Source: Planctomycetota bacterium (GTDB lineage: Bacteria > Planctomycetota > UBA1135 > UBA2386). From it: a stretch of 38,981 nt of DNA. This document shows, in pieces, positions 1-38,981 of the stretch. A program made the translations under genes and the position numbers. Position 1 is the first letter of the stretch; every line of letters starts with the position of its first letter. The notes under the pieces were generated by a model. The model saw only the letters and a program-made list of their open reading frames with translations. It was not told the origin of the DNA and searched no databases. The stretch lies in the NCBI GenBank assembly GCA_016794035.1, contig JAEUHS010000025.1, forward strand, positions 1 through 38,981, written 5' to 3'.

Positions 1-2
1 CG

Positions 3-635
3 AAGGCCGTCGCGCTGGAGTGGGCGGCCTACATGCAGCGCGACTACGTGTTGCGCGCCGGGGACCGGTTGTCGGTGCGCGTCGACCAGCTGCGCGGCGA
101 AGGCGCCGCCGCCGAGAGCGTGCAGGAGGTGCGCGTGTCGCCGACCGGCTCGATCGACCTGCGCGATCTGCCGGGACCGCTGCACGTCGGCGGGCGTTCG
201 GTCGGCGCGACCCGCACCGAGATCACCGAGGCCTACAAGACGCTGTTCATCGAGCCCCGCGTCAGCGTCAACCTGCTCGAGGCGGCGGCACAGTCGGTCT
301 ACGTCTGCGGCGAGGTGTTCCGACCGGGTCCGGTCGCCTACCAGCCGGGTCTGACCATGACCCAGGCGATCGCGGCCGCCGGCAGCTTCAACTACACCGT
401 CAAGCACTCCGACGTGCGTGTCCTGCGCCTGGCGCAGGACGGCAGCAACCGCACGTTCCGCATCAACATGGATGCGGTGCTGCTCGACCAGTCGCCGGAC
501 TTCCTGCTGTTGCCGGGCGATGTCGTCTACGCCCAGACGTCCGGTATCGCCGACGCCGGCAACTGGGTCGACCTCTGGTTCCGGCGCCTGTTGCCGTTCT
601 CGATCGGCGGCCCCGCGCTCGGCACGATCCAGTAA
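3..635 (+). CDS. Polysaccharide export protein (Wza-like, SLBB), 5' partial
   Basis: The reading frame is open to the left edge, so the true start and any signal peptide lie outside the window; an in-frame ATG at 33 is probably internal. The visible part begins with the Poly_export signature YVLRAGDRLSVRV and continues into an SLBB-like segment (VYVCGEVFRPGPV, then the run GLTMTQAIAAAGG-like about 30 residues on). Family members form or line the outer-membrane channel for capsule or exopolysaccharide export. It lies 30 bases upstream of glycosyltransferase genes on the same strand, which supports a role in exporting the polymer those enzymes build. It stops at TAA 633-635. Family confidence is high; polymer identity is unknown. 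Confidence 0.88.
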   Translation, partial: KAVALEWAAYMQRDYVLRAGDRLSVRVDQLRGEGAAAESVQEVRVSPTGSIDLRDLPGPLHVGGRSVGATRTEITEAYKTLFIEPRVSVNLLEAAAQSVYVCGEVFRPGPVAYQPGLTMTQAIAAAGSFNYTVKHSDVRVLRLAQDGSNRTFRINMDAVLLDQSPDFLLLPGDVVYAQTSGIADAGNWVDLWFRRLLPFSIGGPALGTIQ

Positions 636-665
636 CCGCCGGACCTCGGTGATCGGCAGCAGCCC

Positions 666-1898
666 ATGACCGACGTTCCCGCCACGCTGCGCGTGTGCAT
701 GGTCGTGCACGCCTACTACGAAGGCGATGCGCGGGTGCGGCGATACGCCGAATCGCTGGCGACGGCGGGCCACCGTGTCGACGTGCTGGCGCTGCGCGAC
801 AAGGGCAAGCCGGTGCGCGAAGACCTGCGTGGCGTCGCCGTGCATCGTCTGCCGCTGTCGCGCCGCCGCGGCGGCCTGCTGCGCTACCTGTTCGAGTATG
901 TCTGGTTCACGCTGCTCTGCGGCTGGATGCTGACCTGGCGCGCGCGCCGCTACGACGTCGTGCACGTGCACAACATGCCGGACTTCCTGGTGTTCGCCGC
1001 GCTGTGGCCGCGCCTGTTCGGCCGCGTCGTGTTGCTCGACGTGCACGACCTGATGCCGGAGGTCTACTGCAGCAAGTTCAAGACCAGCGTGCGGCATCCC
1101 GGCATCTGGCCGATCCGCGTGCAGGAGTGGCTCTCGCACCGGTTCGCCAGCGCGTGTTGCTTCGCCACCGAGCGCTTCCGGCAGGGTGCGCTGGCGCGCG
1201 GCACCGTGCGCGCCGATCGGTCGATCGCGGTGATGAACGCCGCCGACACGACGCTGTTCGACCGACGGCGTCACCCGTGGCGCGGCCCCGAGCAGCCGGG
1301 CGAGTTCGTGATGCTGTATCTCGGCACGGTCTCGCATCGGCACGGCGTCGACCAGTGCGTGCGCGTGGTGCCGCTCGCGGCCGGACGTGTGCCCGGGCTG
1401 CGGCTGGTGATCCACGCCAAGCTGTCCGAGGCGGAGGGCAAGCCGATGCAGGAGCTGCGCGACCTGGCGCAGCAGCTCGGTGTCGCCGACCGGGTCGACA
1501 TCCGGCCACCGATGCCGTTGCAGGAGGTGCCGGCGGCGATGAGTCGCGCGTCGGTCGGCGTGTTCACGCCGCACCTCGACGTGCACATCGACATGGCGCT
1601 GTCGTTGAAGGTGCCGGAGTTCGTCGCGATGGACGTGCCGGTGCTCGCCGTGCGCACCTCGATCATGACGTCGCTGTTCCGCGAGGACGAGGTCGGCATG
1701 TTCGCCGACGGTGACCTGCCCGCGTTCGCCGACCTGCTGGCGCGGCTGCACGCGGAGCCGGCGTTCGGCCGGCAGATGGCCGAGAAGGCGCGGCGCTTCA
1801 CGCGCGAGCACGCCTGGGAGAACGAGTTCGCCGGCTACGTCACGCTGCTGGAGCGGCTGCTGCAGCAGCCGGTGGCACGACCGGCGACCCGGAGCTGA
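666..1898 (+). CDS. Glycosyltransferase family 4 (GT-B fold)
   Basis: A 410-residue protein with the two Rossmann-like halves of a GT-B retaining glycosyltransferase. The N-terminal half has RVCMVVHAYYEGDARVRR, typical of GT4 acceptor domains, and HVHNMPDF around residue 100. The C-terminal half has the LYLGTVSHRHGVD strand-loop and a conserved acidic stretch (LKVPEFVAMDVPVLA) in the nucleotide-sugar site. It would transfer a sugar from an activated donor during exopolysaccharide assembly at the cytoplasmic face of the membrane. It ends 3 bases before the next gene, so the two are probably co-transcribed. Donor and acceptor cannot be told from sequence. Confidence 0.9.
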   Translation: MTDVPATLRVCMVVHAYYEGDARVRRYAESLATAGHRVDVLALRDKGKPVREDLRGVAVHRLPLSRRRGGLLRYLFEYVWFTLLCGWMLTWRARRYDVVHVHNMPDFLVFAALWPRLFGRVVLLDVHDLMPEVYCSKFKTSVRHPGIWPIRVQEWLSHRFASACCFATERFRQGALARGTVRADRSIAVMNAADTTLFDRRRHPWRGPEQPGEFVMLYLGTVSHRHGVDQCVRVVPLAAGRVPGLRLVIHAKLSEAEGKPMQELRDLAQQLGVADRVDIRPPMPLQEVPAAMSRASVGVFTPHLDVHIDMALSLKVPEFVAMDVPVLAVRTSIMTSLFREDEVGMFADGDLPAFADLLARLHAEPAFGRQMAEKARRFTREHAWENEFAGYVTLLERLLQQPVARPATRS

Positions 1899-1901
1899 GG
1901 C

Positions 1902-4289
1902 GTGCGCGCCGTCCTGCATGCGCTGCTGCTGCCGGTGGTCGCACTGCTGGTGCTGCCGCTGGCGTCGCTCGCGGGCGTGCTGGTCCTGCTCGTGCTGACG
2001 GTCGTCGACCTGGTCTGGTGGCCAGTGGTGGTGCTGCGCCGAAGGCCCTGGCAGCCGCGGCCGCGCGACGTGTCGGCGGCCTCGATCGTCACCGTCACCT
2101 GGAACGGCAAGCACCACCTCGAAGGCCTGCTGCCGTCGCTGCGGCGCGAGGTCGAGGCCCACGGCGGCGACCACCAGGTGATCGTCGTCGACAACGGCAG
2201 CACCGACGGCACCGTCGCATGGCTGCGGCGCGAGCATCCGTGGGTCGAGATCGTCGCCTTGCCGGAGAACCGCTACTTCGTGCGCGGCAACCGGGCCGGC
2301 GTCGAGCGCGCGTCCAGGGACGTGCTGATCTTCCTCAACAACGACATGGTCGTGCGGCCCGGCTTCCTCGCGCCGCTGCTCGACGGTCTGCGCGACCCGC
2401 GCGTGTTCGCGGTCGCCGCGGAGGTCTTCTTCAAGGACCCGGCGAAGCGCCGGGAGGAGACCGGTCGCACGCGCGGGGAACTGCGTCACGGCTGGCTGAA
2501 GCTGGCGCACGTGCTGCCGAGCCGCGACGAGCGCGAACTCGACTACGTGCCGGTGCTGTGGGCCGGCGGCGGCAGCGCCGCGTTCGATCGCGCGATGTAC
2601 GACGCGATCGGCGGCTTCGACACGCTGTACGACCCGTTCTACATGGAGGACATGGGCCTGTCCTACGAGGCCTGGAAGCGCGGCTTCCGCGTGCTGTTCA
2701 CGGCGCGCAGTTCGGTGCTGCACGAGCATCGCGGCACCAGCCGGAAGGCGTTCGGCGACGACTACGTCGACGCGATGATCCGGCGCAACCAGCACCTGTT
2801 CCTGTGGCGCAACCTGACCGCCGACGCGGCGATCGCCTGGGTGCTGCTGTCGACGCCGTGGTCGATGCTGCTGCGCGGCAAGCGCCCCGGGCGCAGCCGT
2901 GCGTACGGTCTGTGGTTCGAGTTCCGTGCCCTGCTGCGCGCGCTGCCGCGGCTGCCCGAGGCGGCGCTCGGCCGCTGCCGTTCGCGGCTGCACCACGTGC
3001 GCACCGATGGCCAGGTGTTCCCGCTGGCGAACTCGATCGCCGCGCACCGCCGCGCCGAGCACACCGTGCTCGGTCGGCTCGCGACACCGGATCCGCTGCG
3101 CGGGCGCCGCATCCTGGTGCTGAGCGCGCGGCTGCCGCGGCTCGGCTACGACGGCTCGTGGACGGTGTTCCGGCGGCTGGTGCTGCAGGCGAAGACGCAT
3201 CGCATGACGCTGTTCGGCTTCGTCGAACCCGGCGACGACGGCGCGGCGGCCGCCGCGCTGCGCGCGCACGGCATCGAGGTGGTGACCGCGGTGCGCGTGC
3301 GCAATGCGATGCCGGGCAACCTGCACCACTCGGTGCCCGCGCGGCTCTGGCGCGACTACAGCGCACCCGCGATGCGGGCAGCCGTCGTGCGCGCGCTCGA
3401 GTCGGTCGACCACGACCTCGTGCAGATCGAGTATCCGGAGATGTTGCACCTGCTGCGCGACGTGCCGAAGTACACGCCGTGGCTCTACACCTGCCACGAG
3501 TCGCTCGGCTTCGCGGCGACCCGGCAGGTGGCCCTGGCGCGCGGTCTCCCGCGGCTCGCAGCCCGATTCCGCGCGCTGCAGGCGACCGCGCACGAGCTGG
3601 TGCTGCTGCAGCGGGTCGACCACGTGATCGCGCTGTCGGACGCCGACACGGCGTTCCTCCGGCCCCGCGCACGCGGGCTCGCTTTCTCGGTGGTGCCGTG
3701 TGGCGGCGAGGTCGACACCGTCCCGACCGAGGTGCGGGTGCCCGAAGCGCCGGCGACCGTGCTGTTCGTCGGCTACTTTCGTCACGGGCCGAACGTCGAC
3801 GCGGCGCTGTGGCTCTGCAACGAGATCCTGCCGCACCTGCATCGCGCCATGCCGACGGCGCGCGTGCGCCTCGTCGGCCGCGACGCGCCACCGCAGATCA
3901 CCGCGCTCGCCGCCCGGCCCGGTGTCGAGGTCGCCGGCTACGTGCCAGACCTCGCCGCCGAGATGGCGGCTGCGACGGCGATCGTGCTGCCGTTGCGCCA
4001 GGGTTCCGGTCTGCGCGGCAAGCTGCTCGAGGCCTGGACCGCTGGCAAGGCCGTCGTCGGCACCCGGGTCGCCTGCGAAGGCACCGCAGCGCGCGACGGC
4101 GAACACTGCCTGGTCGCCGACGCGCCGGCCGAGTTCGCGCAGGCCATCGTGCGGCTGCTCGGCGACGCGCCGCTGCGCGCGCGGCTCGGCGCCGCCGGCC
4201 GCGAGCTGGCCCTGTCGAAGCACGGCACGGCCGGCATCGTCGCCGAGTACGAGACCGTCTACGATGCGCTCGCCGGAGGTGCGCGATGA
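1902..4289 (+). CDS. Two-domain glycosyltransferase (GT2-GT4 fusion) with N-terminal membrane segments
   Basis: A 795-residue protein starting at GTG 1902. Residues 5-45 are two closely spaced hydrophobic segments. Residues about 58-330 are a GT2 domain: IVTVTWNGKHHLEG, VVDNGSTDG, the metal-binding FLNNDMVV, and the GGGSAAFDR and FYMEDMGLSYEAWKRG acceptor-site motifs. From about residue 395 a second, GT4-type GT-B domain follows, with VLFVGYFRHGPNVDA, GYVPDLAAEM and LPLRQGSGLRGKLLEAW. Each half has the length of a normal stand-alone enzyme, so the protein probably adds two sugars in succession. Its stop overlaps the next start as ATGA. The fusion is visible directly; linkage and donors are unknown. 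Confidence 0.88.
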   Translation: MRAVLHALLLPVVALLVLPLASLAGVLVLLVLTVVDLVWWPVVVLRRRPWQPRPRDVSAASIVTVTWNGKHHLEGLLPSLRREVEAHGGDHQVIVVDNGSTDGTVAWLRREHPWVEIVALPENRYFVRGNRAGVERASRDVLIFLNNDMVVRPGFLAPLLDGLRDPRVFAVAAEVFFKDPAKRREETGRTRGELRHGWLKLAHVLPSRDERELDYVPVLWAGGGSAAFDRAMYDAIGGFDTLYDPFYMEDMGLSYEAWKRGFRVLFTARSSVLHEHRGTSRKAFGDDYVDAMIRRNQHLFLWRNLTADAAIAWVLLSTPWSMLLRGKRPGRSRAYGLWFEFRALLRALPRLPEAALGRCRSRLHHVRTDGQVFPLANSIAAHRRAEHTVLGRLATPDPLRGRRILVLSARLPRLGYDGSWTVFRRLVLQAKTHRMTLFGFVEPGDDGAAAAALRAHGIEVVTAVRVRNAMPGNLHHSVPARLWRDYSAPAMRAAVVRALESVDHDLVQIEYPEMLHLLRDVPKYTPWLYTCHESLGFAATRQVALARGLPRLAARFRALQATAHELVLLQRVDHVIALSDADTAFLRPRARGLAFSVVPCGGEVDTVPTEVRVPEAPATVLFVGYFRHGPNVDAALWLCNEILPHLHRAMPTARVRLVGRDAPPQITALAARPGVEVAGYVPDLAAEMAAATAIVLPLRQGSGLRGKLLEAWTAGKAVVGTRVACEGTAARDGEHCLVADAPAEFAQAIVRLLGDAPLRARLGAAGRELALSKHGTAGIVAEYETVYDALAGGAR

Positions 4290-4810
4290 AGGTCGCCGTG
4301 TTCCTGACCACCGACCGCGAGGCCGCCGACCAGCTGCTCGCGCGCGTGCGTGCCGACTGGCCGGACGCGGCGATCGTCGGGTTCGCCAACGACGAGGACC
4401 GCGAGTGGCTCGCGGCGCGTCACGCCGCGATCGAGCTGCGCCGCGACAAGCCGCCGGGCGGCAAGCCGGCGTTCGTGAAGTCGCTGCGCCGCGAGGCGTT
4501 CGACCGGGTCGTCGTCGCCTGGCACGGCGGCGAACGCTTCCAGCCGCTGCGACTCGTGGCCCTGGCGCTCGGCCGGCCGGCGTTGGCGATCGACGATCGC
4601 GGTCGCGAACGCCGCGTGATCTGGTGGCAGCCGTGGACCTGGGCGCCGCATCTGCTGCGGCGGGGCCTGCGCGCGGATCCGCTGTACGTCGCCCGGCTCG
4701 CGGCGAGCTGCTACCGGGCGTCGATCGGGCTGCTGCTGGCCCTGGTGTGGCTGCCGCTGCGCCTGCTTGGGGCGCGGGCGCACCGCCGCCGACCGGGGCC
4801 AGCTGCGTAG
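4286..4810 (+). CDS. Small protein of unknown function with C-terminal membrane segment, in polysaccharide cluster
   Basis: A 174-residue protein whose ATG overlaps the upstream stop (ATGA), so translation is probably coupled to the glycosyltransferase. It opens with a Rossmann-like strand-helix (MKVAVFLTTDREAADQLL) and a second strand DRVVVAWHGGERFQPLRLV. It then has a tryptophan-rich stretch (IWWQPWTWAPHLLRRG) and one hydrophobic segment near residues 148-168, ending in a basic tail. I do not recognise the family. Position suggests an accessory role in polysaccharide assembly, perhaps a membrane-tethered degenerate glycosyltransferase-like domain; that is inference from neighbours only. Confidence 0.75.
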   Translation: MKVAVFLTTDREAADQLLARVRADWPDAAIVGFANDEDREWLAARHAAIELRRDKPPGGKPAFVKSLRREAFDRVVVAWHGGERFQPLRLVALALGRPALAIDDRGRERRVIWWQPWTWAPHLLRRGLRADPLYVARLAASCYRASIGLLLALVWLPLRLLGARAHRRRPGPAA

Positions 4811-4833
4811 GAGCAGTTCGCCCGGCACCGGCC

Positions 4834-4839
4834 TAGACT
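4834..4839 (+). promoter_or_regulatory. Possible -10 element (TAGACT) before the flavoprotein gene
   Basis: TAGACT matches the TAnnnT core of a sigma-70 -10 element. It lies 10 bases before the ATG at 4850, so transcription would start about 4 bases before the start codon. No convincing -35 is seen. The 39-base gap after the polysaccharide genes and the change of function support a separate transcription unit. Confidence 0.3.
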
Positions 4840-4849
4840 CTTCGGCCGC

Positions 4850-7081
4850 ATGAAGATCGCCTGCATCGGTGGCGGCCCCGCGTCGCTCTACTTCGCCATC
4901 CTGCTGAAGAAGCGCCTGCCGGCCGTCGAGATCGACGTCTACGAGCAGAACAAGGCCGACGACACCTTCGGTTGGGGCGTGGTGTTCTCGGACGAGACGC
5001 TGGGCAACTTCGAGGCAGCGGACCCGGAGAGCTTCGCCCGCATCCAGGACAACTTCGCCTACTGGACCGACATCGACACCTTCCACCAGGGCGTCAAGAT
5101 CACCAGCACCGGCCACGGCTTCTGCGGCCTCGCGCGCAAGCGGTTGCTGCAGATCCTGCACGAGCGCTGCCGCGAACTCGGTGTCCGGCTGCACTTCCAG
5201 CACGTGGTCGCCGATCTCGACGCGGTCGTCGCCGATCACGACCTCGTCGTCGCTGCCGATGGCGTCAACAGCAGGGTGCGGGAGCGCTACGCGACGTCGT
5301 TCCGGCCCGAGCTGGACTGGCGCAAGTGCAAGTTCGCGTGGTTCGGCACCACCAAGGTGATGACGGCGTTCACGTTCGTGTTCCAGCCGACGCAGTGGGG
5401 CCTGTTCCAGGTGCACGCCTATCCGTTCGAGAAGGGCCGCGGCACGTGGATCGTCGAATGTCGCGAGGAGACGTGGCGGCAGGCCGGCCTCGATCAGGTC
5501 GACGAGGCGCAGTCGGCCGAGTTCTGCGAGAAGCTGTTCGCCGAACACCTGCGGGGCGCGAAGCTGCTGACCAACCGTTCGATCTGGCGCACGTTCCCGA
5601 CCGTGCGGTGCGAGTCGTGGCGCCACGACAACGTCGTGCTGCTCGGCGACAGCGCGCACACCGCGCACTTCTCGATCGGCTCCGGTACCAAGCTGGCGAT
5701 GGAGGACTCGATCGCGTTGGCGGACGCGGTGGCGGCACACCCGCGCTCGGTGCCGGCCGCGCTGCTGGCCTACGAGCAAGCGCGGCGCCTCGACGTGCTG
5801 AAGGTGCAACGCGCGGCGCAGACCAGCCTCGAGTGGTTCGAGAACAGCGAGCGCTATCTCGAGCAGAGTCCGGAGCGGTTCGTGTTCAACCTGATGTCGC
5901 GCAGCCACCGCATCACCTACGAGAACCTGCGCCGGCGCGACCCGGACCTGATCGCGCGCGTCGACCGCGTCGTCGCCCGTGAGGCCGGCCTCGCCGGGGC
6001 GGACGCGCCGCCGCCGGCGTTCCTGCCGTTCGCGGTGCGTGGACTTCGGCTGCCGAACCGCGTGGTGGTGTCGCCGATGTGCCAGTACTCCGCGACCGAC
6101 GGCGTGCCCGGCGACTGGCACCTCGTGCATCTGGGCAGCCGCGCGGTCGCCGGCGCCGGCCTGGTGTTCACCGAGATGACCGACGTGTCGGCAGAGGGCC
6201 GCATCAGCGAGGGCTGCGCCGGCCTCTGGAACGAGACGCAGATGGCGGCGTGGCGGCGCGTCGTCGAGTTCGTGCACGGCAACTCGGCGGCGAAGATCGG
6301 CGTGCAGCTGGCGCACGCCGGCCGCAAGGGCTCGTGCAGCCGGCCGTGGGAGGGTGACGCGCCGCTGACCCGCGGTGGCTGGCGCACGCTCGGGCCCACG
6401 TCGGTGCCGTTCCGCGACGGTTGGCCGGCACCGAAGGCGATGGATGCGGCCGACATGGACCGCGTGCAGGCCGAGTTCGTGCGCGGCGCCGAACTCGCGC
6501 AGCGCGCGGGTTTCGACGTGATCGAACTGCACATGGCGCACGGCTACCTGCTGTCGAGCTTCCTGTCGCCGCTGTCGAACACCCGCACCGACGACCACGG
6601 CGGCAGCCTCGAGAACCGCGCGCGCTTCCCGCTGCGGGTGCTCGACGCGGTCCGCGCCGTGTGGCCGCCGGACAAGCCGTTGTTCGTGCGCATCTCGGCG
6701 ACCGACTGGTTCGATGCCCAGCACCAGGGCTTCACCGTCGACGAGGCGGTGCAGGTCGCGCGCTGGCTGCCCCAGCGCGGCGGCGACGTCGTCGACGTGT
6801 CGTCGGCCGGCAACGTGCCGGAGTCGAAGCCGCAGTACGGCCGCATGTACCAGGTGCCGTTCGCCGAGCGCATCCGCGCCGAGGCCGGCGTGCCGGTGAT
6901 GGCGGTCGGTGGCATCCAGGGCGTCGACCACGCACACACCATCGTCGGCGCCGGCCGCGCCGACCTGTGCGCGATCGCGCGCGGCTTCCTGTCCGACCCC
7001 TACATGGTGCAGCGCGAGGCGGGTCTGCGGCACGTGGCGGGCCATGCCTGGCCGCCGCAGTATTTGGCCGTGCGGCCCTGA
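4850..7081 (+). CDS. Bifunctional salicylyl-CoA 5-hydroxylase-type FAD monooxygenase / old-yellow-enzyme reductase
   Basis: A 743-residue fusion of two flavoenzymes. Residues 1-375 are a FAD-dependent aromatic hydroxylase: dinucleotide motif CIGGGPASLYFA at 5-16, WGVVFSDETLG, and the GDSAHTAHFS motif at about 265. From about residue 389 there is an NADH:flavin oxidoreductase of the YqjM/OYE class, with the active-site MCQYSA near 410, the HMAH pair near 562, and SNTRTDDHGGSLENR. This architecture is known from salicylyl-CoA 5-hydroxylase and from 2-aminobenzoyl-CoA monooxygenase/reductase, which hydroxylate, and in the latter also reduce, CoA-activated aromatics. No CoA ligase or ring-processing partner is nearby, so the natural substrate is uncertain. 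Family assignment is confident. Confidence 0.92.
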   Translation: MKIACIGGGPASLYFAILLKKRLPAVEIDVYEQNKADDTFGWGVVFSDETLGNFEAADPESFARIQDNFAYWTDIDTFHQGVKITSTGHGFCGLARKRLLQILHERCRELGVRLHFQHVVADLDAVVADHDLVVAADGVNSRVRERYATSFRPELDWRKCKFAWFGTTKVMTAFTFVFQPTQWGLFQVHAYPFEKGRGTWIVECREETWRQAGLDQVDEAQSAEFCEKLFAEHLRGAKLLTNRSIWRTFPTVRCESWRHDNVVLLGDSAHTAHFSIGSGTKLAMEDSIALADAVAAHPRSVPAALLAYEQARRLDVLKVQRAAQTSLEWFENSERYLEQSPERFVFNLMSRSHRITYENLRRRDPDLIARVDRVVAREAGLAGADAPPPAFLPFAVRGLRLPNRVVVSPMCQYSATDGVPGDWHLVHLGSRAVAGAGLVFTEMTDVSAEGRISEGCAGLWNETQMAAWRRVVEFVHGNSAAKIGVQLAHAGRKGSCSRPWEGDAPLTRGGWRTLGPTSVPFRDGWPAPKAMDAADMDRVQAEFVRGAELAQRAGFDVIELHMAHGYLLSSFLSPLSNTRTDDHGGSLENRARFPLRVLDAVRAVWPPDKPLFVRISATDWFDAQHQGFTVDEAVQVARWLPQRGGDVVDVSSAGNVPESKPQYGRMYQVPFAERIRAEAGVPVMAVGGIQGVDHAHTIVGAGRADLCAIARGFLSDPYMVQREAGLRHVAGHAWPPQYLAVRP

Positions 7082-7098
7082 TCGGCGACCATCGGGCC
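7074..7098 (+). repeat. Hairpin abutting the start codon at 7099
   Basis: GGCCC at 7074-7078 pairs with GGGCC at 7094-7098, and GAT at 7080-7082 with ATC at 7091-7093, with a bulged T at 7079 and an 8-base loop. The 3' arm ends directly against the ATG of the next gene, and the hairpin spans the stop codon of the flavoprotein gene. It could end the upstream transcript or restrict ribosome access; there is no T-tract. Confidence 0.35.
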
Positions 7099-8406
7099 AT
7101 GGAAGCGATCACGTGCCCCGAGTGTGAGGCGATCCAACCCGCCGGCAGCGCGTTCTGCGAGAACTGCGGCGTCAAGCTCGTCGTCGCCGAGAAGGGCAGC
7201 GGCCGCGGCGCCGCCTACGAACGTTCGCGCGCGCGGCAGGAGTTCGGGCGCATCAAGCAGACCGTGCTGATCGTGCGCTCGGTGTTCTGGGCGATGTCGG
7301 CATTCGCCGGTCTGCTGGTGCTGCTGTGGTTCGTGGCCCTCGGCCAGCTCGGTGAACTCGGCGGCAACTGGCGCCTCGCACTGACCGTGCTCGTCTGGGG
7401 CCAGCTCGCCGTCACGATCGCCGGTGCCCTGCTGGTCACGCGCGCGCCGTTGGTCTGGACGACGGTCGGCGCGTGCTGGTGGACGCTCGACACCGTGCTC
7501 AACGTCTGGCTCGGCGGGCTCGCGCCGATGAACGTGTTCCGCCTCGTGCTGATGGTGTCGTTCTGGTTCGCGGTCGCGCAGGCCGCGCGGGTGCAGCGGC
7601 TGATGGCGGCGGATCCGAGCCTGCAGCTGGTGCGCAAGCGGCTCGACCCGGAGCTGCGCACGAAGGGCGGCATCGCCGACACGGTCCAGAGCCGGCAGCG
7701 CGACGACCGCCGTCGCACCGGGCGCCGGCGGCTGGCGATGTTCGGCGTCGTGGCGCTCGGGCTGGTGGCGGTGGTGCTGGTCATCGGCATGGTGACGCGG
7801 CCGCCGACGGTCGACGCGACCGTGCAGGCGTTCGCCGAACGCTGGGCACGCGGCGATGCCGAGGCGATCGGACAGTTGTTCGAGGAAGGGGCTGCGGGCC
7901 GCCGCGCCACGTCGCTGCGCGACGATCTCGAACAGCGCGGCTGGAACGCGGCGTCGCCGCGGCTCGGCGAGCCGGAGGTGGTGCCGGCCGAGGGCTCTGC
8001 GCTCGTGCACTTCCCGTGCGGCGACGGGCGGCTGTCGGTCGGATTCCGCTACGACGAGCGCGCCGGCTGGTTGCTGACCCAGGTCACGCTGCCGCCGTTC
8101 GAGGTGCCGGACCTCGCGCCAGGCATCGACGCGTTCCGACGCGCGTGGGCCGCGGACGGCACCGACGCGCTGGTCGCGTGCCTGCGGCCCGCGAGCCGAG
8201 AGCGGCTCGGCACGAGCCTGCAGCGCCTGCTCGAGAAGCGCGACTGGCACCGGCAGCGGCCGGTGCTCGGCGACGTCGATCCCGGCCAGCCCGGCCGCGA
8301 CCGCCGCAAGGTGCTGTTCGCGCTCGGCAACGACGAGCTCGGCGTGCTGTTCGAGTTCTGGCACCCGCAGTGGGTGGTCGTCGGCGTCACGTTGCCGCGC
8401 GAATGA
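7099..8406 (+). CDS. Zinc-ribbon multi-pass membrane protein with duplicated C-terminal domain
   Basis: A 435-residue protein. The N-terminus is a zinc ribbon (CPEC at 6-9 and CENC at 20-23). Residues about 57-175 hold roughly four hydrophobic segments, then comes a basic loop, then one more membrane segment near 212-233 (MFGVVALGLVAVVLVIGMV). The extracytoplasmic part is two similar units of about 95 residues: AFAERWARGDAEAIGQLF near 242 and AFRRAWAADGTDALVACL near 344. Each unit is followed by a SLRDDLEQRGW- or SLQRLLEKRDW-type helix. The duplication resembles NTF2-like folds, but I cannot confirm this. The stop overlaps the next start as ATGA, and that gene also begins with a zinc ribbon. 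Function is unknown. Confidence 0.82.
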   Translation: MEAITCPECEAIQPAGSAFCENCGVKLVVAEKGSGRGAAYERSRARQEFGRIKQTVLIVRSVFWAMSAFAGLLVLLWFVALGQLGELGGNWRLALTVLVWGQLAVTIAGALLVTRAPLVWTTVGACWWTLDTVLNVWLGGLAPMNVFRLVLMVSFWFAVAQAARVQRLMAADPSLQLVRKRLDPELRTKGGIADTVQSRQRDDRRRTGRRRLAMFGVVALGLVAVVLVIGMVTRPPTVDATVQAFAERWARGDAEAIGQLFEEGAAGRRATSLRDDLEQRGWNAASPRLGEPEVVPAEGSALVHFPCGDGRLSVGFRYDERAGWLLTQVTLPPFEVPDLAPGIDAFRRAWAADGTDALVACLRPASRERLGTSLQRLLEKRDWHRQRPVLGDVDPGQPGRDRRKVLFALGNDELGVLFEFWHPQWVVVGVTLPRE

Positions 8407-9122
8407 GCGCGCACTGCGCATCCTGCGGCGCGCCGCGACCGGTGGCGGCTCGCTTCTGCGGCGCCTGCGGCGCGCCGACCGCCGAACACCGCCGCGTGCT
8501 GTTGCACGGGGTCCGCGCCGATCGCTTGCGCACCCAGCGCGCGGCGCTGGCGCTCGGCGTGGCCTGCGCGGGCACGTTGTTCGGCCTGCTCGGCGGCAGC
8601 GACCTCGTCGCCGGTGCCGACGACGGATGGCCGACGGTGCTGGTCGGTTCGGCCTCGGTGTTCGTGGCGGCGCTGGCGGCGTCGCTGGTGCTCGGCGAAC
8701 TGCGCGCGACGTTGCCGCTGACCGCGTCGTGGCGTTGGTGCGTCGCGGCCCTGCCGACCGCGATGCTGTCACTCGCGGCGGCGTGGATCCTGACCGCCTA
8801 CCTTTGGAGTGCCGACGCGGCGATGCCGACAGCCGCGCGTTGGATCGGCGTCGTGGTGCTGGCGCCGTTGGGCGAAGAATGGCTGTGCCGCGGTGCGGCG
8901 TGGCGCGCGGCCAACGTGCTGGCGTCGCCGCGCAGTGCGCTGCTGCTGACGGCGATCCTGTTCGCGTTCCTGCATGGGCTCGGCGGCGGCTATCTGCTGG
9001 AGCTGCCGCACCGGTTCGTCGCGGGGCTTCTGTTCGGCTGGCTGCGCTGGCGCAGCGGCAGCCTGCTGCCCGGCGTGCTCGCGCACGGGTTGCACAATCT
9101 CGGCGCCATGTGCCTCGCGTAG
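8403..9122 (+). CDS. Zinc-ribbon CPBP-family intramembrane metalloprotease
   Basis: A 239-residue protein beginning with a CxxC...CxxC zinc ribbon (CASCGAP at 5-11, CGACGAP at about 20-26), followed by six or more hydrophobic segments. The CPBP (CAAX protease/bacteriocin-processing, Abi) signature is complete: EEWLCR (EExxxR) near residue 157, a His in FAFLHGLG, and LAHGLHNLGA with the final HxxxN. Family members are membrane-embedded glutamic/metalloproteases that cleave prenylated proteins, peptides or anti-sigma factors. Its ATG overlaps the preceding TGA and both proteins share the zinc-ribbon module, so the partner may be a substrate or co-factor (inference). Confidence 0.87.
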   Translation: MSAHCASCGAPRPVAARFCGACGAPTAEHRRVLLHGVRADRLRTQRAALALGVACAGTLFGLLGGSDLVAGADDGWPTVLVGSASVFVAALAASLVLGELRATLPLTASWRWCVAALPTAMLSLAAAWILTAYLWSADAAMPTAARWIGVVVLAPLGEEWLCRGAAWRAANVLASPRSALLLTAILFAFLHGLGGGYLLELPHRFVAGLLFGWLRWRSGSLLPGVLAHGLHNLGAMCLA

Positions 9123-9132
9123 TCGGCGGTCG

Positions 9133-10155
9133 CTACAGCCACAGAATGCCGGTGGTCGCCGCGGCGAACAGGACCGGCGGCACGGCGAACCGGCCGTGCC
9201 AACGCAGCAGCACCAGCAGCGCGCCGGCGGCGATGGCGAGCCGCACCGGCGACGTCAGCGTCGTCGCCAGCTGGAGCGCGACCGCGACGACCAGCCCGAC
9301 GACGGCGGCGGTGATCGCATCCAGCAGCGCGTGCACGCGCCGGTTGCGGGTCAGTCGTTCGAGTGCGTCGTGCAGCAGCAGCGGGAAGGCGAACGCCGGC
9401 GCGAAGATGCCGAGGGTCAGCAGCAGCGCGCCGCCGAGGCCGCCGCCGGCCCAGCCGACCCAGGTGCCGAGGATCACCATCGGCGCCGGCAGCGCGCCGC
9501 CGACCGCAAGGCCCGACGTGAACTGCGACGCCGTCATCCATCCGTGTGGGCCGCAGGCGTCGGCCTGCAGCAGCGGGATCACCGCGTAGGCGCCGCCGAA
9601 GGTCAGCAGGCCCGAGCGCAGGCCGGTCAGCAGCAGCGCCCCGTCGCCCGGGTCGCCGCCGCCGGTGCCCGGGACGGCGGGCGTCGATCCGAACGGCGCC
9701 CACAGCGTCGCCGCGGTCGCGGCGGCCACGGCGATCGCCGCCAGCACGACGCTGCCGCGCGTCGAGGCGCGGAACAGTCGCCACGCCGCCCGCGCGACCA
9801 GCGTCACGACGGCCGCCTGCATGCCGGCGAACGCGGCGACCAGCGGCGGCGGCCACGGGTCGAGTCCGAACAGCAGCCAGCTCGCCAGCAGCATCAATGC
9901 GAGGCCGGGCAGCAGGAAGCCGATGCCGGCCACGAGCCCGCCGAGGCGGCCGCGCGCGACGGTGCCGAACCAGATGCACAGTTCCGTGGCCTCGGGCCCG
10001 GGCAACGCCTGGTAGACGGCCAGCACCTTGCGGAAGCGGGCCTCGTCGACCCAGCGTTCGCGTTCGACGAGCTCACGATGCAGCGCGGCGATCTGCACCA
10101 CGGGGCCGCCGAAGGCCAGCGCCCCGTAGCCCAGGAAGCGCCACGCGAGGGACAT
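9133..10155 (-). CDS. chrA: Chromate efflux transporter, long two-domain form
   Basis: A 340-residue member of the CHR family with two homologous halves. The first (residues about 1-165) has FGGPVVQIAALH, ERWVDEARFRKVLAVYQALPGPEA. The second (about 178-340) has LTFGGAYAVIPLLQ and AVGGALPAPMVILGTWVGW. The repeated FGG...LPGP-type motif and about ten hydrophobic segments are typical of long-chain CHR transporters that expel chromate by proton antiport. It lies 27 bases downstream of hflC on the same strand and may be co-transcribed, which would be an unusual partnership; some CHR proteins may carry other anions. Confidence 0.9.
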   Translation of the reverse strand: MSLAWRFLGYGALAFGGPVVQIAALHRELVERERWVDEARFRKVLAVYQALPGPEATELCIWFGTVARGRLGGLVAGIGFLLPGLALMLLASWLLFGLDPWPPPLVAAFAGMQAAVVTLVARAAWRLFRASTRGSVVLAAIAVAAATAATLWAPFGSTPAVPGTGGGDPGDGALLLTGLRSGLLTFGGAYAVIPLLQADACGPHGWMTASQFTSGLAVGGALPAPMVILGTWVGWAGGGLGGALLLTLGIFAPAFAFPLLLHDALERLTRNRRVHALLDAITAAVVGLVVAVALQLATTLTSPVRLAIAAGALLVLLRWHGRFAVPPVLFAAATTGILWL

Positions 10156-10182
10156 CAGCGAGAGCGGCGGCGGCGCCAGGTG

Positions 10183-11130
10183 TCACCGCGCCATCGTCTT
10201 GAACAGGCGGAACAGCTCGCTGTCGGTCGACAGCACCAGGTTCGTGCGGCCGTCGAGCACGCCGCGGTAGGTGTCCATCGTCTTCAGGAACGTGAACAGC
10301 TCACGCGACGCCGGGCTCTGGTCGTAGGCCTCGGCGTAGATGCGCGTCGCCTCGGCGTCGGCGCCGCCGCGGGTCTCCTGGACCTGCTTGTAGGCGATCG
10401 ACTCGATCTCGCGCAGGTCGCGCTCCTTGCGGCCCTGGATGCGTGCCGCCTCGCCTTCGCCCTCGCTGCGGAAGCGCTGCGCGATCTGCTGCCGCTCGCT
10501 GATCATGCGCTGGTAGATGCGGGGCAGGACGTCGGCGTTGTAGTTGACGCGCTTGATGCGCACGTCGAGCAGCTCGATGCCGAGCGACATCAGCTTCGGT
10601 GCCGATGCCGCCAGCACGTCTCTCTCCAGCTGGAGGCGCCCACGGCGCGCCGTGCGCAGTTCGGACGTGACCGTGCCCTGCTCGCGCTGCTCGGGAGCTA
10701 CGGTGCGGCTCTTGTCGCTGCGGATGATCTCGATCAGTTCGTGGGCGGCGACCGCGGAGCGCACTTCGCTGCCGATGATGTCCTCGAGCCGCGAATCCGC
10801 GCTGCGTTCGTCGCGCAGGGTGACGAAGTACTTGGCCGGATCGCCGATGCGCCACCGCGCGAAGGTGTCGACCTCGATGTAGGTCTTGTCCTTGGTCGGC
10901 ATCTGCGTCACCGCACCGTCGAAGTCGAGCAGGCGCTTGTCGAGACGATGCACCTCCTGCACGAACGGCGTCTTCCAGTGCAGTCCCGGTTCGGTGATCG
11001 GATCGCCGACGGGTCGCCCGAACTGGGTCAGGATCACCGTGTCGGTCTCGCGCACCGTGTAGAAGGCGCCGCCGAGCACCAGGACCAGCAGCAGCGCGGC
11101 CGCCGCGATCAGGATCGTCAGGAGCTTCAC
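10183..11130 (-). CDS. hflC: FtsH protease modulator HflC
   Basis: A 315-residue SPFH/band-7 protein. It begins at GTG 11130, whose last two bases fall in the hflK stop (GTGA overlap), with a strong GGAGGTGA ribosome site at 11135-11142. One N-terminal membrane segment (LLTILIAAAALLLVLVLGGAF) is followed by the SPFH domain (VRETDTVILTQFGRPVG, PGLHWKTPF, QRMISERQQIAQRFRSEGEGEA). HflC pairs with HflK in a large periplasmic-side complex around FtsH that controls proteolysis of membrane proteins. The RSEGEGEAARI stretch is diagnostic of HflC. Order hflK-hflC is conserved; the downstream chrA is not usual. Confidence 0.95.
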   Translation of the reverse strand: MKLLTILIAAAALLLVLVLGGAFYTVRETDTVILTQFGRPVGDPITEPGLHWKTPFVQEVHRLDKRLLDFDGAVTQMPTKDKTYIEVDTFARWRIGDPAKYFVTLRDERSADSRLEDIIGSEVRSAVAAHELIEIIRSDKSRTVAPEQREQGTVTSELRTARRGRLQLERDVLAASAPKLMSLGIELLDVRIKRVNYNADVLPRIYQRMISERQQIAQRFRSEGEGEAARIQGRKERDLREIESIAYKQVQETRGGADAEATRIYAEAYDQSPASRELFTFLKTMDTYRGVLDGRTNLVLSTDSELFRLFKTMAR

Positions 11131-12095
11131 TTCGTCACCTCCTTGGGCGTCGCACCGGGCAGCATCGGCAGCAGCTGCGTCACCCGTTCGTCGACGATCC
11201 ACTTGTCGCCGAGCGCCGGCAGCACCTGGGCCATGGTCTCGAGGTAGAGGCGCGTCTTCGTGATCGAGGGTGCCTTGACGTATTCGGCGAGCACGGCCTG
11301 GAACGCGGTCGCGTCGCCGAGCGCCTCGTTGACGCGTTTCAGTCGGTAGCCCTCGGCTTCGCTGATGCGCTGTGCGGCTTCGCCGCGGGCGCGCGGCACG
11401 ATCTTGTTGTACTCGCCGTTGGCGACGTTGATCATGCTCTCGCGATCCTGCTCGGCCTTGTTGACCTCGTTGAACGAGGCCTGCACGTCGCGCGGCGGGT
11501 TGACGTTCTTCAGCTGCACCTGATCGATGACGAAGCCGAGCTCGTAGGTCTTCGACATCGTGCGCAGACGGTCGGCGGCCACCGTCTCGATCTCCTGGCG
11601 GCCGACCGTGATCACCTCGTCGACCGTGCGATCGCCGATGACCTCGCGCATCACGGCCTCGCTGAGGTCGCGCAGGGTCTGCGCCGGCTCGCGCACCTGG
11701 AACAGGTACAGCTTCGGATCGTCGATGCGGTACTGCACGACCCACTCGACCAGCGCGGCGTTCAGGTCGCCGGTCACCATGCTCTTCTCGCGCTCGGGCT
11801 GGCGTCCGTACTGGTCGGGATTGGTCGCGTCCGGCGTCTGGAAGCCGAACTCGAGCTTCAGCTGGCGACGGGTCTGCACGATCGCGACCTCGTCGATGCC
11901 GAACGGCAGCTTGTAGTGCAGGCCGGGCTCCTGCGTCGACGCGTAACGGCCGAAGCGCAGCACGACGCCGACGCCCTCCGCGGGGACCTGGTACAGGGCC
12001 GTCAGCAACCCGATGGGAATCAGCAGCAGCGGCAGCCACCGCAGGTGGCGCAGCGGCGACAGGCGGTCGCCGGGCAGGAGCGTGGGACGAGACAT
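11127..12095 (-). CDS. hflK: FtsH protease modulator HflK
   Basis: A 322-residue SPFH-domain protein with one membrane segment near residues 20-40, then EGVGVVLRFGRY, PGLHYKLPF, and the HflK-like segments REVIGDRTVDEVITVGRQEI and QVQLKNVNPPRDVQASFNEV. It forms the hetero-oligomeric HflKC cage that regulates FtsH. The glycine-rich cytosolic tail found before the membrane segment in E. coli HflK is absent, as in many non-proteobacterial versions. The ATG at 12095 is preceded directly by a 7-bp hairpin and has no visible Shine-Dalgarno. Confidence 0.94.
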   Translation of the reverse strand: MSRPTLLPGDRLSPLRHLRWLPLLLIPIGLLTALYQVPAEGVGVVLRFGRYASTQEPGLHYKLPFGIDEVAIVQTRRQLKLEFGFQTPDATNPDQYGRQPEREKSMVTGDLNAALVEWVVQYRIDDPKLYLFQVREPAQTLRDLSEAVMREVIGDRTVDEVITVGRQEIETVAADRLRTMSKTYELGFVIDQVQLKNVNPPRDVQASFNEVNKAEQDRESMINVANGEYNKIVPRARGEAAQRISEAEGYRLKRVNEALGDATAFQAVLAEYVKAPSITKTRLYLETMAQVLPALGDKWIVDERVTQLLPMLPGATPKEVTK

Positions 12096-12117
12096 GGGTG
12101 CGCTTGTACCCGCACCC
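12096..12117 (-). repeat. Perfect 7-bp hairpin directly before hflK start
   Basis: GGGTGCG at 12096-12102 is perfectly complementary to CGCACCC at 12111-12117, with an 8-base loop. On the hflK strand the 3' arm ends exactly at the ATG. It could end transcription from the gene upstream, act as an operator, or hide the start codon. No T-tract follows. Confidence 0.45.
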
Positions 12118-12156
12118 GTGCCGGCGGCCCAGCGAATGCGGCCGCTCGTCGCCGGA

Positions 12157-13260
12157 TCACTTGCGGCGCTTGCTCGCGGCCAGCGCGGCCTTCTCGGCCT
12201 TGGCGCGCTGCTGCTCGCGCTGTGCGTCGTTGCGTTCGGCGCGCGCGAAGCGCTTGCCTTCGTCGACCCACGCGTTGTTGTCGTAGTAGGCGCGGCCGTA
12301 GTCGACGAACGCCTCGAGGTCGAAGTCGGCGAGGCGCGGGAACGGCTGCGCGAGCAGGCGGTCGTGCACGAGGCGGCGGATCGGCTTCAGCTGCATCAGG
12401 CCGCGGGCGTCCAGCAGGGGCGCGCCGGCGTCGTCACGCAGCACGGTGTCGCGCGGTTGCTTCGCGGCCCGAGCCAGCTCCTCGCTCGCGTCGAACGACT
12501 GCCAGCCGTCGCGCGTGGTCGCCTCGTCGCGTGCCGCCGACTCGTGCAGCGCGCGGAACATCGCCAGCGTCGCCGCCTGCGACCGCTGGTCGTCGTGGTG
12601 CAGGCGGTGCAGCTGCAGTGCGAGCCGCAGCTCCGCGGCCAGCTCCTGGGGGTGCCAGAAGCCCGGCAGCGCGTGCACCAGCGTCGCGTCGGCCGCCAGC
12701 ACCAGCAGCTGCAGGTTGCGGCCGCCGGCGCCGTTGGTGGTGCCGACCGCGGTCTGGGTGCACTTGTAGCCGTGCGACGTGCCGACGTGCTTGGCGCGTT
12801 CGATGTTGCGCGCGCCGAGCACGAAACGGTCGCGCAGCAGGCCGAGCACTTCTTCGTCGGGCAGGGTCACGCCCCGCAGGCTCTGCAGCGCGCTTCAAGC
12901 GAAGCCGTCGAGCTCGCCGAGCGCCTGCAGCCAGAGGATCGGCTTGCCGGTCGCCGCCGACTCGACCCGGGCCGCGTCCAGGTCGTCGTACCACCGCAGC
13001 GCGGTCACCGTTGCGATCGCGCGCGCCAGCTCCTTGCCGGCGAGCTGCGGACCGGTGGTGGCCGGATCCGCGGGCTCGGACGCGCCACCGCAGCCGGGCA
13101 TCGCCGGCGCCGCATCGGAGACCGGCTGCGACGGGCCGATCGAGCCGGTCACCGACGGCAGCAGCGGCATGCCGCGCGGGGCCGCGCCGAAGCCTTGCGC
13201 GGCGAGCGGGTCGACGGTGAGCAGCGTGCACAGGCACAGGAGGAGCAGGGGTCGGTTCAT
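12157..13260 (-). CDS. Exported thioredoxin-like protein with in-frame UGA (candidate selenoprotein)
   Basis: Read through one TGA (12897-12895, codon 122), this is a single 367-residue protein. ATG 13260 has a GGAG site 8 bases upstream and a signal peptide (MNRPLLLLCLCTLLTVDPLAAQ). After a Pro/Ala-rich segment comes a thioredoxin-like core: GKPILWLQALGELDGFA, then the UGA residue, then SALQSLRGV, VLGLLRDRFVLGARNIERA, NLQLLVLAADATLVHALPGFWH. A Lys/Arg/Ala-rich tail ends the protein. I recall planctomycete relatives that carry Cys just after the equivalent GELDxEF segment, so UGA would encode Sec at that position. Reading only the downstream part from GTG 12870 would remove the first strand and the signal peptide, so two separate genes are unlikely. 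Alternatives are a true nonsense mutation or a sequencing error. Downstream come hflK and hflC. Confidence 0.72.
12869..12897 (-). other. In-frame UGA and candidate SECIS hairpin in the thioredoxin-like gene
   Basis: The TGA at 12897-12895 is in frame with coding sequence on both sides. Downstream, 12893-12890 can pair with 12872-12869 and 12888-12883 with 12879-12874, closing a 3-base loop at 12882-12880. That apical loop starts 13 bases after the UGA, slightly close for a bacterial SECIS. An alternative stem-loop has its 8-base apical loop, beginning GU, at 12870-12863, about 25 bases after the UGA. The structure is only suggestive. Confidence 0.4.
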
Positions 13261-13303
13261 CGCGGACTCCGTTCGTTCGGTACGCGGGGGCGGGGGTTGG
13301 ACC

Positions 13304-13317
13304 GCGGCCGGGGCCGC
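13304..13317. repeat. Palindrome GCGGCCGGGGCCGC in the divergent intergenic region
   Basis: GCGGCC at 13304-13309 and GGCCGC at 13312-13317 form a perfect inverted repeat with a 2-base centre, extending by one more C-G pair. It lies in the 126-base region between divergent starts at 13260 and 13387 and could be a shared operator; in such GC-rich DNA chance is also possible. Confidence 0.25.
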
Positions 13318-13371
13318 GCGTAAGCGACCGGGGCGAAAATCACCCAGTCGACCGCGACCGCCGTCCGCCGC

Positions 13372-13377
13372 TAAGCT
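13372..13377 (+). promoter_or_regulatory. Possible -10 element (TAAGCT) before the SUMF1-like gene
   Basis: TAAGCT fits a TAnnnT -10 core and ends 9 bases before the GTG at 13387, implying a nearly leaderless transcript. No clear -35 was found. The same arrangement is seen before the gene at 4850. Confidence 0.3.
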
Positions 13378-13386
13378 GCGCCGCCC

Positions 13387-14439
13387 GTGTCGTGCCATCC
13401 GTCGTCCTCGGTCGTGTTCGCCTGCGCCGGCCTGCTCGCGGCCTGCGGTGCCGCCGCGCTCATGCCGCAGGAGCCGCAGCCGGCCGCCGGTCCGCGGCCG
13501 GGTCAGCCCGACTTCTCGGCCTACCGCCAGTCGCTGCCCGGCAGTGAGGTCGGGTTCGACATGGTGCCGGTGCCCGGCGGTCGGTTCCGCATGGGCAGTC
13601 CACCGGACGAGCCGGGTCGGTCCGACGACGAAGGGCCGCAGGTGGACGTCGAGGTCGAACCGTTCTGGATGGGGCGCTGTGAGGTGACCTGGGCCGAGTT
13701 CGAACTCTGGAACACCGATGCGTCGCTGCCGCAGAGCAAGCGACCCGACGGCCTCTCGCGGCCGACGCCGCCGTACGTCGACATGACGTTCCAGATGGGG
13801 CGCGACGGCTGCCCGGCGATCTGCATGTCGCACGCCGCGGCCCGGGAGTATTGCCGGTGGCTCTCGGCGCGCACCGGGCGGTTCCATCGCCTGCCGACCG
13901 AGGCCGAGTGGGAATACGCCTGCCGCGCGGGCAGCACCTCGGCGTGGTCGTTCGGCGACGAGGCGCAGCGGCTCGATGCGTTCGCCTGGTTCGAGGGCAA
14001 CAGCGAGCGGGTGCTCGAACGCGGCGCCGAGCCGGTGCCGGCCTACCATCGGGTGGGCGAGAAGGCGCCGAACGCCTGGGGGCTCTGCGACCTGCACGGC
14101 AACGTCGCCGAGTGGGTCGCCGACGGCTACTTCGCCGATGCCTACGCGGCGACGCACGGCGAAGGTCCGCGTCGGTCGCCCTACCTGCCGCCGGCCCGCG
14201 ACGCCGCCGGCCGGCCCGCGCGTTTTCCCCACGTCGTGCGCGGCGGCAGCTGGGGCGACCCCGCCGCAGCCCTGCGATCGGCGGCGCGGCGGTCGTCGCT
14301 GCCGGAGTGGAACCAGCGCGATCCGCAGATTCCGAAGAGCTGGTGGTACCTGACGGAGGGGCAGCACGTCGGCTTCCGGGTCGTGCGGCCGTGGCGCGAG
14401 CCGCCGCCGGCCGAGCGGGCGAGGTTCGAGGAACCCTGA
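13387..14439 (+). CDS. SUMF1/formylglycine-generating-enzyme-like lipoprotein, catalytic Cys apparently absent
   Basis: A 350-residue protein from GTG 13387. The N-terminus has a hydrophobic stretch with a lipobox-like LLAAC, so it is probably a lipoprotein. The SUMF1/FGE-sulfatase domain fills most of the rest: VPVPGGRFRMGS, WMGRCEVTWAEFELW, RLPTEAEWEYACRAGS, GLCDLHGNVAEWVADGY, VVRGGSWGD, and HVGFRVVRP at the end. Genuine FGE uses a redox-active Cys pair near the C-terminus; the matching stretch here reads LRSAARRSSL, with Ser and Arg instead. It is therefore more likely a non-enzymatic or differently acting member, as many exported bacterial SUMF1-domain proteins are. The two genes downstream encode other secreted proteins. 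Confidence 0.85.
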   Translation: MSCHPSSSVVFACAGLLAACGAAALMPQEPQPAAGPRPGQPDFSAYRQSLPGSEVGFDMVPVPGGRFRMGSPPDEPGRSDDEGPQVDVEVEPFWMGRCEVTWAEFELWNTDASLPQSKRPDGLSRPTPPYVDMTFQMGRDGCPAICMSHAAAREYCRWLSARTGRFHRLPTEAEWEYACRAGSTSAWSFGDEAQRLDAFAWFEGNSERVLERGAEPVPAYHRVGEKAPNAWGLCDLHGNVAEWVADGYFADAYAATHGEGPRRSPYLPPARDAAGRPARFPHVVRGGSWGDPAAALRSAARRSSLPEWNQRDPQIPKSWWYLTEGQHVGFRVVRPWREPPPAERARFEEP

Positions 14440-14464
14440 CGGCGGCGCGGATCGAGGGTATTCT
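14436..14464 (+). promoter_or_regulatory. Sigma-70-type promoter for the subtilase gene
   Basis: CTGACG at 14436-14441 and TATTCT at 14459-14464 are separated by 17 bases, fitting a -35/-10 pair. The start point would be near 14471, about 30 bases before the ATG. The -35 overlaps the stop codon of the SUMF1-like gene. Confidence 0.42.
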
Positions 14465-14500
14465 GCCCGGGCTGCCGCCCCCGAAGTCTCCGCGTTGCCC

Positions 14501-16897
14501 ATGCCATCCACGATGCTGATCCGCCTCTGCGCCGCCGCTCTGTACTGTTCGTTGCCGCTGGCGGCGCAGGCAGTCGAGGCGCCGCCCGCCGGCACCGATT
14601 CCCGCCCGGGCCAGTCGCTCGCTTGGGCCGAGGCCAACCGCCGCGCCGAACTGCCGCGGTGGTTGTCGCTGAAGTTCGCCGAGTTCGACACGTCGGGTCC
14701 GGCGCCGGCCGTGCCGGCGGATCTGGCCGCCGCTGCGCTCGCCGCCGGCGAACGTGGCTACTTCCTCGTGCAGATGCGCGGGCCGGTGACCGATGCGGCC
14801 AAGGCCGCGCTGGGCGATCTCGGGCTCGAGCTGCTCGACTACGTGCCGAACCACGCCTTCATGGCGCGCGCCACGAGCGCCGAGGTGGCCGCCGCCGTCA
14901 CCGCGGGCGCGGCGATCTGGTCGTCGCCGCTGCACCCGGCGTATCGCATCGACCCGGAACTGCTGCGGCCGCACACGCACGCGCGCCTGGCCGTGCTCGG
15001 CTTCCCCGGCGTCACCGCGGCCATGTTGCGCCGGCAACTCGAAGCGGCCGGCGCGACCGTCGACGAGGAGAACGACGCCGTCGACCGTCGCCTCGCGATC
15101 GTGCGGCCCGGTGCCGGCGGCGCCGCGGCGCTGGCGCGCTGCGCCGACGTGCAGTGGGTCGAGCCCGAGAGCATCGTCACCGAGCGCAACGACACGATGA
15201 CCTGGACCGTGCAGTCCGGCATCACCAACAGCCGCACGATCTGGAACCGCGGCCTGCACGGCGAAGGCCAGGTCATCGGCCACCAGGACGGCGCCATCCG
15301 CTCGACGTCGTGCTACTTCAACGACACGTCGAACCCGATCGGCCCGAACCACCGCAAGCTGGTCTACTACTCCGGCACCGGCAGCAACAACAGCCACGGC
15401 ACGCACACGGCCGGCACCGCGGCCGGCGATGCGTTCCCGATCAACGGATCGACGGCGCTGCGCGGCCTCGCCTACGCGGCGCGCCTCGCGCACAGCAACG
15501 ACTACTCGGCCAGCGTCTGGAGCGCGCGCGCGGCCTCGCACGCGGCGGCGGGCGCCCGCATGCACACGAACTCGTGGGGCAACGACAGCACCACCGCCTA
15601 CAACTCGCACTGCAACGCGATCGACGCGTTCTCCTGGGCGAACGAGGAGAACCTGGTGTTCTTCGCCGAGACCAACCTGTCGACGCTGAAGAACCCCGAG
15701 AACGCCAAGAACCTGGTCGCGGTCGGCAACGCGCAGAACGGCCTCGACGCGGTCGACAAGTGCGGCGGTGGCGTCGGGCCGACCGCCGACGGGCGCCGCA
15801 AGCCGGACCTGTTCACGCCCGGCTGCAGCATCGTCTCGGCCAGCACGGGGACGTGCGGCAGCGCGACGCTGACCGGCACCAGCATGGCGTGCCCGTCGGC
15901 GACCGCCGCCGGTGCGCTGGTCCGGCAGTACTTCATGGCCGGCTTCTATCCCTCGGGCACGGCGGTGCCGACGGACTCGTTCGCGCCGACCGGCGCGTTG
16001 GTCAAGGCCGTGCTGGTCAACACCTGCCAGGACATGACCGGCGTCCCCGGCTACCCGAGCGACAGCGAGGGCTGGGGCCACGTCGTGCTCGACGAGTCGC
16101 TGCACTTCAGCGGCGACACCGGCCGGCTCTGGGTCGTCGACGTGCGCCGCGCGAGCGGCCTGTCGACCAGCGGCGTGAAGAGCTACGCGATCGACGTGAC
16201 GTCGACGCTGCGGCCGCTCGAGGTCACGCTGGCGTTCACCGACTACGCCGGCACCGTCAACGCGAGCAACCCGGTGGTCGACGACCTCGACCTGGTCGTG
16301 TTCGACCCGAACGGCGTCCAGTACCGCGGCAACGTCTTCAGCGGCGGCTGGTCGTCGGCAGGCGGCGTCGCCGATGCGAAGAACAACGTCGAGCGCGTCG
16401 CCGTGCCGGCGCCGGTGCTCGGCACCTGGACCATCGAAGTGCGCGGCACCGCGGTGCCGGTCGGCCCCTGCGGCTTCGGCCTGTGCGCGACGGGCATGCT
16501 GGACGGCTGCTTCGCGCTGGCGTCGATCACCAACTTCGGCACCGGCAAGCCTGGCACCAACGGGGTGCCGGTGCTGAGCGGCACGAGGCCGGTGGTGCCG
16601 TCGACCTGGACGGTGACGGTGACCAACGGCCTGCCCAACTGGGTCGCCGTCGCGGTCTGGGGCTTCAGCGAGATCGCGGTCCCGTTCGACGGCGCGACGC
16701 TCTACGCCGCTCCCGACGTGCTGACGCCGATCCCGACGAACCCGTTCGGCATCGGCCAGCTGTTGGTGCCGTTGCCGCCGGATCCCTCCTACTGCGGTGT
16801 CACGACGTGGTGGCAGGCCTGGGTGCCGATGGACCCGGGCGCCGCGGGCGAGGGCTACTCCGCGTCGAATGCGTTCCGCATGACGATGGGCAACTGA
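14501..16897 (+). CDS. Secreted subtilisin-like serine protease (S8)
   Basis: A 798-residue protease taken from ATG 14501; TTG 14495 and ATG 14513 are alternatives, the last giving a compact signal peptide (MLIRLCAAALYCSLPLAAQA). A pro-region of about 200 residues precedes the S8 domain. The triad is Asp near 263 (GHQDGAI), His near 299 (NNSHGTHTAG) and Ser near 461 (LTGTSMACPSA). Next is a jelly-roll P-type domain (VTLAFTDYAGT, DLDLVVFDPNG, GTWTIEVRGTAV). The last 130 residues (from ITNFGTGKPGTNGVPVLSG, ending SNAFRMTMGN) resemble a C-terminal domain common in secreted planctomycete proteins, as I recall. Probably a secreted nutrient-scavenging or surface protease. Confidence 0.92.
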   Translation: MPSTMLIRLCAAALYCSLPLAAQAVEAPPAGTDSRPGQSLAWAEANRRAELPRWLSLKFAEFDTSGPAPAVPADLAAAALAAGERGYFLVQMRGPVTDAAKAALGDLGLELLDYVPNHAFMARATSAEVAAAVTAGAAIWSSPLHPAYRIDPELLRPHTHARLAVLGFPGVTAAMLRRQLEAAGATVDEENDAVDRRLAIVRPGAGGAAALARCADVQWVEPESIVTERNDTMTWTVQSGITNSRTIWNRGLHGEGQVIGHQDGAIRSTSCYFNDTSNPIGPNHRKLVYYSGTGSNNSHGTHTAGTAAGDAFPINGSTALRGLAYAARLAHSNDYSASVWSARAASHAAAGARMHTNSWGNDSTTAYNSHCNAIDAFSWANEENLVFFAETNLSTLKNPENAKNLVAVGNAQNGLDAVDKCGGGVGPTADGRRKPDLFTPGCSIVSASTGTCGSATLTGTSMACPSATAAGALVRQYFMAGFYPSGTAVPTDSFAPTGALVKAVLVNTCQDMTGVPGYPSDSEGWGHVVLDESLHFSGDTGRLWVVDVRRASGLSTSGVKSYAIDVTSTLRPLEVTLAFTDYAGTVNASNPVVDDLDLVVFDPNGVQYRGNVFSGGWSSAGGVADAKNNVERVAVPAPVLGTWTIEVRGTAVPVGPCGFGLCATGMLDGCFALASITNFGTGKPGTNGVPVLSGTRPVVPSTWTVTVTNGLPNWVAVAVWGFSEIAVPFDGATLYAAPDVLTPIPTNPFGIGQLLVPLPPDPSYCGVTTWWQAWVPMDPGAAGEGYSASNAFRMTMGN

Positions 16898-16908
16898 GCG
16901 CCGTCGCG

Positions 16909-16936
16909 CCGAGCCGGACCGCGCGCGCCGGCTCGG
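16909..16936 (+). terminator. Strong GC hairpin just after the subtilase gene
   Basis: Nine bases at 16909-16917 pair perfectly with 16928-16936 around a 10-base loop, 12 bases after the stop codon. No T-tract follows this first hairpin, but a second hairpin with a TTT follows at 16944. Confidence 0.45.
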
Positions 16937-16943
16937 GCACGGT

Positions 16944-16979
16944 GGACCGCGGCCCGCGAGTCCGCGGGCGTGGTCCTTT
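16944..16979 (+). terminator. Rho-independent-like terminator after the subtilase gene
   Basis: GCCCGCG at 16952-16958 pairs with CGCGGGC at 16963-16969 around AGTC. An outer GGACC (16944-16948) pairs with GGTCC (16972-16976) across a small internal loop. TTT follows at 16977-16979. It overlaps the putative -35 of the next gene. Confidence 0.5.
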
Positions 16980-17005
16980 GGTCTCGGGCGCCGCACCGCT
17001 AGGCT
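16978..17005 (+). promoter_or_regulatory. Promoter candidate for the repeat-protein gene
   Basis: TTGGTC at 16978-16983 and TAGGCT at 17000-17005 with a 16-base spacer resemble a sigma-70 promoter. The predicted start is about 24 bases before ATG 17037. Confidence 0.38.
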
Positions 17006-17036
17006 GCGGTTCCACCCATTCGACCGCGACGATCCG

Positions 17037-19550
17037 ATGAGTTCCAAGCACCGCCACGGGCTGCCGAAGAAGCGCCCCGATCTCCCCGCCAAGGTCGACA
17101 TCGACGCCGATCTGCCCGAGTTGGAGCCGCTGGAAGAGGAGCTGCCGACGCTCGAGCCGATCGAGGAGCCGGCCGTCGACGACGGTCCGGTCCGCGTCGG
17201 CCTCGAGGAGGTCGAACCGGGCTTCCACGTCACGCTGACCGTCGAGGTGCCGGCGATGGACAAGGCCGCCGTGACCGAGGCCGTGTCGGCGCCGTTGCGT
17301 CGGGCCATGGACGCGGCGGGTCTGCGCCACAAGCGGGTGCTGGTGCGCTTCACCGGTGACGCGGTCGTGGGCAGTGCGACCAAGTCGCACGTGGCCGAGC
17401 TGCTCGAGGAGCGCAGGCCGCTGCTCGGGGTCGTGCGCCGCGGCTACGGCGACGAGACCGTGTGCGAGGGACGTCTGCCGACGGTCGACGTCGCGACGCG
17501 CACCGAGGCGGGTGTGACCCACGTCGAGATCGCGACCGGCCAGACCGAGACCGAAGACCTGTCGCAGGCCATGGCGCGGCATCTGCCGGCGCTGGCCGCG
17601 TCGGCGCGCGGGCGTCGGTTCGAAGTCACGTTCCAGGGCGCGGCCCCGGACGACCAGGTCTGCGACCAGATCGAAGCCGTGCTGCGTGAGGCGGGCGCGC
17701 TGCGGGTCGCGGTGGACGGGCGCACGCTGTTCGACCGGGAGCTGACGGACCGCGTCAAGGTGGAGGTCGCGGGGACCGACGCGACGGTCCGCATCGACGC
17801 GGCCGACGACGAGGCGGCGACGCTCGCGGCCATCACGATGGTGCTGCCCGATCACGCGGCGAAGTTCGCGCGCCGCTCGGTCGCCCTGCGTGGCAGCCAG
17901 CCGCTCGGCGCCGCGGTGGTCGAGGCCTGCGTCGCGCAGTGCCGCCGGGCCGGGGCCGAACAGGTCGTGCTGCACGGCGCCGGCGACGCGGAGATCGTCT
18001 GGCCGCCGCTGCTGGAGCGGGTCGTCGGCGACGAGACGACGCTGCGGGTGCAGGCCGGTCGCCGCTCGCGCGCCGCGCTGCTGGCGGCGTTCCGCCGTGA
18101 GGCCCCCGCGCACCTCGCGGCGACGAAGGGCGAGGCGGTCGTCGTCGACTGGCCGGTCGGTTTCGCGATCGACGCCGAGATCGAGGCGTTCTGCCGCGAC
18201 GAACTCGGTGGTCTGCTGCAGCCCAGGCAGCTGGCCTGCACGATCGGCGGCGAGCGCCGCGAGCCGATGCTGCCCGACCCGGCCGGCCTCGCCGTCGACG
18301 GCGACCGCTTCACGCTGCGCCTCGACACCGAGGCCGGCAAGCCGCTCGAACTGCAGCGCGCGGTCGATCGCCGGCTGGCATCGCTCGCGGGCAAGCTGCG
18401 TGGCAAGTCGGTGCGCGTGCAGGTGACCGGCTCGGCCCCGGTGTCGCGCACGCTGTTGCGTTCGTTGTGCTCGGCGATCGAGGCGGCCGGCGCGATGCGG
18501 CTCGAGGTCGAAGACCACGGCGCGGTCGACATGCTGCTGCCGCCGCTGCTGACGATCACTCGCACCGGTGACGAGATCCACATCGCCGCCGTGGCCGGCG
18601 GGCGCGACGAGACGCAGCAGGCGCAGGCGCTGCAGCGCGAACTCGACGCCGCGTCGTTGCCGGCCGGAGCGACCGTGGTCGTGTCCCCGTCGGCCACCGC
18701 CGACCGGATCGCGGCGGCCGCCGTCGCGCGCGGCGCGGCCAGCGTCGTGATCGATGGGCCGGAGCCGGTGCGCGTGCATCCGCCCCTGTTCGGCGTGCCC
18801 GAGAAGACCGGACTCAGTCGCCGCCTGCCGGTGCAGCCGTCGGCCGACGAGGCGATGGTCGCGCGTCAGCTCGATCGCGAACTGCCGGCCCTGCTGGCCG
18901 GCCTCGGTCCGGTGATGACCGCGACGATCACGGTCGCGTGGCCCGATGCGCAGCCGACGTCGCCGCCGGTCGTGCGTCTTTGCCAGGGACTGGTGGCGAA
19001 GAAGGCCGCCAAGGTGCTGCTCGACGCGGGCAGCGGCAGCCCGGTGCAGATGCACCCGCCGCTGCCGGGTGCCGCGCCGATCACCCCGGTCGCCGTGGCC
19101 GCACCCCCCGCCGCTGCTGCCGCACCGGCGCCGGTGGTGCCCGCCGGTGACGATCCGGCGGACGTGGCCGCCGAGTTGGACGCGCAGCCGAGGGTCACGA
19201 TCCTCGGTCAGAAGGACGTGGCCGAGCCGCCGCTGGTGATGGTCGGGGTCGAGGCCGGCACCGACGGCGCCGACCTGCGCCAGGTCGAGACCGAACTGCT
19301 CGAGATGCTGCCGCGCCTCGAAGGCCGGTGCGTGCTGGTGGTGCTGCGGCGCGGGACGACGGACGTGCCGGTGCGCCGCGAGGACGCGCTGGTGTCGACG
19401 TTGCGCCGTCTGCTGGTCGGCGCCGCGGCGGCGACGCTGGTGTTCCGCGGCCTCGATGCGCGGCAGCGGCCCTACTTCCAGGTGGCGGATTCGCGGGTGC
19501 CGAGCCTCGCCGTCGGCGCGGCCATCGCCGATCCGCGGCCGCGAACCTGA
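17037..19550 (+). CDS. Large protein of about eight degenerate tandem alpha/beta repeats, function unknown
   Basis: An 837-residue protein with no signal peptide or membrane segment, so probably cytoplasmic. A basic start (KHRHGLPKKRPD) and an acidic stretch (LPELEPLEEELPTLEP) precede the repeats. From about residue 55 a unit of roughly 95-100 residues recurs some eight times. Each unit has a helix, then a hydrophobic strand after Gly/Ala (GAEQVVLHG, GAMRLEVED, GAASVVIDG, KAAKVLLDAG), then a short conserved tail VxxxPPL (EIVWPPLLE, MLLPPLLTI, VRVHPPLFG, VQMHPPLPG). An Ala/Pro-rich linker separates the last unit. I do not recognise the family. It may be a scaffold or binding protein; the promoter and upstream terminators suggest its own transcription unit. 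Confidence 0.8.
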   Translation: MSSKHRHGLPKKRPDLPAKVDIDADLPELEPLEEELPTLEPIEEPAVDDGPVRVGLEEVEPGFHVTLTVEVPAMDKAAVTEAVSAPLRRAMDAAGLRHKRVLVRFTGDAVVGSATKSHVAELLEERRPLLGVVRRGYGDETVCEGRLPTVDVATRTEAGVTHVEIATGQTETEDLSQAMARHLPALAASARGRRFEVTFQGAAPDDQVCDQIEAVLREAGALRVAVDGRTLFDRELTDRVKVEVAGTDATVRIDAADDEAATLAAITMVLPDHAAKFARRSVALRGSQPLGAAVVEACVAQCRRAGAEQVVLHGAGDAEIVWPPLLERVVGDETTLRVQAGRRSRAALLAAFRREAPAHLAATKGEAVVVDWPVGFAIDAEIEAFCRDELGGLLQPRQLACTIGGERREPMLPDPAGLAVDGDRFTLRLDTEAGKPLELQRAVDRRLASLAGKLRGKSVRVQVTGSAPVSRTLLRSLCSAIEAAGAMRLEVEDHGAVDMLLPPLLTITRTGDEIHIAAVAGGRDETQQAQALQRELDAASLPAGATVVVSPSATADRIAAAAVARGAASVVIDGPEPVRVHPPLFGVPEKTGLSRRLPVQPSADEAMVARQLDRELPALLAGLGPVMTATITVAWPDAQPTSPPVVRLCQGLVAKKAAKVLLDAGSGSPVQMHPPLPGAAPITPVAVAAPPAAAAAPAPVVPAGDDPADVAAELDAQPRVTILGQKDVAEPPLVMVGVEAGTDGADLRQVETELLEMLPRLEGRCVLVVLRRGTTDVPVRREDALVSTLRRLLVGAAAATLVFRGLDARQRPYFQVADSRVPSLAVGAAIADPRPRT

Positions 19551-19591
19551 ATCTGCGGGCGGCGGCTGCGCGAATGCCCTCCCGACCGGCC

Positions 19592-19612
19592 CGTGGCGCG
19601 GCTCGCGCCGCG
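19592..19612 (+). terminator. Nine-pair hairpin after the repeat-protein gene
   Basis: Bases 19592-19600 pair with 19604-19612 (one G-T pair) around the loop GCT, 41 bases after the stop codon. No T-tract follows, so termination is plausible but unproven. Confidence 0.4.
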
Positions 19613-19617
19613 ACGGA

Positions 19618-19633
19618 CCGGTTCCGAGACCGG
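19618..19633 (+). repeat. Small hairpin overlapping the ribosome site of the HMA gene
   Basis: CCGGT at 19618-19622 pairs with ACCGG at 19629-19633 around a 6-base loop. The 3' arm overlaps the GGAG ribosome site (19632-19635) of the gene starting at 19643, so it could modulate its translation. Confidence 0.3.
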
Positions 19634-19642
19634 AGCAAGACC

Positions 19643-19963
19643 ATGAACCGCAGCCTCTTCACGGGCCTGAGCGCCCTGTTCCTCGTCGCCTGCAGCGGCA
19701 CCGGCAAGGTCACCCAAGCCGCGCCCGTCACCGCGGCGCAGACCGACGCCGAAGCGAAGTTCGAACTCGGCCGCCCGGTTTGAGGGGGTTGTGTCGCCGC
19801 CGTGCGCGGCGCCCTCGGCAACCTCGATGGCATCGGCCGCATCGACATCAAGGCCGGGGATCCGGACTTCACGGTCCACTACGACAGCACGAAGTTCGAC
19901 CCGCCCGCGATCGCCGCGCGGCTGGTCGCCGCCGGCGAGCCCGGCGCCAAGGTGAAGCCGTAG
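19643..19963 (+). CDS. HMA-domain lipoprotein with in-frame UGA at CxxC (candidate selenoprotein)
   Basis: Read through one TGA (19781-19783, codon 47), this is a 106-residue protein. ATG 19643 has a GGAG site 7 bases upstream. The signal peptide ends in a lipobox (SALFLVACSG), so it is probably a membrane-anchored periplasmic lipoprotein. After a linker comes a heavy-metal-associated domain: the UGA residue followed by GGCVAAVRGALGNLDGIG, then FTVHYDSTKFDP and IAARLVAAGE. This matches the CxxC...V..AL...GV pattern of MerP/CopZ-like domains, with Sec replacing the first Cys (UxxC). Coding character, GC3 and domain continuity persist to TAG 19961. The three codons right after TGA (GGG GGT TGT) are atypical of this genome, as expected if RNA structure constrains them. 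A nonsense mutation is the alternative. Confidence 0.75.
19781..19816 (+). other. In-frame UGA with candidate bacterial SECIS hairpin
   Basis: After TGA 19781-19783, bases 19784-19788 (GGGGG) pair with 19812-19816. After six unpaired bases (19789-19794, ending in T), 19795-19800 (CGCCGC) pair perfectly with 19806-19811 (GCGGCG). The 5-base apical loop 19801-19805 is CGTGC, containing GU, and lies 18-22 bases after the UGA. GU in the loop, an unpaired U below the upper stem and this spacing agree with the known bacterial SECIS pattern. Folding was done by eye. Confidence 0.6.
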
Positions 19964-20008
19964 CGGTGTGACGCCGCGGCGAACCCCTCGCTGCCGCTGC
20001 CGAGCCCG

Positions 20009-20398
20009 TCACGCCGGGCTGAAGCCCTCGGGCAGCACCCGGCGCGCCTTGCGCGTCAGCCTGGCGGCCGCCACGGCATCGGCGAGCACGGACTCGAGCA
20101 CGGCGATGTAGTCGAGGTAGCGCTTGCGCCCGGCGTCGGTCAGCCGGCACAGCGTCTGCGGCCGCCGCCCGCGGTAGCCCTTGTGGATGTCGACGAGCCC
20201 CGCCTCCTGCAGCACCGTCAGGTGCCGCGACAGGTTGCCGTCGGTGAGGTTGCACAGCCCCTTCAGATCGGTGAACAGGATGCCGTCGGCGCGCGCGGCC
20301 AGCGACGTCAGGATGCCGAGCCGGGCCTTCTCGTGCAGCAGGCGGTCGAGGCCCTCGTAGGCGTAGCGGCCGTCGTCGGGTTCCTTCTTGCCGGTCAC
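20009..20398 (-). CDS. Winged-helix transcriptional regulator
   Basis: A 129-residue protein from GTG 20398, overlapping the stop of the upstream gene (GTGA). It contains a winged helix: LHEKARLGILTSLAAR, DLKGLCNLTDGNLSRHLTVLQEAGLVDIHKG with the recognition helix NLSRHLTVLQ, and a wing RGRRPQTLCRLTDAGRKR. This matches small MarR/ArsR-like regulators that lack an effector domain. It is translationally coupled to the membrane protein gene before it, so the pair probably forms one module in which the regulator controls its own operon. The ligand is unknown. Confidence 0.85.
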   Translation of the reverse strand: MTGKKEPDDGRYAYEGLDRLLHEKARLGILTSLAARADGILFTDLKGLCNLTDGNLSRHLTVLQEAGLVDIHKGYRGRRPQTLCRLTDAGRKRYLDYIAVLESVLADAVAAARLTRKARRVLPEGFSPA

Positions 20399-21015
20399 GA
20401 CCGCACCTCGACGCCGCACACGGCGCGTTCGTTCTGCCACCACAGGATCGCCGCCAGCGCCGACTGGCCGACCGCGAACGGCAGCCCCATCGCCCAGGGC
20501 TCCAGCGCGCGCTCGCCGAACCACAGGCAGCACGTGCCGCTGGCGAGGTAGAGCACGCCGACCACGGCCGCCGGCCCCGGCAGCAGCCGGTGCGCCGCGA
20601 GGTTGCCGAGGCCGAACAGCAGCTGCCACAGCCCCGGCAGCACCCAGACGAGCTGCGGCAGCCGGTCGATCACGAACCAGGTCACGATCGCGCCGACCAG
20701 CAGGCTCGGTGCGAACTGCACCGCCGCGAGGCGCGCGTGCGCGGTGCCGAGCGCCGAGTCGCTCTGCTGCACGCGCCGCAGCACGACGATGCCGGCGGCC
20801 GTGCCGCTGACGACCGCGACGCCGCACCACAGCCACAGGTAGCGCCGCGTGTCGACCATCGGATCGCCGAGCCACAGCGACTGCGCGACCGCGGCGAACA
20901 CCGCGAGCAGGCCGGACAGCGCCACCGGGACCGCGCGCAGGCTGCGCAGCCGTTCGGTCGCGGCCAGCTGCGTGCGGATGGTCGAGATCTGGTCGATGGC
21001 GTCGCGAAGTTCCAT
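20395..21015 (-). CDS. Six-pass membrane protein paired with a winged-helix regulator
   Basis: A 206-residue protein from ATG 21015 (MELRDAIDQI), preferred over an upstream in-frame ATG at 21078 because a good promoter lies between them. After a short N-terminal amphipathic helix there are about six hydrophobic segments (for example VPVALSGLLAVFAAVAQSL, LLVGAIVTWFVIDRL, VVGVLYLASGTCCLWFG and a final LPFAVGQSALAAILWW). I do not recognise a named family. Coupled membrane-protein and wHTH genes of this type are common and probably sense envelope state or export something, but that is inference. Confidence 0.78.
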   Translation of the reverse strand: MELRDAIDQISTIRTQLAATERLRSLRAVPVALSGLLAVFAAVAQSLWLGDPMVDTRRYLWLWCGVAVVSGTAAGIVVLRRVQQSDSALGTAHARLAAVQFAPSLLVGAIVTWFVIDRLPQLVWVLPGLWQLLFGLGNLAAHRLLPGPAAVVGVLYLASGTCCLWFGERALEPWAMGLPFAVGQSALAAILWWQNERAVCGVEVRS

Positions 21016-21034
21016 GGCGGTGGCTTTGCGATCG

Positions 21035-21062
21035 AAAGTAGGCGCCGACAGGGAGTCGTCAA
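21035..21062 (-). promoter_or_regulatory. Sigma-70-type promoter of the membrane-protein/regulator operon
   Basis: On the minus strand TTGACG (21062-21057) and TACTTT (21040-21035) are separated by 16 bases. Transcription would begin about 13 bases before ATG 21015. The TTGACG box is a 5/6 match to the -35 consensus. Confidence 0.48.
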
Positions 21063-21222
21063 GCGCCGACGGCAACATCGTCGGTGCCGGCGGCGCGGAC
21101 CGGTGGCGCGGTGCGTCCGGATGCCGCGTGGGGCTGCCGCAGGGTGCGCCGCGACCGGCTTACCCGGCGCTTACGCGCGAGATGCCGCCTCCGAGGTCTG
21201 ATGTGTCGACCAGTGAGGTGAC

Positions 21223-23466
21223 ATGAGAACCGAGATCTGCACGGCGTTCCTGTTCGCGGCGGCCATCACGACCCTGCCGGCCCAGTCGCCTCGGCACCAG
21301 TGGGTGCTCGGCGGCAGCACGGTGCTGGCGCCGACCAGCGAGGTCGCGGTCCGCGTCGCCAGCGCGAGCGCACGCGTGCGCATCCTCGAACGCGCGGCGA
21401 CGACGCAGCTCGAGATCGAGCTGCACAACCCGGCGTCGGTGCCGCAGCAGGCGGTGCTGCTGCTGCCGGTGCCCGACGGTGCTGCGGTGTCGGCGTTCGC
21501 GTTCGACGGACCCGCGCCGGAGGCGACCGCCACCGTGATGCCGCGCGACGAGGCGCGGCGCCTGTACGACGAGATCACGGCGCGGCTGCGCGACCCGGCG
21601 CTGCTCGAGTTCGTCGACTGGCGCTGCCTGCGCAGCAGCGTGTTCCCGGTGCCGGCGCACGGGCGCCAGCGCCTGCGCGTCACCTACGACCAGGTGCTCG
21701 CCGTCGACGGCGAACGTCTCGACTACGTGCTGCCGCGCAGCGAAGTGCTGGCGCACCAGGTGCCGTGGACGATCACGGTGGACCTGCAGACCGCGGCGCC
21801 GCTCGGCATCGTCTACTCGCCGAGCCACGAACTGGAGCTGACGCGCCGCGCCGACAACGCGCTGGTCGCCAGCGTGGCGGCCGGCAGCCGGCTCGAGCCC
21901 GGCGCGTTCCGGCTCTGCTTCACGACGGCTGCGGATCCGGCGCGCCCGACCGCGGCGTTCTTCGCCTGCCCCGATCCGACCGTCGGCGGCGGCTACTTCC
22001 TGCTGCTCGCTGGCGCACCGCAGCGTGAGCACCGTGCGCCGCTGCGCCGCGAGGTGACGCTGGTGCTCGATCGCTCCGGCAGCATGGCGGGCCGCAAGCT
22101 CGAACAGGCGAAGGCCGCCGCGCGGCAGGTGCTCGCGGGCCTCACCGATGGCGAAGGCATCCAGGTCGTCGACTACGGCAACTCGATCGAATCGGCGTTC
22201 GCGCAGCCGGTGCCCAAGGACGCCGCGTCGCTGGCGACCGCGCTGGCCCACCTCGACGCGATCCGGCCGCACGGCGGCACCAACCTGCACGACGCGCTGC
22301 TCGAGGCGCTGCGCGCGCCGGCGATGGCGGACACGTTGCCGCTGGTGCTGTTCCTGACCGACGGCCTGCCGACCGTCGGCCCGACCCGCGAGCCGGAGCT
22401 GCGGCGCCTGGTCGAGACCGGCAACCCGCACGGTCGCCGCGTGTTCTGCTTCGGCGTCGGCCACGACGTCAACGTGCCGCTGCTCGACCGCATCGCCGAG
22501 ACGACGCGCGCCGCCGCCGTCTACGTGGCACCCGAGGAGGACGTCGAACGGGCGGTCGCGCGCACGTTCGCGCGGCTCGATCATCCGGTGCTCGCGAGCC
22601 CGAAACTGGTCGCGGACGGCCCCGGACAACGCCTCGCCGAGGTGCTGCCGGCACGCCTGCCCGACCTGTTCGCCGGCGACCAGCTGGTCGTGCTCGGCCA
22701 GTACCGCGGCGCGGACGATCTGCACTTCGTCTTGACCGGCGACGACCCCGCCGGGGCGCGGCGGTTCGAGTTCACGCTGCCGGTGCGCACGGCATCGACG
22801 CGCCACGCGTTCGTGCCGCGGCTGTGGGCGAGCCGGCAGATCGCGTTCCTGGTCGACGAACTGCGGCAGCGCGGCGGCGACCTCGGCGGGCCGCCGCTGG
22901 CGGCGAGCCGCGACGCCTTCGCCGATCCGCGGCTGCGCGAACTGCGCGACGAGATCCTGCGGCTGTCGACGCGCTTCGGCGTGCTCGGCGAGTACACCGC
23001 GTTCCTCGCCACCGAGGGCAGCGACCTCGGCGACTGGAACGGCCTCGTGCAGGCCTGCAGCAGCAACCTGGACCACCGCGCGATGGCCGTGCGGTCCGGC
23101 ATCGGCGCGGTCAACCAGGGCTGCAACATCTGGCAGCAGAAGACGCAGACGCGGGCCAACTACCGCAACGGCTACCTCGACCAGAACCTGCAGACGGTCG
23201 AGACCACGGCGATCCAGCAGATCTGCGACCGCGCGTTCTTCCGCCGCGGCGGGCGCTGGATCGACGGCTGCAGCGTCGCCAGCGGCAGGGTGACGCCCGA
23301 CGAACGCATCGAGTTCGGCAGCGCGCGCTTCTTCGCGCTGCTGCAGCGGCTCGAGACCCAGGGCCGCGCCGGCGTGTTGTCGCTGCGCGGCGAGATCCTG
23401 CTCGAGGTCGATGGGCAGAACCTGCTCGTCACCGGGAGCGCAGAACCCGAGGAGGCAGTCCGATGA
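21223..23466 (+). CDS. Exported VIT and von Willebrand factor A domain protein
   Basis: A 747-residue protein with ribosome site GAGGTGA just upstream of ATG 21223 and a signal peptide (AFLFAAAITTLPAQS). Residues about 30-160 are a VIT (inter-alpha-trypsin-like) domain: TTQLEIELHNP, QAVLLLPVPDGAAVSAF, RDEARRLYDEI. A vWA domain follows at about 279-460 with an intact MIDAS (LVLDRSGSM, GGTNLHDALLEAL, FLTDGLPTVG). The remainder includes helical ILRLSTRFGVLGEYTAFLA, typical of bacterial VIT-vWA proteins, and a Cys-containing end. Such proteins bind partner proteins through a divalent metal at the surface or periplasm. Its stop overlaps the start of a second vWA gene (ATGA), so the two are likely partners. 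Confidence 0.9.
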   Translation: MRTEICTAFLFAAAITTLPAQSPRHQWVLGGSTVLAPTSEVAVRVASASARVRILERAATTQLEIELHNPASVPQQAVLLLPVPDGAAVSAFAFDGPAPEATATVMPRDEARRLYDEITARLRDPALLEFVDWRCLRSSVFPVPAHGRQRLRVTYDQVLAVDGERLDYVLPRSEVLAHQVPWTITVDLQTAAPLGIVYSPSHELELTRRADNALVASVAAGSRLEPGAFRLCFTTAADPARPTAAFFACPDPTVGGGYFLLLAGAPQREHRAPLRREVTLVLDRSGSMAGRKLEQAKAAARQVLAGLTDGEGIQVVDYGNSIESAFAQPVPKDAASLATALAHLDAIRPHGGTNLHDALLEALRAPAMADTLPLVLFLTDGLPTVGPTREPELRRLVETGNPHGRRVFCFGVGHDVNVPLLDRIAETTRAAAVYVAPEEDVERAVARTFARLDHPVLASPKLVADGPGQRLAEVLPARLPDLFAGDQLVVLGQYRGADDLHFVLTGDDPAGARRFEFTLPVRTASTRHAFVPRLWASRQIAFLVDELRQRGGDLGGPPLAASRDAFADPRLRELRDEILRLSTRFGVLGEYTAFLATEGSDLGDWNGLVQACSSNLDHRAMAVRSGIGAVNQGCNIWQQKTQTRANYRNGYLDQNLQTVETTAIQQICDRAFFRRGGRWIDGCSVASGRVTPDERIEFGSARFFALLQRLETQGRAGVLSLRGEILLEVDGQNLLVTGSAEPEEAVR

Positions 23467-25127
23467 TCCAGAGCCCGTTGTTGTCGTCGCTCGCGCTGGC
23501 GAGCGTTCTCACCGCCCAGGCCCCGCCCGCGTCGATGGTGGCGCCGCCGCGGCCGATCGACCTCGCCATCTGCCTCGACATCAGCGGCAGCATGGACGGC
23601 CTGCTGAACGCCGCGCGCCAGAACCTGTGGGCGGTCGTCAACGAGATGGCGACGCTGAAGCCGGCACCGGCGCTGCGCGTCGCCCTGCTGACCTACGGCT
23701 GCAGCGCACACAGCGCCGACAGCGGCTGGGTCAAGCTCGAGACCGGCTTCACGACCGACCTCGACCTGGTGTCGCAGAAGCTGTTCGAGCTGACCACCAA
23801 CGGCGGCGAGGAATACGTCGCGCGCGTCGTGCGCGGCGCGATCGACCAGCTCGAGTGGTCACCCGATGGCAAGGCGCTGAAGCTGCTGTTCGTGGCCGGC
23901 AACGAGGCCGCGACGCAGGACCCGAAGTTCACCGTGCCGAGCGCGTGCGCCGACGCGATCCGGCAGGGCATCGTCGTCAACTCGATCTACTGCGGCAGCC
24001 TGCAGGACGAGGAGGCGTCGGGCTGGCGCGAGGTCGCGAAGCTCGCCGACGGCCGGTTCGCGGCGATCGAGCAGGACGCCAACGTGGTCGTCGTCACGCC
24101 GTTCGACGAGCAGTTGGCGGCGCTCAGTGCGACCATCAACACCACCTACGTGCCCTACGGTGCCGAAGGCACGGTGTGGGCCGAGAACCAGGTGCGGCAG
24201 GACAGCAACGTCGCGGGCCTGAACGGGGCCGCGGCCGCGCAGCGCTGCCAGACCAAGGCCAGCGGGCTCTACAGCAACGGCCACTGGGACCTGGTCGATG
24301 CCTGCAGCGACCCGAAGTTCGTGCTCGCCGACGTCGACAAGAAGCTGCTGCCCGAGGCGCTGCGTGCCCTCGGCACCGAGGAGTTGCGGCAGTACGTCGA
24401 GACGCAGACGAAGAAGCGCAACGAACTGAAGCAGCAGATCGACAAGCTCGGCCAACAGCGCGATGCGCACGTGCAGGCGGAACTGAAGCGCCGCGCCGCC
24501 AGCGGTGAGAAGGTGTTCGAGCAGGCGGTGCTCGAGGCGGTGCGGGAGCAGGCCGCGGCGAAGGGTTTCGAGCGGCCGGCCCCGCCGAAGGCGAAGGACT
24601 GCGACTCGCCGTTCGTGCCGATCGTCAAGGAGGCCGTACGCAACTACGAGCAGTTCTCGCTCGTCACCGGAGCGCCGCGCGTCGCACCCGAGGATTGCCG
24701 CATGCCAGCGCCGTTCGCGCGGCGTTCGACCGCCGAGAAGGAGCACGGCGGCAAGCTGTATCTGCTCTACGCGCGGCATGCCGACGGGCTCCGGTACGTT
24801 CAGCCCGGTGTGGCCGCACAGGTGGGACAGACGCTCGTCAAGCAGGCGTGGACCGCCGTGGCCGGTGAGCCGCACGCGGCCACCGAGGCTTCGCGGCGCT
24901 ACCTGGCGGCGCCGGTGGTGCGCGACGGCGAGACCGTGTGGCACGCCGGTGATGCTGCCGGCCTGTTCGTGATGCACAAGCTGGACGCGCGCACGCCGGA
25001 CACCGACCAGGGCTGGGTCTATGCGACGATCGACCGGGATGGCATCGTCACAGCCGCGGGGCGCGTCGCGTCCTGCATCCGCTGCCACGAGAACGCCGAC
25101 GAAGACCGCCGGTTCGGGCTACGCTGA
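23463..25127 (+). CDS. vWA domain protein with C-terminal cytochrome P460-like haem domain
   Basis: A 554-residue exported protein (signal peptide SSLALASVLTAQA). Residues about 30-230 are a vWA domain with MIDAS DISGSM. A middle part includes NGHWDLVDAC and a charged coiled coil at about 300-360. The final 120 residues resemble cytochrome P460: LYLLYARHADG, FVMHKLD, DQGWVYATIDRDG, and a c-type haem motif CIRCH at 538-542. The haem domain implies a redox or gas/oxidant-sensing role in the periplasm, held by a protein that can also bind partners via vWA. It overlaps the VIT-vWA gene and is followed 4 bases later by a response regulator, so all four genes may form one operon. Confidence 0.85.
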   Translation: MIQSPLLSSLALASVLTAQAPPASMVAPPRPIDLAICLDISGSMDGLLNAARQNLWAVVNEMATLKPAPALRVALLTYGCSAHSADSGWVKLETGFTTDLDLVSQKLFELTTNGGEEYVARVVRGAIDQLEWSPDGKALKLLFVAGNEAATQDPKFTVPSACADAIRQGIVVNSIYCGSLQDEEASGWREVAKLADGRFAAIEQDANVVVVTPFDEQLAALSATINTTYVPYGAEGTVWAENQVRQDSNVAGLNGAAAAQRCQTKASGLYSNGHWDLVDACSDPKFVLADVDKKLLPEALRALGTEELRQYVETQTKKRNELKQQIDKLGQQRDAHVQAELKRRAASGEKVFEQAVLEAVREQAAAKGFERPAPPKAKDCDSPFVPIVKEAVRNYEQFSLVTGAPRVAPEDCRMPAPFARRSTAEKEHGGKLYLLYARHADGLRYVQPGVAAQVGQTLVKQAWTAVAGEPHAATEASRRYLAAPVVRDGETVWHAGDAAGLFVMHKLDARTPDTDQGWVYATIDRDGIVTAAGRVASCIRCHENADEDRRFGLR

Positions 25128-25131
25128 TCCC

Positions 25132-25839
25132 GTGAGCGCCACGAAGACCGTGCTGGTGGTCGAAGACGACGCGGCGATCCGCCGCGGTCTCGTCGACGCG
25201 TTGCAGTTCGCCGGCTACACCGTGATCGCCTGCGCCGACGGCCGCGACGGCCTCGACACCGCGCTCGCCGCGCAGCTCGACCTCGCGATCCTCGACGTCG
25301 TGCTGCCGCACAAGGACGGCTTCCAGATCCTGCACGAGATCCGCCTGGCGCGACCGGGCCTGCCGGTGATCCTGGTCACCGCGCGCGGCGCCGAAGCCGA
25401 CCGCGTGCACGGTCTGCAGACCGGCGCCGACGACTACGTGGTCAAGCCGTTCTCGAGCCGCGAGCTGCTGGCGCGCGTCGCCGCGGTGCTGCGCCGCAGC
25501 GCCGAACGCCCCTCGGACGTCGGCCGCATCGCGCTCGCCGGCCGCGAGGTCGACTTCGACCGCCGCGAGATCCGTCGCGCCGACGGCAGCTGCGTGCAGA
25601 TGTCCGAGCGCGAGGCCGATCTGCTGCGCTACCTGGTGCAGAACCGCGGCCGCGCGATCGCCCGCAGCGAACTGCTGCAGCGCGTCTGGGGGCTCACCGG
25701 CGGCGACACGACGACGCGCGCGATCGACATGCACGTCGTCAACCTGCGCGACAAGCTCGCGGATCCGCCGCAGGCGCCCGAGGTGCTGCTGACCGTGCGC
25801 GGCAAGGGCTACATGCTCGGCGACGAGGTGCGGGCATGA
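25132..25839 (+). CDS. OmpR/PhoB-family response regulator
   Basis: A 235-residue protein from GTG 25132. The receiver domain has the acidic pocket EDD at 11-13, phospho-acceptor Asp near 55 (ILDVVLPHKDG), Thr near 83 and Lys near 105 (KPFSSRELLAR). The C-terminal winged helix is of OmpR type (MSEREADLLRYLVQNRGR, TTTRAIDMHVVNLRDKL, VRGKGYML). It binds DNA after phosphorylation by the histidine kinase encoded next, whose start overlaps its stop (ATGA). Only 4 bases separate it from the vWA-haem gene, so it probably responds to or controls that envelope system. Confidence 0.95.
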   Translation: MSATKTVLVVEDDAAIRRGLVDALQFAGYTVIACADGRDGLDTALAAQLDLAILDVVLPHKDGFQILHEIRLARPGLPVILVTARGAEADRVHGLQTGADDYVVKPFSSRELLARVAAVLRRSAERPSDVGRIALAGREVDFDRREIRRADGSCVQMSEREADLLRYLVQNRGRAIARSELLQRVWGLTGGDTTTRAIDMHVVNLRDKLADPPQAPEVLLTVRGKGYMLGDEVRA

Positions 25840-27680
25840 CCCGGCATCGCGCGCGCGCCTGGCTGTGGTTCGCGGCGACCGCGCTGCCGTTGGTGCTGGT
25901 GCTGGCGTGGGTGACCGCGACGCTGGTGCGGCTCGACCACGACGAGGTGCAGGCGCGGCAGCAGGCCGAGCTGCACGAGAAGCTGCGGCTCGCGCTGTGG
26001 CGCATGGACAGCTGGCTGTCGCCGCAGCTCGCGCGCGAGGCGCGGCGGCCGCCGGCCGAGTACCAGTCGTTCCCGCCGACCGCCGGCGCCTGGACGCGGG
26101 GCTACGACAAGCTGGCGCCGGACGAGGTGCTGGTGCAATCGCCGCTGCTGGGCTTCGAGTCGGAACTGATGCTGCTGCACTTCGAGCTGCAGCCCGACGG
26201 TTCGGTGTCGAGTCCGCAGGTGCCGACCGGCAACCAGCGCGACCTCGCCGAGGCGAACGGCATCGACGCCGCGGTGCTGCAGCGCGCCGCGCAGCGGTTG
26301 GCGTCGTTGCAGCCGCGCCTGCGCCCGGTCGTGCTCCAGCACGGACTGCAGGCGGCGGAGTCGCTGTTGCCGATGGTTGGGTGCAACGGCGTGCCGCCCG
26401 ACGCCGGACTGCAGACGCAGCAGAGCGTCGCCGAGTACTCGAACCGCCAGGTCAGCAACATGGCGCTGCAGGGCGGCCAGCAGTGGCGCACCCGTGCCGC
26501 CGGCACCGGCAGCACGACGCCGGTGCCGGAGCCCTCCACGGTCGCGTCGACCGGGTCGTTCGCCGCGCAGAGCGCCGGTGACGGCGGGGTGCCGTCGGCG
26601 GCGGGCGCGATCGGGCCGATGGTGCCGTTGTGGCTCGACGGCGAGCCGTCGCTGCTGGCGTTCGGACGGCGCGTGCAGGACGCGCGCGGCGCGCGCCTGC
26701 AAGGCGTCGTGCTCGACTGGTCGGAGGTGTCGCGCCAACTGTGCGGGCTGGTCGGTGACCTGTTCACGGCCGACTGCGTGCATCTGCTGCGCTGCGAACA
26801 GCCGTCGCCGGCCGAGCAGGCCTCGATGCTGGCGTCGGTCCCGGCGCGGCTCGCGGTGACCCTGTCCGCGCCGGTCGCCGCCAGCGGCCTGCCGACGACG
26901 TCGATCCTCGGCATCACCTGGGGGGTGACCGTGCTGGGCCTGCTGGTGCTCGCGTTCACGCTGCGTGCGGCGATCGGCTTCGGCGAACGGCGCGCGCGGT
27001 TCGCATCGGCGGTCACGCACGAACTGCGCACCCCGCTGACGACGTTCCGCATGTACAGCGAGATGCTGGCCGACGGCGTCGTCACCGAACCGAAGGCGCG
27101 ACAGGAGTACCTGTCGACGCTGCAGCGCGAGTCCGATCGGCTGGCGCGCGTGGTCGAGAACGTGCTGGCCTGGTCGCGGCTCGAAGAGGGCCGCTTCACC
27201 AGCCGGCGCCAGGTGCACGCGGTCGCCGAACTCGTGCACGGCATCGAGCCGGTGCTGCGGCGCCGCCTGATCGACGCCGGCATGGAGCTGCGGGTGGCGA
27301 TCGACGCCGCCGCCGCCGCCGCCAGCACCTCGACCGACGAGGACGCGGTCGGCCAGATCCTGTTCAACCTGGTCGACAACGCCGCCAAGCACGCGCACGC
27401 GGCCCAGCGCCGCATCGTCGAGTTGCACGTGCACGCGTCGGCCGACGCGGTGCGCTGCACGGTGCGCGACCACGGCCCCGGTGTGCCGCCCTCGCACCGG
27501 CGCAGCATCTTCGCGCCGTTCGACCGCGGCGCGCTGCCGAACAGCAGCAACGACGTGCCCGGCGTCGGCCTCGGCCTGCCGCTCGCGCGCGGCCTCGCTC
27601 GCGACCTCGGTGGCGACCTCACGCTCGACCCCGACGTGACGCCGGGCGCCTGCTTCGTGCTGACGTTGCCGCGCGCCTGA
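25836..27680 (+). CDS. Membrane sensor histidine kinase
   Basis: A 614-residue kinase with membrane segments near residues 8-30 and 357-385 flanking a large periplasmic sensor of about 325 residues. That sensor has a Ser/Thr/Pro-rich linker in its middle (about 220-250) and no family I can name. The HisKA box is VTHELRTPL with His near 395. The ATPase domain has QILFNLVDNAAKHA (N box), DHGPGVPP (G1), IFAPF (F) and GVGLGLPLARGLARDLGG (G2). It autophosphorylates and passes phosphate to the regulator encoded just upstream. It ends 6 bases before a convergent gene. The signal is unknown; the haem/vWA proteins upstream are candidates. Confidence 0.93.
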   Translation: MTRHRARAWLWFAATALPLVLVLAWVTATLVRLDHDEVQARQQAELHEKLRLALWRMDSWLSPQLAREARRPPAEYQSFPPTAGAWTRGYDKLAPDEVLVQSPLLGFESELMLLHFELQPDGSVSSPQVPTGNQRDLAEANGIDAAVLQRAAQRLASLQPRLRPVVLQHGLQAAESLLPMVGCNGVPPDAGLQTQQSVAEYSNRQVSNMALQGGQQWRTRAAGTGSTTPVPEPSTVASTGSFAAQSAGDGGVPSAAGAIGPMVPLWLDGEPSLLAFGRRVQDARGARLQGVVLDWSEVSRQLCGLVGDLFTADCVHLLRCEQPSPAEQASMLASVPARLAVTLSAPVAASGLPTTSILGITWGVTVLGLLVLAFTLRAAIGFGERRARFASAVTHELRTPLTTFRMYSEMLADGVVTEPKARQEYLSTLQRESDRLARVVENVLAWSRLEEGRFTSRRQVHAVAELVHGIEPVLRRRLIDAGMELRVAIDAAAAAASTSTDEDAVGQILFNLVDNAAKHAHAAQRRIVELHVHASADAVRCTVRDHGPGVPPSHRRSIFAPFDRGALPNSSNDVPGVGLGLPLARGLARDLGGDLTLDPDVTPGACFVLTLPRA

Positions 27681-27686
27681 CCGCGA

Positions 27687-29276
27687 TCAGCGCAGCGCCT
27701 CGAACTCGTCGCCGGCCGTCCAGGTCGGCGGCTCGTCGGCGTCGGCGCAGGTGCGCAGGCAAGCCAGCAGCAGGTCGAGGTCCGCGACGGCGCCGCCGAG
27801 GTTCCACCAGTCGGCGAGTTCGTCGCTGGGCTGGTGATAGTGCACCGTCGTGTAGCTGGCCTTCATGCGGCGACGGTCCGCTGGGCGATCGACGAAGTCG
27901 CGCCCGGCCTTGAAGTAGGCGGCCGGCACGCCGATGCGCGCGAAGTTGAAGTGGTCGCTGCGGTAGAACAGACCGAGGTCCGGATTGCTGTCGGGTTCGA
28001 TGCGGCGGCCGGCGGCAGCGGCGACCGTCTCGGCGAGCGCGGTGAGGCTGTTCTTGCCGAAACCGATGAACTCGAGATCTTCGGTCCGTCCCCAGATGTT
28101 GAGGCCGTCGACGTTGAAGTTCGCGACCAGCTGCTGCTTCGGCACCGTCGGGTGCTGGGTGTAGAACTGCGAGCCGAGCAGGCCCGACTCCTCGGCGGTG
28201 ACGGCGAGGAACAGCAGGCTGCGGCGCGGCGCGGTCGGCAGCCGGCTGCAGGCCTGCGCCAGCGCCAGCAGCCCGGCGCAGCCCGAGGCGTTGTCGACGG
28301 CGCCGTTGTAGATCGCATCGCCGTTCCTCGGCTTGCCGATGCCGAGGTGGTCGAAGTGCGCGGTGACGACCACGTACTGGTCGCGCAGGTTCGCATCGCT
28401 GCCCGGCAACACGCCGAGCACGTTCGCCGAGGCGATCTCGCGCGGGATGTTGCGCAGGCCGAGACCGAGCGTGACGCCGAGTGGAACGGGTGGCTGGTTG
28501 CCCAGCTCCGCGCGGGCGCGCAGCTCGTCGAGGTCGTGGCCGCCGAGCGTGCACAGCGTGCGTGCGGTGTCCTCGGAGCACCACGACCGCACCTCCAGCG
28601 CTGGCTGCCGCTCGAACGGCAGCCAGAAGTTCTCGCGGCCGTGGCTGGCCTGGATCACCTGGAACGGATAGCCGGCGGAGTCATTGGTGTGGATGACGAT
28701 CGCGCCCAGGGCACCGCGCCGCGCGGCCTCCTCGAACTTGTAGCTCCAGCGGCCGTAGTAGAGCCGTGTCTTGCCGGCGAAGCGCTCCGGGTCGTCGGCG
28801 GGGTCGTTGTTCATCACCAGCAGCACCTTGCCGCGCACGTCGGTGCCGCCGAAGTCGTCCCAACGTTGTTCGGGCGCGGTGATGCCGTAGCCGACGAACA
28901 CCAGTTCGGCGTCGCGCCATGCGACCTCGGCAGCGGGGCCGCCCGCGACCGCGGTGTAGTCGTCCGGTGCGGTGAAGCTCGCCTCGCCGCCGCTGCTGCG
29001 CGCGGTCAGCGGTGCGGTCACCTCCGACGTGATGCCGAGGATCGGCACCGGCTGCTGCCACTGGTCGCCGTTGCCGGGCTGCAGGCCAAACGACTGCAGC
29101 TGGGTCGCGAGGTAGAGCCGCGCCAGTTCGTCGCCGCGCGTGCCGACGCCGCGGCCTTCGAGCAGGTCGCTCGACAGGAAGCGCACGTGGGCCGCGAGCG
29201 TGTGCTCGTCGATCGACGGCGTCTGGGCGCACAGACAGCCGAGCAGGGACAGGACGGTCGGTGGCAGGTGCTTCAT
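27687..29276 (-). CDS. Exported M28-family zinc aminopeptidase
   Basis: A 529-residue protein from ATG 29276 with a signal peptide (LPPTVLSLLGCLCAQ). A protease-associated domain occupies about 110-260 (LVFVGYGITAP, GKVLLVMNNDP). The M28 catalytic domain from about 295 has the two-zinc ligands in order: VVTAHFDHLG (His), YNGAVDNASGCAG (Asp), LAVTAEESGLLGS (Glu-Glu), ANFNVDGLN (Asp), and VHYHQPSD (His). It removes amino-terminal residues from peptides outside the cytoplasm. Its start overlaps the stop of the Clp-N/peptidase-E gene (ATGA), so two peptidases are produced from one message and probably act in peptide turnover. Confidence 0.92.
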   Translation of the reverse strand: MKHLPPTVLSLLGCLCAQTPSIDEHTLAAHVRFLSSDLLEGRGVGTRGDELARLYLATQLQSFGLQPGNGDQWQQPVPILGITSEVTAPLTARSSGGEASFTAPDDYTAVAGGPAAEVAWRDAELVFVGYGITAPEQRWDDFGGTDVRGKVLLVMNNDPADDPERFAGKTRLYYGRWSYKFEEAARRGALGAIVIHTNDSAGYPFQVIQASHGRENFWLPFERQPALEVRSWCSEDTARTLCTLGGHDLDELRARAELGNQPPVPLGVTLGLGLRNIPREIASANVLGVLPGSDANLRDQYVVVTAHFDHLGIGKPRNGDAIYNGAVDNASGCAGLLALAQACSRLPTAPRRSLLFLAVTAEESGLLGSQFYTQHPTVPKQQLVANFNVDGLNIWGRTEDLEFIGFGKNSLTALAETVAAAAGRRIEPDSNPDLGLFYRSDHFNFARIGVPAAYFKAGRDFVDRPADRRRMKASYTTVHYHQPSDELADWWNLGGAVADLDLLLACLRTCADADEPPTWTAGDEFEALR

Positions 29277-30433
29277 GCAGGATCGGGTTGCAGCAGGAAC
29301 GACATCTCGCACGGCGGCGTGAACTCCTCGGCAGCCATGCCGCGCCGGAACAGCCGCGCCGCGGTCGAGCCGCGCAGTGCCATGCGTTCGCCTTCGACGC
29401 GCAGCATGCAGCCCTCGCGCAGGCCCAGCACCGGCGTGCCGTGCTCCTCGTGGAACTGGCGGATGCGCTCCTCGCGCGTCTCGCCCATGTGGCGGCTGTT
29501 CGGGTCCGGGTCGAGGTAGTGCGGGTTGATCTGGAACGGCACCAGCTGCAGCGCCGTGAAGGACGGCGGCTGCACGATCGGCATGTCGTTGGTGGTGCGG
29601 ATCGACAGCGTCGCGACGTTGGTGCCGGCGCTGCTGCCGACGTAGGGCATGCCGGCCAGGACCCTCGCCTGGATCGCGCTCAGCAGGCCGTAGTGGTAGA
29701 GCGCGGCCAGCAGCCGGAAGGTGTTGCCGCCGCCGATGAACACCGCGTCGGCGTCGTCGAGCGCCCGCGGCGAGTGGTTGCGTTCGTGCACGGAGAACAA
29801 CTCGTGGCCGAGCGCCACGAATGCGTTCCTCGCCCGCTCCGTGTAGCCGTCGTGGTCGTGCAGCGCGTAGGGCACGAACATCACCCGCTTGCGCGGACCG
29901 AGGCAGTCGCGGATCTCGTTGCCGCAATGTTCGAGATAGGCGCCGCCGTGCATCGTCGAGTTGCTGATCAGCAGCAGGCGCGTGCGCGAGCGCTCGGCCA
30001 GCGGGATCGTGCCCTGGACCGCCGCGCGCAGCTGCTCCAGGTCGACGCCGAGCCGGGTCAACACCTGGGCCGGCAGGCTGTCGGGCACGTGCAGCAGGCC
30101 CAGCACGAGGTGCTGGCTGCCGATGTAGCTGTGCCCGAGCCGTGACGCCTCCGCGAGCGACCCCTCGAGCACGCGCTTGCCCTCGGGAGTGAACGGCAGC
30201 TGGCCGGTGCTCGCCTTGGTGCCGCCGGTCTGGTCGAGCACCGAGAGCAGCGCCTCGCGCAGCGTGTCCAGGTCCATGCCCTGCGCGACGAGCAGGTCGC
30301 GGGCCGTGCACGGTTGCTGCAGGATCGCGAGCAGCATGTGCTCGGGGGCGATGTAGTCGTGGCGCAGTCGGATCGCCTCCTGGCGGGTGGCCGACATGAT
30401 CTTCTTGGCGTTGTCGGAGAAGCGGTCGAACAT
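29273..30433 (-). CDS. Fusion of Clp N-terminal domain and peptidase E (S51)
   Basis: A 386-residue protein joining two families seldom seen together. Residues 1-145 are a double Clp-N repeat (MFDRFSDNAKKIM, DYIAPEHMLLAIL and GHSYIGSQHLVLGLL), as at the N-terminus of ClpC or as a stand-alone adaptor. From about 150 a dipeptidase E domain follows: LLLISNSTMHGGAYLEH, VFIGGGNTFRLL, the nucleophile Ser near 268 in GSSAGTNVA, FQINPHYLD and GLREGCML. Peptidase E hydrolyses Asp-X dipeptides in the cytoplasm. Both halves look intact and no frameshift is seen, so the fusion is real unless assembly joined them. The Clp-N part may dock the peptidase to a Clp machine or arginine-marked substrates (inference). 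Confidence 0.88.
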   Translation of the reverse strand: MFDRFSDNAKKIMSATRQEAIRLRHDYIAPEHMLLAILQQPCTARDLLVAQGMDLDTLREALLSVLDQTGGTKASTGQLPFTPEGKRVLEGSLAEASRLGHSYIGSQHLVLGLLHVPDSLPAQVLTRLGVDLEQLRAAVQGTIPLAERSRTRLLLISNSTMHGGAYLEHCGNEIRDCLGPRKRVMFVPYALHDHDGYTERARNAFVALGHELFSVHERNHSPRALDDADAVFIGGGNTFRLLAALYHYGLLSAIQARVLAGMPYVGSSAGTNVATLSIRTTNDMPIVQPPSFTALQLVPFQINPHYLDPDPNSRHMGETREERIRQFHEEHGTPVLGLREGCMLRVEGERMALRGSTAARLFRRGMAAEEFTPPCEMSFLLQPDPA

Positions 30434-30496
30434 CGGTGCCTCTGTGTCGCAGCATACGCGTCCGTCACCGGCCGCCGACGCGGAACTCCGCCGCGC

Positions 30497-31261
30497 TCAC
30501 CAGAAGCCGACCACGCTCGCGATCCGACCGTGCGCGTCGAGTCGCACCACGTTGGTGCCCTTGCCGCGCGGCCCGCCCTTCGCGTCGGTCGCGGTCCAGT
30601 CGACCAGCGCCGTGCCCTGGCAGTGCCGCGGCTCGCCGGCGCGCTGCATCGTCACCCCGGGCGCCACCTGCAGGCAGATCGTGATGTGCTGCAGCAGGTC
30701 GTCGTGCCCGGTCAGGCAGCACCACTTGTCGTGCATCGCGACGTCGTGCGCCGCGCAGTCGGCGAGCAGGCGCGCCCGCACCGCGGTGTCCGGTTCGCTC
30801 CACGCTCGGAACCAGGCGTCGACGACGTCGGCGAGCTTCCCGTTGCGTTCGTCGGCGACGACGTTGGCGAACAGCGCCAGCTGGAAGCGCCAGCCGGGGG
30901 CGTGGTGGTCGCGCTGCGCCGCGGTCGGCAGGTCGTGGCGCAACTGCAGCAGCGTGCCGTCGGCGTGGTCCGCCAATTCGATCGTCACCAGCGAGCCACC
31001 GACCCTCACGGCCTTCTGCGGGTCCTCGTAGCCGTAGGTGAACGCCACCAGCCGATCCGGTTCGAGCCGCGTCACCAAGCCGCGCGCGACGACCTTGTTG
31101 GGGTAGACGATCTTCACCTCGCCCTGCACGCGGCCGTCGATCGTCGAGCCCGCACCCCACCAGCGGGCGAAGCGGGCCGAGTCGGTGAAGTAGCGGAACA
31201 CCAGTGCGCGCGGCGCGTGGATCACCAGCGAACGGGACAGCGAGTGGGGCAGGTCGGTCAT
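30497..31261 (-). CDS. SRPBCC (AHSA1-type) domain fused to an NTF2/SnoaL-like domain
   Basis: A 254-residue protein from ATG 31261, whose start overlaps the stop of the arsR-type gene (ATGA). Residues 1-140 are an AHSA1-type SRPBCC domain (HAPRALVFRYFTDSARFARWWG, RLEPDRLVAFTYGYED, ELADHADGTLLQLRHD). The remaining part is NTF2/SnoaL-like (VDAWFRAWSEPD, RLLADCAAHDVAMHD, TNVVRLDAHGRIASVVGFW). ArsR-SRPBCC gene pairs are widespread; the SRPBCC protein binds a hydrophobic ligand. The extra C-terminal domain is less usual. Ligand and reaction are unknown. Confidence 0.85.
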   Translation of the reverse strand: MTDLPHSLSRSLVIHAPRALVFRYFTDSARFARWWGAGSTIDGRVQGEVKIVYPNKVVARGLVTRLEPDRLVAFTYGYEDPQKAVRVGGSLVTIELADHADGTLLQLRHDLPTAAQRDHHAPGWRFQLALFANVVADERNGKLADVVDAWFRAWSEPDTAVRARLLADCAAHDVAMHDKWCCLTGHDDLLQHITICLQVAPGVTMQRAGEPRHCQGTALVDWTATDAKGGPRGKGTNVVRLDAHGRIASVVGFW

Positions 31262-31608
31262 GGCGTGTTCCTCTTGCGGGCGGTGCGCCGCGGCGACGGG
31301 CCGCGGCGGGCGGCCTCGAGTTCGGCCGCGAGTTTCAGGCGGTAGAGCGCGTCGTCCCACGTGGTCTCCAACCAGCTGCGCAACGGGCCGAGTGCGGTGC
31401 GGCGGGCGCGGTAGCGGCGCTCGCGGCCGTGGGCCTGCACGTCGACGAGGCCGGCGTCGCGCAGTTGCCGCAGGTGCTGCGACACGGCGCCGAAGGTCAC
31501 GTCGCCGAGCGCGCGGTGGATCTCGCCGGCCGGCAGCGGCGCGTCCCAGCACAGGCGCAGGATCTCGCGCCGGCGGGGGCTGTGCAGGACGTGCAGCAGG
31601 TCGGTCAC
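31258..31608 (-). CDS. ArsR-family transcriptional regulator
   Basis: A 116-residue winged-helix protein from GTG 31608: LHSPRRREILRLCWD, PAGEIHRALGDVTFGAVSQHLRQLRDAGLV with recognition helix AVSQHLRQLR, and wing VQAHGRERRYRARR. It lacks the metal-binding Cys pairs of ArsR/SmtB sensors and matches the sub-group encoded beside SRPBCC genes. It probably represses its own operon through the AT-rich operator/promoter upstream, and may respond to a ligand handled by the SRPBCC partner. The promoter lies so close that the message would be leaderless. Confidence 0.9.
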   Translation of the reverse strand: MTDLLHVLHSPRRREILRLCWDAPLPAGEIHRALGDVTFGAVSQHLRQLRDAGLVDVQAHGRERRYRARRTALGPLRSWLETTWDDALYRLKLAAELEAARRGPSPRRTARKRNTP

Positions 31609-31618
31609 GGCAAGTTAT

Positions 31619-31646
31619 AGAATAAACTAAAATGATGGACTGTCAA
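31619..31646 (-). promoter_or_regulatory. Promoter of the arsR-SRPBCC operon
   Basis: On the minus strand the perfect -35 TTGACA (31646-31641) is followed after 16 bases by TATTCT (31624-31619); an alternative -10, TATAAC, lies at 31619-31614. The spacer and flanks are strikingly AT-rich for this genome. The predicted start is within 0-5 bases of GTG 31608. The AT-rich core probably also contains the ArsR operator. Confidence 0.6.
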
Positions 31647-31773
31647 GCCGGTGGCAGCTCCACTCAAGTCATCAGCCATGGATTGGCCGCAGGAAGCCCA
31701 CGGCCGCGCGGGAAATCCCCGAGGTTTGCGCGGCCCTCGATCCACTGTCTGCATGGCGTGGCACAATGCGGCG

Positions 31774-32388
31774 ATGACGTCCGCCGACCAGGCCTTCCAC
31801 CACCGCTGGGAACAGATGGGGAGGTTCTTCATGGGCACGTCGGACGTTCATCTGGCGACAACACGGCTGTGCCAGAAGCTGGAGGAGCTGGCGATCCCCT
31901 ATGCGATCTGCGGCGGCATGGCGGTCTACGCGCACGGGTATGAGCGCACGACCAGTGACGTCGACATCCTGTTGACGGCAGACGGCATGCGTCGGTTCAA
32001 GGAGGGGGCGCTGGGTCGCGGTTGGTTGGAGCACTTCGCGGGCAGTCGGGGCGTCAAGGACGCCGATCGTGGCGTGCCGATCGACATCCTGGTCACCGGC
32101 GGGATTCCTGGCGATGGCACGCCGCGCGGGGTCACGTTTCCGGACCCGGCGGAGGCAGCCGTCGAACTGGCCGGCAAGCGCTATCTGACCCTGGCGAAGT
32201 TGATCGAGCTGAAGCTCGCGAGCGGCTTGTCGGCACCCGACAGGCCGCAGGACTTCGCCGACGTCATCCACCTGATCCGCGCGAACGCGCTCGGTGAGCA
32301 CTTCGCGGACGCGCTGCATCCTTACGTGCAGCCGAAGTACCGCGAATTGTGGGGCTACGCGCAGCGGCCGACGCTGCTGCCGCCGTAG
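31774..32388 (+). CDS. Nucleotidyltransferase-family protein (AbiEii-like)
   Basis: A 204-residue protein taken from ATG 31774; the frame extends to an earlier ATG at 31651, but that upstream part is not protein-like. The motif CGGMAVYAHGYERTTSDVDILL near residues 38-60 is the signature of small nucleotidyltransferases (GG...R.T.DxD), followed by VPIDILVTGG as a third acidic strand. Further on are LAKLIELKLASGL and RPQDFADVIHLI, typical of AbiEii/type IV-toxin-like and uncharacterised NTases. No antitoxin gene is adjacent. Sequence here and upstream looks somewhat less GC-rich than the neighbours, which hints at acquisition. Confidence 0.8.
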   Translation: MTSADQAFHHRWEQMGRFFMGTSDVHLATTRLCQKLEELAIPYAICGGMAVYAHGYERTTSDVDILLTADGMRRFKEGALGRGWLEHFAGSRGVKDADRGVPIDILVTGGIPGDGTPRGVTFPDPAEAAVELAGKRYLTLAKLIELKLASGLSAPDRPQDFADVIHLIRANALGEHFADALHPYVQPKYRELWGYAQRPTLLPP

Positions 32389-32407
32389 TTCGGCTCACCC
32401 CGACACC

Positions 32408-34465
32408 TCAGGGCAGCATCGGCTGCAGGCGCGCGGCCAGCTCGGCGTCGCCCTTCGCGGCGAGGTCGCGGGCGATGCGGCCGGCGATCGCGCGCGGCTT
32501 GCGCAGCAGACCATCGGTCTCGTCGAGACTGGCGGGTCGCAGCTCGGCCGCGCGCAGCAGGTCGGCGACCGCGCCGGCGGCGTCGCCGGCGGCGAAACGC
32601 AGGTGCGCGCGGCCGGCCAGCGCCAGCACGGCGAAGTGGTGCGCCGAGTCCACCAACTGCTCGTCGTCGCCGGTGCAGCGCGCGAAGCGATCGACCGCCT
32701 CGCCGTAGGCCGACAGCGCGACGTCGGTGCGCTGGTCGCGCGTGTGCTGTTCGCCGGCGAGCAGCGCCGCGTAGCCGGCGAACCACTCGGCGGTCGGCTT
32801 GTCGGCCGCGGCCGCGACGAAGCGCGCGTAGTGGGCGCGCATCGCCTCCGGACCGAGGTCGGCCAGCAGCCGGGTGCGCCAGCGTTCGTGCGCGGCGGCC
32901 GAGCCCGGCAGCGCGGCGACCAGCTGTCCGAGCCGCACGCGCGCGTCGCGCCGCAGGCCGGCGAACTCCAGCAGGCCGATGCCGGCCAGCGCCGGCTGCT
33001 CGGTGGGCCGACCGCGCTGCAGCAGCAGATCGAGCGCGCCGTCGACGCGGTCGATCTCCGCACGCAGGATGCGCCGCCGGGCGCTGTCGGCATCGGCGTA
33101 GACGCCGTTCACGGTGCTGAGCATCATCAACTCCAGCAGCCGGCTCGCGAGCCACGGATCCGGTTGCCGCGCGCCCGGCGCCGGCGCCTGCGCCAGGGTC
33201 GTCGACCGCGCCGCGGTCTCGGCGTCGTTGGTCATGTAGGCGACGTGGGCGAGCAGCGCGTGCGCCTCGTTCTGCAGGGTCGTGTTCTGCACGCGGGTGG
33301 CGTTGCGCCGGCTGTCCTCGAACCAGAAGTCGATGCCGCGGCCACCCTCCTGCACCAGCACGTCGGCGAACGCCGCCTGCGCGATCGCGAGGCCCAGGCG
33401 CGTCGGGTCGTCGTTGGGGGTCGTGCGCAGGAACGCCTCGCAGCGGTCGAGTTCGGCTTCGATCGAGCCGCGGTCGCCGCCGGCGAACGCGGGTGCGCGC
33501 CAGGGACCCGACCACGGCGCCGGCAGCGGCACCCGTTCCTTCGTCGGCGTCAGGTGGGCGGCCAGCCGCGCCGCGGCCGGATCGTCGCGACCCCATTCGG
33601 CGAGCCGCGCCACCAGCGCTGCCCGCACCTCGCCATCGTCGACCCGCGCCAGGGCATTCTCGACGTCGGCCTGCGTGTCCTTGGTCGCGAGCTTCGCCAG
33701 CGCCGCCGCGGCGACGGCGCAGGTGGAATCGTCGGCATCGCGCAGGGCCATGCGCAACAGTTCGAACGGCTCGTTGGTCGCCTTCGGCGCCATCGCCAGC
33801 AGCGACCGGCGCGTCGCGGCATCGGCGGCGAGGAAGCGCTGCTCCAGCGCGCGGCGCGACGCGGCGTCCCGGCGCGCGAACAGGGCGTCGAGGCTCAACG
33901 GCACCGCCGCCGCCTCCGCCTTCGGCGTGCCGCGGTGCCGCGCGATCGCGTCGATCGCCGTCTGCATGCTGGCGTCGAGGAAGCGGTCGAACAGGATCTT
34001 GCCGTCCGTGCTCACGCCGACGTGCCGCGGCGCGTTGCGGTTGCCGCCGAAGTAGCGCTCGAACAGCAGCGGCTCGATCTGGATGTGTTCGCTGCAGGTG
34101 CAGCCGGGAAAGCGCGGGCACTCGATGCGGCGGCCGAGCGCATCGTGGTCGCGTTCGGTGTGGCGGTCCGGCGAGGCGACGACGCAGACGTAGCCGCGCG
34201 TCGACTCGACGAACTTCGGGTCCTTGTAGGTGTCGCCGGCGAAGCGCTCGTTGAACACCTCGCCGTCCATGTTGACGGCGATCAGCAGCGGCAGCCCGGT
34301 CGCCTGCTGCACCGCCAGCGCATCGGCCAGCGAACGTTGCCACGCGACGCCGGTCGGACGAACGGGGTCCTGCGGCGCGGCCTGGGTCGACGGCAACAGG
34401 GACAGCAGGGCGGCGAGCGCGATCATGGGCGTGGCGATCCTACGCGGCCGTGGTAGAAGGGCCAT
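32408..34465 (-). CDS. Exported protein with thioredoxin-like and helical-repeat (HEAT/TPR) regions
   Basis: A 685-residue protein from ATG 34465; ATG 34426 (MIALAALLSLLPSTQA) would also give a signal peptide. Residues about 40-170 look thioredoxin-like (ATGLPLLIAVNMDGEVFNERF, YVCVVASPD, VSTDGKILFDRFLD), but the position where a CxxC would sit holds no Cys. A Cys-rich loop (CPRFPGCTC) follows. The next region has HEAT-like helices (AVAAAALAKLATKD, ALVARLAEWG). The C-terminal half is TPR-like (DVALSAYGEAVDRFARC, AGAVADLLRAAELRPASL). Such proteins are common in planctomycetes and their role is unclear; it is probably periplasmic scaffolding, not redox catalysis. Confidence 0.8.
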   Translation of the reverse strand: MALLPRPRRIATPMIALAALLSLLPSTQAAPQDPVRPTGVAWQRSLADALAVQQATGLPLLIAVNMDGEVFNERFAGDTYKDPKFVESTRGYVCVVASPDRHTERDHDALGRRIECPRFPGCTCSEHIQIEPLLFERYFGGNRNAPRHVGVSTDGKILFDRFLDASMQTAIDAIARHRGTPKAEAAAVPLSLDALFARRDAASRRALEQRFLAADAATRRSLLAMAPKATNEPFELLRMALRDADDSTCAVAAAALAKLATKDTQADVENALARVDDGEVRAALVARLAEWGRDDPAAARLAAHLTPTKERVPLPAPWSGPWRAPAFAGGDRGSIEAELDRCEAFLRTTPNDDPTRLGLAIAQAAFADVLVQEGGRGIDFWFEDSRRNATRVQNTTLQNEAHALLAHVAYMTNDAETAARSTTLAQAPAPGARQPDPWLASRLLELMMLSTVNGVYADADSARRRILRAEIDRVDGALDLLLQRGRPTEQPALAGIGLLEFAGLRRDARVRLGQLVAALPGSAAAHERWRTRLLADLGPEAMRAHYARFVAAAADKPTAEWFAGYAALLAGEQHTRDQRTDVALSAYGEAVDRFARCTGDDEQLVDSAHHFAVLALAGRAHLRFAAGDAAGAVADLLRAAELRPASLDETDGLLRKPRAIAGRIARDLAAKGDAELAARLQPMLP

Positions 34466-34489
34466 CGGCCGACTCGGTCAGGAGGTCTC

Positions 34490-35290
34490 ATGCGATCCGC
34501 AACCAGGCTGATGTGTCTGTTCCTTCCCGTGCTCGGCGCCGTTGCGTGTGCCGCCGACCGCGAGTCCGCGCGCGGTCGGCCGGCGGCGTCCCAGGGCTTC
34601 GCCGCCGACGAAGCGGCCCCCGCGCCAGCCGAGCCGCCGCAGCGGATGCCCTTCAACCTCGGCTCCGGCGGCTGGGACGACCGGACCGCCGCCACGTCCG
34701 GGGATGTTGCGACCAATGCCGCGCCAACCACACCCGAGCCGAACCCGGCCGACCGCATGCTGATCCAGACCGGTCAGGTGCGCGTCGAAGTGGCGCGCCC
34801 CGACGAAGTCATGACCAGCTTCCGCACCCAGGTCGCGGCCTGGGGCGGCCACCTGTCCAGCCAGTCCGACCAGACGCTGGTCGTGCGCGTGCCGGCACAG
34901 CGCTTCGACGAGGCGTTCGAGTGGGTCAAGAACAGCGGCCGCGTGCTGGCGGAATCGCGCCGGGCGCAGGACGTGACCGAGGAGTTCCTCGACCTCGGCA
35001 TCCGCATCGAGAACGCGCGCAAGTCGCGCGAACGCCTGCTCGAGATCCTGCAGCAGGCCGACAAGGTCGAGGACATCCTCAAGGTCGAGACCGAACTGCG
35101 CCGCCTGACCGAGGAGATCGAGCGCATGGAGGGCAGGAAGAAGTTCCTGGCCGACCAGGTCGCGCTCGCGACGTTGTCGGCGACGTTCGAGTCGGTCGCC
35201 ACGCCGCCGCCGGCCAAACGCCGGCGCCAGCCGAGCCGTTTCGACTGGATCAACCGCATCGGCGCCGAACGCGTGATGGAGGACTTCTGA
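34490..35290 (+). CDS. DUF4349 lipoprotein
   Basis: A 266-residue protein with an AGGAGGT ribosome site at 34480-34486 and a lipobox (VLGAVACAAD), so a lipoprotein. A Pro/Ala-rich linker precedes the DUF4349 domain: MLIQTGQVRVEVARPDE, WGGHLSSQ, VVRVPAQRFDEAFEWV, DVTEEFLDLGIRIENARK, a coiled-coil hairpin LLEILQQADKVEDILKVE and EEIERMEGRKKFLADQV, then LATLSATFE. The short C-terminal tail is basic. DUF4349 proteins are membrane-tethered with no defined activity. The 24-base gap to a divergent gene means both promoters must overlap coding or each other. The next lipoprotein gene starts 1 base after its stop. Confidence 0.9.
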   Translation: MRSATRLMCLFLPVLGAVACAADRESARGRPAASQGFAADEAAPAPAEPPQRMPFNLGSGGWDDRTAATSGDVATNAAPTTPEPNPADRMLIQTGQVRVEVARPDEVMTSFRTQVAAWGGHLSSQSDQTLVVRVPAQRFDEAFEWVKNSGRVLAESRRAQDVTEEFLDLGIRIENARKSRERLLEILQQADKVEDILKVETELRRLTEEIERMEGRKKFLADQVALATLSATFESVATPPPAKRRRQPSRFDWINRIGAERVMEDF

Positions 35291-35291
35291 C

Positions 35292-35750
35292 ATGCGCCCG
35301 TTCCCCTTCGTTCGTAGCGCCACGCTCGCCGTGCTCGCGCTGTTGACCTCGGCCTGCGCGACCTCGATGCGGCTGCCGAAGGACTTCCTGCTGCTCGAAC
35401 ACTGCGACGACCTGCGGGCCGTCACCGGCGACGACGCGCGCATCTGGGCTCGCGAGCTCGAGGACGAGAACGAGGCGCCGCTGGCGTTCTGGGCCGCGGC
35501 CGTCGAACACGACCTCGTCGAGCAGCGCGGCTACGAGCTGGTCGCCAAGGGCGAGATCGAGGGCAAGCGCAGCGCCGCCGGCGTCTGGCTCGAGTGCGCC
35601 GTCAACGTGCGCGGCGAGCGCATCGGCTACCTGCTCGGCCTGTGGGTGCGCGGCCACGAGGTGCGCGTGGTCGAGTTCACGGCGCGCGCCGAGGTCTTCG
35701 CCGCGCGGGTCGACGACGTGAAGAAGGCGCTGCCGACCGTGCGCTGGTAG
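35292..35750 (+). CDS. Small lipoprotein of unknown function
   Basis: A 152-residue protein starting one base after the DUF4349 stop, so in the same operon. The signal peptide ends in a clear lipobox (LALLTSACATS). The mature part is mixed alpha/beta (FLLLEHCDDLRAVTGDDAR, GYELVAKGEIEG, VWLECAVNVRGERIGYLLGLWV, AEVFAARVDDVKKALPTVRW) with no motif I recognise. Probably an envelope protein acting with its DUF4349 neighbour. Confidence 0.78.
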   Translation: MRPFPFVRSATLAVLALLTSACATSMRLPKDFLLLEHCDDLRAVTGDDARIWARELEDENEAPLAFWAAAVEHDLVEQRGYELVAKGEIEGKRSAAGVWLECAVNVRGERIGYLLGLWVRGHEVRVVEFTARAEVFAARVDDVKKALPTVRW

Positions 35751-35751
35751 C

Positions 35752-35777
35752 GGCGGCGCCGCGGTGCCCGCGCCGCC
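35752..35777. terminator. Hairpin between convergent genes, probable bidirectional terminator
   Basis: GGCGGCGC at 35752-35759 pairs perfectly with GCGCCGCC at 35770-35777 around a 10-base loop. It sits between the stop of the lipoprotein gene and the stop of glyA on the other strand. There is no T-tract. Confidence 0.45.
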
Positions 35778-35783
35778 CGCGCC

Positions 35784-37022
35784 CTACGGCAGCGGAAAGC
35801 GCTCGCACAGCCCCTGCACGACCGGGCGGAACCGTTCCGGATCGCTGCCGCGCACCAGGCCGACGATGATCTCCGCGACCTTGGCGATCTCGTCCTTGCC
35901 GAAACCGCGCGTGGTCACCGCCGCGGTGCCGAGCCGCAGGCCCGACGTGACCATCGGCGGCCGCGGGTCGCCGGGGATCGCGTTCTTGTTGACCGACAGC
36001 CCGGCCGCCAGCGCGCGTTCCTCGACCGCGGCGCCGGTGACGTCGACGCGGCGCAGGTCGACCAGCACGATGTGGTTGTCGGTGCCGCCGGTGACGATGT
36101 CGAGGCCCTGGCCGGCGAGGCACTCGGCGAGCCACGCGGCGTTGTCCTTGACGCGCTCCTGGTAGGCGCGGAACTCCGGCCGCAACGCTTCGCCGAACGC
36201 GACCGCCTTGCCGGCGATCTGCTGCACCAGCGGGCCACCCTGCGCGCCGGGGAACACCGACGAGTTGATCAGCTTCGCGCAGTCCTTCCGGGCCAGGATC
36301 ATGCCGCCGCGCGGGCCGCGCAGGGTCTTGTGGGTCGTCATCGTCACGACGTCGGCGATGCCGATCGGGCTCGGCACCACGCCGGCCGCCATCAGACCGG
36401 CCGGGTGGGCGATGTCGGCCATCAGGAAGGCGCCCACCTCGCGCGCGATCTCGGCGAAGGCGCGGTAGTCGATGTTGCGCGCGTAGCTGCTGCCGCCGGC
36501 GATCAGGACCTTGGGCTGGTGCTCGCGGGCGACGCGCCGCACCTCGTCGAGATCGATGCGCCCGCTGCCGTCGACGCCGTACTGCCGCGCGTCGAACAGC
36601 ATGCCGGTGTGGCTCTTGCTGTGGCCGTGGCTCAGATGGCCGCCGGCCTTCAGCGCCATGCCGACGATGCGCCCCCCCGAACCGGCGAGCGCCACCAGCG
36701 CGGCGAGGTTGGCGGTCGTGCCCGAGTGCGGCTGCACGTTGGCCTCCTCGGCGCCGGCGAACAGCTGCATCGCCCGCTGCCGCGCCAGTTCTTCGAGGCC
36801 GTCCGCCACCTCGCAGCCGCCGTAGTAACGCCGATTCGGGTAGCCCTCCGCGTACTTGTCGGTGATGCGGCTGCTGCAGGCCGCGCGCACCGCGGACGAG
36901 CAGTGGTTCTCGGACGCGATCAGGGTCAGGGTGGTGCTCTGCCGCTTGTCCTCCCGGTGCAGCCAGGCGGCGACTTCGGCGTCCTGCTGGCGCAGGAGAC
37001 TGGAATGCGGGTCGTTGCTCAC
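35784..37022 (-). CDS. glyA: Serine hydroxymethyltransferase
   Basis: A 412-residue PLP enzyme, full length, from GTG 37022. It has TLTLIASENHCS, EGYPNRRYYGG, NVQPHSGTTANLAAL, the PLP-binding Lys at 232 in TMTTHKTLRGPRGG, and NKNAIPGDPRPP near the C-terminus. It interconverts serine plus tetrahydrofolate with glycine plus methylene-tetrahydrofolate in the cytoplasm. The -10-like TAAGTT at 37034-37029 on the minus strand would place transcription start at or next to the GTG, giving a leaderless message. Some residues near the start (for example CSSAVRAACSS) are usual substitutions. It is divergent from speA. Confidence 0.96.
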   Translation of the reverse strand: MSNDPHSSLLRQQDAEVAAWLHREDKRQSTTLTLIASENHCSSAVRAACSSRITDKYAEGYPNRRYYGGCEVADGLEELARQRAMQLFAGAEEANVQPHSGTTANLAALVALAGSGGRIVGMALKAGGHLSHGHSKSHTGMLFDARQYGVDGSGRIDLDEVRRVAREHQPKVLIAGGSSYARNIDYRAFAEIAREVGAFLMADIAHPAGLMAAGVVPSPIGIADVVTMTTHKTLRGPRGGMILARKDCAKLINSSVFPGAQGGPLVQQIAGKAVAFGEALRPEFRAYQERVKDNAAWLAECLAGQGLDIVTGGTDNHIVLVDLRRVDVTGAAVEERALAAGLSVNKNAIPGDPRPPMVTSGLRLGTAAVTTRGFGKDEIAKVAEIIVGLVRGSDPERFRPVVQGLCERFPLP

Positions 37023-37028
37023 GCGAGC

Positions 37029-37034
37029 AACTTA
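37029..37034 (-). promoter_or_regulatory. Possible -10 element of glyA
   Basis: TAAGTT on the minus strand lies 6 bases before GTG 37022, so the transcript would begin at or next to the start codon. No good -35 is visible. The rest of the 199-base region between glyA and speA holds no ORF with coding character. Confidence 0.3.
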
Positions 37035-37221
37035 CGCGCGCGGTTGCCTTCCGGCCAGTGCGGCGCGCGGCGGCGCCAGGCGCGTCGCGCGAAGAAATCC
37101 GACGCGCGACCTGCGCGATCGCCCCGAGTCGTGTGTAATCCGCCGACCCGCTCGGTCCGAACTCCGTGCGCAGCGCGTCGCTGTGTCGGAGTGTCGCCCG
37201 CGGCCCCCGGAGCCTCCCGAA

Positions 37222-38981
<1,760 letters not shown>

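What the first reader, a model, noticed from the sequence alone, without database searches (positions are those of the whole stretch)
19643..19963. HMA-domain lipoprotein with UGA at the first Cys of CxxC: candidate UxxC selenoprotein
Seen: the frame from ATG 19643 meets TGA at 19781 and then continues in the same frame through a complete heavy-metal-associated domain to TAG 19961. The residue at TGA is followed by GGC, so it sits where HMA domains have the first Cys of CxxC. GC3 coding bias continues after the TGA. The three codons directly after it (GGG GGT TGT) break that bias, as expected if they must also fold. A hairpin with a GU-containing apical loop 18-22 bases after TGA matches the bacterial SECIS pattern. 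Established: Sec often replaces Cys in CxxC-type redox motifs. Inference: a Sec-dependent metal- or redox-binding periplasmic lipoprotein.
Basis: partly seen in the sequence, partly recalled or inferred. Interest (0 to 1): 0.95.

Follow-up and report, generated by a model that had tools for sequence, protein, structure and literature searches.

The report
Hidden selenium-containing metal-binding lipoprotein
A bacterial gene interrupted by a stop codon is very likely read straight through it with the rare amino acid selenocysteine, giving a protein predicted to be membrane-anchored and to bind soft metals; the same stop codon sits at the same motif in related genes of 22 other genomes of its order, with a matching RNA hairpin behind nearly all of them, and a database search found the interrupted genes only as pieces from after the stop.

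Summary
In detail: ATG 19643, in-frame TGA 19781-19783, TAG 19961, with an HMA domain continuing past the TGA. So does the interpretation. In an order-wide search (154 genomes) the 32 strongest places, in 26 genomes, comprise 29 genes with TGA at exactly this codon and 3 with Cys. A 6-bp hairpin from the 12th base after the TGA is kept by covarying, partly synonymous changes: 93.9% of cells pair in 30 sequences (0 of 500 shuffles as high), and 0 of 5000 synonymous-codon shuffles reach the observed pairing. The three close Cys relatives keep 0-3 of 6 pairs. The genome has selA, selB, selD (itself with an in-frame TGA) and tRNA-Sec(UCA). AlphaFold gives a confident HMA fold with residues 47/50 at the metal site, behind a lipobox. 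A profile search of 5.8 billion proteins returned 17 fragments of 52-59 residues and 11 Cys HMA proteins, no full-length interrupted member. HMA selenoproteins are a known kind (NCBIfam NF041115, UxxU), but this UxxC lipoprotein is far below every NCBIfam cut-off: a new variant of a known kind. Sec insertion is close to certain in silico; soft-metal binding is inferred, untested.

The parts
19643..19963 (+). HMA-domain lipoprotein gene, 106 codons with UGA read as Sec at codon 47, stop TAG 19961-19963
19643..19693 (+). predicted lipoprotein signal peptide ending in lipobox LVAC; Cys17 invariant in 24 of 24 aligned rows
   Evidence: signal type inferred from the motif, no signal-peptide program run
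19781..19783 (+). in-frame UGA, predicted Sec47, first position of UxxC
19790..19792 (+). TGT, Cys50, second residue of UxxC
19795..19811 (+). predicted bacterial SECIS hairpin: 6-bp stem 19795-19800 with 19806-19811, loop CGUGC 19801-19805
19802..19804 (+). GTG in the hairpin loop, where a near-identical 53-residue database fragment (P0013) begins
19748..19960 (+). HMA (ferredoxin-like beta-alpha-beta-beta-alpha) domain, residues 36-106, pLDDT about 95 (modelled with C for U)
17037..19550 (+). upstream neighbour, 837 aa, no Pfam family, same strand; beside the gene in 7 of 14 regions of family f1 compared
20009..20401 (-). convergent neighbour, winged-helix regulator (HTH_34; start chosen by eye), same 7 of 14 f1 regions
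20395..21078 (-). neighbour, 227 aa, no Pfam family, membrane-like by its sequence, same 7 of 14 f1 regions

Best explanation
Window 19643-19963 is a 106-codon gene whose in-frame UGA at codon 47 is very likely read as selenocysteine, directed by a predicted SECIS hairpin just downstream, to give a predicted lipoprotein whose UxxC HMA domain would bind a soft metal ion. Proposed working, step by step. (1) Shown in sequence: UGA, covarying hairpin with loop CGUGC, Sec machinery genes in the same genome. (2) Inferred: SelB with Sec-tRNA(UCA) binds the hairpin and decodes the UGA. (3) Predicted: the product is exported, lipidated at Cys17 and tethered to a membrane. (4) Inferred: the Sec47 selenolate and Cys50 thiolate at the start of helix 1 hold a soft ion (Cu(I), Hg(II), Ag(I) or Cd(II)) as the CxxC of MerP or CopZ does, for sequestration or hand-over. 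Confidence is about 0.95 for steps 1-2 and about 0.6 for step 4.
For: TGA at the same codon in 29 of the 32 strongest order-level places, Cys in the other 3. Cys orthologues in G003 and G033 lie in the same gene neighbourhood as Sec forms in G000, G008, G019, G026, G028. Hairpin: 123 of 132 Watson-Crick cells in 22 sequences against 96.6 (sd 3.46, max 109 of 5000) when synonymous codons are shuffled within columns; six of eight sequences not used to define it have all 6 pairs; on all 30, 93.9% of cells paired, 24 cells changed on both sides against 5.7, covariation score 0.457 against 0.230, each 0 of 500; L035 and L174 rebuild a stem around the same CGUGC loop four bases further on. The three close Cys relatives have 1, 0 and 3 of 6 pairs. 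The window element meets the published bSECIS limits: loop 5, stem 6, G then U in the loop, spacing 17, -10.3 kcal/mol (limits from PMC13188914, passages). Machinery: selB, selA, selD over cut-offs, tRNA-SeC anticodon TCA; SelD carries its own TGA at GSGU. Fold: pLDDT about 95, nearest solved structures MNK1, MerP 1osd, CopP, CopZ.
Against: No experiment. Single-sequence folding energy is ordinary (z -1.16). Two of the five covariation measures are not decisive: pairs changed on both sides 13 of 500 shuffles as high, further pair types 200 of 500; shuffles do not remove relatedness. Of three distant Cys HMA loci two keep 1 of 6 pairs but one, L038, has 5 of 6. Nine of 30 elements miss a published bSECIS limit: eight by 0.1-0.7 kcal/mol, one (L113, a second copy) has no qualifying hairpin; no random control was run for that test. 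Rfam SECIS_1 found nothing in the genome, but it also rang in no control. Most relatives have Sec machinery (over cut-off of 101: tRNA-Sec 92, selA 93, selB 93), so it does not discriminate carriers. pN/pS over six members is about 0.6 on both sides of the TGA, only modest constraint. None of seven neighbouring frames scanned matched a metal family; three had no family. Neighbours elsewhere vary. The residues before the Sec are not the usual HMA GMT (recalled).
Confidence: 0.85

Rival explanations
1. Sec is inserted as proposed, but the UxxC site works as a selenol-thiol redox centre (reductase, or repair of oxidised periplasmic thiols) rather than as a metal ligand.
For: UxxC is described as a redox-related motif (PMC13188914, passages). 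Some phylum relatives have UxxxC or UxxxU spacing, which is not the standard HMA metal pair. In G049 the gene follows nqr-type genes and in G061 an apbE gene.
Against: The fold is HMA, not thioredoxin; the solved relatives found by sequence are mostly copper, mercury or zinc carriers. In G001 the tandem pair lies beside a heavy-metal P-type ATPase with its own HMA domain.
Confidence: 0.3
2. The UGA is a true stop and the downstream piece is a separate small gene starting at the GTG 19802, as databases record it.
For: 17 of 28 database matches are 52-59 residues long and begin after the UGA position, 14 of them at the position of this GTG.
Against: The piece lacks the first strand and both ligands of HMA; the upstream half (lipobox, strand 1) is conserved in frame; Cys orthologues are one uninterrupted frame in the same place; the GTG lies in the hairpin loop.
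Confidence: 0.02
3. UGA is read as another residue (for example Cys) by a suppressor tRNA.
For: Cys occurs at the position in three close relatives.
Against: selA, selB, selD and tRNA-Sec(UCA) are in the genome; UGA is the stop of the neighbouring gene 17037-19550 and of several members.
Confidence: 0.03
4. Sequencing error or pseudogene.
For: The record is from a draft genome in 133 contigs.
Against: Same TGA in 23 genomes with a covarying hairpin.
Confidence: 0.01

Closest known systems
NCBIfam NF041115 UxxU_metal_bind, metal-binding (seleno)protein
   Same: HMA-type small protein with Sec at the metal-site cysteines; 23 of 24 aligned members match at E 1e-3 or better
   Different: one Sec (UxxC) instead of two; lipobox; 20.4 bits against a cut-off of 95
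MerP (TIGR02052; solved 1osd, 1afi)
   Same: exported single HMA domain with a two-residue metal site; 1osd is the second-best Foldseek match
   Different: predicted Sec for Cys; predicted lipoprotein; no mer family among seven neighbouring frames scanned; 22.3 bits against 92.55
CopZ / CopP copper chaperones
   Same: HMA fold and motif position
   Different: predicted to be exported and lipid-anchored, predicted Sec; the genome has a separate Cys CopZ-like gene beside an HMA-bearing frame on contig C30
NF045683 MerT/CopZ fusion-like heavy metal transport selenoprotein
   Same: selenoprotein with a CopZ-like part (from the NCBIfam name only)
   Different: a longer fusion (235 positions); 15.3 bits against 375
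GOS 'Mercuric transport protein MerP' (PMC2398784, one table row seen)
   Same: a MerP-named family listed among marine selenoproteins in 2008 (row numbers 2, 1, 0; column heads not seen)
   Different: the row gives no motif and no domain; sequences were not compared here

Membership tests
Selenoproteins (bacterial) | in-frame UGA aligned with Cys or Sec in homologues | tested here: met
   29 TGA and 3 Cys of the 32 strongest order-level places
Selenoproteins (bacterial) | SECIS hairpin within 16-37 nt of UGA, G in the first two loop positions, -7.5 kcal/mol or below | tested here: met
   window meets all limits; of 30 sequences 21 meet all, 8 miss only the energy limit, 1 has none; covariation
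Selenoproteins (bacterial) | selA, selB, selD, tRNA-Sec in the genome | tested here: met
Selenoproteins (bacterial) | Se found in the protein | not testable with these tools
   needs 75Se labelling or mass spectrometry
Pfam HMA PF00403 | profile score over the gathering cut-off | tested here: met
   25.3 against 24.8 with C for U
Pfam HMA PF00403 | ferredoxin-like fold with the metal pair before helix 1 | tested here: met
   E36-41 H48-58 E64-68 E75-80 H87-96; Foldseek
NCBIfam NF041115 UxxU_metal_bind | score over 95 bits | tested here: not met
   20.4 bits
NCBIfam NF041115 UxxU_metal_bind | two Sec, UxxU (from the family name) | tested here: not met
   UGGC
MerP (TIGR02052) | score over 92.55 bits; mer operon | tested here: not met
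   22.3 bits; no mer family among seven neighbouring frames scanned
Bacterial lipoproteins | signal peptide with lipobox and invariant Cys | tested here: met
   LVAC, Cys17 invariant; permissive lipobox pattern in 24 of 24 rows; one row (L018) has no start codon in the frame used; no signal-peptide program was run
Soft-metal carriers | metal bound by the two-residue site | not testable with these tools
   needs purified protein

The most novel reading that the evidence does not exclude
Planctomycetota have built a large, mostly unannotated set of exported HMA-domain selenoproteins in which selenolate replaces thiolate as the soft-metal ligand, with one Sec or two and with the pair spaced by two or three residues (UxxC, UxxxC, UxxU, UxxxU): a selenium-based periplasmic metal buffer or relay. 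Sec as a metal ligand has been suggested for other selenoproteins (SaoB, SaoC; PMC13188914, passage), but here it would sit in the best-known metal-binding fold.
Probability: 0.45. Interest if true: 0.8.

Novelty: new variant of a known kind. Interest (0 to 1): 0.62.

Why it matters
Most selenoproteins are thought to serve redox chemistry (PMC13188914, passage). A Sec at the metal site of a well-studied metal-binding fold would make selenium as a natural metal ligand, so far a suggestion, directly testable. It also shows how a selenoprotein family stays hidden: the database fragments start after the UGA, 14 of 17 at the position of a GTG that lies inside the SECIS loop. The hairpin is under clear selection, so the family is a good natural set for learning the SECIS rules of Planctomycetota.

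Tried and rejected
Rfam RF00031 (SECIS_1) in the own genome: nothing, but no control rang either, so uninformative. Rfam scan of 19400-20200: five sub-threshold matches, none a SECIS. The search for homologous proteins with the single full-length protein: no hit; with the alignment: 28 hits, 17 of them fragments of 52-59 residues and 11 longer or other Cys HMA proteins. That an upstream TGA exists was seen only for the fragments that match my own loci (P0002, P0013, P0016, P0021); for the rest it is inferred. Genome-contig scan: one relative, CANEYR010000146.1, Planctomycetota MAG. Single-sequence folding energy: not significant. Machinery as a discriminator: not useful. Gene neighbourhood as a guide to function: shared by 7 of 14 f1 regions but with partners of unknown role; a P-type ATPase seen in G001 only; nqr-type or apbE genes in the two f6 genomes G049 and G061: inconclusive. 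Direction Cys to Sec or Sec to Cys: the tree needs at least 2 changes and the root is unsure.

Rows dropped: the alignment A1 (24 rows) leaves out L030 (Sec form, start not found automatically) and L029, L032, L033, L034, L038 (distant Cys HMA proteins), of 30 loci read. The tree has those 24 rows plus 5 of the 8 later ones. The phylum search scored at most 12 candidates a genome and the order search at most 31, so absence there is weak. Machinery was not looked up for the four carriers found only (G465, G484, G490, G491).

Literature: seven searches. Passages were seen in PMC13188914, PMC9312934, PMC2398784, PMC12013277, PMC4807772 and PMC1794560; PMC1088965 gave no passage for the terms. No UxxC HMA lipoprotein was seen in the table rows shown of PMC13188914; the table was not read whole and supplements were not available.

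Full report
What is there. The frame ATG 19643 - TGA 19781 - TAG 19961 is as described. With Sec at codon 47 it reads MNRSLFTGLSALFLVACSG...GRPVUGGCVAAVRGAL...AKVKP. Pfam HMA matches just over its cut-off (25.3 against 24.8, C for U). GC3 is 0.91 before and 0.93 after the TGA.

Relatives. A search of 101 related genomes with stops read through found 26 with a match. Of 30 loci read, 22 (in 19 genomes) carry TGA at exactly the first motif position; of the other 8, three close relatives have Cys there (G033 CGNC, G003 CQGC, G012 CEMC) and five are distant Cys HMA proteins. An order-wide profile search of 154 genomes listed 61 places; the 32 with E below 1e-15 (my cut) lie in 26 genomes, 29 with one TGA and 3 with none. 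The 29 were checked at the motif. Of 14 family-f1 regions compared, seven share one neighbourhood, with Sec forms in G000, G008, G019, G026, G028 and Cys forms in G003, G033: an 837-aa protein of unknown family upstream, then a convergent HTH_34 regulator and a membrane-like protein; a VIT/VWA protein follows in six of the seven. The closest protein relatives (G001, G027, G032) lie elsewhere, in tandem with a second copy. On the tree the Cys forms need at least two changes; G003 and G033 nest among Sec forms.

The hairpin. In 22 sequences a 6-bp stem follows the TGA; 123 of 132 cells are Watson-Crick. Shuffling synonymous codons within columns gives 96.6 (sd 3.46, maximum 109 of 5000 trials), drawing codons from the family's usage gives 74.4 (maximum 91 of 5000). 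In eight sequences not used to define it, six have all 6 pairs, one has 4 plus a G-U, one has 1. On all 30, 93.9% of cells pair, 24 cells are changed on both sides against 5.7 and the covariation score is 0.457 against 0.230, each 0 of 500 shuffles; five of six pairs show changes on both sides (13 of 500 as high), further pair types are not unusual (200 of 500); sliding the partner by 1-3 columns drops pairing to 16-51%. L035 and L174, which break the register, form other stems around the same CGUGC loop four bases further on. The shuffles do not remove relatedness. The three close Cys relatives keep 1, 0 and 3 of 6 pairs; of three distant Cys loci two keep 1 and one (L038) has 5. The window element satisfies the published bSECIS limits (PMC13188914, passages): loop 5 nt, stem 6 bp, G then U in the loop, spacing 17 nt, -10.3 kcal/mol. 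21 of 30 satisfy all limits; eight miss only the energy limit and one second copy has no qualifying hairpin; no random control was run for this test.

The machinery. The own genome (94% complete) has selB (321 bits, cut-off 242), selA (473, cut-off 268), selD (360, cut-off 125, with an in-frame TGA at GSGU) and tRNA-SeC with anticodon TCA. The 19 carriers all have selA and over-cut-off tRNA-Sec matches; 18 of 19 have selB at E 1e-60, G061 (66% complete) being the exception. Because most of the 101 relatives have these genes (tRNA-Sec 92, selA 93, selB 93 over cut-off), this is necessary, not discriminating, evidence.

Why it was missed. The full-length protein found no database relative (the search needs shared five-residue words). 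A profile search finds 28 proteins: 17 are 52-59-residue pieces that begin after the UGA position, 14 of them at the position of the GTG of the hairpin loop, and 11 are other HMA proteins with Cys; one piece near-identical to the window (P0013) starts at exactly that GTG. One piece is named 'heavy-metal-associated domain-containing protein', one 'copper chaperone CopZ', one 'hypothetical protein'.

Fold and likely work. AlphaFold (C for U) gives beta-alpha-beta-beta-alpha at pLDDT about 95 for residues 36-106 with residues 47 and 50 at the start of helix 1. The nearest solved structures are copper and mercury carriers (MNK1, MerP, CopP, CopZ). Cys17 is invariant in 24 rows, and a permissive lipobox pattern is found in all 24. 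I therefore propose a membrane-tethered soft-metal binder with a selenolate-thiolate pair; metal identity and partner are unknown. The P-type ATPase beside the tandem pair in the same-genus genome G001 fits; the nqr-type and apbE neighbours in G049 and G061 fit a redox or maturation role at least as well. The own genome also has a Cys CopZ-like gene next to an HMA-bearing 799-residue frame on contig C30, so the Sec protein is an addition to, not a replacement of, the Cys chaperone.

Known or new. HMA-type selenoproteins are known: NF041115 (UxxU) and, by name, MerT_CopZ_Se in NCBIfam, a MerP row in the GOS survey (PMC2398784), an ATPase with UxxC in the 2026 review table (PMC13188914). The window protein is far below the cut-offs of all nine NCBIfam models it touches, and no UxxC HMA lipoprotein appeared in the table rows seen. 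Across the phylum I read 22 further TGA-bearing HMA loci; 17 have TGA at the motif: UxxC 6, UxxxC 7, UxxxU 3, UxxU 1; in 5 the TGA lies upstream. Ten of these 17 were scanned against NCBIfam and none passes any cut-off. The family is therefore one branch of a wider, mostly unannotated set. Verdict: real, a new variant of a known kind; the chemistry is the open question.

Noticed in passing
L138, L141, L142, L143, L152, L098, L100 (UxxxC); L137, L140, L145 (UxxxU); L139 (UxxU): Other Planctomycetota HMA proteins have TGA at the first motif Cys but a three-residue spacing, or a second TGA at the second Cys; three-residue spacing is not the standard HMA metal pair.
   Followed up: partly
L110 (G001), L109 (G027), L111 (G032), L113 (G026): A second, shorter HMA lipoprotein with its own TGA follows directly in tandem in four genomes; none was found beside the window gene.
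   Followed up: partly
L110:7883-10174: In the same-genus genome G001 the tandem pair faces a heavy-metal P-type ATPase with an N-terminal HMA domain.
   Followed up: partly
L120 (G049), L121 (G061): In two genomes of family f6 the gene follows Na+-NQR-type genes (nqrE, nqrF-like, nqrM just over its cut-off, in G049) or apbE (G061).
   Followed up: partly
17 of the 28 proteins: Database fragments of the family start after the UGA, 14 of 17 at the position of the GTG inside the SECIS loop: a gene-calling artefact that may hide other selenoproteins.
   Followed up: partly
L076 (G000:C119:4064-4981): SelD of this genome has an in-frame TGA at GSGU, so is itself a likely selenoprotein, next to selA.
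   Followed up: yes
L002 (G000:C44:27219-28388): An EF-Tu-like protein whose first GTP-binding motif reads GHVAHGKT where GHVDHGKT is usual (recalled); function not examined.
   Followed up: no
window 17037-19550: An 837-aa protein with no Pfam family, upstream of the HMA gene in 7 of 14 f1 regions; seems repetitive by eye.
   Followed up: no
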